Assembly: GCF_001752365.1 (NCBI RefSeq)
Contig: NZ_MEIY01000001.1
Coordinates: 2,348,473 to 2,412,472, forward strand
Direction: 5' to 3'
DNA: 64,000 nt
Source: Marinobacter sp. X15-166B
GTDB taxonomy: Bacteria; Pseudomonadota; Gammaproteobacteria; Pseudomonadales; Oleiphilaceae
The position numbers were made by a program, and so were the translations under genes. The notes below the pieces were generated by a model that saw only the letters and a list, made by a program, of their open reading frames with translations, ran no database searches and had not been told where the DNA came from. Shown here piece by piece: positions 1-64,000 of this stretch. Position 1 is the stretch's first letter, and every line of letters starts with the position of its first letter.

Positions 1-1
1 T

Positions 2-2260
2 GCGCGCATCAATGGCGAGCCCGCACTGGTGCTGGAGGTATCCAAACGCACCGGGGCCAACGTCATCGAAACCGTGGCCAGTGTCAAAGCCCTGCTTGAG
101 GCCGGCAAGGGCCAGTTACCGGAGGAGCTGGAGATCCGCTACATCATGGATCAGTCCACCGATGTGGTGGATATCCTCAGTGACCTGCTCAACAACGTAC
201 TGACCGCCATTGTGCTGGTGATCATTGTCATTGTGGCGGCGATGGGGCCGCGTTCCGCGTTGCTGGTGGGCCTGACCATCCCGGGGGCGTTTCTGGCCGG
301 CATACTGATGATCTGGAGTCTGGGTTTCACCCTCAACATAGTGGTGCTGTTCAGCCTGATCCTGGTCGCGGGCATGCTGGTGGATGGTGCCATTGTGGTG
401 TCCGAGCTGGCCGACCGAAATCTGTCCACCGGACTGCCGGTGCGTGACGCCTGGGCCGAGGCAGCCAGCCGCATGGCCTGGCCGGTCATTGCCTCGACGG
501 TGACCACCCTGGTGGTGTTCTCGCCTCTGCTGTTCTGGCCCGGCGTGGTGGGCGAGTTTATGAAGTTTCTGCCCATGACGGTGATTTTGTGTCTGTTGGC
601 CTCGCTGGCGATGGCACTGGTGTTTTTGCCGGTGCTGGGAAGCGTCAGTGGCGGCCGCCGGCCCGCCGTGAACACCCATGATGGGCGCCTGACCCGAGCG
701 TATCGCAAGTTACTGGCGAGGGTGCTCCGCTACCCGGGGCGGACGCTGCTTGGGGTCATGCTGGTGATCGGGGTGATTTACGGTGTGTACGCCCGATTCA
801 ATTACGGCGTTGAGTTTTTTCCGGCCATTGAACCGGATTCGGCCCAGGTGCAGGTGCGCGCCCGCGGTGACCTGTCCATTCATGAGCGGGATGCCATCGT
901 GCAGCAGGTGGAGCGTCGGTTGCAGGGCATGCCGGAGGTTCAGGCCTTGTACGCCCGTTCCATGGTCAGTGCCGGTAGTCAGATGGCGCCGGATGTTATC
1001 GGGGTGTTGCAATTCCAGTTTACGGACTGGAACGAACGTCGGCCGGCGTCGGCCATACTGGACGATTTTCGCCAGCGCACCGCCGATATTGCCGGGGTTG
1101 AGCTGGAGTTCCGCAAACAGGAGGCCGGGCCAGGTGGCGGCAAACCCATTGAACTGCAGATCAGCAGCCACGACAGTCAGGCGCTGAATCAGGCGGTGGA
1201 TATGGTCAAGGCGCAAATGGTGGCGATGGGCGGTTTTGTTGATATTGAAGACGACCGCAGCCTGCCGGGCATCGAATGGCGGCTCGAGGTGGACCGCACC
1301 GCAGCTGCGCGGTTTGGCACCGACATCATCAGTATCGGCAGTGCTGTCCGTCTGGTCACCAATGGGCTGGTGCTGGCCAGTTATCGCCCGGAAGGGGTGC
1401 GCGACGAAGTGGACATTACGGTGCGGGTTCCAAATAACTGGCGGGAACTGGAACAGTTTGACCGGCAAACCCTGCGCACCCCCCGGGGGCAGGTGCCCTT
1501 GTCCCAATTTGTCACCCTGCAACCAGGCGTCAAAACCGGCACCATAGTGCGGGTGGATGGCCGGCAGACGGTCACCATCAAGTCCGATCTGGCCCCGGGG
1601 CGTCAGGTGGATGAATTGCTTGCGGGCCTGACCCGGGAATTGCCCGCCTTGCCGGAGGAGGTGGTCATCGAATTTGCCGGTGAGAACGAGGAGCAGGAAG
1701 AAGCGGGCGCGTTTCTGATCAGTGCCTTTCTGGTCGCCATCGGCCTGATGCTGCTGGTGTTGGTCACCCAGTTCAACTCCTTGTATCAGACAATATTGGT
1801 GATGTCGGCCATAGTATTGTCAACGGCGGGGGTGTTGCTGGGGCTGCTGGTGAACGGCCAGGCGTTCGGTATCGTGATGGTGGGGATGGGGATCATCGCG
1901 TTGGCCGGTATTGTGGTCAACAACAACATCATCCTCATCGACACTTACAATCAGATCCGCCGCACCGGCGCCACTGCCTACGAAGCGGCCCTGGAAACCG
2001 GTTGCCTGCGTTTGCGGCCGGTGCTGTTGACCGCCGTTACTACGGTGCTGGGGTTGGTGCCCATGGTGGTGGGGGTCAATGTGGATCTGTTTACCCCGTC
2101 GCTGGGTCTGAACGCGCCTTCCACCCAATGGTGGACCCAGCTGTCGAGCGCCATCGCGGGCGGCTTGAGCTTTGCCACCGTGTTGACCCTGTTGCTGACC
2201 CCGGCGATGCTGGTGCTGGGGGATCGTGTGGGCACACGGATTGCCCAAGTGTTTAAATGA
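2..2260 (+). CDS. RND-family efflux permease (AcrB/CzcA superfamily), 5' end outside window
   Basis: C-terminal ~750 residues of an inner-membrane RND pump that uses the proton motive force to export substrates with a periplasmic adaptor and an outer-membrane channel. The reading frame is open to the window edge (from base 2), and its first visible residues (NGEPALVLEVSKRTGANV) are the conserved periplasmic porter segment, so the gene begins upstream. A TM4 segment carries LVDGAIVV: one of the paired proton-relay acidic residues is kept and the other is Gly, as in many HME and divergent HAE pumps. A second hydrophobic block with GIVVNNNIILID closes the protein. Substrate cannot be read from this fragment; adaptor and channel genes are presumably upstream. 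RND membership is certain from the motifs; the subfamily is inference. Confidence 0.93.
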   Translation, partial: ARINGEPALVLEVSKRTGANVIETVASVKALLEAGKGQLPEELEIRYIMDQSTDVVDILSDLLNNVLTAIVLVIIVIVAAMGPRSALLVGLTIPGAFLAGILMIWSLGFTLNIVVLFSLILVAGMLVDGAIVVSELADRNLSTGLPVRDAWAEAASRMAWPVIASTVTTLVVFSPLLFWPGVVGEFMKFLPMTVILCLLASLAMALVFLPVLGSVSGGRRPAVNTHDGRLTRAYRKLLARVLRYPGRTLLGVMLVIGVIYGVYARFNYGVEFFPAIEPDSAQVQVRARGDLSIHERDAIVQQVERRLQGMPEVQALYARSMVSAGSQMAPDVIGVLQFQFTDWNERRPASAILDDFRQRTADIAGVELEFRKQEAGPGGGKPIELQISSHDSQALNQAVDMVKAQMVAMGGFVDIEDDRSLPGIEWRLEVDRTAAARFGTDIISIGSAVRLVTNGLVLASYRPEGVRDEVDITVRVPNNWRELEQFDRQTLRTPRGQVPLSQFVTLQPGVKTGTIVRVDGRQTVTIKSDLAPGRQVDELLAGLTRELPALPEEVVIEFAGENEEQEEAGAFLISAFLVAIGLMLLVLVTQFNSLYQTILVMSAIVLSTAGVLLGLLVNGQAFGIVMVGMGIIALAGIVVNNNIILIDTYNQIRRTGATAYEAALETGCLRLRPVLLTAVTTVLGLVPMVVGVNVDLFTPSLGLNAPSTQWWTQLSSAIAGGLSFATVLTLLLTPAMLVLGDRVGTRIAQVFK

Positions 2261-2333
2261 GACTTGTTATCATTTATAGTTGGGGTGATGTTGTTTTGTA
2301 AAACGATCACTATCACCGAGGGACACGGCCGTC

Positions 2334-2447
2334 ATGGAAGCCGACGATGAGTTGCTGGAAGGACTGAAGCTGGCCGGCGTGGGGCTGGGACTGACGGTCT
2401 TTCTGATTCTGGTGTGCCTGCTGGTGCCGGTGTCGGGCAGCGGATGA
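2334..2447 (+). CDS. Small single-TM protein, possibly OadG-like (37 aa)
   Basis: A 37-codon frame starting with ATG, preceded by GAGGGA about ten bases upstream and ending TGA three bases before the convergent c-di-GMP gene. It has an acidic N-terminus (MEADDELLEGLK) followed by one hydrophobic stretch of about 20 residues (LTVFLILVCLLVPV). This layout resembles the N-terminal membrane segment of OadG-type small subunits of sodium-pumping decarboxylases, but it is much shorter and no partner subunits are nearby, so the resemblance may be chance. Its position right after the RND gene would fit an accessory small membrane protein of the pump. Function unknown. Confidence 0.4.
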   Translation: MEADDELLEGLKLAGVGLGLTVFLILVCLLVPVSGSG

Positions 2448-2450
2448 GCG

Positions 2451-4283
2451 CTAGAGGAATTCGGTTATCAGGGTATCGAGGGGCACGGGTTCGCTGTACC
2501 GGAATCCTTGCAGGAATTCACAGCCCCGCACCTGCAACCAGCTTTCGTGCTCCCGGGTTTCTACTCCTTCTGCGATCACCGACATCGCCAGCCCCCGCGC
2601 CAGGCCGAAGATGGACTGAGTGATGGCGCAATCGTCTTCATCGTAGGGAATGTCACTGATGAACGACTGGTCAATTTTCAGTTTGGTGAAGGGCAACGCC
2701 TTCAGGCGGGACAGGGACGAATAACCGGTACCGAAATCATCAATCGCCAATTCGGAACCGGCCCTGACCAGCTGATCCAGAGTGTTGCGGACGGTTTCCG
2801 AAGCATCCTGGATGGAATCTTCCGTGACTTCAAAGTGCAGTTGCCGGTGCGCCACCCCATACTCGGCGCACAGGGCGGCCACCAGGGCCGGTAAACCGGG
2901 CGATTGCACCTGTTCGGCGGACAGGTTGACGCTGATCACCGGCAGTCGGGTATCGGCAATCTTGGCGTCCCGCAGATGTTCGCACACCCGCCGGATCACA
3001 CATTCCCCCAAGTCATACATCAGCCCCGCCCCGCGGGCGATGTCCAGAAACGTGGCCGGCGTCAGCCATCCCCGGTGGGGGTGATGCCAGCGCACCAGCG
3101 CTTCCGCGCTGGCCATGCGGGTGCCGCTGCGTTCGAAGATCGGTTGATAGAAGACTTCCAGCTGGTGGTTTTTGATGGCGGTGTGCAGCTCCCGCTCCAA
3201 CGCAAACCGTGATTGCGCGGTGGCCTGTATCGAGTCGTCAAACAGGCTGAGCTGCGCCACCCCACGGTTCTTGGCGCTGTACATGGCGGCTTCCGCCTGC
3301 CTCAGCAGGGTCGGCGGTTCGGTGCCGTCTTCCGGAAACCGGCAGACACCGATACCCGCGCTGAGGTTGATGGGCTGGTCGTTGATATGGATAGGTTGTT
3401 TGATGGTTTTCTGCAGAATCCGGGCGGCCGCCAATAGGGCATCCGGGCGGGTATAGGTGCGTAAAATCAGCACAAACTCATCGCCTCCCAGGTGCGCGAA
3501 CAGGTCTTTGCCGAGGAGGGGCGTGTCCGCCAGGCGATGGGCAACTTCGTTGATGACCAGGTCGCCGACACTGGCGCCGATACCCTCGTTGATGATCTTC
3601 ATGCGATCCAGATTGATCCAGAACAAGGCAAACTGACCGCTGCCCCGGCGTTTGATTTTCTGGGTAAGGTAGCCGATCCGGTTGCGCAGCGATTCCAGAT
3701 TCGGCAGCCCGGTCAGCCGGTCGTAGTAACGGACGTGATCCAGTTTGCGCTTGGAGTCGGTCCAGGCTTCGTGGGTGTTGAGCAGACTGACGATATCGGC
3801 GATGGCCATGGCGAACGAAAATTCCGCCAGTTGCCAGCGCCAGGTGCTGCGGGATTCGAGACACACCACGCCGCTGGGGCGTGAGCCGTAAAATACCGGC
3901 GCATCGAGCATGGAGTGAATGCCGAGACTGCGAAAGTAGTCGGTGCGCAAGGGCTGGAACAGAGGGGTGTGGTACACGTCCTGGATGTCGATCACCCGGG
4001 CATGGGTCAGACGGGCAAAATACGCCGGGTATTCATCCCGTTTCCAGGGCGGGGCTTTCGGGGCGCCGTTTGGGTACTGACGGTCAAACAGATGCTCGCA
4101 CAGCAGGTGGTCACGGCCGTAATTGAAACGCCACACGCTGACCCGATCGACCTGCAACTGGGTGGCGCACAGGTGACACAGCGCGGCCAGCTTTTCCGGT
4201 CTGGTGCTGTTTGTGAACTCTGGGTCATGGCTCAGCTTCATCAGTTTTTCATGAAACCGAATAAATGCGCGCTTGTCCGACAT
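2451..4283 (-). CDS. GAF-GGDEF-EAL cyclic-di-GMP turnover protein
   Basis: A 610-residue cytoplasmic protein that should make and/or degrade c-di-GMP. An N-terminal GAF-like sensor spans about residues 20-165, followed by a GGDEF domain (about 185-345, signature GGDEF intact at 266-270) and an EAL domain (about 360-605, signature EAL at 394-396, with DDFGTGYSS, KIDQSF and the late IAEGVE motif present). Because both signatures are intact either activity is possible; in many such tandem proteins one domain regulates the other. No membrane segment or signal peptide is seen, so input is presumably a cytosolic ligand bound by GAF. It stands alone, convergent with the RND pump and followed by about 110 bp without a gene before djlA upstream on the same strand. 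Confidence 0.93.
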   Translation of the reverse strand: MSDKRAFIRFHEKLMKLSHDPEFTNSTRPEKLAALCHLCATQLQVDRVSVWRFNYGRDHLLCEHLFDRQYPNGAPKAPPWKRDEYPAYFARLTHARVIDIQDVYHTPLFQPLRTDYFRSLGIHSMLDAPVFYGSRPSGVVCLESRSTWRWQLAEFSFAMAIADIVSLLNTHEAWTDSKRKLDHVRYYDRLTGLPNLESLRNRIGYLTQKIKRRGSGQFALFWINLDRMKIINEGIGASVGDLVINEVAHRLADTPLLGKDLFAHLGGDEFVLILRTYTRPDALLAAARILQKTIKQPIHINDQPINLSAGIGVCRFPEDGTEPPTLLRQAEAAMYSAKNRGVAQLSLFDDSIQATAQSRFALERELHTAIKNHQLEVFYQPIFERSGTRMASAEALVRWHHPHRGWLTPATFLDIARGAGLMYDLGECVIRRVCEHLRDAKIADTRLPVISVNLSAEQVQSPGLPALVAALCAEYGVAHRQLHFEVTEDSIQDASETVRNTLDQLVRAGSELAIDDFGTGYSSLSRLKALPFTKLKIDQSFISDIPYDEDDCAITQSIFGLARGLAMSVIAEGVETREHESWLQVRGCEFLQGFRYSEPVPLDTLITEFL

Positions 4284-4391
4284 AGGGTGATCCCAACACC
4301 TTGGCGACTGTCATACCGCTGGCTAAGAGCCGTTTAACTATGGCAAGCCCACCCTTCGGTGTCCACTCTTCGGCGGGGGTTGACGGCGGGC

Positions 4392-5162
4392 CTAGACGGT
4401 TTGCGCACGGGCACTCTTGATCAGATCATAGGCGTGGCTGATGTCGCGGGTTTTTTCCTCCGCCAGCTCCCGCATACTCTCCGGCAGCCCACGTCCGGCC
4501 AGCTTGTCAGGATGGTTTTCGCTCATCAGCTTGCGGTAAGCGCGCTTCACTTCGGCATCGCTGGCCTCCGGCGCCACGCCCAGCACCTTGTAGGCATCTT
4601 GCAGTTGCTGGCTACGGGAAGCGCCGGAGGCACCTGGGTGGGCGCCGCGCAGCATGGCTTCAAGCTGCTCGACCTGGGATTCCGGCAGCCCCAGTCCGCG
4701 GGCGATGCGCACCAGCATGGCATGTTCCGCCGGGTGTACCTGACCGTCGGCGGCAACCGCCGACATCTGGACCTGCAAAAACATCTGTAGCAGCAAGGGT
4801 TGCCGGCGACTGATGCGCACAAATCGGGCCAGCTCGGCGTCCAGGTCAAAGTCCGCAGATTTACCGCGATTGAATGCGGCCTGGGCCTGGGCGCGCTGGG
4901 CACCGGATAGCCTGAATCGGCGGAACAGGGCCTCGGCGGCCTGGATTTCATTGCTGGTGACCACACCGTCGGCCTTGCACAGGGCGCCCATCACCGCAAA
5001 CACGGACTCCACAAACTGCGTCTGGATATTACCCAGCCCTTGTCTGAGACGCTTTTTCAGGTAGCCGGACAGCAACACCATGGCAATGGCACCGACCAAA
5101 AAACCTTTGAAACCACCGAACAGTGAGCCGATCAGACCACCAATCAGGATGGGGAAAAGCAT
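4392..5162 (-). CDS. djlA: DjlA-type membrane-anchored DnaJ co-chaperone
   Basis: 256 residues with the domain order of DjlA: an N-terminal glycine-rich membrane anchor (residues 1-35, repeated GG motifs that in E. coli DjlA support dimerisation), a TerB-like helical domain (about 45-165) and a C-terminal J domain (about 188-255) with the HPD tripeptide at 217-219 that stimulates DnaK ATPase. Length is close to the 271 residues of E. coli DjlA. The start is supported by AAGGAAGGA just upstream of ATG. In E. coli the protein tunes DnaK and the Rcs envelope stress pathway; that role is known from the family and not shown here. Confidence 0.93.
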   Translation of the reverse strand: MLFPILIGGLIGSLFGGFKGFLVGAIAMVLLSGYLKKRLRQGLGNIQTQFVESVFAVMGALCKADGVVTSNEIQAAEALFRRFRLSGAQRAQAQAAFNRGKSADFDLDAELARFVRISRRQPLLLQMFLQVQMSAVAADGQVHPAEHAMLVRIARGLGLPESQVEQLEAMLRGAHPGASGASRSQQLQDAYKVLGVAPEASDAEVKRAYRKLMSENHPDKLAGRGLPESMRELAEEKTRDISHAYDLIKSARAQTV

Positions 5163-5231
5163 AGATCCTTCCTTCGAACCGGGAGCGACGGTTGAAGTAT
5201 ACGGGTTTTGCCGCGGCCTGTGGTAGCGGGC

Positions 5232-6449
5232 TCAGGCCACCCCGCCCGCCGCCACCCCGGAGGCCCAGGCCCACTGGAAATTATGACCGCCCAGGTGGCC
5301 GGTGACATCCACCACTTCACCGATGAAAAACAGGTTGGGGTGGGTGAGCGCGGCCATGGTTTTGGAGGACAGCTGACGAGTGTCGACACCGCCGAGGGTC
5401 ACCTCGGCGGTGCGATAGCCTTCGGTGCCGGCCGGATGGATGACCCACTGGTTGAGCCGGCGGGCGACCGTTTCCAGATCGCTGTTTTTATAGCCCTGCA
5501 GTGGCCCGTGCCACTGGTGGAGCTCACCGAGTGCCTGAGCGAACCGGCGGGGCAGGTGCAGATTGAGGTACTGGGCCAGGGTGGCTTGTGGCTTGGCGGC
5601 GCGCATGGCTTGCAAGGAGCAAAGCGCGTCCTCCCCTGGCAGTAAATTGATGGTGAGGGGGTCACCCGGGTGCCAGAAACTGGAGATCTGCAGCATGGAC
5701 GGGCCACTCAACCCCCGATGGGTGACCAGCATGGGTTCCTGAAACCGTTCCCCGTTGCACTGTGCCTCGACCGGACAGCTGACGCCGGCCAGCGGCGCCA
5801 GCTGGGTTTTCAGCTCCGGGTGCAGGGTAAAGGGCACCAGCCCGGCGCGCGTCGGCAGCACTTCCAGTCCGAATTGCCGTGCCAGCTGATAGCCAAACCC
5901 GGTGGCGCCCATGGTCGGTATGGACAGCCCGCCGCAGGCCACCACCAGCGATGCGCAGCGGAACGGTCCGGCGGCTGTGGTGATCCGGTAACCGGTCTCG
6001 GTCTGGCGTACCCCGCTGACCGGCGTATTCAGCCGAATCTCGGCCCCGGCCCAGTCGCACTCGGTGAGCAGCAGATTGACGATGTCCTTGCTGCTGTCCC
6101 GGCAAAACAGCTGCCCTGCGGCCTTCTCTTCGTGCTCAATGCCGTGGCGTTCCACCAGCTCCAGAAAATGCTGGGGCGTATAGCGTTTGAGCGCCGAAAT
6201 GCAGAAATGAGGGTTGTCCGACAAGAAATTCGCGGGGCTGCTGTTGAGATTGGTGAAGTTGCAGCGGCCCCCTCCGGACATCAGGATTTTCTTGCCGGCC
6301 TTGTTGGCGTGATCCAGCACCAGCACCCGCCGGCCCCGATAGCCGGCTGTAGCGGCGCACATCAGCCCCGCGGCACCCGCGCCGATGATGATGACGTCGT
6401 AGTCCGGGGCCTGTGGGGGAGTCGTGGGGCGTCTGTTGGAATGCGTCAT
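5232..6449 (-). CDS. HI0933/YhiN/BaiN-family FAD-dependent oxidoreductase
   Basis: 405-residue flavoprotein. The dinucleotide-binding motif IIGAGAAGLMCA lies at about residues 20-32, followed by the family-specific GKKILMSGGGRCNFTN, and the C-terminus has the second FAD-contact segment ending in GGHNFQWAWASG. Members of this family include BaiN, which reduces a double bond in bile acid derivatives; in most proteobacteria the physiological substrate is unknown, so only 'FAD-dependent oxidoreductase' is safe. It follows the PhzF-family gene on the same strand with a gap of about 54 bp and may be co-transcribed with it. No strong ribosome-binding site precedes the chosen ATG. Confidence 0.9.
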   Translation of the reverse strand: MTHSNRRPTTPPQAPDYDVIIIGAGAAGLMCAATAGYRGRRVLVLDHANKAGKKILMSGGGRCNFTNLNSSPANFLSDNPHFCISALKRYTPQHFLELVERHGIEHEEKAAGQLFCRDSSKDIVNLLLTECDWAGAEIRLNTPVSGVRQTETGYRITTAAGPFRCASLVVACGGLSIPTMGATGFGYQLARQFGLEVLPTRAGLVPFTLHPELKTQLAPLAGVSCPVEAQCNGERFQEPMLVTHRGLSGPSMLQISSFWHPGDPLTINLLPGEDALCSLQAMRAAKPQATLAQYLNLHLPRRFAQALGELHQWHGPLQGYKNSDLETVARRLNQWVIHPAGTEGYRTAEVTLGGVDTRQLSSKTMAALTHPNLFFIGEVVDVTGHLGGHNFQWAWASGVAAGGVA

Positions 6450-6503
6450 GGGTACCGGTGTGCCAGGGGATGGAGCCGCAGTATACCGGTACCCGGGAGG
6501 GGC

Positions 6504-7320
6504 TTAAAGATAGGGTAAATGCACACGTCCTTCCATATAGAAGGCGGCCTGACCGGCAATCAGGACCCGCTCCCCGTGCAGCTGGCAGTGTAGCTCGACC
6601 CCCCCGGGCCGACAATTGTCGGGCGGTCAGCTGTTCGCGACCGAGGCGGGCGGCCCAGTAGGGCGTGAGTGCGCTGTGAATGGAACCGGTCACCGGATCT
6701 TCATTGATGCCCACACCCGGCGCAAAATAACGACTGACAAAATCACAGTGGTGCCCGGGGGCGGTAATGATCACCCCTTGATTACCCAGCTCCCGCAGGG
6801 CGGTAACGTTGGGGCAGGCGTGCTGGACCTCGTCTTCACTGGCCAGCACCACCATGTAGTTGGAGTCGTCCGGTACATAAAAGCAGCGCTCCGGAGCGTT
6901 CGGGAAACTCTCGCGGATCAGCCGCGGCGTGTCCACCTCGGTGAAGGGCAGGTTGGGAAAGTCCAGTTGCAGCCAGTCGTCCTCTCGGCGGGTGACCCCC
7001 AGGCGACCACTGAGGGATTTGAAACGCACGGTGTTCATGGCAAAGCCCAGCTTATGAAACAACACCCAGGCCGTGGCCAGAGTGGCGTGGCCGCACAGGG
7101 GCACCTCGGCGTCGGGGGTGAACCAGCGAATGTGGAAATCCGCCGCGCTGTAGTCAGGCTCGGCGACAAAAAACGCGGTCTCGGACAGGTTGTTCTCGCG
7201 GGCGATTTGCTGCAGCAGCGGATCTGGCAGCCACTCAGACAATGGCATGATAGCGGCTGGGTTGCCGCCAAAAAGGTCGTGGCTGAAGGCGTCGACCTGA
7301 TAGATGGGCAGTGTGGACAT
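6504..7320 (-). pseudogene. PhzF-family isomerase, frameshifted in a 7-G run
   Basis: The N-terminal ~240 residues are a normal PhzF-fold protein: GGNPAA near the N-terminus, NLSETAFF with the catalytic-type Glu, GHATLA, and NEDPVTGS. At the G7 run (C7 on the + strand, 6599-6605) the frame shifts. Removing one G gives RGVELHCQLHGERV and then an ending ...LIAGQAAFYMEGR..., which is the standard PhzF C-terminus, with a stop at 6504-6506 and a total of 271 residues, the usual family length. As written, the frame instead runs on through the upstream part of the BaiN-like gene to about 6136, giving a spurious 394-residue tail. Either a sequencing or assembly homopolymer error or a real 1-bp insertion explains this. 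PhzF relatives include phenazine isomerases and many uncharacterised epimerase-like enzymes. Confidence 0.85.
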
Positions 7321-7381
7321 GGCCTTTATCCTTGGTTACCTCATTTGTTAAGTATAGCCATTGGGGTCAATCAGCGTGGTT

Positions 7382-8044
7382 TCAAACGGTGAATTCTGGC
7401 GGTGTGGCGGGCCGCAACGTCAACGGGTTGAGCCAGCCTGCGGCGATGGCGATGCCGGTAATATCGGGCAGGCGCTCTGCACCCAGCCGTTTCATCACCC
7501 GGCTGCGGTACAGGTCGACGGTCTTGACGCTGATGTGCAGTTGTGCGGCTATCTCACGACTGGTGTAGCCCTGCGCCAAGGGCAAAAACACGTCCCTTTC
7601 CCGTGGGGTGAGTGTGCCCAGCAAGGCTTCCGTGTCCTCGTTGGATTGCTGGCGACTGGAAGAGGCCTGCTGATTTTGCAGGGCCTGCTGCACGCTGTCC
7701 AACAGCAACTGTTCGTTGAACGGTTTTTCGATAAAATCGAAGGCCCCCGCCTTGAACGCGCGCACTACAATAGGCACATCAGCATGCCCGGAAATAAAAA
7801 TGACTGGCAAACGGGAGCCCCGTTGGTGCAGTTCGTCTTGCACATTGAGGCCCCCCAGTCCGGGCATGCGCACATCGAGAATGATGCAGCCGCACTGGTC
7901 CGCCGTCACACCATCCAGAAATTGCTGGCCATCGGCATAGGCTTTAACCCGCAAACCCACGGACTCCAGCAGCCACCGGGTCGATTCCAGCATGCCGGCA
8001 TCGTCGTCAACCACATACACGATGGCGGATTGAGGTTCTGTCAT
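7382..8044 (-). CDS. FixJ/LuxR-type response regulator
   Basis: 220 residues. An N-terminal receiver domain (about 1-120) has the acidic pair in VDDD, the phospho-acceptor Asp57 in ILDVRMP, Ser84 and Lys106 in IEKP; it is joined to a C-terminal LuxR-type helix-turn-helix (LTPRERDVFLPLAQG ... ISVKTVDLYRSRVMKRL) that binds DNA. Its ATG overlaps the TGA of the kinase gene upstream by four bases (8041-8044), so the two are translationally coupled and almost certainly a cognate pair. The likely targets are the divergent acyl-CoA synthetase and permease genes, since these flank the pair and a repeated motif lies in the shared intergenic region; this is inference. Confidence 0.93.
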   Translation of the reverse strand: MTEPQSAIVYVVDDDAGMLESTRWLLESVGLRVKAYADGQQFLDGVTADQCGCIILDVRMPGLGGLNVQDELHQRGSRLPVIFISGHADVPIVVRAFKAGAFDFIEKPFNEQLLLDSVQQALQNQQASSSRQQSNEDTEALLGTLTPRERDVFLPLAQGYTSREIAAQLHISVKTVDLYRSRVMKRLGAERLPDITGIAIAAGWLNPLTLRPATPPEFTV

Positions 8045-9876
8045 GACATTTCTCTTCGGTCAGGAATATGGGCGGGCCCGGGAAAACGACAGGTCAATTG
8101 TAACCCACCCTGAGGCATGTTGGTGGCATCCAGAAAACCACCGAATCCTTCCACGATGGAGCGGCTCATGGACAACCCCAACCCCAGTCCGTCGCGTTTG
8201 CGGGTAAAGAAGGGCGTGAACATCTGCCGCAGGTCTTCCGCCTTGAGGCCGGCGCCCTGGTCGGTGACGGAAATCTGGGTCTCACCCTGATCCGACTGCA
8301 CGGTGGTCAGGGTGATGGTGGACGGGGCGCTGCCGTGGCGTTCCCGGTTGGCGTCCATGGCGTTGCGGATCAGGTTGATCAACACCTGTTGCAGCAGCAC
8401 CGGATCCGCCATCAGTGTGGGGTCGTGGGTGGACAACTGCAGGTCGAGGGCTATCTGGTACTTGTCCGCCTCCCATTGGCACAATCTGGCTGCCGCGACG
8501 ACGATCCCGTTGAGCGCCGTTGGCGCGCTGCGTTTCTGGCCCTTGCGCAAGAACGCCCGCAACCGTTTGATGACTTCGGCGGCATGATTGGCGTGCTGGT
8601 TGATGCGCGCCAGACCATCGCTCACCTTGGCCAGGTGGGCCGGGTCGGTGGGCACCCGGGACAAATAGCGTTGGCTGGCGCTGGCGTAGTTGACGATCGT
8701 CGCCAACGGCTGATTCATTTCATGGGCAATGCCGGAAGCCAGTTCCCCCAGAGTGGCAAGCCGGGCACTCTGGGCCAGTTCGTCCTGGTGCCGGCGCTGT
8801 TCCCGTTCCCGCAACTCCCGTTCGGTCATGTCCCGTCCGACCATTGAATAGTAGCGCGCCCCATTGGCGGCCCGGTGGGCGAGCAGCACCAGCGACACCG
8901 GCAAGGTGCGCGTATCCCGGTAGAGCTGTAACCGGGTTTCGGTTTCCCAGACGCCCCTCTGTTCCGCTGCGGGCACTCCTTCGCGCCGGATCCGGGCCAA
9001 AGCCCCGGCATCAAAGAAATCTGCCAGAGCCGGTCGGTTGGCCGCTGCCTTCAGGGCAAGCGCGCGCCGCGCCGCCGGGTTCATGTAGTGGATACTTTCC
9101 TTCTGGTCCATAAACAGCACCAGATCGGTGTTGGCCTCCACCACCTGCGCCAGGCGCCGGTTGTTCTCCTCCGAATTGATCCGGGCGGTGATATCCCGGG
9201 AGACGCTGACGACTTCCACCACGGCTCCGGTATAGGTTTCGCGGATGGCGCGACTGGCGATCTCAAACCACCGTTGACGGCCGTCTTTGTGTCTGATCAT
9301 CAAGGTGAGGGTGGCGTAACCGCTATCCCGCAGGCTGATGCGGGCGGCTTCCAGCTGATCGTGCCCAGTGTCCGTGCCCACAATGTCGCGCAGGACTTTG
9401 CCACGCAGCTCCTCCGGCCAATAACCCAGCAACCGCCAGGAGGCAGGGGAGGCATCAATGAAACGGCCGTCCTGGTCGTGGCGGGAAATGAGATCCGTGG
9501 TGTTTTCGGTAATCAGCCGATACAAGCGATTGGCGCGGACGGCCTCGTCGAGGCTGCGCAAGGTATGGGTGTCGTCTCTCCCCCGCGCGAGCACCTGAGC
9601 AGACTCCGGGACGGGAATAAACGACCACACCAATGAGCGTGCCGCGAGTCGCTTCTCCACACCTGAAATGGCGCGGTTTTGGTGTTGGCAGGCGGCAATC
9701 AGTGCTAAGCTGTTTGGAGGGAGCAAGTGCTCGAAGGTGTCGCACTGAGCCCGCTGACGCAGGCGCTCGGCGGCCGGATTGCTGCCGAGGATCTGTCCAC
9801 AGCTGCCCAGCAACAGACAGGCTTCCGGATCCGCTTCCAGAAAACTCATGAACTTGACAGGTTTTTTTGCCGGCAT
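8041..9876 (-). CDS. Soluble multi-PAS sensor histidine kinase (FixL-like)
   Basis: 611 residues with no membrane segment. An N-terminal PAS-like region (about 10-100) is followed by two clearer PAS/PAC domains (about 113-235 and 243-355), then the HisKA dimerisation domain with phospho-acceptor His385 in SGIAHEMNQP and a HATPase domain with NLIRNAMDAN (N box), DQGAGL (G1) and GLGLGLSMSR (G2). This is the architecture of FixL/StyS-type cytosolic kinases that sense redox state, gas or small ligands through PAS. No His of a classical FixL haem pocket could be assigned, so the signal is unknown. It is the first gene of a two-gene operon with the FixJ-like regulator and diverges from the acyl-CoA synthetase gene. 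Confidence 0.92.
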   Translation of the reverse strand: MPAKKPVKFMSFLEADPEACLLLGSCGQILGSNPAAERLRQRAQCDTFEHLLPPNSLALIAACQHQNRAISGVEKRLAARSLVWSFIPVPESAQVLARGRDDTHTLRSLDEAVRANRLYRLITENTTDLISRHDQDGRFIDASPASWRLLGYWPEELRGKVLRDIVGTDTGHDQLEAARISLRDSGYATLTLMIRHKDGRQRWFEIASRAIRETYTGAVVEVVSVSRDITARINSEENNRRLAQVVEANTDLVLFMDQKESIHYMNPAARRALALKAAANRPALADFFDAGALARIRREGVPAAEQRGVWETETRLQLYRDTRTLPVSLVLLAHRAANGARYYSMVGRDMTERELREREQRRHQDELAQSARLATLGELASGIAHEMNQPLATIVNYASASQRYLSRVPTDPAHLAKVSDGLARINQHANHAAEVIKRLRAFLRKGQKRSAPTALNGIVVAAARLCQWEADKYQIALDLQLSTHDPTLMADPVLLQQVLINLIRNAMDANRERHGSAPSTITLTTVQSDQGETQISVTDQGAGLKAEDLRQMFTPFFTRKRDGLGLGLSMSRSIVEGFGGFLDATNMPQGGLQLTCRFPGPAHIPDRREMS

Positions 9877-10029
9877 TTACTGGTTCTTTATAGTGAAAGT
9901 ACTATAGCGCTTAGGTGTTGTTGTGATACTGGCTATGCTGGAATAGAATGTTTGATAGAAATGAGTATAGCGCTTTGATTGCTGCTCTGAATACTGACAA
10001 GAACAACACGCTCGCAGAGGAACACCGCC
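9877..10029. promoter_or_regulatory. Divergent intergenic region with a duplicated TATAGCGCTT motif
   Basis: This 153-bp spacer separates the sensor kinase (minus) from the acyl-CoA synthetase (plus). The ten-base element TATAGCGCTT, containing the palindrome AGCGCT, occurs twice in the same orientation at 9903-9912 and 9966-9975, start to start 63 bp apart (six helical turns). A two-copy motif on one helical face between a regulator operon and its probable target is what a FixJ-type regulator would bind, but no known consensus is claimed. The acyl-CoA synthetase has a good ribosome-binding site (AGAGGAA) just before its ATG. Confidence 0.4.
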
Positions 10030-11661
10030 ATGACCTCCATTTTCGACCAGGGGCTAGCGCCCATCGATGCCAACTATTCCGTGTTATCTCCGATTGATTT
10101 CATCAAGCGGACCGCAGATGTTTACCCTGATTACCCAGCGGTAATTCACGGTGCCCTGCGGTATACCTGGCAGCAAACCTATGAGCGTTGCCGCCGGCTG
10201 GCCTCCGCCCTGGCGGGGCGAGGGATTGGTCGTGGCGATACCGTTGCGGTGATGCTGCCGAATACGCCGGCGATGCTGGAGTGTCATTACGGTGTGCCCA
10301 TGGTCGGCGCGGTTCTGAACACCCTGAACGTGCGTCTCGACGCGGACGCCATTGCGTTCATGTTGGGCCATGGTGAAGCCAAGGTGATCATTGCCGACCG
10401 GGAATTTGGCGAAATTGTCCGGGCGGCGGTCGCCAAGCTGGATACTGCACCGTTGGTGATCGATGTCGATGATCCGGAGTATGGCGAAGGGGCAGCGGTC
10501 AGCGACCTGGATTACGAAGCCTTCCTGCAGGAAGGGGACCCTGAATTCGAGTGGACTCTGCCCGAAAACGAATGGGACGCCATCTCCCTGAACTACACCT
10601 CGGGCACCACCGGCAACCCCAAAGGGGTGGTGTACCATCACCGTGGTGCCTTTCTGAACGCCTTGGGTAACCAGGCGGTGTGGGCCATGAACCAGCACCC
10701 GGTGTACCTGTGGACCCTGCCGATGTTCCACTGCAATGGCTGGTGTTTCCCGTGGACGGTGACCGCCATGGCGGGTGTGCACGTGTGTTTGCGCCGGGTG
10801 GATCCGGAGAAGATCCTGCAACTGATCCGTGACCACCGGGTGACCCACATGTGCGGCGCACCGATTGTACTCACCGCATTGCTGAACGTACCTGCCGAAG
10901 CCAAGGCCGGCATCGAGCACACCGTCCAGACCATGACCGCCGGTGCGGCGCCCCCGGCACAGGTGATCAGTGACATCGAACAAATGGGTTTCAAAGTGAC
11001 CCATGTGTACGGCCTGACGGAAACCTACGGTCCGGTGACCGTGTGCGCCTGGAAAGAGCGCTGGGATGACCTGCCGCTGGCGGAAAAAGCCCGCTTTAAA
11101 GCCCGTCAGGGGGTACGTTACCAGACCCTGGCGGGCATGATGGTGGCGGACCCGAACACCATGAAGCCGGTTCCCAAGGACGGTGAAACCATCGGTGAAA
11201 TTTTCATGCGGGGCAATACGGTGATGAAGGGGTATCTGAAAAACCCCAGCGCCACCGAAGAGGCGTTTCGCGGCGGATATTTCCATACCGGCGACCTCGC
11301 GGTGTGGCACGCGGACAATTACATTGAAATCAAGGATCGCCTGAAGGACATCATCATTTCGGGGGGTGAAAACATCTCCACGATTGAGGTGGAAGACACC
11401 CTGTACCGGCACCCAGCGGTGCTGGAAGCCGCCGTGGTGGCCCGCCCGGATGAAAAGTGGGGCGAGACGCCTTGCGCCTTTGTGACGCTGAAACCGGAAG
11501 CCGGCAACGTCACCGAGGAAGACCTGATCAAATTTTGCCGGGAACAGCTGGCACGCTTCAAGGTACCGAAAACCATCGTGTTCACGGAGCTGCCCAAAAC
11601 TTCCACCGGCAAAATCCAGAAGTTTGTGCTGCGCGACCAGGCCAGGGCCCTGCCGAAATAA
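10030..11661 (+). CDS. AMP-forming acyl-CoA synthetase
   Basis: 543-residue member of the ANL superfamily that activates a carboxylic acid with ATP and CoA through an acyl-adenylate. The phosphate-binding loop TSGTTGNPKG is at residues 190-199; GLTETYGP (A5), TGDLA (A7), DRLKDIIISGGENIS (A8 hinge) and the catalytic Lys528 in TSTGKIQKF (A10) are all intact. The start is supported by AGAGGAA upstream of ATG. Related proteins act on short/medium-chain or aromatic acids (ACSF2-like and propionate/butyrate-type ligases); the substrate cannot be read from sequence. The permease 56 bp downstream, on the same strand, may import the acid, and the divergent two-component pair is a plausible regulator. 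Confidence 0.92.
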   Translation: MTSIFDQGLAPIDANYSVLSPIDFIKRTADVYPDYPAVIHGALRYTWQQTYERCRRLASALAGRGIGRGDTVAVMLPNTPAMLECHYGVPMVGAVLNTLNVRLDADAIAFMLGHGEAKVIIADREFGEIVRAAVAKLDTAPLVIDVDDPEYGEGAAVSDLDYEAFLQEGDPEFEWTLPENEWDAISLNYTSGTTGNPKGVVYHHRGAFLNALGNQAVWAMNQHPVYLWTLPMFHCNGWCFPWTVTAMAGVHVCLRRVDPEKILQLIRDHRVTHMCGAPIVLTALLNVPAEAKAGIEHTVQTMTAGAAPPAQVISDIEQMGFKVTHVYGLTETYGPVTVCAWKERWDDLPLAEKARFKARQGVRYQTLAGMMVADPNTMKPVPKDGETIGEIFMRGNTVMKGYLKNPSATEEAFRGGYFHTGDLAVWHADNYIEIKDRLKDIIISGGENISTIEVEDTLYRHPAVLEAAVVARPDEKWGETPCAFVTLKPEAGNVTEEDLIKFCREQLARFKVPKTIVFTELPKTSTGKIQKFVLRDQARALPK

Positions 11662-11717
11662 CGGACTGAAACCAGATTAATAACAGGTGCGGTCAGTGCT
11701 GCGCCAAGGAGAGAAGC

Positions 11718-13097
11718 ATGCAGATGCTGAACCGCAAGACCGGCGAAGAGCAGCCATTCTGGCCCGCCGGACCTTTCAAGATCCGTTTGCCGTTTGTGCA
11801 TTACCGCTGGGAATCCGCCGAGATGGTGCAAGCCCTCATCATGTTCGTGGTGAGTCTGGCGATGATTCCGTTGCTCGAGAAATACCTGGGCGTGCCCTAT
11901 GACGTTGCCCTGGCGTACGTGGTGGTGTGTGGTATCGGCTTTATGTTGCCGGCGCTGTTGGGCGTGCCCATGGTGCCGGGCTGGATCACCCCGGCGATTC
12001 CGGTGGTGCTGCTGTTCCTGAGCGATTACCAACCCGGAGCGGAAGCCATTCAGGCGCTGTTCGCACTGCAGTTTCTGGTGTTTTTGATCTTCCTGATCCT
12101 GGGGATTACGCGGCTGGGCACCAAACTGGTGGACTTTATCCCCCGCTCCATGAAAGGCGGCATCATTATTGGCGCGGGCATTGCCGCGCTGATGGGCGAA
12201 ATCGAGACCGGGGGGCGACTGGCGGAAACGCCGATTTCGCTGATCGTGGGCGGTCTGGTGTGTCTGTACCTGATGTTCTCGGTGTCTTTCAAAGGCCTGG
12301 TCGACGTCAATCCGTGGGCCCGTAAAATCGCCAATTACGGCATGGTGCCCGGCATGGTGGTGGCCATACTGGTGGGCTTCGCGACGGGCGAGTACGCGGT
12401 TCCGGATGTGCAGTGGGGCATCACCAAGCCGGCGTTCGGGCAGCTGTGGAGCTATCTGCCGTTCGCGGTGGGTTTCCCGGACCCGATGGTGTTCCTGTAC
12501 GCCATCCCGACCGCAGTCATTTCGTACATCATTGCGTTTGGCGACATCATTGTCGGTAAGTCGTTGATGGAGCGCGTGGACCACCTGCGCACCGACGAGG
12601 TCATCGACAGCAGCGTCGACCGCGTTCATCTGGTTACCGCCCTGCGGAATGGGATACACGCCTTCTTTGCCCCATACCCGGGCCTGGCGGGACCGATCTG
12701 GACCGCGGTCACCGCAACCATGGCGGAGCGCTACAAATACGGCCGCAAGGCCATGGACTCGATCTACAGTGGCGGCGGCACCTTCTGGATTACCGGGTTC
12801 GTGGCGTTGTTTATGTTACCGCTGGTGAGCTTTTTCCAGCCGGTCTTGCCAATTGCGCTGTCGCTAACCCTGCTGTTGACGGGGTATATCTGCCTGATGA
12901 TCGGGTTGGAGCAGCTGACCAACAACACCGAGCGTGGCGTTGCCGGCACCATGGGGGTGGTGCTGGCGGTGTACGGCGCTGGCTGGGGGCTGGCCACGGG
13001 GGCTGTTTTGTATCTGCTGATCGAACGCACCAAAATCATCAGTTTTACCTCGGACCCGGAAGCGCCCGGCATTGAGGCGAAGCCGAAAGACAGCTAA
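11718..13097 (+). CDS. Polytopic membrane permease (NCS2/SLC23-like)
   Basis: 459-residue integral membrane protein with about 12-14 hydrophobic segments, short polar loops and cytoplasmic-looking tails. The segment SMKGGIIIGAGIAALMGE and the later AYIIAFGDIIVGKS-type region resemble the repeat halves of NCS2 (nucleobase/ascorbate) and SulP-fold carriers, but the diagnostic NCS2 QN-x-G motif was not found, so the assignment is tentative. Co-orientation with the acyl-CoA synthetase and a strong terminator directly after the gene indicate a two-gene operon, suggesting that the permease imports the carboxylate that the ligase activates. This substrate link is inference. Confidence 0.72.
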   Translation: MQMLNRKTGEEQPFWPAGPFKIRLPFVHYRWESAEMVQALIMFVVSLAMIPLLEKYLGVPYDVALAYVVVCGIGFMLPALLGVPMVPGWITPAIPVVLLFLSDYQPGAEAIQALFALQFLVFLIFLILGITRLGTKLVDFIPRSMKGGIIIGAGIAALMGEIETGGRLAETPISLIVGGLVCLYLMFSVSFKGLVDVNPWARKIANYGMVPGMVVAILVGFATGEYAVPDVQWGITKPAFGQLWSYLPFAVGFPDPMVFLYAIPTAVISYIIAFGDIIVGKSLMERVDHLRTDEVIDSSVDRVHLVTALRNGIHAFFAPYPGLAGPIWTAVTATMAERYKYGRKAMDSIYSGGGTFWITGFVALFMLPLVSFFQPVLPIALSLTLLLTGYICLMIGLEQLTNNTERGVAGTMGVVLAVYGAGWGLATGAVLYLLIERTKIISFTSDPEAPGIEAKPKDS

Positions 13098-13114
13098 AGA
13101 GAGTGTGTGTCTTT

Positions 13115-13151
13115 GGGGAAGTCACGACCTGGTCGGGCTTCCCCTTTTTTT
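13115..13151 (+). terminator. Rho-independent terminator after the permease gene
   Basis: Perfect 7-bp arms GGGGAAG (13115-13121) and CTTCCCC (13138-13144) followed by seven T (13145-13151). It ends the synthetase-permease operon. The stop codon of the convergent SGNH hydrolase lies inside the structure (13122). Confidence 0.88.
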
Positions 13152-13856
13152 GGTTAGATGATTTGCAAGAATGATCCGCGCAAGGGCGTCGGCCCAGCAG
13201 TGGTACCCACCGGGGCCCGGGTGAAACCCGTCCACAGCCATGGACTCAGGAGTTGCTTCGAACGCAATGGTGACCAGTTTGGTATTGCTGCGCGGCGCAA
13301 TGATGTCGGCCAGCTGCCGGTTGAGTTTGTGCGCCCGCTGGCCCAGATACCACCGCAACGGTTGCGGGAGGGCCGGAAATCTGTGCACGGGCGGCACGGC
13401 GGTAAACAGTATCAGGCGTGGGCTGTAGCGTTGATCCAGAATGTCCAGCAACCGGCCAGTCCGTTGCCGCCACCGGCGCATCGACACGCCGGAGGTCAGA
13501 TCGTTCACGCCCAGGGAAAGCACCAGCACGTCCACACTGACTGCGGGCAGGCGGTCATGGGGCGGCAGGTAATCGGCGACCCGCAAGCCGGTTTGTGCCT
13601 GTAATGTCCAGGTGACGGTGAACACGTCGCTGAGGCGCCGGGTCAGCTGGCCCGACAGCGCTTGCTCCTGCGCGCTCACACCGACTCCTGCCGCAGCGGA
13701 ATCCCCCAGCATCAATAGATTGAGCGCAGGCCCCTGACCCACTTTGCCCCGGCGTGCACCGGTCGGCTCGGGCAGCGCCGGGGTAGTGGCGCGGACCCGC
13801 TTACCTTGCAGCAGCAGAAGCGGCGCGAGCGGGATCGACAAGACCGTGTGCAGCAC
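13122..13856 (-). CDS. SGNH/GDSL-family esterase
   Basis: 244 residues with the SGNH hydrolase blocks: block I GDSAAAG with nucleophile Ser53, block III GVND (Asn of the oxyanion hole), and block V DGFHPGPGGY with the catalytic Asp/His pair. The short hydrophobic N-terminus (SIPLAPLLLL) could be a signal anchor, but a clean cleavage site is not evident. These enzymes hydrolyse ester bonds in lipids, acyl carriers or polysaccharide acetates; the exact substrate is unknown. It is a single gene convergent with the permease operon and sharing its terminator region. Confidence 0.85.
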   Translation of the reverse strand: MLHTVLSIPLAPLLLLQGKRVRATTPALPEPTGARRGKVGQGPALNLLMLGDSAAAGVGVSAQEQALSGQLTRRLSDVFTVTWTLQAQTGLRVADYLPPHDRLPAVSVDVLVLSLGVNDLTSGVSMRRWRQRTGRLLDILDQRYSPRLILFTAVPPVHRFPALPQPLRWYLGQRAHKLNRQLADIIAPRSNTKLVTIAFEATPESMAVDGFHPGPGGYHCWADALARIILANHLTKKRGSPTRS

Positions 13857-14044
13857 CTGGTGAATCCTTGTGATTGAGTTGCGGATGTGGGTGTTGGCCC
13901 TACGCCAATAGTTTATCCTAGGTAGCCACAGATCTCCTGAACTGGGGGCCTGTCATAGCAACACTATTGGGAGATCCTGCCAGCCCATGGCCTGAACAGC
14001 ACGGGATATTGGCGCGCAGGGTCCGGAACATACGTGAAAAGCGG

Positions 14045-14692
14045 ATGAACACCATGCCATCAGTGGAACTGTTCGGGGCGTACTTGATTGCCATTACCTT
14101 GCTCACGGTCACCCCGGGTGTGGATACCTTGCTGGTGTTGCGCAACGCCGCCAGCGGCGGGGTCCGCGCCGGGGCAGTGACCAGCCTGGGCGTGTGCAGT
14201 GGCTTGTTTGTGCATGCGCTGCTGTTTGCGGTGGGTGTATCGTTGATCCTGGTGCAGACCGCGTGGGCCTTTTCCGCGATAAAGTGGCTGGGGGCCTGCT
14301 ATTTGGTGTGGTTAGGGATCAGCAGTCTGCGGCAGGCGTGGGCACCGGACTTGGGTGCGGCGCCGCTGCGGCAGCCCGCCAGACAGGTGGCGCCGGTGGT
14401 TAAAGCGTTCCGCGAGGGGCTGCTCTCCAACCTGCTCAACCCGAAAACCGCGCTGTTTTATATGGCCTTCTTGCCACAATTCATCGATCCGGCAGGGCAT
14501 GTCCTGAGGCAGTCGTTGACTCTGGCGGGCACTCATTTTGTGATCGCGATGGCCTGGCAATGCGGCCTGGCGGTGGTCCTGGATCGCAGCGGGCAGCGGG
14601 TGGTCAGCATCACCCGCAAGCGGCTCCTCAGTGGCCTGACCGGCGGCGTGTTCGTGGGGCTGGGGGCCAAGCTGGCGCTGTCACCGCAGTGA
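14045..14692 (+). CDS. LysE/RhtB-family amino-acid exporter
   Basis: 215 residues with six hydrophobic segments and the family signature near the N-terminus (TVTPGVDTLLVLRNAASGG) plus a later NPKTALFYMAFLPQF segment. LysE/RhtB proteins export amino acids or their analogues across the inner membrane. The in-frame region upstream (to 13967) is polar and unlike the family, so the ATG at 14045 is preferred; the ATG at 14054 is also possible. No clear ribosome-binding site is seen. It stands alone and is followed by a bidirectional terminator that also serves fdxA. Confidence 0.88.
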   Translation: MNTMPSVELFGAYLIAITLLTVTPGVDTLLVLRNAASGGVRAGAVTSLGVCSGLFVHALLFAVGVSLILVQTAWAFSAIKWLGACYLVWLGISSLRQAWAPDLGAAPLRQPARQVAPVVKAFREGLLSNLLNPKTALFYMAFLPQFIDPAGHVLRQSLTLAGTHFVIAMAWQCGLAVVLDRSGQRVVSITRKRLLSGLTGGVFVGLGAKLALSPQ

Positions 14693-14710
14693 TGGCCTGA
14701 CTGCAGACCA

Positions 14711-14746
14711 TAAAAAAACGGAGCCTCAGTGCTCCCGTTTTTTATG
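14711..14746. terminator. Bidirectional rho-independent terminator
   Basis: A-rich tract, stem ACGG-AGC / GCTCCCGT with one bulged base, a six-base loop, then a T tract. The A tract on one side and the T tract on the other allow it to end both the LysE-type gene (plus) and fdxA (minus). Confidence 0.82.
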
Positions 14747-14774
14747 GATGGTGCCAGCGAGCGGCGGCTGACGG

Positions 14775-15098
14775 TCAGCGCTCCAGATACTGCAGTTTGT
14801 CGGGCTGGCCATCCCACTCGGCGGCATCGGGCAGTGGGTCTTTCTTCTCGGTGATATTGTCCCAGATGCCGGACAGTTCCGCATTGAGCTCGACAAAGTG
14901 AACCTGATCTGCTGGCAGTTCGTCTTCTGAGAAAATGGCTTCGGCCGGACATTCGGGCTCGCACAGAGCGCAATCGATGCATTCGTCCGGGTCGATGACC
15001 AGAAAATTCGGACCTTCGTAGAAGCAGTCAACGGGGCAAACTTCCACGCAGTCCGTGTATTTACATTTGATACAGTTATCAGTAACGATAAATGCCAT
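14775..15098 (-). CDS. fdxA: Seven-iron ferredoxin FdxA
   Basis: 107-residue ferredoxin with the cysteine spacing of the Azotobacter FdI type: Cys9, Cys17 and Cys50 for a [3Fe-4S] cluster and Cys21, Cys40, Cys43, Cys46 for a [4Fe-4S] cluster. The start at 15098 gives the canonical MAFIV N-terminus with AGGAACC upstream. A low-potential cytosolic electron carrier; deletion of FdI in Azotobacter affects oxidative-stress control, but the partner here is unknown. Its place directly downstream of mutS is typical of pseudomonad-like genomes. Confidence 0.95.
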
Positions 15099-15216
15099 GG
15101 TCAGGTTCCTGGTTCGGTGGTCGCTCTCAACCGTGTGAATATAGTCAGCACGTAATAATTTTGCCGATATTGTAGGGAGCGGCCCCGCTGGCCGCAACCG
15201 TCAACCGGCTATAAGG

Positions 15217-17826
15217 TTATGCCCGCAGCTGTTTTTTCAGTTCGAACAGCTGATTCAGTGCTTCGATGGGGGTCATGGTGTCCGGATTCAGGGCGGCGAT
15301 GGCCTGCTCGACCGCACTGGGTTCCAGGTTTGCGAACATGTCGCCCTGGCAGGCGCCGGTGTCCGGTTGGGGTGCAGCCGGTGGCTGCTGGCCCGGGGAC
15401 ACCGGGGGCACCGGGGGGGTGCTGCCTTCCAGGTGCGCCAGCTGGGCGCGCGCGTTGCCGATCACAGTCTGCGGCACCCCGGCCAGCTTGGCCACTTGCA
15501 GGCCGTAACTCTGGCTGGCGGGCCCCTCCTGCACATTGTGCAGGAACACGATGCTGTCATCGTGCTCGGTGGCCGTCAGGTGCACGTTGACCGCGTGATC
15601 GAGCTGCTCCGCCAATTGCGTCAGCTCGAAGTAATGGGTGGCAAACAGGGTGTAGCAACGAATCTCTCTGGCCAGATGCTCAGCGGTCGCCCAGGCCAGC
15701 GACAGGCCGTCGAAGGTGCTGGTGCCCCGCCCGACCTCGTCCATCAGCACCAGACTGTGTTCGGTGGCGTTGTGCAGAATGTTGGCGGTTTCGGTCATTT
15801 CCACCATGAAGGTCGAACGGCCCCCGGCGATGTCGTCGGATGAACCCATGCGGGTAAAGATCCGGTCCAGCGGCCCGAGAACGGCGCGGCTGGCGGGTAC
15901 AAAACTGCCGGTATACGCCAACAGGGCAATCAGGGCCGCCTGACGCATGTAGGTCGACTTACCGCCCATGTTGGGGCCGGTGATCACCAGCATCCGGCGC
16001 TGGTCGTCCATCAGCAGGTTGTTGGGCACGTAGGGGTCGCTTAGCAGTTGCTCCACCACCGGGTGGCGACCGTCTTCCACATCAAAGCCGGGTTTGTCAC
16101 TGAAATCCGGTGCGCAGAATCTCAGGCTGGTGGCCCGTTCGGCGTAATTCGCCAGAACATCCAGTTCCGCCAACGCCTGCGCGCTATCCTGCAGCGCACC
16201 CAGCTGATTGGCCAGGGTTTCCACCAACTCATCATAAAGTGCTTTTTCGCGGGCCAGGGCGCGGCTCTTGGCGCTCAGGGCTTTGTCTTCGAATTCCTTC
16301 AGTTCCGGCGTGATGAAGCGCTCGGCGTTTTTCAGGGTCTGGCGGCGGATGTAGTCCACCGGGGCCTGCTCGGATTGCGCCCGGCTGATCTCAATGTAGT
16401 AGCCGTGAACCCGATTGTAGCCAACCTTCAGAGTGCTGATGCCGGTGCGTTCCCGCTCCCGGGTTTCCACGTCCATCAGGTATTGGCCGGCGTTTTCGCT
16501 GATGTTGCTGAGTTCGTCCAGTTCCCCATCAAAACCTGCGCGGATCACGCCGCCGTCGCGGATCACCACCGGTGGGTTATCCACGATCGCCCGCTCCAGC
16601 AGGTCCGCCAGTTCCGGGTACTCGCCGATGACCGTGGCCAGCTCGTTGATGCGCACGGAGTCGATGGGGGCCAGCTGTTGCTGTAATGCCGGCAAGGCAG
16701 CAAAGGCCTCCCGCAGGCGTGCCAGATCCCTGGGGCGGGCGGATCGCAGCGCAACCCGGGCCAGAATGCGTTCCATATCGCCGACGGTTTTCAGATGGGT
16801 GTGCACCGTTTCGTAGTGGAAACCGTCCAGCAGCGCGGCGACCGCCTGTTGCCGCAGCAGCACCGTGGCGGTGTCCCGCAGGGGCCGGTTCAGCCAGCGG
16901 CGCAACTGGCGGCCACCCATGGCGGTTGCGGTTCGGTCCATCACCCACGCCAGGGTGTGCTGGTGCCCGCCAGTGAGGTTGGTATCGATCTCCAGATTGC
17001 GGCGGCTGGTGGCATCGAGAATCACGGCGTCTTCCCGGCGTTCCCGGGTCAGTTTGCGGATGTGGGGCAGGGCGGTGCGCTGGGTTTCCCGGGCGTAGTG
17101 CAGCAGACAGCCGGCGGCGCAAATAGCCAGCTGCAAATCTTCACAGCCAAAACCGGTCAGATCCCGCACCTGCAATTGCTGGGTGATCAGGCGCAGGGCG
17201 GTGTCGGCTTCGAACAGCCAGGGGCCCTGACGACGAATGCCGCTGAATCCGGCCAGTGCGTCTTCGTAAGGGAAATCCTCACCGATCAGGATTTCGGCCG
17301 GTTGCAGCCGTTGCAGCTCACCCAGGAGGCTTTCCACATCGTCCAGTTCGGACACCGCAAAGCGGCCGCTGGAAAGGTCCAGCGACGACAGCCCGAAGCG
17401 TTCTTTATGGCTGTAGAGTGCGACCAGCAAGTTGTCGCGCCGGTCTTCCAGAAACGCATCATCGGTGAGGGTACCGGGTGTGATGATGCGCATCACCTGG
17501 CGTTCAACCGGGCCCTTGCTGGTGGCCGGATCGCCCACCTGTTCACACACCGCGATGGATTGACCCGCGCGCACCAGGCGGGCAATGTAGTTCTCGGCAG
17601 AATGATAGGGGATGCCGGCCATGGGCACTGCACTGCCCCCGGACTGGCCACGGGCGGTCAGGGTAATGTCCATCAGCTCCGCGGCTTTTTTGGCGTCGTC
17701 GTAAAACAGTTCGTAAAAGTCGCCCATACGATAAAACACCAGCTCGTTGGGGTGCTGGCTTTTAATTTTGAGGTACTGCCTCATCATCGGGGTGTGCTGG
17801 GATAAATCGGTTTGCGCGGCTGACAT
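15217..17826 (-). CDS. mutS: DNA mismatch repair ATPase MutS
   Basis: 869 residues. The N-terminal mismatch-recognition domain has [11 protein letters not shown], including the Phe-x-Glu pair that stacks on and contacts the mispaired base; the ABC-type ATPase domain has Walker [11 protein letters not shown], the Walker B/signature region [14 protein letters not shown] and the later ATHYFEL. A Pro/Gln-rich linker precedes the C-terminal clamp/tetramerisation segment ending in LFELKKQL. The frame is open upstream to 17931, but the family N-terminus ([18 protein letters not shown]) begins at the ATG at 17826. It diverges from pncC; the overlap of extended frames is only apparent. Confidence 0.97.
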
Positions 17827-17909
17827 GTAAAAGTCCGGAATAAAGAATTGGGTTCGGCGGTAACGGATTGTAGGAAAATAACGCTCAGGATGAAAACAGG
17901 GAGAGCAAT

Positions 17910-18410
17910 ATGATGATAACAGACGAAGCACTGTATCAGGCCGGAGTGAGGTTAGGGGATGCCCTGAGCCATAAAGGCTGGCAGATCAGCACCGCGGAAA
18001 GCTGCACCGGTGGCTGGGTGGTGAAGGTGCTGACCGACCGGGCCGGGTCTTCGGGCTATGTCCACAGTGGCCTGACCACTTACAGCAATCACGCCAAGCA
18101 GACCCTGTTAGGGGTTTCCGAGACAACGCTGATCGAGCAGGGGGCGGTAAGCGAGGCGGTGGTCCGGGAAATGGTGACCGGTGCGCTGCGGGTGACCGGT
18201 GCCCAGGTCGCCGTGGCGGTGAGTGGCATCGCCGGCCCGGACGGGGGCTCTGCCGACAAACCCGTGGGGACGGTGTGGTTCGCCTGGGGCACCGGAGCGG
18301 CGGCACTGGAGGCGGAGGTCAAAACCTTCGGGGGTGACCGGGAGGCCGTGCGACGACAGGCTGCTTTGTTTGCGTTACAAGGTGTTACCACTTTTTTACG
18401 GCAGCAGTGA
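17910..18410 (+). CDS. pncC: Nicotinamide-nucleotide amidase PncC (CinA C-terminal domain)
   Basis: 166-residue stand-alone CinA C-terminal domain, which deamidates NMN to nicotinate mononucleotide in the NAD salvage cycle. The diagnostic [10 protein letters not shown] (residues about 27-36), LTTYSNHAK, and [21 protein letters not shown] are present. Two adjacent ATG codons (17910 and 17913) make the exact start ambiguous by one residue. It is directly upstream of recA, as in many gammaproteobacteria. Length equals that of E. coli PncC (165 aa), so the N-terminal CinA domain is naturally absent. Confidence 0.95.
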
Positions 18411-18437
18411 GCAGCAGCACTTGGTCTGCTTCGCCGG

Positions 18438-18466
18438 TTGTGTTTTAATACTGGTCAAATATACAG
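18438..18466 (+). promoter_or_regulatory. recA promoter with LexA (SOS) operator
   Basis: A 16-bp SOS box, CTGGTCAAATATACAG at 18451-18466, matches the gammaproteobacterial consensus CTG-N10-CAG with an A/T-rich core. It overlaps a sigma70-like promoter: TTGTGT (18438-18443), a 16-bp spacer, and TATACA (18460-18465). The recA start codon lies 38 bp downstream. LexA bound here would block RNA polymerase directly; cleavage after DNA damage would induce recA. Confidence 0.85.
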
Positions 18467-18503
18467 TTAAATGCCCGGTGCGGCGAACAAGGGGATAGCG
18501 ATA

Positions 18504-19547
18504 ATGGAAGATAATCGTAAGAAGGCACTCACTGCAGCGCTGGGTCAAATCGAGCGCCAGTTTGGTAAGGGCGCGATCATGAAAATGGGCGACCAGCCAC
18601 GGGAAGCGGTGCCGGCGGTATCAACCGGGTCTCTCGGACTGGACGTGGCACTGGGTATTGGCGGGTTGCCTTACGGGCGCATTGTCGAAATCTACGGTCC
18701 GGAAAGTTCCGGTAAAACCACGCTGACCCTGCAGGTGATCGCCGAGGCGCAAAAGCAGGGTAAAACCTGTGCGTTCATCGATGCCGAGCACGCGCTGGAC
18801 CCGCAGTACGCGGAACAGCTGGGGGTGAACGTAGACGATCTGTTTGTGTCTCAGCCGGACACCGGTGAGCAGGCGCTGGAAATTGCCGACATGCTGGTGC
18901 GCTCCAACGCCATTGATGTGATCATCGTTGACTCCGTTGCCGCGCTGACCCCGAAAGCCGAGATTGAAGGCGAAATGGGCGATTCCCACGTAGGTTTGCA
19001 GGCACGGTTGATGTCGCAGGCGCTGCGCAAGCTGACCGGCAGTGTAAAAAATGCCGGTTGTCTGCTGGTGTTCATCAACCAGATTCGCATGAAAATCGGC
19101 GTGATGTTCGGCAGCCCTGAAACCACCACCGGTGGTAACGCGCTGAAGTTCTACTCGTCGGTGCGTCTGGACATCCGCCGCATCGGGGCGGTGAAAGACG
19201 GCGACGAAGTGGTGGGTAACGAGACCCGCGTCAAGGTCGTCAAGAACAAGGTGGCGCCCCCCTTCCGCCAGGCTGAGTTCCAGATTCTGTACGGCAAGGG
19301 CATTTACCATATGGCGGAAGTGCTGGACATGGGGGTCAAAGAGGGGTTTGTTGACAAGGCCGGTGCCTGGTATTCCTATAACGGGGACCGCATCGGTCAG
19401 GGCAAGGCCAACGCGTGCAAATACCTGGAAGAGAATCTGGACATGGCCAACGAGATTGAGGCCAAGGTGCGCGACAAACTGATGCCGCAGCCGGTCAACA
19501 AGGCGGCCGCTGAGGTCAGTGCGGAAAGCACGGGCGAGTTGATCTGA
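18504..19547 (+). CDS. recA: Recombinase RecA
   Basis: 347 residues. Walker A GPESSGKT at 65-72, the Walker B region [15 protein letters not shown], loop L1/L2 segments ([14 protein letters not shown]) and the C-terminal domain are all present. ATP-dependent strand exchange filament and co-protease for LexA. The ATG at 18504 is chosen because it gives the family N-terminus (MEDNRKKAL) and follows AAGGGG; an in-frame ATG at 18471 would overlap the promoter/SOS region. No recX follows: the next gene is an unrelated flavodoxin-like protein 81 bp downstream. Confidence 0.98.
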
Positions 19548-19628
19548 TTCCACCGGTCACGGTCTGACAGGCCCCGCTGGTTTGCCCGCTAGTCCGGCAG
19601 CCAGCGCGGTCTTTCAAGGAGAACGGTT

Positions 19629-20096
19629 ATGCCTCACAAATCGTTGCTCATCGTTGCCCACGCACCTTCCCCCAACACCCTTCTGTTGCGCGATGCCGTA
19701 GCGGACGGCGCCCGCCACCCCGACATCGAATCTGTGGAGGTTCGTGTGCTGGCGCCGCTGGACGCCGGGCCGGACGATGTGCTGGCGTGCGACGCCATCA
19801 TTCTGGGCACCACCGAAAATCTGGGGTACATGAGCGGCGCGTTGAAGGACTTTTTCGACCGCAGTTATTACCCCTGTCTGGAGCAAACCCAGGGATTGCC
19901 CTTCGCTTTTTACATCCGCGCCGGTCACGACGGCACCGGTACCCGGCGGGCGATCGAATCCATCACCACCGGGCTGCGCTGGCGATTGGTGCAGGAGCCG
20001 GTGCTGTGTCGCGGTGACTATCAGGACGTGTTTGCGGAACAATGCCGGGAGCTGGGAATGTATATGGCGGCCAGCCTGGATGCCGGCCTGGTTTGA
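19629..20096 (+). CDS. Flavodoxin-fold / NAD(P)H-dependent reductase-like protein
   Basis: 155-residue alpha/beta protein with the flavodoxin fold: a first strand LLIVAHAPSPNT followed by an FMN-phosphate loop-like segment, ILGTTENLGYMSGALKDFFDRSYY (the 'GTPTxxgxxsgxlKdFlDR' region of WrbA/flavodoxin-family reductases), and a Gly-rich third strand. It probably binds FMN. Preceded by AAGGAGAACGG near ATG. Electron donor and acceptor are unknown. It sits between recA and a convergent dioxygenase and may read through from recA, since no terminator was found between them. Confidence 0.8.
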   Translation: MPHKSLLIVAHAPSPNTLLLRDAVADGARHPDIESVEVRVLAPLDAGPDDVLACDAIILGTTENLGYMSGALKDFFDRSYYPCLEQTQGLPFAFYIRAGHDGTGTRRAIESITTGLRWRLVQEPVLCRGDYQDVFAEQCRELGMYMAASLDAGLV

Positions 20097-20131
20097 CGTA
20101 TTGATATTGGCGCCGTGGCGACACCCTGGGG

Positions 20132-20956
20132 TTAACCGGTCAGCAACGGGAACAACGGATGATCCATCGGTGCGCCGACGGCCAGTTCCTGATCCAGGCC
20201 GGGGAACGGGGGCGAGGTGGTCCAGGGGCGGGGCGCGTGGGTCATGTCGTCCCCCAGAAAACGCACTGAAAACGCCCGGCGTCGCTGCCCGCCGCTGACT
20301 CCGGCTGCGCCGTGCAGGGTCAGCATGTTGAAGAACACCGCATCGCCGGGTTCCAGCGCCCAGCTCAGAATGGTGTAGGCATCCCGGTTGGCTTCGATAT
20401 CCGGCAGATCCTCCAGGCTCCCCTCGGGAAACCACTTGGCTTCGTTATCCATGAAGGTGCGCGGCATCAGCCAGGGGCCTTTATGGGACCCGGCGACAAA
20501 CTCCAGACTGGCTTCGCGGGCTACCGGGTCCACTGGCAGCCACATGCTGACGTTTTGATGACCTTCCACATTGTAATAAGGCTGATCCTGATGCCAGGGC
20601 GTCCGCTGACGGGTGCCGGGCTCCTTGACCAGCAGGTGATCATGATACAGCCGCGCCTGGCGGCTGCCCATCAGTTTGGCAACCAGGTCACCAATGCCGG
20701 ATTCGAAGATGAATTTCCGGTACGCGGCGTTCTCCTGCCAATTGCAGAAGTCTTCAAAAAACCAGCCCGGGTCGTCCGGCTGGCTTGCTACTTTGGCCCG
20801 CGGACTCGGGTTGTTGAGGTTTTCTTCAATGCCTTGCGCCAGCGCTGCGATCTGATGGGTGTTGAACAGACCGCGGATGCACACTGCTCCGTCCCGTTCG
20901 TACGCCTCGACAATCTCGGGAGTCACCAGGGAGGTCGCATCAACCGGTTGAGTCAT
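20132..20956 (-). CDS. Phytanoyl-CoA dioxygenase (PhyH)-family Fe(II)/2-oxoglutarate oxygenase
   Basis: 274 residues of the PhyH fold. The iron-binding facial triad is visible as His122 and Asp124 in PWHQDQPYY and distal His215 in TLHGAAG, with a basic cluster (RRRAFSVRF) about ten residues further that can hold 2-oxoglutarate. Family members hydroxylate fatty acyl-CoAs, ectoine, modified amino acids or phosphonates; the substrate here is unknown. It follows the Na+/H+ antiporter-family gene by 18 bp on the same strand, so an operon linking carrier and oxygenase is likely. Confidence 0.87.
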   Translation of the reverse strand: MTQPVDATSLVTPEIVEAYERDGAVCIRGLFNTHQIAALAQGIEENLNNPSPRAKVASQPDDPGWFFEDFCNWQENAAYRKFIFESGIGDLVAKLMGSRQARLYHDHLLVKEPGTRQRTPWHQDQPYYNVEGHQNVSMWLPVDPVAREASLEFVAGSHKGPWLMPRTFMDNEAKWFPEGSLEDLPDIEANRDAYTILSWALEPGDAVFFNMLTLHGAAGVSGGQRRRAFSVRFLGDDMTHAPRPWTTSPPFPGLDQELAVGAPMDHPLFPLLTG

Positions 20957-20974
20957 AGAGCTATCTCCTTGCAG

Positions 20975-22327
20975 TCAGAGCGTCATGGCGGCGAACCAGC
21001 CAAACACGATCAGTGGAATATTGAAATGCAGGAATGTCGGCACCACCGTGTCCCAGATATGGTCGTGCTGGCGGTCCGCGTTCAGTCCGGCCGTGGGCCC
21101 CAGGGTGGAGTCCGAAGCCGGGGAGCCCGCATCGCCCAGAGCTGCCGCCGTGCCCACCAACGCTGTGGTTGCCAGCGGCGAAAAGCCAAAGCTCACACAC
21201 AGGGGGACATAGATGGCAGCAATGATCGGAATGGTCGCAAACGAGGATCCAATCCCCATGGTGATGAACAGCCCAACCAACAGCATCACCAGGGCCGCCA
21301 GTGAGCGATTATCGCCGATCAAGTCCACCGAGTTTTGCACCAATTCGGGGATTTGACCAGTCGCTTTCATCACGCCCGCGAAACCGGCAGCTGCAATCAT
21401 GATAAAGCCCACCATCGCCATCAACCGCATGCCTTGGGTAAACACGCCGTCCTGCTCATCCCAACGGGTGATGCCGCTCACGGACAGCAGCGCGAAACCG
21501 GCCAGACCGCCGAAGATCATGGAGCCACTCCACAGCTGTACCACCAGGGCGACCACCAGCGCGGCAACAATGACGCCCAGCTGCCAGGTCTTGAGCGGGG
21601 CGCTGGAGGGCGCGTTGCCGCCTTGCTCCTGGCCATCGATAGGAAGGTCCTGATAGGTGCGCTTGTGGCGGTAACTGACGAAAATGGCGATCAATAAACC
21701 CAGCACCATGCCCGCCGCGGGAATCAGCATGGCCTTGGGGGGAGCGTCACGCCCGATCTGGAAATCGAGTGCCTGTCCGGCTTCGTTGACATTCCCCATC
21801 AGAATGTCGTTGAGAAAAATGGTACCGAAGCCGATGGGTGTGGTCATGTACATTACGGTGATACTGAAGGTGATGGCACAGGCAACGGCCCGGCGATCCA
21901 GATTCAGATGGTTCATCACCACCAACAACGGCGGCACCAGAATGGGGATGAAGGCGATATGCACCGGGATGATGGTGCCCGAGGCGAACCCGGCCAGAAT
22001 CAGGCTGACGAACAGTCCCCAGGTCACCATCCGGGCATGGGCTTGGGTGTGGGTGCCACTCTGGAAGGTGTCGATGATGCGGGCGGAAAGTCGCTGGGTA
22101 ATGCCCGTGCGCGATAACATCACTGCAAAAGCACCGAGGGTGGCGTAAGCCAGCGCCACTGTGGCACCGCCGCCCAGGCCATCGTTAAACGCGGCGACCA
22201 CCTCTCCCGCAGGCAGGCCTGCGTACAGGCCACCAATCACGGAGGCCGCGATCAGCGCGAAAACAACGGACACCCGCATCAGGCTCAGGGTCACCATGAT
22301 CAGTACGGACAGGATGATTGCATTCAT
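20975..22327 (-). CDS. Na+/H+ antiporter-family (NhaC/YuiF-like) carrier
   Basis: 450-residue membrane protein with about 11-12 hydrophobic segments. The family blocks are visible: repeated GLGGGATVALAYATLGAFA-type glycine-rich helices, GSSFATIPIIAAIYVPL, and the acidic TALVGTAAALGDAGSPASDST near the C-terminus. The start at 22327 (NAIILSVLIMV) follows AAAGGGATATTC; an in-frame extension to 22432 is polar and not family-like. Relatives exchange Na+ for H+ or for amino/organic acids. Coupling to the PhyH oxygenase suggests a role in uptake or export of its substrate, but this is inference. Confidence 0.85.
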   Translation of the reverse strand: MNAIILSVLIMVTLSLMRVSVVFALIAASVIGGLYAGLPAGEVVAAFNDGLGGGATVALAYATLGAFAVMLSRTGITQRLSARIIDTFQSGTHTQAHARMVTWGLFVSLILAGFASGTIIPVHIAFIPILVPPLLVVMNHLNLDRRAVACAITFSITVMYMTTPIGFGTIFLNDILMGNVNEAGQALDFQIGRDAPPKAMLIPAAGMVLGLLIAIFVSYRHKRTYQDLPIDGQEQGGNAPSSAPLKTWQLGVIVAALVVALVVQLWSGSMIFGGLAGFALLSVSGITRWDEQDGVFTQGMRLMAMVGFIMIAAAGFAGVMKATGQIPELVQNSVDLIGDNRSLAALVMLLVGLFITMGIGSSFATIPIIAAIYVPLCVSFGFSPLATTALVGTAAALGDAGSPASDSTLGPTAGLNADRQHDHIWDTVVPTFLHFNIPLIVFGWFAAMTL

Positions 22328-22781
22328 GAATATCCCTTTTTTTGTTGGTCGTTGATTGGTCGGGATGACCGGTGCACTAAACTCGCCATCATCAAGGGGC
22401 GATATCAAAACACTCAGCGTACGCCGAATCAACTGTTTAGACGGCCGTTGTCAGGTTCGGGGTGGAAACCTGGCGTCGTTCACCGCCGGCCATGGCGCGG
22501 ATCTTCGGACAACAGTTGCCCGGGAATGTTGTTAATGTATAGACAGCAAGCATTGGCGGACCCCCCCACCATAAAACCCAGTCCGTCAGGGTACGATTCC
22601 GCAGCAGGGGCTAGGCGGTGCCGATGTAGCGGCCGGGTCGTGCTGCCCGGCATTCGGGGCAGGGAATCACGGGGCAACAGCTGCCGGGGTCAGGTGTATA
22701 GACAGGTGTCACGCCTGCGCCCGCGGCGCTTTGTTGGCAGAAAGTGATCCGGGGGCGACAGTTGGGAAACCAGACTCTACA
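22328..22781. other. Long non-coding divergent region with a direct repeat
   Basis: About 450 bp separating the antiporter-family gene (minus) from the Lon-like protease gene (plus), with no convincing reading frame. It contains two imperfect direct copies of an element, CAACAG(T/C)TGCC(C/G)GGG followed after a short variable stretch by TGTATAGACAG, starting at about 22508 and 22674, about 165 bp apart. The second copy is roughly 100 bp upstream of the protease start. Such paired elements could be binding sites or a small structured RNA; no known family is recognised. Confidence 0.5.
22508..22709 (+). repeat. Pair of imperfect direct repeats (CAACAGyTGCC..TGTATAGACAG)
   Basis: First copy about 22508-22550, second about 22674-22709. 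The blocks CAACAGyTGCCsGGG and TGTATAGACAG are shared; the spacer between them is about six bases longer in the first copy. The conserved blocks with a variable middle look like maintained sites and not a recent duplication. Confidence 0.5.
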
Positions 22782-25274
22782 ATGGCCGGCCTGAGTGCGC
22801 TTGCAGCGGAAGAATTCCACCGTGAAGCGCGCTATTCTCAGCCAAACCCTTTGTCGTTACAGGTCCGCATCTTGAAGTCACTGCCTCTGAACCAGCTATA
22901 CAAAACCTGCGTGCTAAAAGACCTACCATTCAAAAGTACGCGCCAGCTTGAACCACTGGCCGAAATTGTGGGTCAGGATCGTGCCCGGGAGGCGGTCAGA
23001 TTTGCACTGGCAATGCCCCACGGCGGCTACAACGTGTATGCCGTGGGCTGCAGCGGGCTGGGCAAGCGCACCATGATGCTGCGTTACCTGCAGCATCATG
23101 TCGACAAAAGTCATCAAAGTCACGACTGGTGTTATGTGGCCAATTTCGAGGAGCCCCGGGTGCCCCGGGTGCTCAAACTGCCGGCGGGCCAGGGTCATCA
23201 GTTAAAAAAGGACCTGGACCGGTTGATGGTGCGGCTGATGAAGGTCATTCCACAGACCTTCGACAGCGACAGTTTTCTGGAGCGGGCCGAGCAGCTCAAG
23301 GAGGAATACAGCAAGAAGCAGGAGGATGAGCTGGAAAAGGTGGCCCAGCAATCCAAACGCAAAAAAGTCCGGCTAACGGTCACCACCCCGGGGGGCTATC
23401 GGCTGGTCGCCATGAATGGCGATGAGCCGCACACCGTAGACAGCTTCGCCCAGCTTACCGACGCCCAGCGGGCCGAGTTTGAAGAAATCATCAACGGTCT
23501 GGAAAAACGGTTGCGGCAGGCACTGCGCAAAATTACGGATTGGGAGCAGGAGTACGCCGAGAAACAGCACGCCCTGAACCAGGAAACCCTGGAAGGCATT
23601 TCCGGCCATCAGCTGGATCAGCTGGTGGCCAAATACCAGGACCTGCCCGATGTGGTGGCTCATCTGGAGGCCGTGCGCAACGACCTGGTGGATAATCTTG
23701 ATATCTTTCTGGAAGATAACGAAGAGCAGGCCGCCATGGCCTACGCGTCGCTGGACAAGAAAATGCCCCGTCGCTATCAGATCAATCTGCTGGTGCATCA
23801 GCAGGGCAACGAAGTGCCGGTGATTGTGGAAGACAACCCCACCTACCACAACCTGTTTGGCTATGTGGAAAGTGTGACCTATAAGGGTACCGTCTTCACC
23901 GATTTCTCGCTCATCCGTGGGGGCAGTCTGCACCGGGCAAACGGTGGCTACCTGCTGATGGACGCGGCCAAGGTGCTGGAGCAGCCCTTTGTATGGGAAG
24001 GCTTGAAACGGGCCCTGCGAGCCAAGACCATTCAGGTCAACTCGCTGGAGCGGGAGTTGACCCTGTCGGGAGCCATTTCCCTGGAGCCCGAGGTCATTCC
24101 GATGAGTGTCAAGCTGGTGTTGTTTGGCGATCGTGAAACCTGGTTGTTGCTGCAGGAGTACGATCCCGAGTTTGCGGAGCTGTTCCGGGTAACCGCCGAT
24201 TTTGAGAACGAGATGCCGCGGACCCCGGAAAGCCAGTTGCTCTACGCCAAATTCATTGCCAGTCTGGTCAACGACAAAGGCTTGCTGCATTGCGATCAGA
24301 AGGCCGTTGCCCGGGTGATCGAACACAGTGCCCGCATGGCCGAGCATCAGGACCGGCTGTCGCTGCACGCCGCAGACATCAACGATGTACTCCGGGAGTC
24401 GGATTACTGGGCGCGTGAACAGGGTGCCAAGACCATCACCGCCCAACACGTGACTCAGGCGCTGGCCAGTGCCCGGCATCGCAACAGCCGCATCCGCGAT
24501 CAATTGTACGAATCGGTGCGGGATGGCAGCACACTGGTGACCACCCGGGGCACGCGGGTGGGACAGGTCAATGCGCTGTCGGTGCTGTCGACGGGCGGGT
24601 TCGAGTTTGGCATGTCCAACCGGATCACCGCGACCACCTATTACGGTGACGGCGATATCATTGATATTGAAAGGGAAGTGAAGCTGGGTGGTGATATACA
24701 CTCGAAGGGCGTGATGATACTGAGCGCCTGGCTGATGGCGCAATTTGCGGTGAACGGGCCGTTGCACCTGTCGGCGAGCATTGCGTTCGAGCAAAACTAT
24801 GGCGAAGTGGATGGTGACAGCGCGTCTCTGGCAGAGCTCTGCGCCCTGGTGTCGGCGTTATCGGGCTGCCCGGTGCGCCAGGATCTGGCCATTACCGGCT
24901 CAGTCAACCAGTTTGGCGAGGTGCAACCCATTGGCGGTGCGAACGAAAAAGTGGAAGGTTTCTACCACACCTGCCAGATTACGGGTGCCACTCCCTCGCA
25001 AGGTGTTATTTTACCTGGCACCAATGTGCAAAATCTGATGCTCGACAGTGAGGTCGTGGAAGCCGTACGGACCGGCACTTTCGCGGTCTACGCCGTCACC
25101 ACCGTGGAAGAGGCGGTGACTTTGCTGATGGATCGCCCGGCCGGGGTGGCCGACGCCAAGGGCCGTTATCCCGACGGCAGCGTCTTTGCCGCGATACAGC
25201 AGCGCTTGGAAGAACTGCGTGAACACGAGCGTCAGGAGCACGGGCACGACAGCAAAGACGCATCGGCGCACTGA
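22782..25274 (+). CDS. Lon-like AAA+ ATP-dependent protease (LonB/YcbZ-type)
   Basis: About 830 residues: an AAA+ segment with P-loop GCSGLGKRT, a long charged helical insertion (about 150-280 residues into the protein, rich in Lys/Glu and predicted coiled coil), the Walker B region GGYLLMDA, and a C-terminal Lon protease domain with catalytic Ser in DGDSASLAE and Lys in GGANEKVEGF. The classical Lon N-terminal substrate domain is absent, as in the YcbZ/LonB-like group. The start is uncertain: ATG at 22782 lacks a ribosome-binding site, and TTG at 22872 would begin nearer the conserved family N-terminus (LPLNQLYKTC). Downstream, the second FixJ-type regulator starts within 45 bp and may be co-transcribed. 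Confidence 0.9.
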   Translation: MAGLSALAAEEFHREARYSQPNPLSLQVRILKSLPLNQLYKTCVLKDLPFKSTRQLEPLAEIVGQDRAREAVRFALAMPHGGYNVYAVGCSGLGKRTMMLRYLQHHVDKSHQSHDWCYVANFEEPRVPRVLKLPAGQGHQLKKDLDRLMVRLMKVIPQTFDSDSFLERAEQLKEEYSKKQEDELEKVAQQSKRKKVRLTVTTPGGYRLVAMNGDEPHTVDSFAQLTDAQRAEFEEIINGLEKRLRQALRKITDWEQEYAEKQHALNQETLEGISGHQLDQLVAKYQDLPDVVAHLEAVRNDLVDNLDIFLEDNEEQAAMAYASLDKKMPRRYQINLLVHQQGNEVPVIVEDNPTYHNLFGYVESVTYKGTVFTDFSLIRGGSLHRANGGYLLMDAAKVLEQPFVWEGLKRALRAKTIQVNSLERELTLSGAISLEPEVIPMSVKLVLFGDRETWLLLQEYDPEFAELFRVTADFENEMPRTPESQLLYAKFIASLVNDKGLLHCDQKAVARVIEHSARMAEHQDRLSLHAADINDVLRESDYWAREQGAKTITAQHVTQALASARHRNSRIRDQLYESVRDGSTLVTTRGTRVGQVNALSVLSTGGFEFGMSNRITATTYYGDGDIIDIEREVKLGGDIHSKGVMILSAWLMAQFAVNGPLHLSASIAFEQNYGEVDGDSASLAELCALVSALSGCPVRQDLAITGSVNQFGEVQPIGGANEKVEGFYHTCQITGATPSQGVILPGTNVQNLMLDSEVVEAVRTGTFAVYAVTTVEEAVTLLMDRPAGVADAKGRYPDGSVFAAIQQRLEELREHERQEHGHDSKDASAH

Positions 25275-25316
25275 CCGGCGGCCAAAAAAACAGACAGAAG
25301 AATGGAGAATGAGACG

Positions 25317-25943
25317 ATGAGTGGTATAGCCCAGATTGTGTATGTGGTGGAAGACGACGAGGCGGTACGCGACTCGCTGGAGCTGCTGTTACGGTCGGCG
25401 AACATGGCCACCCAGACCTACGACAACGCCAACGCGTTTTTGAGTGACTATTCCGAAGACATGGCCGGTTGTATCGTCCTGGATATCCGCATGCCGGGTA
25501 TGGACGGTATGGAATTGCAGAAAAAGCTGAACGAACTGCACTCCATTCTACCGATCATATTTGTCACCGGTCACGGCGACGTGCCCATGGCGGTGGATGC
25601 GATGAAAGAAGGTGCGGTCGATTTCATCCAGAAACCGTACCGCGAAGAGGCGCTGCTGGAAAAAATTGAACAGGCGCTGAAACTGGACCAGAAACAGCGG
25701 GAAACCCTGAGTGAGAAGCAGGAAATTCTGCGCCGGGTGAACACCCTCACACCCCGCGAAACGGAAATCATGGGGCGCATGATTGCCGGGCAGGCCAACA
25801 AGGTCATTGCCATCGAGCTGGAGATCAGTCAGCGGACCGTCGAGATTCACCGTTCCCGGGTGATGCATAAGATGGGTACCCACTCTCTGGCGCATCTGGT
25901 GCGGATGGTGCTGTCCGTAAAGGACCGTATCGACTTGGAGTAA
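25317..25943 (+). CDS. FixJ/LuxR-type response regulator (second copy)
   Basis: 208 residues: receiver domain with phospho-acceptor Asp56 in VLDIRMPG, then LuxR-type helix-turn-helix (LTPRETEIMGRMIAG ... ISQRTVEIHRSRVMHKM). GGAG nine bases before the ATG at 25317 makes this start better than the ATG at 25302, which lacks spacing. It lies 46 bp upstream of a hybrid-type kinase that is its probable partner, and just after the Lon-like protease gene. It is of the same subfamily as the regulator at 7382-8044, but the order of kinase and regulator is reversed. Confidence 0.92.
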   Translation: MSGIAQIVYVVEDDEAVRDSLELLLRSANMATQTYDNANAFLSDYSEDMAGCIVLDIRMPGMDGMELQKKLNELHSILPIIFVTGHGDVPMAVDAMKEGAVDFIQKPYREEALLEKIEQALKLDQKQRETLSEKQEILRRVNTLTPRETEIMGRMIAGQANKVIAIELEISQRTVEIHRSRVMHKMGTHSLAHLVRMVLSVKDRIDLE

Positions 25944-25989
25944 ATGGCGGGTCATCATGCGTCCATGTTCCATATCTGGCCGTTAACTT

Positions 25990-27546
25990 ATGACTGAAGA
26001 TATCTGTGTGGATTCTGAGGGCACCGTCCTGCTGGTGGATGATAACCCTCAGAACCTCAAGGTTCTCTATGAGACCCTGAAAGACAAGGGATATCGCCTG
26101 CTCATTGCCAATGATGGCCACAAAGCACTTTCGCTGGCCCTGCGCGATCAACCGGAGGTCATCCTGCTCGACATCATGATGCCCGAGCTGGATGGCTACG
26201 AAGTGTGTGAGCGCCTCAAGGCCGACCCTCAGACCGCTGACAGTGCCGTGGTGTTCCTGTCGGCTCTGGACGAAATCGATGCCAAGATAAAGGGCTTCTC
26301 CCTGGGCGGGGCCGATTACATTTCCAAGCCGTTCCAGGCGGCTGAGGTGATCGCCCGTGTGCGCACCCATGCCCGGGTGGTGCGGCTGGAACGGGAGCTG
26401 CAGCAGCGCAATCGGCAGCTGCAGGGTGACCAGAGCCGGATTCTCAACGCCATCAGCGAAGGTATCTACGGCCTGGACGACGCGAGCAACATCATATTTG
26501 CCAACCCCGCTGCGGAGCAGATTGCCGGTGGCCGGGCCGATCAGTTGATCGGCCGCAACTTCTTCGAACTGCATTGCAACTGTGCGGGTAGCGACTCCGG
26601 GAGCGCCGGTGACCCCACCTCGTTGGTTTGTCAGCCGGGGGAGTACGATCATCGCCGCGGAGTGATGATGTACCGGCTGGATGGCTCGGTATTTGAAGCC
26701 GAGTACCGGTTAACACCGAAGTATGAAGGCGAAGAACTGGTGGGTGCGGTGGTGGTCTTCCGGGATATTACCACCGAGCTGGAAAACGAGCGGGCGCTGG
26801 AAGCCGCCCGGGATCTGGTGCAGGAGCAGCGCGACCAGCTGGCCCAGGCGTCCCGCCTGTCCACGCTGGGCGAATGGGCCGCCGGTTTTGCCCATGAAGT
26901 CAATCAGCCTCTGACGGCCATCACCAATTACGCCCGCGTTGCGACCCGCGTGTTGGCTGCAGACACCGTGGACAAGAGTCTGCTGCAGGAAACCCTGGGG
27001 AAAATCGAGGCGCAATCCCACCGTGCCAGCGAGGTGATTCGCCGCATCCGGCGGTTCGTCAAACAGCCCGCGTCCGGCAAGAGCCGGGTGTCAGTGGAAA
27101 CCCTGCTGGACGACATCAGTCAGTTTGCCGAAGTGGATATCCGGCACAATAACGGCCGCCTGGTGGTCAATATCGCGGATGACATTCCCGACGTACTGGC
27201 GGATGCGGTGCAGGTGCAGCAGGTCGCGCTGAATCTGATCAGGAATGCCCTGGAAGCCACCCGCAGTGCCGGGGTTGAGGCACCGGTGGTGGTCAGTGCG
27301 TTTGTAGTGCGCCCCGGTTATGTGCGCTTCGATGTCACCGACAAGGGCATCGGACTGCCCGAGGACGCTGAGGAAAATCTGTTCCTGCCGTTTTACACCA
27401 CCAAAGAGGATGGCATGGGGATCGGTTTGCCCATGTGCCGCTCGCTGATTCAGACCCAGGGTGGCGAGATCGGTTTTGAGCGTCCGGCCGAGCAGGGCAC
27501 GCGGTTCTTTTTTACCCTGCCGGTGGCTGGTGCGGAAACCGGCTGA
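25990..27546 (+). CDS. REC-PAS hybrid sensor histidine kinase
   Basis: 518 residues, no membrane segment. An N-terminal receiver domain (about 10-130; phospho-acceptor Asp61 in LLDIMMPELDG), a short coiled linker, a PAS domain (about 148-265), HisKA with His302 in AAGFAHEVNQP, and HATPase (NLIRNALEAT, DKGIGLP, GMGIGLPMCRS). A receiver placed before the kinase lets another kinase or phosphatase tune it. Two Cys residues in LHCNCAG, then one in SLVCQPG inside the PAS insert, are unusual and might bind a metal or sense redox state. The FixJ-type protein just upstream is the likely output. Confidence 0.92.
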   Translation: MTEDICVDSEGTVLLVDDNPQNLKVLYETLKDKGYRLLIANDGHKALSLALRDQPEVILLDIMMPELDGYEVCERLKADPQTADSAVVFLSALDEIDAKIKGFSLGGADYISKPFQAAEVIARVRTHARVVRLERELQQRNRQLQGDQSRILNAISEGIYGLDDASNIIFANPAAEQIAGGRADQLIGRNFFELHCNCAGSDSGSAGDPTSLVCQPGEYDHRRGVMMYRLDGSVFEAEYRLTPKYEGEELVGAVVVFRDITTELENERALEAARDLVQEQRDQLAQASRLSTLGEWAAGFAHEVNQPLTAITNYARVATRVLAADTVDKSLLQETLGKIEAQSHRASEVIRRIRRFVKQPASGKSRVSVETLLDDISQFAEVDIRHNNGRLVVNIADDIPDVLADAVQVQQVALNLIRNALEATRSAGVEAPVVVSAFVVRPGYVRFDVTDKGIGLPEDAEENLFLPFYTTKEDGMGIGLPMCRSLIQTQGGEIGFERPAEQGTRFFFTLPVAGAETG

Positions 27547-27574
27547 CTAATTAAAAAAAGATTCAACAAAGCCG

Positions 27575-27602
27575 TTGACATCAAGGGGGCGATCTATATA
27601 AT
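27575..27602 (+). promoter_or_regulatory. Consensus sigma70 promoter of tRNA-Asp
   Basis: Perfect TTGACA (27575-27580) and perfect TATAAT (27597-27602) separated by 16 bp, with a C-rich discriminator (TCACCCCCG) downstream, as is usual for stable-RNA promoters under stringent control. Confidence 0.9.
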
Positions 27603-27656
27603 TCACCCCCGTTGACATCGCAGAGTTATCAACCAGATAGCACGGCCAGTCAGCAC

Positions 27657-27733
27657 GGAGCGGTAGTTCAGTTGGTTAGAATACCGGCCTGTCACGCCGG
27701 GGGTCGCGGGTTCGAGTCCCGTCCGCTCCGCCA
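27657..27733 (+). tRNA. tRNA-Asp (GTC)
   Basis: 77 nt including the encoded CCA. Acceptor arm GGAGCGG pairs with CCGCTCC; the D arm has AGTTCAGTTGGTTAGA, the anticodon loop CTGTCAC gives anticodon GTC at 27691-27693, and the T arm holds GGTTCGAGTCC. Single gene, flanked by its own promoter and terminator. Confidence 0.98.
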
Positions 27734-27740
27734 TATTCGA

Positions 27741-27776
27741 AAAGCCCCAAGCTTATTGCAAGCTTGGGGCTTTTTT
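27741..27776 (+). terminator. Strong rho-independent terminator after tRNA-Asp
   Basis: 13-bp perfect stem (27742-27754 with 27760-27772; AAGCCCCAAGCTT / AAGCTTGGGGCTT), five-base loop and a T6 tract. Confidence 0.93.
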
Positions 27777-27889
27777 CGTTGCGCAGTTGGTCAGATTCAG
27801 GTGCCAATGGGGCGGTGCAGCCAGTGGCGTCATCATATTGTCATGCCTGGACGGGTATGCTGGCCGCACACTGCGCGGAGGCAAGACGA

Positions 27890-27976
27890 ATGCTTGATTA
27901 TGAAGAAGAGTTGCTGACCAGTCACGACGAGGACTACGACGACGATGAAGGGGTCTGCGACGCTACCGAGTTGTAG
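27890..27976 (+). CDS. Candidate very acidic 28-aa small protein
   Basis: ATG with an ideal GGAGG site eight bases upstream (27877-27881) opens a 28-codon frame ending TAG. The product is extremely acidic (EEELL near the start, then DEDYDDDEG) with a single Cys. Such short acidic proteins are commonly missed. Its last 14 bases overlap the 3' end of the convergent AraC gene. No homologue is recognised and no promoter is evident after the tRNA terminator; moderate support only. Confidence 0.4.
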   Translation: MLDYEEELLTSHDEDYDDDEGVCDATEL

Positions 27977-29027
27977 GTGCCCGTTGCCGGGTGAGGTCGG
28001 CGCGATGCCGGCCCGGGCTGGTGCCGAACCAGCGCTGATACGCCTTATGAAAGGCCGCCGGCCCCGAAAAACCCAACAGCCACGACACTTCCGACAGTGA
28101 TAACGTGGTTTCCCGGATATAATCCTGCGCCAGATCTCGGCGGGCAAGGTCCAGTATCTGCCGGTAGCCGCTGCCTTCCTGTTGCAACTGCCGCTGCACC
28201 GTCCAGGGCGTCATCCCCAATTCTGCGGCAATGCTCTCCAGTCTGGGGGCGGAGCCTTGCAGAGCTTGTGCTACTTTTTCCTTGATCCGGTCTTGCAGGG
28301 TCCAACCTGAGCGGATGCGTCCGAGCGCCAGCTCGCAATCGGTTGTTAATTTTCGGTGCATGGCTGGCTGAGCGCTAACGGACGGATGACTGGCCAGGGA
28401 CCGTGCCAAGGTGATGCCATTGTGCTTCGCGTTGAAGTGTACCGGGCACTGAAAAAAAGCTTCAAATTCCGCATCCAGCCCTTGCGACGGGTATTCAATC
28501 GCGACGGCCTGCAACACCCGGGTTGTGCCGGTGAGCGCGCGGACCAATTGCGTCCACGCCGCCAATACGGAATCCACCACGAAATAATTGAACCTGTTGT
28601 AGGGGCGGATGGAATAGAAGCGCGCCTCGCACAGGTCGGCGGACATGCTCGGGTGCCCGCGACTGTTGCGACTGGTCAACAAACTGTAGCGTATCAGGGT
28701 GGCCAGCGCTGCCCCCACGGTAGGCGCGCAGTGCGCGGCCAGTCCGGCCATGCCCAGGTCCACCGGGCGGGTCAGTCTGCCGGCGAGTAACCCCAGCGCC
28801 GGATCGCCGGTCAGGGCGATGGCCGCCTCACCCAACCGCATATAATGGGGAATGCTGATGCGCGCGTCAGGGGCCTGCAGCAGAGTCTGGCTGATGCCAA
28901 ACTCTTGCCGCAACCCGCGATCCGTCTGGCCCGCTTGCCGAACGGCGCGGCACAGGACATCAACATACAAGATACTGATATCACCAAGGGTATTGCGGCG
29001 CTTGCCGGTGGTGTTGGGTTGGCTCAT
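27963..29027 (-). CDS. AraC-family transcriptional regulator
   Basis: 354 residues. An N-terminal ligand-binding domain of the 'arabinose-binding AraC' type (about 15-230, with DPALGLLAGRLTRPVDLGMAGLA) is followed by a C-terminal AraC/XylS double helix-turn-helix (about 250-340: LESIAAELGMTPWTVQRQL and a second one LSEVSWLLGFSGPAAFHKAYQRWFG). This group often senses lipidic or alcohol ligands (OruR/ArgR/AlkT-type neighbours). It diverges from fadH with about 120 bp between the start codons and so probably controls it; this is inference. Confidence 0.92.
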   Translation of the reverse strand: MSQPNTTGKRRNTLGDISILYVDVLCRAVRQAGQTDRGLRQEFGISQTLLQAPDARISIPHYMRLGEAAIALTGDPALGLLAGRLTRPVDLGMAGLAAHCAPTVGAALATLIRYSLLTSRNSRGHPSMSADLCEARFYSIRPYNRFNYFVVDSVLAAWTQLVRALTGTTRVLQAVAIEYPSQGLDAEFEAFFQCPVHFNAKHNGITLARSLASHPSVSAQPAMHRKLTTDCELALGRIRSGWTLQDRIKEKVAQALQGSAPRLESIAAELGMTPWTVQRQLQQEGSGYRQILDLARRDLAQDYIRETTLSLSEVSWLLGFSGPAAFHKAYQRWFGTSPGRHRADLTRQRAPTTR

Positions 29028-29029
29028 AG

Positions 29030-31222
<2,193 letters not shown>

Positions 31223-31342
31223 GAGGTAATTGCATACTGCATTAGACAAGGGGCGTACTTTGTATGTTTAATAACGGTTCGCTGTAACCTCCGACGTTAC
31301 AATTGGGTTTTAACGCCGCCAGGCAGTGCCAGGGAGTTGGTG

Positions 31343-32629
31343 ATGGTATCTCCGGATCAAACGTCAGCAGGTCATTCCGCCATTTTCTTTATGGATGGCG
31401 CCCAGGTGTCACGGCAAATGAAAGTGCCGGATTTTGAAGCGTTCCTGGATGGCTACGTGGGCCTGTCCGATCTGGCGGATACCGACGTGCACGCCGCACT
31501 GGTGGAACTCGACAGCGAGTTGTACGTTGAGGCCCTGGTGCTCTTCCGGATCTGGTTTGACGAAGAAGGCCGGGCCGACAACCGCTGGAACTTGCCGATT
31601 GAGCGGCTGGTCAGGCAGGGAGCCAAAGGGCCGGATCTCGGGGCGGGGCCAATACGGCTGGTGTGCCGGAGTCTGTGCCCCGAACCCCGCTTTGTGAAAC
31701 ACATGTGGGACCCGGATATGAGGCCCGGAAGCAACACCTTCCAGGCCATTCGCAAGGCGGTCGCGGCCAACAGCCTGAAGTTTCCCCGGGTGGCCAGGGC
31801 GGACGATATTCCGGTGCTGGCCGTGCAGCCCAAGGCCCCGACGGAGCAGGACATAGACCGGGTGCGTATCGCCCGCATTCTCCGGGAACAGCGTCTGCGC
31901 ATCAAAACCCTGAGCAACGTACCGGCCGACACCAAAGCAAAACTGGAACGGCAGCACCAGCAGGAATTGCAGGCCGAGCGCGACAAATACCTCCAGTTAC
32001 AGCAGGAATACGAACGTCAGCGGGCGACCAGCGAACAGCTGAAAGACCGTCTGGCGGAGCGTAACGAACAGTACCTGGAGATGCAGAGGTCGCTGCAGAC
32101 TGTGCAGGCGCAGCTGGAAGAAGCCCAGGACCATGCCGATCGGAACGCGAAGGCGGAAGTGGCTTTACTCCGCGAGCAGTTGGCGCGCAAGCAGCGTGAG
32201 CTGACGTTACGCGACGACCAGTTGGCGGCTCTTGAAAAAGAAAACCACGAACTGCGGCACCGCCCCCCCGTTGAAGACTCAATCACCGGGCATTTGCAGG
32301 CCAAAACAGTGTTTCTTGTGGCATACCATCCCGGAGTGGGGCATCTGACCCTGCCTTATGATGATCTTGATCGTTACTTTGCGAGTCCGCTGACCTACGC
32401 CTCCAACCACGCAGGGCTCTCCGAAGCGGTCTACCGGGAATGGCTGCAGCATTACGAAAACCCGGTATGTGGGCACCAGGAACCGAACGGAGAAGTCTGC
32501 CAGCACCCGATCATGCGCATCAGCCAGCCATCCGCATTCACGCCGGGAGTGAACGATCGGTGTGAGGATCACAGGGTGTCGCAGGATGCGGCTGCGGCCA
32601 ATGGTCCGGCACCACAAACCACCGATTGA
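31343..32629 (+). CDS. Uncharacterised coiled-coil protein
   Basis: 428 residues of unknown function. A globular N-terminal part (about 1-165) is followed by a long charged, heptad-like stretch (about 185-325, rich in Gln, Glu, Arg) expected to form a coiled coil, then a conserved-looking C-terminal part with AYHPGVGHLTLPYDDL and a Cys/His-containing tail (VCGHQEPNGEVCQHP) that might bind metal. The ATG at 31343 has AGGGAG six bases before it; TTG and GTG codons immediately upstream are in frame but too close to the site. Its last 92 bases overlap the convergent DUF1853 gene, an unusually long overlap. Confidence 0.75.
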   Translation: MVSPDQTSAGHSAIFFMDGAQVSRQMKVPDFEAFLDGYVGLSDLADTDVHAALVELDSELYVEALVLFRIWFDEEGRADNRWNLPIERLVRQGAKGPDLGAGPIRLVCRSLCPEPRFVKHMWDPDMRPGSNTFQAIRKAVAANSLKFPRVARADDIPVLAVQPKAPTEQDIDRVRIARILREQRLRIKTLSNVPADTKAKLERQHQQELQAERDKYLQLQQEYERQRATSEQLKDRLAERNEQYLEMQRSLQTVQAQLEEAQDHADRNAKAEVALLREQLARKQRELTLRDDQLAALEKENHELRHRPPVEDSITGHLQAKTVFLVAYHPGVGHLTLPYDDLDRYFASPLTYASNHAGLSEAVYREWLQHYENPVCGHQEPNGEVCQHPIMRISQPSAFTPGVNDRCEDHRVSQDAAAANGPAPQTTD

Positions 32630-33485
32630 TCTCTTCATAGCCGCGCCGGTCAGAGCGCGGTGTCATCTCGGCAAACAGTCTGGGCCGGCCGTCGCGGGCG
32701 ATGTGTGTCAGAGCTGCGCGGGTGCTGGCCGCATCAGGTGCCGCCGTATGCTGATGACGGCTGAGCCACTCGGGCTTTATGAGCAGGGTCCAGTGGCGGG
32801 TGTCCAATTGCGTGACTTGCTGCAGGCGGACCCACCCGCCGCGGTCATGGCCAGGGTTGGCCCAGCCAGGTGGCCGGGCGGGGCCCGATTCAGGGCTGTG
32901 GGGGGAAAACAGCGTGCCGGGCTTGGCCAGTACTGAACGGATGGGGCCGTCCAGCCCGGCAGTATCCAGTGCGGCCCGGGTCTCCGGGCGTTCGGTCATG
33001 CGACACTGGTGCGTCAGCATGCGCTGGGTCTTGATGTCCAGCCGGTCCTGCGCGTTGGGGCCGTACCAGCGGGTGGTCTGGCCGTGAGACAAGCCAAGAT
33101 AGAATTTGACCGCCACTTCATGGTGTTCCAGTTCCCCGGTGCGCCCGTTGCGGACAATGAAATCAAGCTCGCCGAGGGTGCGGCCATGGGTGTCGCGGAT
33201 CGGGGTGTTGCGCAACAGGACCGGCCATTCGAGGATCTCGCTCAACAAAAAATGATACAGACTTTCAAAGTAATGCCCCAGCCGATGGCTGGCGCTTCGC
33301 GCCAGATGTTCCACCAGCGGGGCCGGGTTGCGGTCCAGCCGGTGCAGGCGGGTGTCGATGTCTGCCGGCAGTTCGCTGAATGCCGCAAACACCGGGCCGC
33401 AGTCAATCAGGGGCTGGGCATGACACAGCCAGTCCAGATGCCGGACAGCGGGGCTGTTCCAAAGTGGGCGAGTGCAGTTGGTCAT
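32538..33485 (-). CDS. DUF1853-family protein (possible PD-(D/E)XK fold)
   Basis: 315-residue DUF1853-type protein with RLGHYFESLYHFLLSE, GELDFIVRN and HHEVAVKFYLG blocks. The spacing of acidic/Lys residues (GELDF...EVAVKFY) is reminiscent of PD-(D/E)XK nucleases, but catalysis has not been shown for the family and I do not assert it. It diverges from nadK with about 145 bp between starts and overlaps the 3' end of the preceding gene on the other strand by 92 bp. Comparable order is found near nadK in pseudomonads as far as I recall. Confidence 0.82.
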   Translation of the reverse strand: MTNCTRPLWNSPAVRHLDWLCHAQPLIDCGPVFAAFSELPADIDTRLHRLDRNPAPLVEHLARSASHRLGHYFESLYHFLLSEILEWPVLLRNTPIRDTHGRTLGELDFIVRNGRTGELEHHEVAVKFYLGLSHGQTTRWYGPNAQDRLDIKTQRMLTHQCRMTERPETRAALDTAGLDGPIRSVLAKPGTLFSPHSPESGPARPPGWANPGHDRGGWVRLQQVTQLDTRHWTLLIKPEWLSRHQHTAAPDAASTRAALTHIARDGRPRLFAEMTPRSDRRGYEEINRWFVVPDHWPQPHPATPCDPHTDRSLPA

Positions 33486-33632
33486 GGCAAACCTGTTGTC
33501 GCGGTGTGAACCTGGCAGAACATTTTTCAGTAATGCGGCGTAATTCGTTAAGATGCCATTAACTGAGCCGGTTGAACACCGCAGGGGTGTGCTCAGGTCG
33601 AACCCACAGGCACGTTAGCAACGGGAATGTAC

Positions 33633-34517
33633 ATGGATCAATTCAAAAACATTGGCGTGATCGGTCGAATGGGTAGCGCAAAAGTGGTGGAATCACTGCG
33701 CGAACTGAAGCGATACCTCATCAGCAATGACTACCACGTCATCATCGAAGAAGAAACCGCAACCATGTTGCCCGGACACAGTTTGCAAGTTGCCAGCAAA
33801 AAACTATTGGGTGAAATTTGCGATCTGGTGATCGTGGTGGGTGGTGATGGCAGTTTGTTGGGGGCGGCCAGGGAGCTGGCCAAGTCCAAGATCCCGCTGT
33901 TGGGTGTCAATCGCGGGCGGCTGGGGTTTCTGACGGACATTGGCCCGGCGGAACTCGAAGAGAAACTCGGCAAGGTGCTGGCGGGGGATTACATTGAAGA
34001 GACCCGCTTCCTGCTCGACGGCTTTGTAGAGCGCAATGGCCAGCCGCTCGGATTTGGTACCGCCCTGAACGACGTGGTGTTGCACCCCGGTAAATCCACA
34101 CGAATGATCGGCTTCGATTTGTTCATCGACGGCCACTTTGTCTACAGCCAGCGATCTGACGGACTGATTGTAGCGACCCCCACCGGCTCCACCGCCTATT
34201 CCCTGTCGGCGGGCGGCCCCATCATGCATCCGAAGCTGGATGCCATAGCGTTGGTACCGATGTTTCCGCACACCTTGAGCAGCCGCCCGATCGTGGTGGA
34301 TGGCAAGAGTGAGATCAAACTGGTGGTGGGGGAAACCAATGAGACCTACCCCCAGATCAGTTTTGACGGGCAGATGAACATCTCCTGTGCGCCGGGCGAC
34401 ATCATCCGGATCACCAAAAAACCTTTCAAGATCCGGTTGATTCACCCAACAGATCACAACTTCTACGCCACCTGCCGGGACAAACTGGGCTGGGCGAGCG
34501 AGATAACAGCGGGTTAA
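33633..34517 (+). CDS. nadK: NAD kinase
   Basis: 294 residues. The GGDGS motif at residues 70-74 binds the nicotinamide nucleotide; VATPTGSTAYSLSAGGP and the C-terminal FDGQ/IRITKK segment complete the family. It phosphorylates NAD to NADP. The ATG at 33633 is preferred over 33627 because GGGA lies seven bases upstream. It begins an apparent operon: the phosphoesterase starts two bases after its stop, then rhomboid, YeaC, DUF2797 and pepN follow in the same direction, though a Fur box and a minus-strand terminator interrupt before YeaC. Confidence 0.96.
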   Translation: MDQFKNIGVIGRMGSAKVVESLRELKRYLISNDYHVIIEEETATMLPGHSLQVASKKLLGEICDLVIVVGGDGSLLGAARELAKSKIPLLGVNRGRLGFLTDIGPAELEEKLGKVLAGDYIEETRFLLDGFVERNGQPLGFGTALNDVVLHPGKSTRMIGFDLFIDGHFVYSQRSDGLIVATPTGSTAYSLSAGGPIMHPKLDAIALVPMFPHTLSSRPIVVDGKSEIKLVVGETNETYPQISFDGQMNISCAPGDIIRITKKPFKIRLIHPTDHNFYATCRDKLGWASEITAG

Positions 34518-34519
34518 TA

Positions 34520-35533
34520 ATGACAAGATACTCAGGAAAGCCCAGCCGGGGCTTTGATCTCATCGGCGACGTTCACGGATGCACCAACACCCTGATCCGC
34601 CTTCTGGAACAAATGGGGTATAAAAAAATCAACGGTGTGTACCAGCACGCCCGCCGTCAGGCGATCTTCGTGGGGGATATCATTGATCGCGGCCCGCGCA
34701 TTCGTGAGGCTTTGCATCTGGTGCGGGACATGGTGGACCATGGTTCTGCCCGGGTCGTCATGGGCAACCACGAATACAATGCGTTGGGTTACTGCACCCG
34801 TACCCGCCCCGGTAGCAAGCAAAAATGGCTCCGTGACCGGAACCCGCGCCATGACCGGCTCATTCGTGAAACCCTGGACCAGTTTGCCCATCACCCCCAG
34901 GAGTGGAACGAGTTTCTGGACTGGTTTTACACCCTGCCGTTGTTCATCGAGGAAGAACACTTTCGGGTGGTGCACGCCTGCTGGGATGCGCAATTGATCC
35001 GGGAGTTCAAAAAGACCCAGGGGGGGGCCTGCATTGATGAGGACTTCCTGCATGCCTCGGCCGCCCTGGATTCCTTCGCCGGCCAGGTGATGGATACCTT
35101 GCTGCGGGGCACCGACCTGATGCTGCCCGAGGGCATGACCATCACCGGACGGGACGGCTACGTGCGCCGCTTTTTCCGCACCAAGTTCTGGGCCGACAAC
35201 CCGCAGACATACGCCGATGTGGTGTTTCAGCCAGACCCCTTGCCCGAGGCCATCGCCCAGCGTCCGTTGAGCGACGCCGAGAAGGCCCAGCTGCTGACTT
35301 ACCCGGCCACCGAATTGCCGGTGTTTGTCGGTCATTACTGGATGAGTGGCGAACCCGCGCCCATCGCTCCGAATGTGGCCTGTCTCGACTACAGCGCGGT
35401 CAAGTACGGCAAGCTGGTGGCTTACCGGATGGACGATGAGCGTGAACTGTCCAGGGACAAGTTTGTCTCAGTGGAGGTAGAACGACCGGGGCTGATCGAG
35501 TCTCCGCAAATGGAAGACAGCCTGAAGAGGTAA
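34520..35533 (+). CDS. Calcineurin-like metallophosphoesterase
   Basis: 337 residues with the binuclear-metal motifs in order: GDVHG (16-20), GDIIDRGP (52-59), GNHE (82-85), VHACW and GHYW. Relatives include PrpE/ApaH-type phosphatases and bis(nucleosyl)-tetraphosphatases; the substrate is not determined by sequence. Start two bases after nadK, so translation is probably coupled. A long ~120-residue insert between the GNHE block and VHACW is typical of this proteobacterial subgroup. Confidence 0.9.
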   Translation: MTRYSGKPSRGFDLIGDVHGCTNTLIRLLEQMGYKKINGVYQHARRQAIFVGDIIDRGPRIREALHLVRDMVDHGSARVVMGNHEYNALGYCTRTRPGSKQKWLRDRNPRHDRLIRETLDQFAHHPQEWNEFLDWFYTLPLFIEEEHFRVVHACWDAQLIREFKKTQGGACIDEDFLHASAALDSFAGQVMDTLLRGTDLMLPEGMTITGRDGYVRRFFRTKFWADNPQTYADVVFQPDPLPEAIAQRPLSDAEKAQLLTYPATELPVFVGHYWMSGEPAPIAPNVACLDYSAVKYGKLVAYRMDDERELSRDKFVSVEVERPGLIESPQMEDSLKR

Positions 35534-35536
35534 AAG

Positions 35537-36409
35537 GTGTATCGGGTCAAACAGATTGAAACGGGAGTGAACCTGGCCGGGTTCAGCCGGTGGCTGAGTC
35601 AGCAGGGGGTGGCACACCGCATCACTGTCGAAGGGAACTACCAGGTGCTGTGGCTGGAGCATGCCGACAACGCCGATCCGGTAACCGCGGCGCTGGAACG
35701 TTTCCTGGCGGAACCCGAACTGCGGGCCCGGGTGGAGGAGGTGGCTCATTCGCCGGTGTTTGTGGGGGGGCGCTGGCAGCCGGCCCCGAAGCATGCGCCG
35801 CTGGTGCTTGTTATAATCGCTCTGGCGGGGCTGCTCGCCTGGGTCACCGGGCTGGGCAGCAACATGGCGTCGGCGGCGCTGATGATGGTCGACCCCCGTT
35901 ATTATGACTGGAGCACACTGCCTGCAAGGATGACCGCACTGGCGGACACCCTGGCCCGGGGCCAGATCTGGCGTCTGTTGTCACCGGACTTTCTGCATTT
36001 CAGCATGGCCCACATCATTTTCAACAGTGTCATGCTGTGGTTTCTGGGCAGCCAGGTGGAGTGGTTCGATGGCAAAAGCCGGGTGCTGGTGTTGTTTGTG
36101 GTGACCAGCCTGCTCGCCAACGGCCTGCAGTATATGGTATCGGGGCCGCTGTTCGGGGGGCTGTCCGGGGTGGTTTATGGCTTGTTGGGTTATTGCTGGC
36201 TCAGTCAGCAGCGCCGGGCCCGGTTTCATTTTCCGCCGGCCCTGGTCATTTTCTCGGTAGTATGGATGGTCATCGGCTTTACGCCTTTGCCCGAGTGGCT
36301 GGGAATCGGCCGGATGGCCAACGAAGCGCACCTCGGTGGGTTTGTGGCTGGTCTGCTGGTGGCTGTCTTGTGGGCACCGTCAGCCAGACGGAGGGATGCA
36401 GGACCATAA
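35537..36409 (+). CDS. glpG: GlpG-type rhomboid intramembrane protease
   Basis: 290 residues starting at GTG, four bases after the phosphoesterase stop. A soluble N-terminal domain (about 1-80) like that of E. coli GlpG precedes six membrane helices. Catalytic Ser210 sits in GGLSGVVYG, catalytic His265 in NEAHLGG, and His159/Asn163 of the oxyanion site in MAHIIFNS. It cleaves membrane proteins within the lipid bilayer; natural substrates are unknown. The C-terminal end runs into the minus-strand terminator of the proposed small RNA. Confidence 0.92.
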   Translation: MYRVKQIETGVNLAGFSRWLSQQGVAHRITVEGNYQVLWLEHADNADPVTAALERFLAEPELRARVEEVAHSPVFVGGRWQPAPKHAPLVLVIIALAGLLAWVTGLGSNMASAALMMVDPRYYDWSTLPARMTALADTLARGQIWRLLSPDFLHFSMAHIIFNSVMLWFLGSQVEWFDGKSRVLVLFVVTSLLANGLQYMVSGPLFGGLSGVVYGLLGYCWLSQQRRARFHFPPALVIFSVVWMVIGFTPLPEWLGIGRMANEAHLGGFVAGLLVAVLWAPSARRRDAGP

Positions 36410-36433
36410 AAAAACCTCACCCGGAAGTGAGGC
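36408..36433 (-). terminator. Minus-strand rho-independent terminator
   Basis: Arms GCCTCAC / GTGAGGT with a six-base loop followed, on the minus strand, by seven T (36408-36414). On the plus strand no T tract follows, so it acts only for minus-strand transcripts, although no minus-strand gene lies in this region. Confidence 0.85.
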
Positions 36434-36498
36434 AAAAACAGGGCGTATACACGCCTGATGAGAGAGACCAAATGCTAACGACCGTTGTCATTTGGAGT
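36408..36498 (-). ncRNA. Candidate Fur-regulated small RNA (RyhB/PrrF-type layout)
   Basis: On the minus strand a promoter (TTGACC at 36527-36532, 18-bp spacer, TATCAT at 36503-36508) overlapping the Fur box predicts a start near 36495-36498. The following ~88-91 nt contain a 28-nt hairpin (36468-36495, arms CCAAATG / CATTTGG with inner AACG / CGTT), a U/C-rich unpaired stretch (UCUCUCUCAU), a second hairpin (CAGGCGU / ACGCCCUG), a U5 run, and a rho-independent terminator ending in seven U at 36408-36414. No minus-strand protein gene is present. This matches iron-responsive Hfq-dependent sRNAs in layout; homology to a named family is not claimed. Confidence 0.6.
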
Positions 36499-36501
36499 GG
36501 T

Positions 36502-36520
36502 AATGATAATTGTTATCATT
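36502..36520. promoter_or_regulatory. Fur box (ferric uptake regulator operator)
   Basis: AATGATAATTGTTATCATT: a perfect 8-bp inverted repeat with a 3-bp centre, matching the 7-1-7 consensus TGATAATnATTATCA at 14 of 15 positions. It covers the minus-strand -10 of the proposed sRNA and lies 65 bp upstream of the YeaC start, so it could control either or both. Confidence 0.85.
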
Positions 36521-36584
36521 TGTGGTGGTCAAGCCCTTTTGCCGGGTTTATTCAATCAATGTGAAAGCCAGACAGGAACATAGG

Positions 36585-36845
36585 ATGACGTACGAGGAAC
36601 TGATCAAACGCCTCGACCCAGCGGTGTACCAAAGCCTCCGCAGAGCGGTTGAGCTGGGCAAATGGCCGGACGGTCGGCAGATATCGGCGGAACAGCGGGC
36701 CATCTGTATGGAAGCCGTGATTTACTACGAGCAAGAACACAATGTTCCCGAAACCCAGCGTGTGGGTTACCTTGACCGTACCAAAAGTGACGGTTCCAGT
36801 TGCGGTCCGGACGACGATACCGCGCCCATTCGTATTTTGAGCTGA
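36585..36845 (+). CDS. YeaC/DUF1315-family protein
   Basis: 86-residue small cytosolic protein of the YeaC (DUF1315) family, recognised by LIKRLDPAVYQSL and ELGKWPDGRQISAEQ near the N-terminus; function unknown. AGGA seven to eight bases upstream supports the ATG at 36585; longer in-frame starts (to 36510) would overlap the Fur box and are not family-like. It sits between the rhomboid gene and a DUF2797 gene, the same order as in pseudomonads. Iron control through the upstream Fur box is possible. Confidence 0.87.
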   Translation: MTYEELIKRLDPAVYQSLRRAVELGKWPDGRQISAEQRAICMEAVIYYEQEHNVPETQRVGYLDRTKSDGSSCGPDDDTAPIRILS

Positions 36846-36857
36846 TGAGGGTTGACC

Positions 36858-37703
36858 TTGACTGCTGCTGTTGTTGATGTGTCCGGTCGGCTGACCAAAA
36901 TGCCGGTGCAGGCCGGCCACCCCGTGGATTACACCCTGAAGATTGGTGATACCCGGGTGCCGCTGAATGATCTGGTGGGCTACGCCCTGCAACTGGATTT
37001 TGAGGGGGCGATTCGCTGCGTCCACTGTGACCGAGTGACCAAAAAAAGTTTCAACCAGGGATATTGTTACCCGTGCTTTCGCAAGTTGGCGGCCTGTGAC
37101 TCCTGCATCATGAGTCCGGAAAAGTGTCATTACCACGAAGGTACCTGCCGCGAACCGGAGTGGGGCGAAACCCACTGCATGACGGAGCATGTCGTGTACC
37201 TGGCCAACTCGTCGGGGCTTAAGGTGGGAATTACCCGTGCCTCGCAAGTACCCACCCGCTGGATCGATCAGGGCGCGATTGCCGCCATTCCCATGCTGCG
37301 CGTGGCTACCCGGCAATTGTCCGGATTGGTGGAGGTGGCCTGTAAAGAATTTGTGGCCGATCGCACCAACTGGCGGGCGATGCTCCGGGGCGATGCCCCC
37401 GAACTGGATCTGGACGCTGAAAAAACCGCCTTGCTGGCGCGCATTCAGCCGCGGCTGGCGGAGCTGCGGCAGGCCTATGGTGACGACGCCATCCGCGAGG
37501 TGGACGAGGCCGGTTTAAGCCTCAGCTATCCGGTTGAGGTGTGGCCGGAGAAGGTCAGAACTCATAATCTGGACAAGACGCCGTCGGTGACCGGGGTGCT
37601 GCAGGGCATCAAGGGCCAGTATCTGCTGCTGGATACCGGCGTAATCAACATTCGTAAATACACCGCCTACCAGGTTCGCTTGCAGGTGTTTCCCTCGTCC
37701 TAG
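36858..37703 (+). CDS. DUF2797-family protein with Cys clusters and GIY-YIG-like segment
   Basis: About 281 residues. The N-terminal third has zinc-finger-like cysteines (CVHCDR, CYPCFRK, CDSC), followed by VYLANSSGLKVGITR...PTRWIDQGA, reminiscent of a GIY-YIG nuclease core although the canonical catalytic Arg/Glu pair was not confirmed. Function unknown. Initiation is at a TTG: the codon at 36858 is spaced six bases from GAGGG, while the TTG at 36852 is too close to it. Follows YeaC by 12 bases and precedes pepN, probably in one transcript. Confidence 0.85.
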   Translation: MTAAVVDVSGRLTKMPVQAGHPVDYTLKIGDTRVPLNDLVGYALQLDFEGAIRCVHCDRVTKKSFNQGYCYPCFRKLAACDSCIMSPEKCHYHEGTCREPEWGETHCMTEHVVYLANSSGLKVGITRASQVPTRWIDQGAIAAIPMLRVATRQLSGLVEVACKEFVADRTNWRAMLRGDAPELDLDAEKTALLARIQPRLAELRQAYGDDAIREVDEAGLSLSYPVEVWPEKVRTHNLDKTPSVTGVLQGIKGQYLLLDTGVINIRKYTAYQVRLQVFPSS

Positions 37704-37775
37704 CGTGTGCAACCTGTTCATACCTGCACCACGCAGCCTGCGGTGTGGGTGGCAGGTCCGTTTTGGAGAATATTA

Positions 37776-40421
37776 ATGCGTACCAATCAACCGAAGACCG
37801 TTTATCTGCGTGAATATGAGGTGCCCCCCTTTCTGGTGGATCATGTTGATCTGCGGTTCGAGTTGTTTGAGGAGGGCGCGCGGGTGCACAGCCGGCTCAC
37901 GGTGCGTCGCAATCCGGCTTCTGCCGCCACCGCCACCACCCTCGAATTGGACGGCGACCGGCTGCAACTGGAGGCGGTGACCCTGAACGAGCGGCCGTTG
38001 CACGCTGCAGAGTACGAAGATCTCGGCCACGGGTTGCTGGTGCACGGGGTTCCGGACCGCTTTGTGCTGGGCGTGGTTACCTGGATCGAACCCCAGCACA
38101 ATACCCGTCTGGAAGGCCTGTACCGTTCATCCGGCATGTTTTGCACCCAGTGCGAGGCGCAGGGTTTTCGTTGCATCACCTATTTCCCCGACCGGCCCGA
38201 TGTCATGGCCCGCTACCGGACCCGGATTGAAGCCGACCGCAGCGTCTGTCCGGTGCTGCTGTCGAACGGCAACCCCGTTGAGCGCGGTGAGCTGGCGGAT
38301 AACCGGCATTTCGTCACCTGGGAAGACCCCTTCCCCAAGCCGAGCTATCTGTTTGCCCTGGTGGCCGGGGATCTGGTGGAAAAAAATGACACCTACACCA
38401 CCGGTTCGGGCCGGGATGTGGCGTTGCGCATGTATGTGGAGCCCCGCAACGCCGACAAGTGCGAGCACGCGCTGGAGTCCCTGAAACGGTCCATGCGCTG
38501 GGATGAAGAACGCTACGGCCGGGAGTACGATCTCGACATCTACATGATTGTTGCGGTCGACGATTTCAACATGGGCGCCATGGAAAACAAGGGGCTCAAT
38601 ATCTTCAACTCTTCCTGCGTATTGGCGAGCCCCGAGACCGCGACGGATGCGGCCTTCCAGCGCATCGAATCCATCGTCGCGCACGAATACTTCCATAACT
38701 GGTCGGGCAACCGGGTAACCTGTCGTGACTGGTTCCAGTTAAGTCTGAAAGAAGGCTTTACCGTCTTCCGCGACAGTCAGTTTTCTGCGGATATGGGGTC
38801 TGCCACGGTCAAACGTATAGAGGACGCCACGTTGATGCGGACCGCGCAGTTCGCCGAAGATGGCGGTCCCATGGCGCACCCGGTCAGACCGGAGTCCTAT
38901 ATGGAAATCTCCAACTTTTACACCCTGACCATCTACGAGAAGGGTGCGGAAGTGGTGCGCATGATCCACACCCTGCTGGGCCCCGAACTGTTCCGTAAGG
39001 GCAGTGATCTGTATTTCGACCGCCATGACGGCCAGGCGGTGACCACCGACGATTTCCTGCGCGCCATGGAAGATGTGAGCGGCCGGGATCTGACCCGGTT
39101 CCGGCTTTGGTACGAACAGGCTGGCACCCCGGTGGTTGCGGTCGAGGACGAGTACGACGAGGCCCAGCAGGTGTACCGCCTGACCCTGACGCAATCGATC
39201 CCGGATACGCCGGGCCAACACGCCAAACAACCGCACCACATTCCCTTTGCGGTGGGGCTGTTAGGCCATGACGGCGCAGATGTACCGCTGCGGTTAACGG
39301 CGGCGGCCGATGGGGGCACCGCGCCCCGGGTGCTCGAATTGACCGATGCACAGCAGACCTTCGAGTTCCATGGGGTGGCCGCGCGCCCGGTGCCGTCCTT
39401 GCTGCGCGGGTTCTCCGCACCGGTGCGGGTGCAATACCCATGGACCCGTGAACAGCTGCTGTTTCTGATGAGTCACGATGCCGATGGTTTTAACCGTTGG
39501 GACGCGGGCCAGCGTCTGGCGGTGGACGTGATTCAGTCGGTGCTGGCCACCGGTGCTGATGCCGGGGTGGATGAACGACTGGTCAGCGCCTACCGACGCC
39601 TGTTGAGCGACGTGGACCTGGATCAGGCATTGGTGGCGAAGATGCTGGAGCTGCCATCGGAAGCCTACCTGATCGAGTTGGCGGACCAGCCCGACGTGCA
39701 GGCGATTCATCAGGCCAGAATGTCAGTGCTGGACCGGGTGGCCAACGGCGTCCGCGATGAACTGATGGCCTGTTACGAACGACACTCAACCGCGGCCGGG
39801 TACGAATTGACGCCGGAGGCCATCGCGCGCCGCAGTCTGCGCAATACGGCGTTGAGCTGGTTGTTGCATATCGGCGATGAGCGGGGCCGAGCCTTGGCGG
39901 TGGAGCAATTCGACACAGCCAGCAATATGACCGACCGGCTGGGCGCCCTCAGGGCACTGGTAAATTCCCATTTTGATGCGGAGCGGGAACGGGCACTGGC
40001 GGAATTTTATCACCGCTGGCAGGCAGACCCCCTGGTCGTGGACCAGTGGTTCTCGGTGCAGGCCGCCAGTACCGGTGCTGTGGGCCGCCTGGAGGCGGTA
40101 ACCGACCTGCTGCAGCATCCCGCGTTCGACTGGAAAAATCCCAATAAAATACGGGCGGTTCTGGGGGTGTTTGCCAATCAGAACCTGACCGAGTTTCATC
40201 GTCAGGATGGCGCCGGATACCGCTTCCTGGCGGAACAGGTCAAGCGACTGGATCGCAGCAATCCCCAGATAGCAGCCCGGCTGATTACCCCGTTGACCCG
40301 TTGGGCGAAGTTTGCGGACCGCCACGGGGTGCCGATGAAACAGGCCCTGCAAGGTGTGCGTGACCAGCAGGGGTTGTCGCCCGACTTGTACGAGGTGGTC
40401 CACAAAAGTTTGTCGGCGTAA
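37776..40421 (+). CDS. pepN: Aminopeptidase N (M1 family)
   Basis: 881 residues (E. coli PepN 870). The substrate-binding GAMENKGLN and zinc motif HEYFH...(18 residues)...E within the SLKEGF segment are intact, as are the following catalytic regions; the C-terminal helical superhelix of gammaproteobacterial PepN is complete. The ATG at 37776 follows GGAG by seven bases; an in-frame frame to 37707 lacks support. Removes N-terminal residues from peptides in the cytosol. Last gene of the nadK-to-pepN series. Confidence 0.96.
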   Translation: MRTNQPKTVYLREYEVPPFLVDHVDLRFELFEEGARVHSRLTVRRNPASAATATTLELDGDRLQLEAVTLNERPLHAAEYEDLGHGLLVHGVPDRFVLGVVTWIEPQHNTRLEGLYRSSGMFCTQCEAQGFRCITYFPDRPDVMARYRTRIEADRSVCPVLLSNGNPVERGELADNRHFVTWEDPFPKPSYLFALVAGDLVEKNDTYTTGSGRDVALRMYVEPRNADKCEHALESLKRSMRWDEERYGREYDLDIYMIVAVDDFNMGAMENKGLNIFNSSCVLASPETATDAAFQRIESIVAHEYFHNWSGNRVTCRDWFQLSLKEGFTVFRDSQFSADMGSATVKRIEDATLMRTAQFAEDGGPMAHPVRPESYMEISNFYTLTIYEKGAEVVRMIHTLLGPELFRKGSDLYFDRHDGQAVTTDDFLRAMEDVSGRDLTRFRLWYEQAGTPVVAVEDEYDEAQQVYRLTLTQSIPDTPGQHAKQPHHIPFAVGLLGHDGADVPLRLTAAADGGTAPRVLELTDAQQTFEFHGVAARPVPSLLRGFSAPVRVQYPWTREQLLFLMSHDADGFNRWDAGQRLAVDVIQSVLATGADAGVDERLVSAYRRLLSDVDLDQALVAKMLELPSEAYLIELADQPDVQAIHQARMSVLDRVANGVRDELMACYERHSTAAGYELTPEAIARRSLRNTALSWLLHIGDERGRALAVEQFDTASNMTDRLGALRALVNSHFDAERERALAEFYHRWQADPLVVDQWFSVQAASTGAVGRLEAVTDLLQHPAFDWKNPNKIRAVLGVFANQNLTEFHRQDGAGYRFLAEQVKRLDRSNPQIAARLITPLTRWAKFADRHGVPMKQALQGVRDQQGLSPDLYEVVHKSLSA

Positions 40422-40560
40422 TGTGACCGCGGCGCAAAATCGCACTTTCGGTTGATGGAATCCGAATGGCCCTGGGATACCCTGAGCCCTAGTTGGTAGT
40501 TGAAGTGCAACAATAATCAAAAGCCTTCAAAGAGAGTTTGGACGCGCTAGGGTTCAGAAA

Positions 40561-41949
40561 ATGAAAAATAAATATAATCTGTGGTTGTGCGGTTTTTTAT
40601 GGCTGTTGCTGGTGTCGGGCGGGGTGCACGCAGCGGTTTCCAGCACCCAGGCGGCGCGCCTGGGCAAGGATCTGACGCCGTTTGGGTCACCGGTGGCCGG
40701 TAATGACGCGGGCACCATACCCGCGTGGACCGGAGGGCTGACCAGCCCACCGCCTGAATATGAAGGTCCCGGGCATCATCACCCGGACCCGTTCGCGGAC
40801 GATGAAGTGCTGTTCACCATTGATGCCGGCAATGCCGATCGGTACCGGGACCAGCTGTCGGACGGCGTCATGGCGATGTTACAGACCTACCCGGAAACCT
40901 TCCGGGTTCCTGTATACGTGTCCCGGCGCACCCACGCCATCCCCGAGTGGGTGGCTGAAAACACCCGGAACAATGCAGTCAGCGCCCGCATAGTCGGCAA
41001 AGGCGAGGGCCTGTCGGGGGCCTACGGGGGGTATCCCTTCCCCATCCTGTCCGGCACTGACGAACAAAAAGCCTGGCAGACCATCTGGAATCATCTGACC
41101 CGCTGGCGGGGGGTGTCGGGGACCCGCCGTTCCAGTGAGGTGGCCGTCCGTGCCAATGGCAGTTATTCGCTGGTTACCTCCCAGCAGGAAGTGTTTTTCA
41201 ACTACTACAACCCGGAAGGCAGCGAAGAAACACTCGATAATGTTATTTTTTACTACCTGTCTTTCACCCAATCGCCGCCCCGGCTGGCCGGGGGCGCGAT
41301 CCTGGTTCATGAAACCCTCAATCAGATCATTAACCCCCGCAATGGCTGGGGGTATAACGCCGGCCAGCGCCGGGTGCGCCGCGCGCCCAATCTGGGCTAC
41401 GATTCGCCCATCGCCGCCGCGGAAAACCTGCGCACGGCCGATGACACCGATATATTCAACGGCGCCCTCGACCGGTACGACTGGCACTACGAAGGTTTGC
41501 GGGAAATCTACCTTCCCTATAACAACTATGCGATTGGCCAGCAGGGGTTGCCTTACTCCGAAATTCTGGGCGCTACCCATGTCAACCCGGATTTTACCCG
41601 TTGGGAGTTGCATCGGGTCCATGTCGTCGAGGCGACCCTGAAGAGTGGTCAGCGTCACATCTACAGTAAACGGCGCTTTTATGTGGATGCCGACAGCTGG
41701 AATGTGCTCCTGATCGATCAGTACGATGGGCGCGGTGAGTTGTGGCGCGTCACCATGGGGTTGGCAAAAAACTACTATGAGTTGCCGGGGGTCTGGACCG
41801 CGCTGGATGTCTACCACGATCTGCAGGCCAGGCGCTATCACGTGCTCGGACTGGATACAGAAGAGCCCGGGACGCGGGTGTTTACCGCCGATGTTATGAA
41901 CAAGCGTTATTTTTCGCCCGCTTCGCTGCGACGTCGAAGCGTGCGCTGA
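40561..41949 (+). CDS. DUF1329-family envelope protein
   Basis: 462 residues with a clear Sec signal peptide (positive MKNKYN start, hydrophobic core to about residue 24, cleavage near VHAA). The mature protein is a DUF1329 member, a beta-rich periplasmic or outer-membrane-associated family whose fold has been likened to LolA/LolB lipoprotein carriers; function is not established. It starts a three-gene cluster with YCF48-like and MMPL-type RND genes that recurs in lipid- and hydrocarbon-using proteobacteria, usually with a DUF1302 gene, which is absent from this window. Plausible lipid or hydrophobic-compound transfer, by inference. Confidence 0.85.
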   Translation: MKNKYNLWLCGFLWLLLVSGGVHAAVSSTQAARLGKDLTPFGSPVAGNDAGTIPAWTGGLTSPPPEYEGPGHHHPDPFADDEVLFTIDAGNADRYRDQLSDGVMAMLQTYPETFRVPVYVSRRTHAIPEWVAENTRNNAVSARIVGKGEGLSGAYGGYPFPILSGTDEQKAWQTIWNHLTRWRGVSGTRRSSEVAVRANGSYSLVTSQQEVFFNYYNPEGSEETLDNVIFYYLSFTQSPPRLAGGAILVHETLNQIINPRNGWGYNAGQRRVRRAPNLGYDSPIAAAENLRTADDTDIFNGALDRYDWHYEGLREIYLPYNNYAIGQQGLPYSEILGATHVNPDFTRWELHRVHVVEATLKSGQRHIYSKRRFYVDADSWNVLLIDQYDGRGELWRVTMGLAKNYYELPGVWTALDVYHDLQARRYHVLGLDTEEPGTRVFTADVMNKRYFSPASLRRRSVR

Positions 41950-41988
41950 AGTTTTTCGAAGAGACAACATCAACCATAGGCAATCTGA

Positions 41989-43134
41989 ATGGCTATACAA
42001 TTCACAGACACCACGGTCGGTGCGCTCGTTCTGGGGCTGTCCCTGGTCGTTGCTGCGCCCGCCGCAGTTGCGCTCACGGATGCCCTCGACCGGCCGGCGA
42101 GAGCGACCGACCTGGCCCCTTCACACCTGTTGACCGATGCAAGCCGGGCCGGGGATCGTATTGTGGCGGCAGGTGAGCGCGGGCACATCATCTACAGTGA
42201 CGATGGCGGAGCAGACTGGCATCAGGGCCAGGTGCCCGTGTCGGTTACCCTGACCGGGATTGACTTTCCCACAGCGGACACCGGCTGGGCAGTGGGCCAC
42301 AGCGGGGTAGTGCTGAAATCCGAAGATGCGGGGCAGACCTGGGCCGTGCAGCTCACCGGAGTTGGCGCCGCTGAATTGGTCATTGCGGCTAAAACGGAAC
42401 GCGCCGCCGAACTTGAACGGGAGATTGAGCAGGCGCCCGAGGCCGACAGGGAGGATCTGGAATGGGCTCTGGATGATCTGTATTTTGCTCTGGAAAATCT
42501 TCAGGCCGATCTCGACGTGGGGCCGGTAAACCCCCTGTTGGATGTTTGGTTCGAAGACGACCGGCACGGGTTTGTGGTGGGTGCATATGGCATGATTCTG
42601 CGCACCAACGATGGCGGCGACAGCTGGCACGACTGGTCCGGGCATATCGAAAACGGCTCCGGCTTTCATCTGAACGCCATCACCCGGATAGCCGGCGGCG
42701 CTTTGGTGATCGTGGGTGAGGAAGGGCAGATTTTTGTGTCCACCGATCGCGGCGATACCTGGAGCAAACGGGACAGTCCCTATGAGGGATCATTGTTCGG
42801 AGTACTGGGGACCGACCGGGCGGAGGAAATACTGGTATTCGGGTTGCGCGGCCACATCTTTCAGTCAGCGGATCTGGGCGAGAGCTGGTCGGCAGTGCCC
42901 ACGGATGCGTCCGCCACCCTGAACGGCGGTGCCTTGCTCGACGATGGCCGCATTGTTTTGGTGGGCAACGGCGGGGCCGTGCTGACCAGCAACCCCGAGC
43001 GCACCCGCTTCACGGTGAACTACCGTGGGGGCCGGGAGGGAGTGATGGCGGTGGTGCCTTTATCGGCCAACAAACTTTTGGTTATGGGCGAAAGCGGCGT
43101 CAAGCCGACCGACGCCCATGGCAATGACCTGTAA
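41989..43134 (+). CDS. YCF48-like beta-propeller protein
   Basis: 381 residues with a signal peptide (cleavage near residue 29) and repeated BNR/YCF48-type units (SDDGGADWHQG, SEDAGQTWAV, TNDGGDSWHDW, STDRGDTWSK), predicting a seven-bladed propeller exported to the periplasm. A charged helical insert (about 133-170, rich in Glu/Arg) interrupts the propeller. In photosynthetic organisms YCF48 helps assemble photosystem II, but in this cluster the role is unknown; it probably acts with the adjacent RND pump as an accessory factor. Confidence 0.85.
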   Translation: MAIQFTDTTVGALVLGLSLVVAAPAAVALTDALDRPARATDLAPSHLLTDASRAGDRIVAAGERGHIIYSDDGGADWHQGQVPVSVTLTGIDFPTADTGWAVGHSGVVLKSEDAGQTWAVQLTGVGAAELVIAAKTERAAELEREIEQAPEADREDLEWALDDLYFALENLQADLDVGPVNPLLDVWFEDDRHGFVVGAYGMILRTNDGGDSWHDWSGHIENGSGFHLNAITRIAGGALVIVGEEGQIFVSTDRGDTWSKRDSPYEGSLFGVLGTDRAEEILVFGLRGHIFQSADLGESWSAVPTDASATLNGGALLDDGRIVLVGNGGAVLTSNPERTRFTVNYRGGREGVMAVVPLSANKLLVMGESGVKPTDAHGNDL

Positions 43135-43183
43135 ACACGCCCTGATGTGGCAACAACAGAACGATTATAAAAGGGGCAATTGA

Positions 43184-45568
43184 ATGTCGAACCCGAAGCA
43201 CGAGCAGGGCGAACCTCATCTGACCACGCCAAATGCCGGGCCGTTTCTGGAACGGTTTATATTCAGAAACCGTGCCCTGATCCTGGTCGGTTTTTTGTTT
43301 ATAACGGTGTTTCTGGGCTACAACGCGGTAAAAATCCAACCGGACGCCAGCTTTGAGCGGATGATCCCGCTGGAGCACCCCTACATCGTCAATATGTTGG
43401 AGCACCGCGACGACCTGGAAAACCTCGGCAACTTTGTGCGTATCGCCGTAAAGGTCAAAGACGGCGATATCTTCACTCCGGAGTACATGGAAACCCTGCA
43501 GGAGGTCACCGACGAGGTTTTTTATCTGAACGGAGTGGATCGCTCGGGGCTCAAATCCCTGTGGACCCCCAATGTGCGCTGGGTGGAAGTTACCGAACAG
43601 GGATTTCAGGGAGGCACGGTCATTCCGGACGGCTACGACGGTTCCGCCGAGAGTCTGGAAGCGTTGCGGCAGAACATTCTGCGCTCCAACGAGGTGGGCC
43701 GCCTGATTTCGGACAACTTCCAGTCGACCATCGTGTACGCCCCCCTGTACGAGAAAAACCCGGAAACCGGTGAGCCGCTGGATTATGGCGAGTTTTCCCG
43801 TCAGCTGGAAGAAAAGGTGCGGGAGAAATACCAGCAGCAGAACCAGAATATTGAGGTGCACATCGTCGGTTTCGCCAAAAAGGTCGGTGACCTCATCGAA
43901 GGAATTGGCGCCATCGCCTGGTTTGCCGGCATCACCATACTGCTGACCACCATCCTCTTGTACGGCTATTCCCGATGCCTGGCAGGCACCTTTGTGCCGG
44001 TGTTTACCTCGATTGTGGCGGTGTTCTGGCAACTGGGTGCACTGCGGTTACTGGGCTACGGGCTGGACCCCTACTCGGTTCTGGTGCCCTTCCTGGTCTT
44101 TGCGATCGGCATCAGTCACGGTGTGCAGGTCGTTAATGCCATGGCACTGGAAGCGGCGAAAGGGTTCAACCCGGTGATGGCCGCGCGGCTGGCCTTCCGG
44201 GCACTGTACATTCCCGGCATGCTGGCGTTGATTTCAGATGCGTTTGGCTTCCTGACCTTGTTGTTCATCGAGATCGATGTGATCAAGGATCTGGCGGTGG
44301 CCGCAGGCCTGGGGGTGGCGATTGTCATCATCACCAACCTGGTGCTGCATCCGTTGATCATGTCGTACATCGGGATCACCCGGAACGGTATCCGCCACGT
44401 ACAGAACCATGGCGAAAAGCAGGATCGCAAGTGGCGACTCATGTCCAATTTCGCTCATCCCAAAATTGCCCCGGTGTCATTGCTGATCGCGGCGATTGGC
44501 CTGGGTGTGGGGCTCTATTTCAAACAGGACCTGAAAGTAGGTGATCTGGACAAGGGCGCTCCGGAGCTGCGTGCAGACTCACGCTATAATCTGGATAACG
44601 CTTACCTGATTGAGAACTACTCCACCAGCGCCGATGTGCTGGTGGTCATGGTCAAAACCCCGGTAGAGCAGTGCACTCAGTACTCCGTGCTCACCGCCAT
44701 GGACCGTCTGCAGTGGGAGTTGCAAAACACCCCCGGGGTGCAGTCCTCTGCCTCCCTGGCCAATGTGTCCAAGATCGTGACCAAAGCCTTGAACGAAGGT
44801 AACTGGAACTGGTACGAAATCTCCCGTAACCAGACCATCATCAACGCCTCGATCCGGGAAGCTCCGGCCGGGTTGATCAACACCGATTGCAGTCTCACGC
44901 CGGTGCTGGTGTTCCTCGAAGATCACAAAGCCGAAACCCTCAGCCGCGTGGTAGAGCGGGTAGAAGCGTTTGCTGCTGACACCAACGCAGAGGAACACAG
45001 GTTCCTGCTCGCGGCAGGGAATGCCGGGGTTGAGGCGGCGACCAACGAGGTGATTTCCAGCGCCAAGAACTGGATGCTGGTCTTTGTGTACAGTGTAGTC
45101 AGTCTCCTGTGCCTGCTCACCTTCCGTTCAGTGCGGGCGGTGTTGTGCATCGTTATCCCGCTGGGGCTGACTTCCGTCCTGGCCGAGGCCATCATGGCCA
45201 TCTCGGGGATTGGCATCAAAGTGGCCACGCTGCCGGTCATTGCCCTTGGGGTCGGTATCGGTGTGGACTACGGCATTTACATCTACAGCAAGCTTGAAAA
45301 GTACCTGAAGGAAGGCAAAACGTTGCAGGAATCCTACTTCGAAACTCTGCGTTCCACCGGTAAGGCCGTTGCGTTTACCGGGGTGACGCTTGGGCTTGGG
45401 GTGATCACCTGGGTGTTTTCGCCCATCAAATTCCAGGCCGATATGGGCTTCTTGCTGTTCTTCATGTTCCTCTGGAACATGATTGGTTCCATCTGGCTGC
45501 TGCCCGCGCTGGCGCGGTTTGTGTTGAAGCCTGAAAAGATGCACGCCAGAGCCCTGGCGGACAAGTAG
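43184..45568 (+). CDS. MMPL/RND-family lipid or hydrophobic-compound exporter
   Basis: 794 residues with twelve predicted membrane segments in two sterol-sensing-domain-like halves (FGFL.. GVGIGVDYGIYIYSKLEK in the second half carries acidic residues in the usual proton-relay place) and large periplasmic loops after the first and seventh segments. MMPL/HpnN-type RND proteins move lipids or hydrophobic metabolites to the outer envelope. Last gene of the DUF1329-YCF48-RND cluster. Substrate unknown; outer-membrane partner not identified in the window. Confidence 0.88.
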   Translation: MSNPKHEQGEPHLTTPNAGPFLERFIFRNRALILVGFLFITVFLGYNAVKIQPDASFERMIPLEHPYIVNMLEHRDDLENLGNFVRIAVKVKDGDIFTPEYMETLQEVTDEVFYLNGVDRSGLKSLWTPNVRWVEVTEQGFQGGTVIPDGYDGSAESLEALRQNILRSNEVGRLISDNFQSTIVYAPLYEKNPETGEPLDYGEFSRQLEEKVREKYQQQNQNIEVHIVGFAKKVGDLIEGIGAIAWFAGITILLTTILLYGYSRCLAGTFVPVFTSIVAVFWQLGALRLLGYGLDPYSVLVPFLVFAIGISHGVQVVNAMALEAAKGFNPVMAARLAFRALYIPGMLALISDAFGFLTLLFIEIDVIKDLAVAAGLGVAIVIITNLVLHPLIMSYIGITRNGIRHVQNHGEKQDRKWRLMSNFAHPKIAPVSLLIAAIGLGVGLYFKQDLKVGDLDKGAPELRADSRYNLDNAYLIENYSTSADVLVVMVKTPVEQCTQYSVLTAMDRLQWELQNTPGVQSSASLANVSKIVTKALNEGNWNWYEISRNQTIINASIREAPAGLINTDCSLTPVLVFLEDHKAETLSRVVERVEAFAADTNAEEHRFLLAAGNAGVEAATNEVISSAKNWMLVFVYSVVSLLCLLTFRSVRAVLCIVIPLGLTSVLAEAIMAISGIGIKVATLPVIALGVGIGVDYGIYIYSKLEKYLKEGKTLQESYFETLRSTGKAVAFTGVTLGLGVITWVFSPIKFQADMGFLLFFMFLWNMIGSIWLLPALARFVLKPEKMHARALADK

Positions 45569-45623
45569 GGACTGAAAGTACAGGAAAAAAGGCCGAAAAC
45601 AGATTTTTTGGCTTGCGTTCAAC

Positions 45624-45654
45624 TGGTTAGGGGAAGTTTTTGCTTCCCTTACCA
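45624..45654 (+). other. Strong hairpin downstream of the RND gene
   Basis: TGGT...GGGGAAG and CTTCCC...ACCA flank a T5-G loop, giving a long imperfect stem in the 180-bp gap before the TAXI gene. No T tract follows on either side, so it is not a normal terminator; it may be a 3' processing structure. Its core repeats the arms used by the terminators at 13115 and 52779. Confidence 0.5.
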
Positions 45655-45751
45655 GAAAATTCGTCTATATTTTAAGGCGAGGCAAACGTGTGCCCGCGTC
45701 GCCAATGCGGGCCGGTGAAACGATAACGAATCATAAAAAAAGGAAGATCTC

Positions 45752-46729
45752 ATGGCATTTCGGAAAAACCTCTCCGCAATAACTGTTGCAGCCGCATTGG
45801 GGCTGGGCGCGACCGCGGTATCGGCGCAGGAACAGCAATTCGTGACGATTGGTACCGGTGGTGTCACCGGTGTTTATTATCCTGCCGGCGGCGCCATTTG
45901 CCGACTGGTCAATATGGATCGCAAAGAGCACGGTATTCGCTGTTCGGTTGAGAGTACCGGGGGGTCCGTCTACAACCTGAACGCCATCCGCCAGGGTGAG
46001 CTGGATCTGGCGGTAGCCCAGTCCGACTGGCAGTATCACGCCTACAACGGCACCGACCAGTTCGAGAAAGACGGCGCCAATACCGATCTGCGCGCGGTAT
46101 TCTCGATGCACCCGGAGCCCTTTACCGTGGTGGCGAGCAAGGGTTCCAACATCAACACCTTCGAAGACCTTGCCGGCAAACGGGTCTCGGTGGGTAACCC
46201 GGGGTCGGGCCAGCGGGCGACCGCCGAAACCCTGATGAAAGCGATGGGTTGGGATCTGGACAAGTTTTCACTGGCGGCGGAGCTCAAGGCGGCTGAGCAG
46301 TCTCAGGCCCTGTGTGACGGCAACATTGATGCCTTCTTCTATACCGTCGGGCACCCGTCCGGCGCCATCAAAGAAGCCACCACCTCCTGCGACAGCGTGT
46401 TGGTGACCGTCGAAAACAGCGCCACCCAAAAACTCATCGACGATAACCCATACTACCGCTCGGTCAAGATCCCCGGTGGCATGTACCGCGGTAACGACGA
46501 GGATGTCACCACCTTTGGGGTGGCGGCCACGTTTGTGACCTCGGCCAAAGTCCCCGACGAGGTGGTCTACGCGGTGGTCAAGGCTGTATTCGACAACTTC
46601 GACAGTTTTAAACGGTTGCATCCGGCCTTTGGTAACCTGACCAAAGAAGAAATGGTGGCGGATGCGCTGAGTGCGCCCCTGCATCCCGGTGCGGCCAAGT
46701 ACTACAAGGAGCATGGCCTGATCGACTGA
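45752..46729 (+). CDS. TAXI-family TRAP transporter substrate-binding protein
   Basis: 325 residues with a Sec signal peptide (cleavage near VSAQ, residues 22-25). The family opening [22 protein letters not shown] and the central [18 protein letters not shown] segment identify the TAXI subgroup, whose members bind glutamate or other carboxylates in the periplasm. The fused permease is encoded just downstream, after an intervening terminator-like hairpin, so the solute-binding protein is likely made in excess. Substrate not determined. Confidence 0.93.
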
Positions 46730-46740
46730 TCGCGTTGCGG

Positions 46741-46779
46741 ACAGGCAATGGTTTACCCAGCCATTGCCTGTTTGTTTTT
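46741..46779 (+). terminator. Intra-operon terminator between TAXI binding protein and permease
   Basis: Perfect 11-bp arms ACAGGCAATGG (46741-46751) and CCATTGCCTGT (46761-46771), a nine-base loop and a T-rich tract (46771-46779). It lies between the two genes of one transporter, so partial termination would favour the binding protein. Confidence 0.85.
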
Positions 46780-46809
46780 ATTACCACTTGGTATTGATGG
46801 GATGTGATT

Positions 46810-49410
46810 ATGGCTGTTGGTAAAGCTCCTGCCGGTGGCGATGTTGATAAAGCAAAGCTAGCCGCGTTATTGCAGACCGAATCCGGCGGGCGGATCGCCA
46901 CAGGGCCAGCAGGAATTATACTGTTTGTCGTGCCTTTGTGTTGGTCACTGTTCCAGTTGTGGATCGCTTCGCCCTTGCCGTTTATAGTCAATTTCGGCGT
47001 CTTCAATTCCACCGAAGCACGCTCTATCCATCTGGCGTTCGCCGTGTTCTTGTCCTTTGCCGCCTTCCCCATGATCAAGGGCAGGACCCTCAATCATGTG
47101 CCCGTATACGACTGGATTCTGGCGCTGGCCGCGGCCTTTGCCGCTTCTTACATTTATGTTTTTTATCGTGAAATCTCCACCCGTCCGGGAGCCCCCATCA
47201 CTCAGGATCTGATTGTTGCTCTGGGAGGGCTGCTGCTGTTGCTGGAAGCAACCCGTCGGGCCCTGGGCTTGCCGCTGGCGATCGTCGCCGGGGTGTTCAT
47301 CATCTATTCGGTGGGTGGCCCCTACATGCCCGACGTCATCTCCCACAAGGGGGCCAGTCTCGAGAAGCTGGCGTCCCATCAGTGGCTGGGGACCGAGGGG
47401 GTCTTCGGGGTGGCACTGGGTGTGTCCACCAGCTTTGTGTTTCTGTTCGTGCTGTTTGGCGCCATGCTCGAAAAAGCCGGTGCCGGCAACTACTTCATTA
47501 AGGTTGCCTACGCCATGCTCGGGCACATGCGCGGCGGCCCGGCCAAGGCGGCCGTGGTCGCCAGTGGCTTGAGCGGCATTATTTCCGGGTCGTCCATTGC
47601 CAATGTGGTCACCACCGGGACCTTCACCATTCCGCTGATGAAGCGGGTAGGGTTCCCCGCCGTGAAGTCGGGTGCTGTGGAGGTGGCGGCATCGACCAAT
47701 GGTCAGCTGACGCCACCCATTATGGGAGCGGCCGCCTTCCTGATGGTGGAGTACGTCGGCATCCCCTATATCGAGGTAATCAAACACGCCATACTGCCAG
47801 CGCTCATTTCCTATGTGGCGCTGATTTATATTGTTCATCTCGAAGCCTGCAAGTTGAACATGCAAGGGGTGGAGCGTGTGCAGGCACCCACCCTGGCCCA
47901 GCGTATGCTGACCTGGGTGGTGCTCTTGATCGGGCTGTCGGTGCTGACCCTGGCGGTGTACTACGGCATTGGCTGGACCAAAGCGCTGCTGGGGGATGCC
48001 GCCATGTGGGTGCTGGGGCCGATCCTGCTGCTCATCTATATTTTCCTGGTGGGTTACGCCACACGTTTCCCGGAGTTGAAGGTCGACGACCCGGACCAGC
48101 CGATGGATACGTTGCCGGAGGTCGGGGTGACCGTCAAATCCGGTTTGTACTTCCTGTTGCCGGTGGTCGTGCTGGTCTGGTGTCTGACGGTGGAACGCTT
48201 CTCACCGCAGTTGTCGGCGTTTTGGGCGACGGTATTCATGATCTTTATCATTCTGACGCAGCGGCCGCTCAAGACGTTATTTCTGAAGCAGCAGGGCACC
48301 CTGGCCGCAATGCGTGAAGGCGGCCATGATCTGATCCGTTCGCTGGTGATCGGAGCACGCAACATGGTTGGCATTGGTGTTGCTACCGCCACGGCCGGCA
48401 TTGTGGTGGGTACGGTAACCCTGACCGGTATCGGTCTGGTGATGACCGAGTTTGTGGAGTTCATTTCCGGCGGCAACCTGATGCTGATGCTGATCTTTAC
48501 CGCCATCATCAGTCTGGTGCTGGGTATGGGCCTGCCGACCACAGCCAACTACATCGTGGTGTCCACCCTGATGGCTCCGGTGATTGTGACCCTGGGGGCA
48601 CAGAACGGTTTGCTGGTGCCACTGATCGCGGTGCACATGTTTGTGTTTTATTTTGGCATTCTGGCGGATGATACACCGCCCGTTGGGCTGGCGGCTTACG
48701 CCGCCGCCGCCATCTCCGGGGCTGACCCGATCCGCACCGCCGTTCAGGGGTTTACCTACGATATCCGCACGGCCATTCTGCCGTTCATGTTTATCTTCAA
48801 TACCCAGTTGCTGCTGATCGGTCTGACCGGCTGGTTTGATCTGTTGATCACGGTGTTCAGTGCGGTGACCGCCATGCTGGTGTTTTCCGCGGCGACCCAG
48901 GGGTACTGGCTCACCAGGAGCTACAAATGGGAAACCGGGCTCCTGTTGTTGATCACCTTCACCCTGTTCCGCCCGGGTTTCTGGTGGGACATGGTTTATC
49001 CCGCCACGGTCGAATACCCGGGCACTGAAATTGAGCAGCATATCGGCGACATACCCGCTAATGGCGACCTGGTGGTCAAAGCGTCCGGCATGTCTCTGGA
49101 CGGTCGCGAGGTGTCCACCTTTGTGCGGGTGCCGTTGCCTCCCGCTGCCACCCCCAAGGCGCGCCTGATGGAGGCCGGTCTGGAGTTGCGCCAGGTGGAG
49201 GACCGCATGGTGGTTGATTTTGTCGGCTTCGGCAGTGCGGCGGAGAAAGCCGGTATCTATTTCGACTGGGTCATCGAGCAGGTGCAGGTCAGGCAGGAAC
49301 GACCGCCGAAAGAACTGATGTTCATTCCTGCGTTGTTGCTGTTGGCCGCTTTGGCGTTCGGTCAGATCCGACGACGTCAAAAGCAGGCGCTCACCGCGCA
49401 CCAGGCATGA
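46810..49410 (+). CDS. Fused TRAP transporter permease (4TM+12TM, DUF3394 C-terminus)
   Basis: About 866 residues. An N-terminal DctQ-like four-helix part and a C-terminal DctM-like part with many membrane segments are fused, as in TAXI-type systems. Conserved core segments include SGSSIANVVTTGTFTIPLMKRVG, ASTNGQLTPPIMGAAAF and GMGLPTTANYIVVSTL. A C-terminal soluble region of about 120 residues (after 49000) corresponds to a DUF3394-like extension. Uses the sodium or proton gradient to drive uptake with the binding protein. The ATG at 46810 is preferred to the upstream in-frame GTG at 46804 because GGGATG is better spaced. Confidence 0.93.
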   Translation: MAVGKAPAGGDVDKAKLAALLQTESGGRIATGPAGIILFVVPLCWSLFQLWIASPLPFIVNFGVFNSTEARSIHLAFAVFLSFAAFPMIKGRTLNHVPVYDWILALAAAFAASYIYVFYREISTRPGAPITQDLIVALGGLLLLLEATRRALGLPLAIVAGVFIIYSVGGPYMPDVISHKGASLEKLASHQWLGTEGVFGVALGVSTSFVFLFVLFGAMLEKAGAGNYFIKVAYAMLGHMRGGPAKAAVVASGLSGIISGSSIANVVTTGTFTIPLMKRVGFPAVKSGAVEVAASTNGQLTPPIMGAAAFLMVEYVGIPYIEVIKHAILPALISYVALIYIVHLEACKLNMQGVERVQAPTLAQRMLTWVVLLIGLSVLTLAVYYGIGWTKALLGDAAMWVLGPILLLIYIFLVGYATRFPELKVDDPDQPMDTLPEVGVTVKSGLYFLLPVVVLVWCLTVERFSPQLSAFWATVFMIFIILTQRPLKTLFLKQQGTLAAMREGGHDLIRSLVIGARNMVGIGVATATAGIVVGTVTLTGIGLVMTEFVEFISGGNLMLMLIFTAIISLVLGMGLPTTANYIVVSTLMAPVIVTLGAQNGLLVPLIAVHMFVFYFGILADDTPPVGLAAYAAAAISGADPIRTAVQGFTYDIRTAILPFMFIFNTQLLLIGLTGWFDLLITVFSAVTAMLVFSAATQGYWLTRSYKWETGLLLLITFTLFRPGFWWDMVYPATVEYPGTEIEQHIGDIPANGDLVVKASGMSLDGREVSTFVRVPLPPAATPKARLMEAGLELRQVEDRMVVDFVGFGSAAEKAGIYFDWVIEQVQVRQERPPKELMFIPALLLLAALAFGQIRRRQKQALTAHQA

Positions 49411-49414
49411 CCCG

Positions 49415-49448
49415 AAACACCCTCAAACTCGCCTTTGGGGGTGTTTTT
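49415..49448 (+). terminator. Rho-independent terminator after TRAP permease
   Basis: Stem AAACACCCTCAAA / TTTGGGGGTGTTT with a short loop, followed by a T tract ending at 49448. Separates the transporter operon from thrS. Confidence 0.85.
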
Positions 49449-49578
49449 GTTCGGGTTTTGCGCATGACACGCTTCCCCCTGCCTGTTAGAATCCGGCTCC
49501 TCAACGGACCGCGTCTGTATCGCGGCACACCGAAACCATGTGATCTTTGGTAGGGATCACCGCTGTAAGGAGTTCACC

Positions 49579-51504
49579 ATGCCCGTAATTACTCTGCCTG
49601 ACGGCAGTCACCGCAGCTTTGCCAATCCTGTTACCGTTCACGACGTGGCCGCCGACATCGGCGCCGGGCTTGCTAAAGCCGCCCTTGCCGGACGCGTCAA
49701 CGGCACGCTGGTGGATACCAGCTATGAAATACAGGAAGACGCAGAACTGGCCATCATTACCGAGCGCGACGAAGACGGTGTCGATGTCATCCGTCACTCC
49801 ACCGCGCATTTGCTGGCCATGGCCGTCAAAGAGCTGTTTCCTGGTGCCCAGGTGACCATCGGGCCGGTGATCGACAACGGTTTCTATTACGATTTCAAGT
49901 ATGACCGGCCGTTCACCAACGAAGACCTCGGCCGCATTGAAAAGCGGATGGAAGAGTTGGCCAAACAGGATATCCCGGTGTCCCGTTCGGTGCTGTCCCG
50001 TGAGGAAGCGGTCGCCCTGTTTGACAGCATGGGTGAAGAGTACAAGGTCAAGATCATTCAGGACATTCCCGGTGACGAAGACCTGTCGTTTTACCGGCAG
50101 GGTGACTTCATCGACCTGTGCCGGGGGCCCCACGTGCCCAGTACCGGTAAACTGAAAGCCTTCAAGCTGACCAAGGTGGCCGGTGCCTATTGGCGCGGAG
50201 ATACCGCCAACGAACAGTTGCAGCGGGTATACGGCACCGCCTGGGGCAGCAAGAAAGAACTGAAAGCCTACCTGCACCGGATCGAAGAAGCGGAAAAGCG
50301 TGATCACCGCAGAATCGGCAAAAAGCTGAACCTGTTTCACATGCAGGAAGAGGCACCGGGCATGGTGTTCTGGCACCCCGCTGGCTGGACCATTTACCAG
50401 ACCATCGAGCAGTACATGCGCGACATCTTGCGCCGCCATGATTACCAGGAGATCAATACGCCTCAGGTGGTCTCCCGTGCCTTGTGGGAGCAGTCCGGTC
50501 ATTGGGACAAATTTGCCGAGGGGATGTTCACCACCGAGTCGGAAAAACACGATTTCGCCATCAAGCCGATGAACTGCCCCTGTCACATTCAGGTGTTCAA
50601 TCAGGGGTTGAAAAGTTACAAGGATCTGCCGCTGCGCTTGGCGGAGTTTGGCTCCTGTCACCGGAACGAGGCGTCCGGAGCCCTGCACGGGCTGATGCGG
50701 GTGCGCGGTTTTACCCAGGATGACGCGCACATCTTCTGTGAAGAAGGCGACATCCAGAAGGAAGTGTCCCGGTTTATTGATCTGCTGCATGAAGTCTACG
50801 CCGACTTCGGTTTTTCAAAAATCCTCTACAAGCTGTCGACCCGTCCGGAAAACCGCGTCGGTTCTGATGAAGTCTGGGACAAGTCCGAGGCTGCGCTGGA
50901 GGAGGCCCTCAATCGCGAAAGCGTCGAGTGGGAACTGTTGCCGGGCGAAGGTGCCTTTTATGGCCCCAAGATCGAGTTCTCTCTGGAGGATACCATCGGC
51001 CGGGTCTGGCAGTGTGGTACCATACAGGTCGACTTTTCCATGCCGGGGCGTTTGGGTGCCCAATACGTGGCGGACAATTCTGAACGGCGCACTCCGGTGA
51101 TGCTGCATCGCGCGGTGCTTGGTTCGTTCGAGCGTTTCATCGGTATTCTGATTGAGGAATATGAAGGGGCTTTCCCCACCTGGCTGGCTCCGACACAGGT
51201 TGCGGTGTTGAATATTACCGACAATCAGGCAGAATACTGCGCAAGTTTGGCGAAAAAACTCGAGTCGCAGGGTTATAGGGTAAATGCTGACTTGAGAAAC
51301 GAGAAGATCGGCTTTAAAATTCGTGAACATACAATTAATAAGGTTCCGTATCTGGTCGTTGCCGGCGACAAAGAAGTTGACGCCGGTACCGTTGCGGTGA
51401 GAACCCGCAAAGGTGAGGATCTGGGAACCATGACGCTGGAAGCGTTCGAGTCTTTGCTGGCCAAAGACGTTGAGCGCAAAGGCAAAATCGAGATGGAGAA
51501 CTAA
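49579..51504 (+). CDS. thrS: Threonyl-tRNA synthetase
   Basis: 641 residues: TGS domain (1-60), editing domain with [16 protein letters not shown] zinc/threonyl-editing His motifs, class II catalytic core ([23 protein letters not shown] with motif 2, and motif 3 [12 protein letters not shown]), and anticodon-binding domain. The ATG at 49579 with TAAGGAG upstream gives the family N-terminus; an in-frame ATG at 49540 is not supported. First gene of the translation operon; infC follows two bases after its stop. Confidence 0.97.
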
Positions 51505-51506
51505 CT

Positions 51507-52046
51507 ATTAAACAGCGAACGAATCGGGGTGGGCGCGCGCCTCGTGCGCCAATCAATGAGAACATTCAAGCCACTGAAGTCCGCCTTATCGATGCCGAAG
51601 GCAATCAGGTCGGTGTAGTTTCGCTAGAGGATGCCATCAAACAGGCGGAAGAAGCTTCTCTGGATCTGGTTCAGGTTACCGATTCCGATCCGATCGTCTG
51701 TAAGATAATGGATTTCGGAAAGAAGGTCTTCGAAGAGAAGAAGGCCAAAGCAGCTGCCAGAAAGAAGCAAAAGCAGGTGCAGGTAAAAGAGCTTAAGTTC
51801 CGTCCAGGAACTGAAGAAGGGGATTATCAGGTAAAACTACGCAACCTGATACGTTTCCTTGAAAACGGGGATCGCGGCAAATTGACGATTCGATTCCGCG
51901 GACGTGAGATGGCCCACCAGGAAATCGGTATGCAGCTCATGAACCGGATCGAGGCGGATGTTGCTGAAATAGCTCAGGTCGAGCAACGGCCAAAAATGGA
52001 AGGCCGCCAGATGACCATGGTTGTCGCACCTCGTAAAAAGAAGTGA
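51507..52046 (+). CDS. infC: Translation initiation factor IF-3, AUU start
   Basis: 179 residues beginning at ATT (51507), two bases after the thrS stop, with GGAG eight bases upstream. The product ([20 protein letters not shown] ...) has the full IF-3 N-domain, the Lys-rich linker and the C-domain ([15 protein letters not shown] ... APRKKK). Using only ATG would wrongly start at 51708 and lose the N-domain. An AUU start is the well-known autoregulatory device of infC: IF-3 discriminates against its own non-canonical start. No irregularities in the sequence. Confidence 0.95.
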
Positions 52047-52137
52047 TTCTGAACAGCATACCTATCCCCTGCGCACGCGGGGGATTTGTCGTTTCGGAAC
52101 ACAATCAAACTTAAAAAATGAATGCGGAGTTGTAGCA

Positions 52138-52329
52138 ATGCCCAAGATGAAAACCAAAAGTGGAGCCGCCAAACGGTTTAAGAAAACCGCCAACGGATTC
52201 AAGCATAAGTCGTCCTTCACCAGTCACATTCTGACCAAGAAGAGCCCCAAGCGTAAGCGTCAGCTGCGTGCAACCAAAATGGTTGCCAAGGCCGATATTG
52301 CTTCCGTCAAATTGATGCTCGCGCGCTAA
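52138..52329 (+). CDS. rpmI: Ribosomal protein bL35
   Basis: 63-residue basic protein opening [19 protein letters not shown], typical of bL35, with GGAG nine bases before the ATG. A longer in-frame read-through upstream (from 52021) lacks a ribosome-binding site. Assembles in the large ribosomal subunit. Lies 91 bp after infC and 32 bp before rplT. Confidence 0.97.
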
Positions 52330-52361
52330 GCGCTCACTGGTTATTTAAGAAGGATTAGAGT

Positions 52362-52715
52362 ATGCCTCGCATTAAACGTGGTGTGGTCGCACGCCGTCGT
52401 CATAAGAAGATTCTGAGTCAGGCCAAAGGTTACTACGGTGCCCGTAGCCGGGTTTTCCGCGTCGCCAAGCAGGCGGTCATCAAAGCCGGTCAGTACGCTT
52501 ACCGCGACCGTCGTAATCGCAAGCGCGCGTTCCGTGCACTGTGGATTGCCCGGATCAACGCCGGTGCGCGCATGAATGGCCTGTCCTATAGCCGTCTGAT
52601 TGCTGGCCTGAAAAAAGCCAATGTTGAAATCGATCGTAAGGTTCTGGCCGATCTGGCCATGAACGAGCAGCAGGCCTTTGCGGCCGTTGTTGAAAAGGCC
52701 AAAGCATCTTTGTGA
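52362..52715 (+). CDS. rplT: Ribosomal protein bL20
   Basis: 117 residues, opening [17 protein letters not shown] and with the globular C-domain ([24 protein letters not shown]) of bL20, an early 50S assembly protein that in E. coli represses rpmI-rplT translation by binding its leader mRNA. Preceded by AAGGA. No leader mimicry was tested. A terminator follows before pheS. Confidence 0.97.
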
Positions 52716-52778
52716 TCGCTTAGCTCTTTTATCGATATCTGATCGATTCGGGTGCCTGCGAGCGGGCGCCCGCTGATA

Positions 52779-52807
52779 GGGGAAGGGCGCGCTCTTCCCC
52801 TTTTTTT
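52779..52807 (+). terminator. Rho-independent terminator/attenuator between rplT and pheS
   Basis: Arms GGGGAAG (52779-52785) and CTTCCCC (52794-52800), loop GGCGCGCT, T7 tract (52801-52807). Its position between rplT and pheST is where attenuation controls pheST in E. coli, but no Phe-rich leader peptide was found here. Confidence 0.85.
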
Positions 52808-52819
52808 CGCCCCATTTAA

Positions 52820-53839
<1,020 letters not shown>

Positions 53840-53893
53840 GCGTCTCCAAATTCCGTCTATACCGCTAAACCGTTTCAGAACAAGGCATACACC

Positions 53894-56266
53894 ATGAAAT
53901 TCAGTGAGCAGTGGCTCCGCGAGTGGGTTAACCCGGCGCTTGATACACAGGCATTGGTCGATCAAATCACCATGGCAGGGCTTGAAGTCGATGGCTTAGA
54001 GCCGGTCTCGGGCGAGTTCTCGGGGGTGATCGTGGGCGAGGTACTATCGGTAGAACCCCATCCGGACGCCGATAAGTTGCGGGTGTGTCAGGTCGCCGGT
54101 GGTGACGAGGTGGTGCAGGTTGTGTGTGGCGCCCCCAATGTCCGTGCGGGACAGAAAGTACCGTTTGCGGTCGTTGGCGCGACCCTTCCCGGCAACTTCA
54201 AAATCAAGAAGGCCAAACTGCGCGGCCAGGTTTCCCTGGGTATGCTGTGCTCCGAAACCGAATTGGGGTTGTCCGAGCGGGACGCCGGAATCATGGAGTT
54301 GCCGGAGGATGCGCCGGTGGGGCAGAGTCTGGTGGACTACCTGGGCCTGAACGATGTCACCATTGACGTGGACTTGACCCCGAACCGCAGCGACTGCCTG
54401 TCCATCCGTGGCCTGGCCCGGGAAGTAGCGGTGCTTAACCGGTTGCAGGTCGAGGCACCGCAGACCGCCCCCATTGCAGCCACTCACGGTGAGGTCATTG
54501 AAGTGACTGTTACCGCGCCGGAAGGCTGCCCCCGCTATCTGGGCCGGATCCTGAAAAATGTCGACCTGACGGTGCCGTCGCCGATGTGGATGCAGGAAAA
54601 GTTGCGCCGCTCAGGGATCCGCTCGATCGATGCGGCGGTGGATGTGACCAACTACGTCATGCTTGAGCTGGGCCAGCCCATGCATGCCTTTGACCGGGCC
54701 GAGCTCAAAGGCGGCATCGTGGTGCGCATGGCCAGGCCGGCCGAAACCCTGGTGCTGCTGGATGGCCAGGAAGTGACCCTGAGCGCGGATACCCTGGTCA
54801 TTGCTGACCACGAAAAACCGGTCGCCATTGCCGGGGTGATGGGGGGCGAACATTCCGGTGTGAGTGAAACAACCCGCGACCTGGTGCTCGAGGCGGCGTA
54901 TTTTGATCCCATCACGCTGGCCGGCAAGGCTCGCGAATACAGTCTGCATACCGATGCCTCCCATCGCTTCGAACGGGGTGTGGATTACCAACTTGCCCGC
55001 GATGCCATGGAACGGGCCACCGAGCTGCTGATGTCGATTGTCGGTGGTGAACCCGGCGAGATTGTGGACGTCACCAGTGAGCCGCATCTGCCACAAGCCA
55101 CCCTGATCGATTTGCGGGCCCAACGCATCGCCGATGTTCTGGGGCTGGACATCGACCGCGCCACGGTGGAAGACATCCTGACCCGCCTCGGTCTGAGTAT
55201 CGATCAGCCGCTGCCTGAGGGCTGGCGCATCCGGGTGCCGAGCTACCGGCCCGACCTGTCCATCGAGGTGGATCTGATCGAAGAAGTCGGGCGCGTTTAC
55301 GGTTACGACAACCTGCCGGTGACCGAGCCCGTCGGCGCGCTGGCCCTGCGCGCGGATTCCGAAGCCGTGCGTCCGTTGTCAGCGGTACAGAGTTTCTTTG
55401 TGTCCCGGGGCTATCAGGAAGCCATCACCTACAGTTTCGTGGACCCCAAGGTACAGGCCCTGGTGGATCCGGACCGCGACGGCATCGCCCTGGCCAATCC
55501 GATCTCCGCCGATCTGTCGGTGATGCGCACCACCCTGTGGAGTGGTTTGCTGAAAACCGTTGCCCATAATCAAAACCGTCAGCAGCCCCGTATTCGTCTG
55601 TTCGAAAGCGGCTTGCGGTTTGTGCGCGAGGGCGATGACATTGAGCAGCGCCCCATGTTGAGCGGGGTGGTGGTGGGGCCCAACAGCCCGGAAAACTGGG
55701 CCAATGGCCGCCGTGACGCGGACTTTTTCGACACCAAAGGTGAGTTGGAAGCACTGTTCCAGTTGCTGGGTGTGCAGGTGGACTTCGCCAAAGGGGAACA
55801 CCCGGCGTTGCACCCTGGGCAGACCGCGGAGCTGTTTCTGGCCGGGCAGTCGATCGGCTGGTTGGGCACGCTGCACCCACAAGTCCAGAAAAATCTGGAA
55901 CTTAATGGCACGATTCTGCTGTTTGAGCTATTCTTGGATGCAGTTCTCTCGGGATATGTGCCTAATTTCAAAGAAATTTCAAAATTTCCTGAAGTTCGTC
56001 GAGATTTGGCTATTATTATTGAGAACGGAATCGCGTTTGCAGATGTTGAGCGTGTTGTCCGGCAACAAGCCGGCAATCATCTGACCGCGTTGCGTGCGTT
56101 TGATGTGTATGAAGGCCAGAGCGTGGGTGAAGGCAAGCGCAGTGTCGCCCTCAGTCTTTTCTGGCAGCATCCCGAGCGCACTCTCCATGAAGAAGAAGTG
56201 CACAAGCTGTTCAACGAGGTGATCACCGCACTGACTGAAGAGCTGGGGGCAACACTGAGGAGTTGA
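53894..56266 (+). CDS. pheT: Phenylalanyl-tRNA synthetase beta subunit
   Basis: 790 residues with N-terminal tRNA-binding OB fold (GVIVGEVLSVEPHPDADKLRVCQV), B3/B4 editing domain, B5 domain, core-like domain and C-terminal anticodon-binding (FDX-ACB) domain ending in LTEELGATLRS. Length and order match the usual gammaproteobacterial protein. The last part, after about 55,890, is slightly more A/T-rich than the body. ihfA starts three bases after its stop. Confidence 0.97.
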   Translation: MKFSEQWLREWVNPALDTQALVDQITMAGLEVDGLEPVSGEFSGVIVGEVLSVEPHPDADKLRVCQVAGGDEVVQVVCGAPNVRAGQKVPFAVVGATLPGNFKIKKAKLRGQVSLGMLCSETELGLSERDAGIMELPEDAPVGQSLVDYLGLNDVTIDVDLTPNRSDCLSIRGLAREVAVLNRLQVEAPQTAPIAATHGEVIEVTVTAPEGCPRYLGRILKNVDLTVPSPMWMQEKLRRSGIRSIDAAVDVTNYVMLELGQPMHAFDRAELKGGIVVRMARPAETLVLLDGQEVTLSADTLVIADHEKPVAIAGVMGGEHSGVSETTRDLVLEAAYFDPITLAGKAREYSLHTDASHRFERGVDYQLARDAMERATELLMSIVGGEPGEIVDVTSEPHLPQATLIDLRAQRIADVLGLDIDRATVEDILTRLGLSIDQPLPEGWRIRVPSYRPDLSIEVDLIEEVGRVYGYDNLPVTEPVGALALRADSEAVRPLSAVQSFFVSRGYQEAITYSFVDPKVQALVDPDRDGIALANPISADLSVMRTTLWSGLLKTVAHNQNRQQPRIRLFESGLRFVREGDDIEQRPMLSGVVVGPNSPENWANGRRDADFFDTKGELEALFQLLGVQVDFAKGEHPALHPGQTAELFLAGQSIGWLGTLHPQVQKNLELNGTILLFELFLDAVLSGYVPNFKEISKFPEVRRDLAIIIENGIAFADVERVVRQQAGNHLTALRAFDVYEGQSVGEGKRSVALSLFWQHPERTLHEEEVHKLFNEVITALTEELGATLRS

Positions 56267-56269
56267 TGA

Positions 56270-56569
56270 ATGGCGGCTTTGACAAAAGCGGAAATGGCGG
56301 AACGCTTGTACGAAGAGCTTGGACTGAACAAGCGTGAAGCCAAAGAAATGGTAGAAGCTTTTTTCGATGAGATTCGGGGCGCTTTGAGTCATAACGAGCA
56401 GGTGAAATTGTCGGGCTTTGGCAACTTTGATTTGCGCGATAAAAAAGAGCGCCCTGGCCGTAACCCGAAAACCGGGGAAGAAATTCCGATCAGTGCCCGC
56501 CGGGTTGTGACATTCCGTCCGGGACAAAAACTTAAACAAAAAGTAGAAGCTTATGTTGGAACCGAGTAA
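56270..56569 (+). CDS. ihfA: Integration host factor alpha subunit
   Basis: 99-residue HU/IHF-family protein: [21 protein letters not shown] helices, [13 protein letters not shown] beta arms and the minor-groove intercalating [12 protein letters not shown] region. Forms the heterodimer with IHF-beta (elsewhere) that bends DNA at replication, recombination and promoter sites. Three bases after pheT, overlapping the downstream MerR-like gene by 17 bases, the usual gammaproteobacterial arrangement. Confidence 0.97.
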
Positions 56570-56918
56570 TAACAACGAGTTACCGACTATTCCGGGTAAG
56601 CGCTACTTCACGATTGGCGAGGTAGCGGAGCTGTGCGCCGTCAAGGCGCACGTGCTTCGCTACTGGGAACAGGAATTTCCCCAGCTGTCTCCGGTGAAGC
56701 GCCGCGGCAACCGTCGCTATTATCAGCGGGCGGACGTGCTGACTATCCGGCAGATTCGCAGCCTGCTGTACGATCAGGGCTATACCATTGGCGGCGCCAA
56801 GCAAAAGCTCGGCAGTGACGAAGCCAAGGAAGACACCTCCCAGTACCGGCAGTTGATCCGGCAGATGATCGCGGAACTTGAAGATGTTCTGGTGGTGCTG
56901 AATACGCCCACCCGGTGA
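56553..56918 (+). CDS. MerR-family transcriptional regulator
   Basis: 121 residues. MerR N-terminal winged helix ([51 protein letters not shown]) and a short C-terminal helix. No effector-binding Cys residues of metal-sensing members are seen. Commonly found at this place after ihfA in gammaproteobacteria; its target is not known. Overlaps ihfA by 17 bases. Confidence 0.92.
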
Positions 56919-56937
56919 CGCCCTGACAGTGGTGAAA

Positions 56938-56969
56938 TAAAAAACCGGAGCCTCAGGCTCCGGTTTTTT
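56938..56969. terminator. Bidirectional rho-independent terminator
   Basis: Perfect stem AAAACCGGAGCC / GGCTCCGGTTTT (56941-56952 with 56956-56967), three-base loop, with A tract on one side and T tract on the other. Ends the ihfA operon and, on the minus strand, the glycerate kinase gene whose stop lies at 56953. Confidence 0.9.
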
Positions 56970-58101
56970 GTTGCAGGGCTGACGTCAGACGGGCCAGTTG
57001 CTCCGCCTGGGCTTCCAGCAGGCGGGCCGCGCCAGCGATGGCATCGTTTTTACTGATCGGCCCCGGGGCAATGGCAAAAAGGGCGGTAACGCCTGCCTGG
57101 TGCACCGCGTCCATGGGCCCGGCTCCAAGCTGGCCAGCCAGGCCAATCACCGGTACGCCGTAATTCTGCGCCAGACGGGCGACCCCTGTCGGCGTCTTGC
57201 CGGAAGCACTTTGCCCGTCGATTGCGCCTTCTGCGGTAATCACCAGATCGGCGTGCTGCATCTGGGCGTCCATACCCACCGCATTCATCACCAGCTCGAT
57301 ACCGGGTTGGAGGGTGGCGTTGAGAATCCCCGCCACGGTGCCGCCGAGCCCACCGGCCGCACCACTGCCCGCAAAACTGCTGATGTCGTACCCTTGCCGG
57401 GCCACGCACGACGCAAAGTGTCGCAGGTTATTGTCGAGGGTGTGCACATTATCCGGCGTGGCGCCCTTTTGCGGCCCGAAAACAGCTGCGGCGCCGTCAG
57501 CACCCAGCAGGGGGTTGGTCACGTCGCAGGCCACCACCAGCCGGATGCCGTCCAGGCAGGCTCGTGCCGCCCTGACGTCCACCTTGCTCAGGTAACGCAG
57601 CCCCGCGCCGCCGGGGGGGATCGGCCGCCCGTCGCGGTCCAGCAGTTGCGCCCCCAACGCCTGCAACAAACCGGCACCACCGTCGGTGGTGGCGCTGCCG
57701 CCCAGACAGACAATGAGGGTCTCAGGGCGGTGTTTCAGGGCCGCCATGATCAGCTCGCCGGTGCCGTAACTGGAGGCGGTCATGGCATTGCGGTCTGCTT
57801 CGGCCACACAATGCAGCCCGCTGGCTTCGGCCACCTCGACAATGGCGGTTTTTCCGTCGTCGATCAGTCCGTAGACAGCGTCCACCGGTGCCCCGGAGGG
57901 CCCGGAGACCCGGGCCTGATGAAGTGTGCCGCGCATCGCCCCCACCAGGGTTGTGGTCGTGCCTTCACCACCGTCCGCCAAAGGAATCTTCACCACCCGG
58001 TCAGCGGGTGCCCCCCGCAACCAGCCAGTCGCAATGGCGTCCGCGACCGTTTCGGCAGGCAGACACTCTTTGAACGAATCGGGGGCAATAATGACGCGCA
58101 T
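56953..58101 (-). CDS. Glycerate kinase (GlxK/GarK family)
   Basis: 382 residues, the single-domain GlxK/GarK group: opening VIIAPDSFKECLPA, PLADGGEGT, LGGSATTDGGAG, GPQKGA, and VITAEGAIDGQSASGKTP near the C-terminus. Phosphorylates D-glycerate (to the 2-phosphate in this family) and thereby feeds glycolysis. The GntP-type permease and CdaR regulator upstream on the same strand form a glycerate uptake module. Stop lies inside the terminator it shares with the ihfA operon. Confidence 0.94.
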   Translation of the reverse strand: MRVIIAPDSFKECLPAETVADAIATGWLRGAPADRVVKIPLADGGEGTTTTLVGAMRGTLHQARVSGPSGAPVDAVYGLIDDGKTAIVEVAEASGLHCVAEADRNAMTASSYGTGELIMAALKHRPETLIVCLGGSATTDGGAGLLQALGAQLLDRDGRPIPPGGAGLRYLSKVDVRAARACLDGIRLVVACDVTNPLLGADGAAAVFGPQKGATPDNVHTLDNNLRHFASCVARQGYDISSFAGSGAAGGLGGTVAGILNATLQPGIELVMNAVGMDAQMQHADLVITAEGAIDGQSASGKTPTGVARLAQNYGVPVIGLAGQLGAGPMDAVHQAGVTALFAIAPGPISKNDAIAGAARLLEAQAEQLARLTSALQQKTGA

Positions 58102-58110
58102 GGAGTCTCC

Positions 58111-59454
58111 TCAGAGTGCTGCCAGTGAGACCAGCCACACCGCGGCAATTGTGACCAGACCCATCACCAGTGTAGCGGCTGTGTGGGAACGGTAGGCGGT
58201 GGCTACGTCCATTTTACTGAATTGGGCAACCACCCAGAAGTAGCTGTCGTTGGCATGGGAGACGGTCATGGCTCCGGCACCGACGGCCATGACCGTCAAC
58301 ACCCGACCCAAATCCGAATCGAGACCCAGTTGCGGGAGCAGCGGGGCGACCAGCGCGGAGGCGGTTACCAGCGCGACGGTTGATGAACCCTGGGCGGATT
58401 TGAGCGCAGCGGCCACGACGAAGGGCATCAACACGCCGAGCCCCAGGGTTGACAGGTTCTGACCCAGAAATTCGCCCAGCGGTGTCGCTGCCAGCACTGC
58501 GCCGAAGGCGCCACCCGCACCAGTAATCAAAATGATGGGGGCGGATACGGTCAGGCCTTTTTCGGTATGGCGGGCAAAAGCTTTCAGTTTGTCATCGTCC
58601 TGAATCAGCAACAACGCAAAGCCCAGGCCGATCAACAGGGCATTCAGCGGCTTGCCCAGGAAGTTCAGCAGCTCGTACACAAATCCGTCACCCAGAGGCG
58701 CGGTCGGGTAGTTGGCCACCGAACCCAGGCAAATCAACGCAATGGGAATAAATATGGGCGCAAAGGCCTGCCACGGGCGCGGCAATTCACCGTAGTGCTC
58801 TGTGCCTTCCTGATAGGCCTCTTCGGCAAACTCCAGTTCGGTGCTGGGCAGCTCCCTGGACACGTACGCCCAAACCAGCCCGGCCAGGGCCGCAATCAGC
58901 GCAAAACCGAAGCCCACCGCAATCACCAGCCCCAGGTTGTCTTCCAGACCCAGATTGCCGGCGGCGGCAATTGGCCCGGGTGTGGGTGGCACCAGTGTAT
59001 GGGTCGCAAACAGACCGGTCGACAGTGCCACGGTCATCGCCACGGGTGACACGCTCAGGGTGCGGGTCACGGAGCGTTTCAGACTGTTGAGAATGACAAA
59101 ACCGGAATCACAGAACACCGGAATGGCAACCATAAAGCCCACAATCGACATGGTCACGGTGGGAAACCTTTTGCCGAGGAATTTAATGATGGTCTCTGCC
59201 ATAACAATGGCCGCGCCGGTGCGCTCCAGAATGACACCGATGATGGTACCGAGGACAATCACCAGACCGATGTAGCCGAGGATATTGCCAAATCCACCGC
59301 GAATGGTGGCTTCAATAGAGTTGATCGGCAGGCCAAAAGCAAATGCGGCGATGAACGATGCCAGCAACAGGGTGATGAAAGGGTTGAGACGCAACTTGCT
59401 GGTTGCGAACACAATGAACGCAATGACTGCGATCAAAACAATAACCATGTACAT
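58111..59454 (-). CDS. GntP-family permease (glycerate/gluconate type)
   Basis: 447 residues with about 12-14 membrane helices and the GntP fold (repeated LGTIIGVILERTGAA, PTPGPIAAAGNLG, and PVFCDSGFVILNSL). GntP family members import gluconate, glycerate or related hydroxy acids by proton symport. GGAG seven bases before the ATG at 59454. Immediate neighbourhood with glycerate kinase (10 bp downstream) and CdaR-type regulator (126 bp upstream) indicates glycerate as substrate, by inference. Confidence 0.92.
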   Translation of the reverse strand: MYMVIVLIAVIAFIVFATSKLRLNPFITLLLASFIAAFAFGLPINSIEATIRGGFGNILGYIGLVIVLGTIIGVILERTGAAIVMAETIIKFLGKRFPTVTMSIVGFMVAIPVFCDSGFVILNSLKRSVTRTLSVSPVAMTVALSTGLFATHTLVPPTPGPIAAAGNLGLEDNLGLVIAVGFGFALIAALAGLVWAYVSRELPSTELEFAEEAYQEGTEHYGELPRPWQAFAPIFIPIALICLGSVANYPTAPLGDGFVYELLNFLGKPLNALLIGLGFALLLIQDDDKLKAFARHTEKGLTVSAPIILITGAGGAFGAVLAATPLGEFLGQNLSTLGLGVLMPFVVAAALKSAQGSSTVALVTASALVAPLLPQLGLDSDLGRVLTVMAVGAGAMTVSHANDSYFWVVAQFSKMDVATAYRSHTAATLVMGLVTIAAVWLVSLAAL

Positions 59455-59579
59455 GGGGAGTCTCCGGCAACGCCTTAATTATTATTTTCCCGCGGGGGGA
59501 GCTGGTTCAAACGTACAGTTTAGAAGGTGGGGTCGGTTTCGTCGTTGGCCAAACGGCCTGACCTTCTACTGGCAGGGGG

Positions 59580-60737
59580 TCAGGGTTTGTGCGCTTGCAC
59601 AAATGGCTGAGCGGGAGAAATGTCGCCGGAGTGAAGCGCCAACTGCAGACGAAGCAAGTCAGCGAGCCTGAAAGGTGATAATCCGGTGAGCTGTTCTATA
59701 TTTTTCAGACGATAGCGGATGGTGTTGCGATGCAGGTGTAAGGTCGCGGCGCACTGCTGAATGTCCCCGTTGGACGAGATAAAAGACTGCAATGTGCGTA
59801 TGTACAATTGCGCGCGAGGGTGCTCGTGCAGGGCCAGCAAGGGCTCTTGCAGCGCCTGTTGTTGCCAGCCTGGCTGCAGGCTTTGCCACAGAGTGGCCAC
59901 CGGGTGATCGGAGTAGCGATAAACCCGCTGGTGTGGAGCGTTGTGGCGGCCGGTGGTCATGGTGGCACAGGCAGACTCGTAACCCGCCCGCAGATTGCCG
60001 GCGACATACTGGCCGGCGGCAATCGCCAGAGTGGGGAGTGTCGTCGCGGGCAGCAAGCGCTGTATCCGCGCCAGTGCCTGCGCTGTAACAGAACCTGGGT
60101 CGGACGTCCCGGGTAACCTTACCGGTACCAGCACCAACAGCCGTTGAGGGGCGGTCTGGGCGAGCAGCAAGCCTCGGTCGCTGTGTTCCAGCAGGCGCAT
60201 CAGGGTAATAACGAAATCCGCACTGCCGGGTGGCCGGGCGGGTTCTACAATCAGGGCAACGCGGGGTTGATCCATATCCAGCCGAAGCTGATCGAGCCAG
60301 ACCTGGGGCACAGCGCGGCCGCTGATCAGCGCCAGCAGGGTTTCTTCAACCTGGCGACGACGTTGCTGACCCAGTTCCAGCAGTGCTGACTGCTCCAGCA
60401 TCAGCTCCGCGGTGACTTTCACCAGATCGGCAAACCGCAGCACCTTGTCGGGCTCACCGGAGATACCCACGACCGCCACCACCTGCTTGCTGACCATGAT
60501 GGGCAGGTTAACGCCGGGCCGTACGCCGGGAAACTGATGGGCATTGTCCACGTCAACCGTCAACGGTTCGCCTTGCAGCGCCACCTGACGGGCACCCTGG
60601 TGAACTTCACCCACGCGCAACCGGTCGCCGGACGCAATGATCACCCCGTTTGGCGTCATCACGTTCACCGAGTGGCCAATCACCTGCATCGCCCGGTCGA
60701 CAATGCGCTGAGCCGTGGTGTGATCGAGGGTCATCAT
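59580..60737 (-). CDS. CdaR-family sugar-diacid/glycerate regulator
   Basis: 385 residues. N-terminal CdaR sensor (about 1-135, opening IVDRAMQVIGHSVNVMTPNG), a central GAF/PucR-type linker region, and a C-terminal PucR-type helix-turn-helix (CAATLHLHRNTIRYRLKNIEQLTG). E. coli CdaR activates D-glucarate, galactarate and D-glycerate genes when one of these acids is present. It is encoded directly upstream of the permease and kinase genes and so probably activates them. Confidence 0.93.
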   Translation of the reverse strand: MMTLDHTTAQRIVDRAMQVIGHSVNVMTPNGVIIASGDRLRVGEVHQGARQVALQGEPLTVDVDNAHQFPGVRPGVNLPIMVSKQVVAVVGISGEPDKVLRFADLVKVTAELMLEQSALLELGQQRRRQVEETLLALISGRAVPQVWLDQLRLDMDQPRVALIVEPARPPGSADFVITLMRLLEHSDRGLLLAQTAPQRLLVLVPVRLPGTSDPGSVTAQALARIQRLLPATTLPTLAIAAGQYVAGNLRAGYESACATMTTGRHNAPHQRVYRYSDHPVATLWQSLQPGWQQQALQEPLLALHEHPRAQLYIRTLQSFISSNGDIQQCAATLHLHRNTIRYRLKNIEQLTGLSPFRLADLLRLQLALHSGDISPAQPFVQAHKP

Positions 60738-60864
60738 GGCGATATGGCGCTCAAAAAATCAGTGAGAGGTTGTCGCCACCGAAGCGACCGGGTCAGGTCC
60801 GCTCAGCCCCCGCAATTACCGTCGGCAATAAGGGGGGGCGGATGCCTGCAGATTAACCGGTTGC

Positions 60865-61632
60865 TCAATCGTTGTCACTGGTGCCGGCTCCCGCACCCAT
60901 ACGGGAATCCTCAGAGGCTTCCACCAGTGTACGTATGGCCAGCACTTTGAGCCGTTCCCACAGTGCTTCGTCCACATCTATACCTTCAGACAGCGAACGC
61001 TCATACCAGGAGGTCATGGTGTCTCTGGTTTGCAGCAACAGGTCGTTCAAGGGCTCATCCGAATTCAGATTCGCCAGCAGATTGGCGTGGTTCGCCATGA
61101 TCAGGGTGATACCGTCATTGGCTTCGGTCTCGTCCGGTACGGCATCCAGGCTGTACATGCAGATCTCGGGTTCGGTGTCGCCGGCTTTGAAACTCACCAG
61201 TATTTCGGTCAACGGTTCGTGGGCATTGCGCCAGAAGGCGGTCACATTCATGTTGCGGCGCGCTATGCGGGACAGATAGCCGACAATCAGCATGCGGTTA
61301 TGGCAATGGCGAATCTTGGTGACGGACAGGCCCCGCGCCCGGCATTTGGCGTAGCCCAGCTCAATGGCCAGGCTGGCGTTCCCCAGGATGGTGCGTTTGC
61401 CCGCATCGACCACACAGACGTCGGCGTCCTGATAAATGATGGCAGGGGGTTGCGACGCATCTTCATTAAGCAGGAAGTCGAGTCCTTTTTTCAGCGCCTC
61501 AATGCCGTTCAGGCCATGGGCCTCCATCCAGGCCACCATGTCCGCCGCATCCATGGCGTCACCTTCCTGAAAACCGATGCCGCCAAACGCCTTGCGGGCC
61601 AGCCCCTGCAACTCGTTGAGTGAGACTTTCAT
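60865..61632 (-). CDS. DUF3726-like protein of unknown function
   Basis: 255 residues of unknown function. The N-terminus VSLNELQGLARKAFGGIGF resembles DUF3726 proteins (and distantly the Ldh_2-type dehydrogenase N-terminus), an assignment I hold only moderately. A central Cys/His pair region (KCRARGLSVTKIRHCHNRM) and a Trp-containing segment follow; the C-terminus is Gly/Asp-rich. No signal peptide or membrane segment. Its ATG shares one base with the stop of the 583-aa gene upstream (TGATG), so the two are translationally coupled within the BCCT operon. Confidence 0.7.
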   Translation of the reverse strand: MKVSLNELQGLARKAFGGIGFQEGDAMDAADMVAWMEAHGLNGIEALKKGLDFLLNEDASQPPAIIYQDADVCVVDAGKRTILGNASLAIELGYAKCRARGLSVTKIRHCHNRMLIVGYLSRIARRNMNVTAFWRNAHEPLTEILVSFKAGDTEPEICMYSLDAVPDETEANDGITLIMANHANLLANLNSDEPLNDLLLQTRDTMTSWYERSLSEGIDVDEALWERLKVLAIRTLVEASEDSRMGAGAGTSDND

Positions 61633-63383
61633 CAGACGATGCTCCGAATGTGCCCGGGTTCAGGGTGGTTGTCCTGCAGAACCGGTTCAGCGGGAAAACT
61701 CCAGTCATCCAGCTCCGCGACACTCAGCGTGGCATCGTTCAGTTCATGCACCAGAGGCGCGCCCTGAAACAGGGTAATCCTGACCCAGCGTTCCGATTTG
61801 GGATCAAACCGGCCAGCACCGAAGAACGACAATTTGGTTCGCAGCAAATGCATGGGCTTCATGTCCCGGTGCCATAAATTGGCGCGAATCTCGCCGTAAG
61901 GCGTATCGGCCATGGTCTGAAGGCGGCGCACGCAGGATTTCTGCTCCGGGTGGGCCAGCAAAAATTCAACCACCATGGCGGTCGGGCAGTTCTGCAGAAA
62001 CGCCACCAGTCTGTGGTAGCAGCGACAGAGGCGCGGTCCAATGGCCAGCGGCAGCTCTTTGTCCGCACCGGCTTCCTGGTGGCGGATGCCCAGTCTGGGT
62101 TCTTCCTTCTCCGCAGAGCGGTACCAGAACCAGTAATTATCAGCAGGGTCCTGTTCGGAATAGTTCAGGGCCCAGCCAAACTTGTCCTCGATCAGGGCTT
62201 TCAGGTGCTCCGCCTTCATGTCCGGCTTCAGGTCCATGGATTCCTGATATCCGAATTCATCGTCCAGGGTGTCGGTAAATTCCGGGTACAGCTCGATCAG
62301 CAGCGAATGGATCAATTCCTGTGCTTCCAGGGGGCAGTGCTGCAACGCCCAGGCGGTGAGTTGCCGGTACAAGTCACCGCTGGCCGGTGTTTGCTGCAGC
62401 CAGTCGATGATGGTCACCACAGCGGCTACCGTAGCCTGATTGCGGGCGGTTTGTGCAGCGTCCTCGGTGACGGTCTGCTGCAGATACACCCGGGCGCGGC
62501 GCAACAGCGCCAACAGCTGGTCCCGTTTGGGCGGACTCGCCGGCTGCTGCTGCGCGTATGCGAGCGCTCGTTCACGGCCGTATATCCATTGCTGGATCAG
62601 TTGCGGATGGTTGATCAGAAACGGCGCCATGCCCAGCCCGGTGGAGTTGCCAATGCCCAGATAGCGTTGCAGGTCGGGGTCGAGACTGACGGCGCGCTCC
62701 GGAGCCCGGGCCCGGGCAAGGTGGTTCAGTTGCTCGATGGAAAAATGGCGAAGCATATACACCGCACACATTTCCGCGGCAAACGGTCGGTTGAAATCCG
62801 GGTTGCCTTTCAGGCGGGCAAAATCGGCGATACCAAACTTGCCGTTGCCGTACACTGCGGTGGTGCGGTAGAGATAACCCACCGCCGTGAGCCAGGCCGG
62901 ATCCGGCTGGCGGCCATCGGCGAGAGCGGTCACAAAGTGGCTGAAATTGCGCAGGCTTTTGTTGGCCCGGGACAACACCAGAACCCTGGGGTGCTGTCGG
63001 CCGGCTTCCTGCAAAGGAACATTGTCCGCCATATGGGCCAGCAGCGAGTCCTCAACCTCGCCGTCAACCAGCGCAAAGGTCAGGTCCCAGGCTTCCGCGA
63101 TCACCCGGTCAGAGCGTGCCTCGGGGGGCAGTTCTCTGGAAAATATGACGCAGTGATAGCGGTTGGTGGGTGTGTTCAGGCGATAGATGGCGAGGCCGTG
63201 GCCATTGGCATCCAGATCAAACCGGGTGCGGGTGATCTGCCAGTGCTCTGTCAGCATCTTGCGGGTCAGTGAACGAACAAAGCTCAGCCTGCTCGCGTGC
63301 ATGCTGCCCAAGCGGGCCAGGTCCATGACCAGGCTGGCGGGCCGCAGGCCATCGATGCGGGCGGTTGATACGACCGGGGTCAT
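61632..63383 (-). CDS. Uncharacterised 583-aa protein of the BCCT operon
   Basis: 583 residues, no recognised domain, no signal peptide and no convincing membrane helix; mainly helical, rich in Leu, Arg and Gln. Distinct segments include LGIGNSTGLGMAPFLINHP in the middle (a Gly-rich loop) and a Trp/Tyr-rich part (DNYWFWYRSAEKEEPRLG) about 150 residues before the end. It overlaps the transporter stop by four bases (ATGA) and the DUF3726-like start by one base, so the three proteins are made together. A large soluble enzyme acting on the transported compound is the simplest idea, but this is inference. Confidence 0.72.
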   Translation of the reverse strand: MTPVVSTARIDGLRPASLVMDLARLGSMHASRLSFVRSLTRKMLTEHWQITRTRFDLDANGHGLAIYRLNTPTNRYHCVIFSRELPPEARSDRVIAEAWDLTFALVDGEVEDSLLAHMADNVPLQEAGRQHPRVLVLSRANKSLRNFSHFVTALADGRQPDPAWLTAVGYLYRTTAVYGNGKFGIADFARLKGNPDFNRPFAAEMCAVYMLRHFSIEQLNHLARARAPERAVSLDPDLQRYLGIGNSTGLGMAPFLINHPQLIQQWIYGRERALAYAQQQPASPPKRDQLLALLRRARVYLQQTVTEDAAQTARNQATVAAVVTIIDWLQQTPASGDLYRQLTAWALQHCPLEAQELIHSLLIELYPEFTDTLDDEFGYQESMDLKPDMKAEHLKALIEDKFGWALNYSEQDPADNYWFWYRSAEKEEPRLGIRHQEAGADKELPLAIGPRLCRCYHRLVAFLQNCPTAMVVEFLLAHPEQKSCVRRLQTMADTPYGEIRANLWHRDMKPMHLLRTKLSFFGAGRFDPKSERWVRITLFQGAPLVHELNDATLSVAELDDWSFPAEPVLQDNHPEPGHIRSIV

Positions 63384-64000
63384 GGCGCTTCCTCTACTTT
63401 GCGACTGTCAGCAGGTTTGGGGGCAACCGGGGTGGCGATCAAACCCTGCTCCCTTGCCATGGCATAGGCCAGTTTCGGGCCCAGCCATAAGGACGGCAGC
63501 AGGATCAGCGAGACCGGTATGGCGGTAAGCACAATAAACTGTTGCAGCACGCTGATTTGACCGGCGCCCATGTACAACAGGATGGCCGCCATAACGGCCA
63601 TGGTAATGCCCCAGAAGGCCCGTACAACGGTTTTGGGGCGGTCGTGCCCGGAGCTGACCACGGCAATGGCGTAGCTCATGGAGTCGCCGGTGGTGGCTAC
63701 GAACACAGTGGTCAGCAACAGGATCGCCAGCGCCATCAGGGAGCCACCCGGCAGTGCCTGGGCGACCGTCAGTGTGGCGACATCAAACTGGAAGGTGTTC
63801 AGAGCTTCGGTGAGATCGATGGTGCCGTTCAGCTGATAGAAAATTCCCGAACCGCCCAGCAGGGTAAACCAGATGGTGGTGGCTATCGGGGCCATCACCG
63901 CCACCGCCAGAATCATTTCACGGATGCTGCGGCCGCGGGAGATGCGGGCCACAAAGATTGCCATCAGCGGGGCATAGCCCATGAACCAGGCAAAAAAGAA
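63380..64000 (-). CDS. BCCT-family betaine/carnitine/choline transporter, 5' end outside window
   Basis: C-terminal ~206 residues of a BCCT transporter; the frame is open through base 64000. The conserved IFVARISRGRSIREMI and the following WFTLLGGSG helix are typical of the family. TM8, which in BetP carries a Trp-rich aromatic box before the conserved Pro, reads here AWFMGYAP, so two of the usual Trp positions are Phe and Tyr. BCCT proteins import quaternary ammonium or sulfonium compounds such as glycine betaine, choline, carnitine and DMSP, with Na+ or H+. It ends overlapping the 583-aa gene by four bases. Confidence 0.9.
   Translation of the reverse strand, partial: FFFAWFMGYAPLMAIFVARISRGRSIREMILAVAVMAPIATTIWFTLLGGSGIFYQLNGTIDLTEALNTFQFDVATLTVAQALPGGSLMALAILLLTTVFVATTGDSMSYAIAVVSSGHDRPKTVVRAFWGITMAVMAAILLYMGAGQISVLQQFIVLTAIPVSLILLPSLWLGPKLAYAMAREQGLIATPVAPKPADSRKVEEAP

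Follow-up and report, generated by a model that had tools for sequence, protein, structure and literature searches.

A candidate iron-responsive small RNA between glpG and yeaC in Marinobacter, very probably a distant cousin of PrrF

What does the minus strand encode in the gap between glpG and a yeaC-like gene of Marinobacter sp. X15-166B? In the stretch of 64,000 nucleotides of this genome that we analysed (the window), an earlier note, made from the letters alone, had proposed for this gap a Fur-controlled small RNA (sRNA) that spares iron in the manner of RyhB or PrrF. From the comparisons reported here we consider that the gap very probably holds a small RNA gene, on at low iron, which is a distant and hitherto unlabelled cousin of PrrF and is present Marinobacter-wide. 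The features of the locus, in window coordinates, are as follows.

35537 to 36409, plus strand: glpG (name from the earlier note), an open reading frame that flanks the sRNA tail to tail.
36408 to 36433, minus strand: intrinsic terminator GCCTCACTTCCGGGTGAGG followed by T7, after a U run (terminator search, covariation).
36439 to 36457, minus strand: second hairpin CAGGCGTGTATACGCCCTG (single-sequence fold, covariation).
36454 to 36467, minus strand: presumed target-pairing core UCUCUCUCAUCAGG, unpaired (fold, alignment to the UCUCCUCAUCAGGC region of PrrF).
36468 to 36495, minus strand: 5′ hairpin CCAAATG...CATTTGG, 28 nt (fold, consensus fold, alignment).
36408 to 36497, minus strand: predicted sRNA, about 88-90 nt, its start placed from the -10 hexamer and its end from the terminator.
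36503 to 36508, minus strand: -10 hexamer TATCAT, separated from the -35 hexamer by an 18-nt spacer (promoter search, alignment).
36502 to 36520, minus strand: predicted Fur box AATGATAACAATTATCATT, a symmetric 19-mer that overlies the promoter spacer and the -10 hexamer.
36527 to 36532, minus strand: -35 hexamer TTGACC (sigma-70 promoter search, 40-row alignment).
36585 to 36845, plus strand: yeaC-like gene (name from the earlier note), within the open reading frame 36510-36845, starting with MTYEELI, the flank that is divergent from the sRNA.

The minus-strand sigma-70 promoter that had been claimed was located as TTGACC and TATCAT separated by 18 nt, and it was the only sigma-70-like site in the 401 bases from 36300 to 36700, for which 50 shuffles gave 0.2 on average. 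Across 40 aligned rows the -35 hexamer reads TTGACA in 36, TTGACC in two, TTGAAC in one and TTGACT in one, the -10 hexamer is TATCAT in 33 and the spacer measures 18 nt in 38. The Fur box described over this promoter, with 14 agreeing bases out of 15, was reproduced if the free centre is counted: precisely, TGATAAcAATTATCA, at positions 36518-36504, has 13 of the 14 bases that are specified in the Fur consensus TGATAATnATTATCA, the one used for this 15-base comparison. The highest Fur 19-mer score of the 64-kb window, 16, falls here, at 36499-36517 on the plus strand; in 10 surrogates from a first-order Markov model, each scored on one strand, the maxima were 12-14. Alternative 19-mer frames of the box score 15 and 14 on the repeat consensus against 12 for the symmetric frame, hence the frame reported here is a choice made for symmetry; its 3′ end falls 1 nt beyond the -10 hexamer. 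As read from the letters, the overlap of box and promoter is that of the PrrF group. The placement also resembles that of the operators of SIPHT-predicted Fur-regulated sRNAs (Livny et al. 2008, PMC2527527), in the main text of which, out of 74 loci akin to known Fur-regulated sRNAs, 73 are reported to have a Fur box whose end lies 1 nt beyond the promoter; the same main text does not name Marinobacter, and an earlier prediction of this locus in the supplementary loci table is possible.

Downstream from the promoter, the predicted transcript folds into three hairpins with -27.8 kcal/mol (z -3.56), and none of 200 shuffles was equally stable. Where 0.3 terminator-like sites were expected, two were found, and both belong to the minus strand. 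The 28-nt hairpin, the unpaired UCUCUCUCAUCAGG, the second hairpin, the U run and the seven-U terminator, all part of the original description, were recovered at or near their proposed places. The final two U of the sRNA terminator fall within the glpG stop codon (36407-36409).

The earlier note had also held that no minus-strand protein gene exists here, and this stood: we found no conserved small reading frame, and the longer minus-strand reading frames in the list lie for the most part opposite glpG, yeaC or the gene that follows. We considered whether the unit could encode a small protein, as a dual-function RNA or a leader peptide, and rejected this reading as scarcely credible; the sole ATG considered, which lies within CCAAATG of hairpin 1, is present in 35 of 40 rows and missing in five, and indels in the loop shift the frame that follows it, so that its read-out varies widely among species.

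The distribution of the unit was obtained by a DNA search of 58 genomes, which found it in 36 of the 37 same-genus genomes, own included (the only miss, G033, is a genome 62% complete), and in none of the 21 genomes from other genera of the order. A scan of GTDB genomes for a 20-base stretch of the unit returned 83 stretches; among the matches listed (80 of 83), 78 have a Marinobacter title and one a Tamilnaduibacter title, the last being a MAG labelled Halomonas. Both glpG and yeaC flank the unit in all 39 loci considered, taken from 39 genomes, after leaving out L068 (a 31-nt partial match with no flanking genes found) and L002 (the same locus as L067). These loci were located through the unit itself, therefore a relative that keeps glpG-yeaC and lacks the unit could have appeared only as the miss in G033. 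Absence of the elements from such relatives, named in the earlier note as what would speak against the sRNA, was thus looked for in part, and no refutation emerged: the promoter, the Fur-box-like site and the core are kept in the 39 aligned loci. Of the 40 rows, 38 keep the core UCUCUCUCAUCAG unchanged and two carry a variant. Mean column identity is 0.854 in the promoter and Fur box and 0.864 in the transcript, and outside the unit it is 0.658 just upstream and 0.435 just past the terminator.

This pattern bears on another reading, by which the Fur box serves the divergent yeaC and the hairpins merely end the glpG transcript. The box does precede the start of yeaC (36585) by about 65 bases, and glpG does end at the hairpins. 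Against this, the sole promoter found in 36300-36700 and both terminators belong to the minus strand, and the whole transcript is conserved, including an unpaired core needless to either gene, so we regard such an arrangement as very improbable.

Most matching genomes (34 of 36) carry one place for the unit, and two places were found in G020 and G003. In G020 these are tandem sRNA copies 233 nt apart (L067, 1754-1844 and 1987-2077), each with a promoter and a Fur-box-like site. In G003 (contig C33) the second match (L068, 2020-1990) is 31 nt long and confined to the promoter and Fur-box part of the query, and it is possibly another Fur-controlled promoter.

The helices were examined across species on an alignment (A1) of 38 rows, 37 of them distinct, from which L009 and L021 were dropped since they have the same transcript as L010 and L019. 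The three-helix structure was taken from the single-sequence fold and the consensus of the aligned rows; in the case of the second hairpin, which is outside the RNAalifold consensus, the single fold was used. With this structure 95.6% of the cells pair and 9 of the 21 pairs have changes on both sides, all of them in hairpins 2 and 3; the covariation score was reached by none of 500 shuffles. Structures slid along the alignment pair in 37-51% of the cells, a comparison in which the true position is favoured because the structure derives partly from the same sequences. Hairpin 2 has both-side changes in four of its five pairs across relatives. In hairpin 3, the terminator, 98.9% of the cells are paired and five of eight pairs have both-side changes; in hairpin 1 the figure is 95.9%, with one-sided changes only and zero compensatory pairs.

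Is this unit related to a known family? At the gathering score, Rfam gave only a tRNA in the 64-kb window. In the 251 bases around the unit, RF00444 (PrrF) was the only family at E ≤ 10; it aligns to the unit end to end with 23.4 bits (E 0.047), the gathering cut-off being 90 bits, so that the unit is not a member of RF00444 as curated. At the same E ≤ 10 there was no match in the unit to RyhB, to whose model it therefore does not belong, nor to NrrF, provided that Rfam has such a family. In the loci of ten relatives RF00444 is the best-scoring family in each, at 27.5-44.5 bits, again under the cut-off; weak Rfam matches to PsrR1, ncS54, anti-hemB and GcvB score under PrrF in the same loci, and those to ncS54 and anti-hemB cover the 3′ part only, so these families were discarded.

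We also ran RF00444 on whole genomes of the order. It matched at this locus, with E ≤ 0.01, in seven of 12 same-genus genomes and in the sole other genus of the family (G222), while our own genome and four other same-genus genomes had no match at E ≤ 0.01. The genomes in which the model was placed at the locus are G014, G017, G319, G222, G002, G179, G006 and G001, and the best whole-genome E value at the Marinobacter locus is 4.8e-6. Over the 293 genomes of the order, 50 matched at E ≤ 0.01 and just 12 were above the cut-off. Arrays of RF00444 places occur in some genomes of the order, with five in G290 and three in G136.

For the reverse search we used a model (R1) built from the Marinobacter transcript alone, without promoter and Fur box, because the RF00444 model includes both, and ran it over the 293 genomes. 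R1 recovers the 13 genomes of the family of Marinobacter (f1) with E from 1.6e-23 to 2.6e-16, only three of which (G154, G261 and G281) are wholly outside A1. Outside this family it finds six places at E ≤ 1e-4, and five of them are loci above the RF00444 cut-off: two in G282, two in G320 and one in G242, with E from 9.7e-7 to 3.4e-5 per genome. From their PrrF scores, these three genomes are presumably Pseudomonas or close kin. Through R1 the profile similarity to PrrF is thus seen in the reverse direction too, and without help from the promoter. Run on 30 RF00444 sources (95,801 bases; two of the 30 cover one place, and L034 was left out), R1 matches 27 at E ≤ 0.01.

The sixth place (G224, L171, E 1.6e-5) is a terminator behind a reading frame, with no Fur box seen by eye, and two weaker matches (L174 and L175) are terminators just behind reading frames, likewise with no Fur box seen by eye. 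At E ≤ 0.05 R1 gives matches, many of them weak, across 102 of the 293 genomes; judging from the three inspected, we suspect that many of the weaker ones are plain terminators. At this threshold R1 matches at the PrrF place in only five of the 12 genomes, and seven of the 19 places, above the RF00444 cut-off.

These figures are those on which an independent origin has to be weighed, that is, a Fur-controlled sRNA which came to resemble PrrF and RyhB by convergence of promoter, pyrimidine-rich seed and terminator. Such an origin would fit a score under the RF00444 cut-off, the whole-genome scan in which R1 misses seven of the 12 genomes with PrrF above that cut-off, and the lack of either glpG or yeaC in the loci of about 3 kb around the PrrF-type places of other families. 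It accounts poorly for a promoter-free model that reaches PrrF loci at five of its six best places outside the family, and for the common order of 5′ hairpin, CUCAUCAGG core, U-rich linker and terminator. A link to PrrF through intermediate families is partly supplied by the RF00444 matches over the order and by the R1 matches to the RF00444 sources. We judge convergence unlikely, and prefer a divergent homologue to an unrelated analogue because the similarity to PrrF becomes clearer with the relatives and in the reverse search. For the same reasons the remark in the earlier note that no similarity to RyhB or PrrF was evident by eye proved wrong as regards PrrF, to which the similarity is weak when our own genome is taken alone. 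We conclude that the unit is a putative divergent PrrF homologue, outside RF00444 as curated.

Which mRNAs would a PrrF homologue with this core pair with? We fixed the target set beforehand from PrrF and RyhB targets, except for leuC, which was returned by the aconitase search. In our own genome, sodB has AUGAGAGA at its ribosome-binding site, with a Watson-Crick run of 8 nt to the core, acnB has CUGAUGAG, with a run of 8 nt (10 if G-U pairs are included), and sdhC has GAGAGAG, with a run of 7 nt. As background we considered 358 gene starts from 400 kb of the own genome plus the window, with crude calls favouring Shine-Dalgarno-like starts: three have a run of at least 8 (one of which is acnB) and nine a run of at least 7. 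Across species, each taken with its own sRNA, runs of at least 7 nt were found for sodB in 24 of 30, for sdhC in 19 of 29, for acnB in 12 of 13 and for leuC in 11 of 13; the sdhC counts are without G011 (start not found) and G026 (locus absent from the set), and G027 is without a sodB match. There was no consistent core site, with runs of at least 7 nt, in acnA (1/13) or bfr (1/13), both known candidates of the PrrF type, or in the Dps-type ferritin (0/7). Control starts were located in 3 of 30 loci for DUF2797, 25 of 30 for yeaC and 7 of 10 for the Dps-type ferritin.

The core was then compared with its own permutations. Of 400 permuted cores, those reaching the mean Watson-Crick run were one for sodB, five for sdhC, one for acnB and none for leuC; in the same test they were 390 for acnA, 22 for bfr and 68 for yeaC. 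Allowing G-U pairs, the counts per 400 became 15 (sodB), 136 (sdhC), 3 (acnB) and 1 (leuC). In these tests the permutation means refer to the first 13 species of a gene and the observed means to all species. By duplex energy, permuted cores as good as the real one were, per 300, two for acnB, three for leuC, 57 for sodB and 60 for sdhC, and in our own genome 17 of the 358 background genes reach the energy of sodB and 98 that of sdhC. A ranking by duplex energy was accordingly set aside as non-discriminating for sodB and sdhC. Only acnB and leuC stand out by energy, therefore we take acnB and, in relatives, leuC as the firmest of the candidate targets, with sodB next and sdhC weakest.

Some observations on single targets complete this picture. 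In the leuC leader (L264-L276), a complement of the core of at least 8 nt, mostly UGAGAGAGA, is present in 11 of 13 Marinobacter genomes and absent from our own species and from G006, which would make leuC a candidate target gained or lost between species. In G006 (L020) the core reads UUUCUCUCAUCAG, with a C to U change, and the sodB leader (L189) has a perfect 11-nt complement, GAGAGAAACCA; it is possible that core and leader have changed together in this genome. In G000, G020 and G030 the sodB leader is similar to that of G006 and the core has the usual sequence. At 36840-36860, in the start region of the gene after yeaC, which we take to be DUF2797-like, CUGAUGAGGGU is strongly complementary to the core and overlaps the yeaC stop codon; this site has the best duplex energy of the 358, and no such site stood out in the loci of the three relatives in which the start was found. 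Seven near-matches to the complement of the core elsewhere in our own genome were discarded, as they lie within reading frames or at unconvincing starts.

On this comparative evidence, which supports the Fur-controlled, iron-sparing sRNA of the RyhB or PrrF manner first proposed, we hold with high confidence that the locus encodes a Fur-repressed sRNA homologous to PrrF, predicted to spare iron by pairing with ribosome-binding sites. With ample iron, Fe-Fur bound to the box over the promoter would block transcription. When iron is scarce, repression would be lifted and an RNA of about 90 nt made, ending at the intrinsic terminator. Its U-rich 3′ end probably binds Hfq; our own genome has one hfq gene and two FUR-family genes. 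The unpaired UCUCUCUCAUCAGG would pair with purine-rich ribosome-binding sites in mRNAs that encode iron enzymes the cell can spare; as for PrrF and RyhB, this pairing may block translation or speed mRNA decay. The candidates here are the mRNAs for superoxide dismutase (sodB), aconitase B (acnB) and, as a weaker one, succinate dehydrogenase (sdhC), to which that for isopropylmalate dehydratase (leuC) may be added in most of the relatives tested, our own species excepted.

PrrF1 and PrrF2 of Pseudomonas have the same arrangement of a Fur box over a sigma-70 promoter, 5′ hairpin, unpaired core, U-rich linker and terminator, and their core UCUCCUCAUCAGG corresponds to UCUCUCUCAUCAGG of Marinobacter. 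Passages of PMC6321483 give as PrrF targets antR, sodB, PA4880, acnB, m-acnB and sdhD; since sodB, acnB and sdhD are among them, the role predicted here is the expected one. Passages of the review PMC4211561 describe PrrF for Pseudomonas species and state that the prrF1-prrF2 tandem of P. aeruginosa also gives a read-through RNA, PrrH. ArrF of Azotobacter vinelandii and NrrF of Neisseria, to which we liken the Marinobacter sRNA by their published description, are named in an excerpt of PMC2851614 as iron-repressed PrrF homologues, so PrrF-like RNAs beyond Pseudomonas are already known. Among the matches listed in the open-access literature, no paper deals with this RNA in Marinobacter; in the passages of PMC7857532, PMC11475020, PMC11277574 and PMC11705809 that mention the genus, it appears in references, in the name of a protein in the legend to an alignment and in a remark on biofilms, and the RNA described here does not appear. 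The candidate targets sodB, sdh and acnB are common to PrrF and the Marinobacter sRNA, and the tandem pair of P. aeruginosa is matched by the tandem copies in G020. The two differ in that the Marinobacter core enters the second hairpin, whereas PrrF has a UAAUCACGG stretch without that pairing, and in that the Marinobacter sRNA is sub-cut-off, fixed between glpG and yeaC and mostly at one place per genome. RyhB of enterobacteria and vibrios is alike in logic, as a Fur-repressed sRNA with a terminator and the mRNAs of iron enzymes as candidate targets.

Marinobacter are widespread marine and hydrocarbon-degrading bacteria that live with scarce iron, and the sRNA described here would give them an iron-sparing regulator with named, testable candidate targets. 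For one species, M. subterrani, a genetic system is described (PMC4503921). We lean, with some reserve, towards the view that PrrF is no speciality of Pseudomonas: it would be an ancient sRNA found through much of the order, where the strictness of the Rfam cut-off conceals it. Its Marinobacter form would be two-seeded, with UCUCUCU for the ribosome sites of sodB, sdhC and leuC and the adjoining CUCAUCAG for acnB, and species would have gained and lost target sites. In the order, annotation of the PrrF family looks incomplete. Our results suggest that the range of PrrF extends far outside Pseudomonas and that the Rfam cut-off hides many of its relatives, which genome annotation therefore misses.
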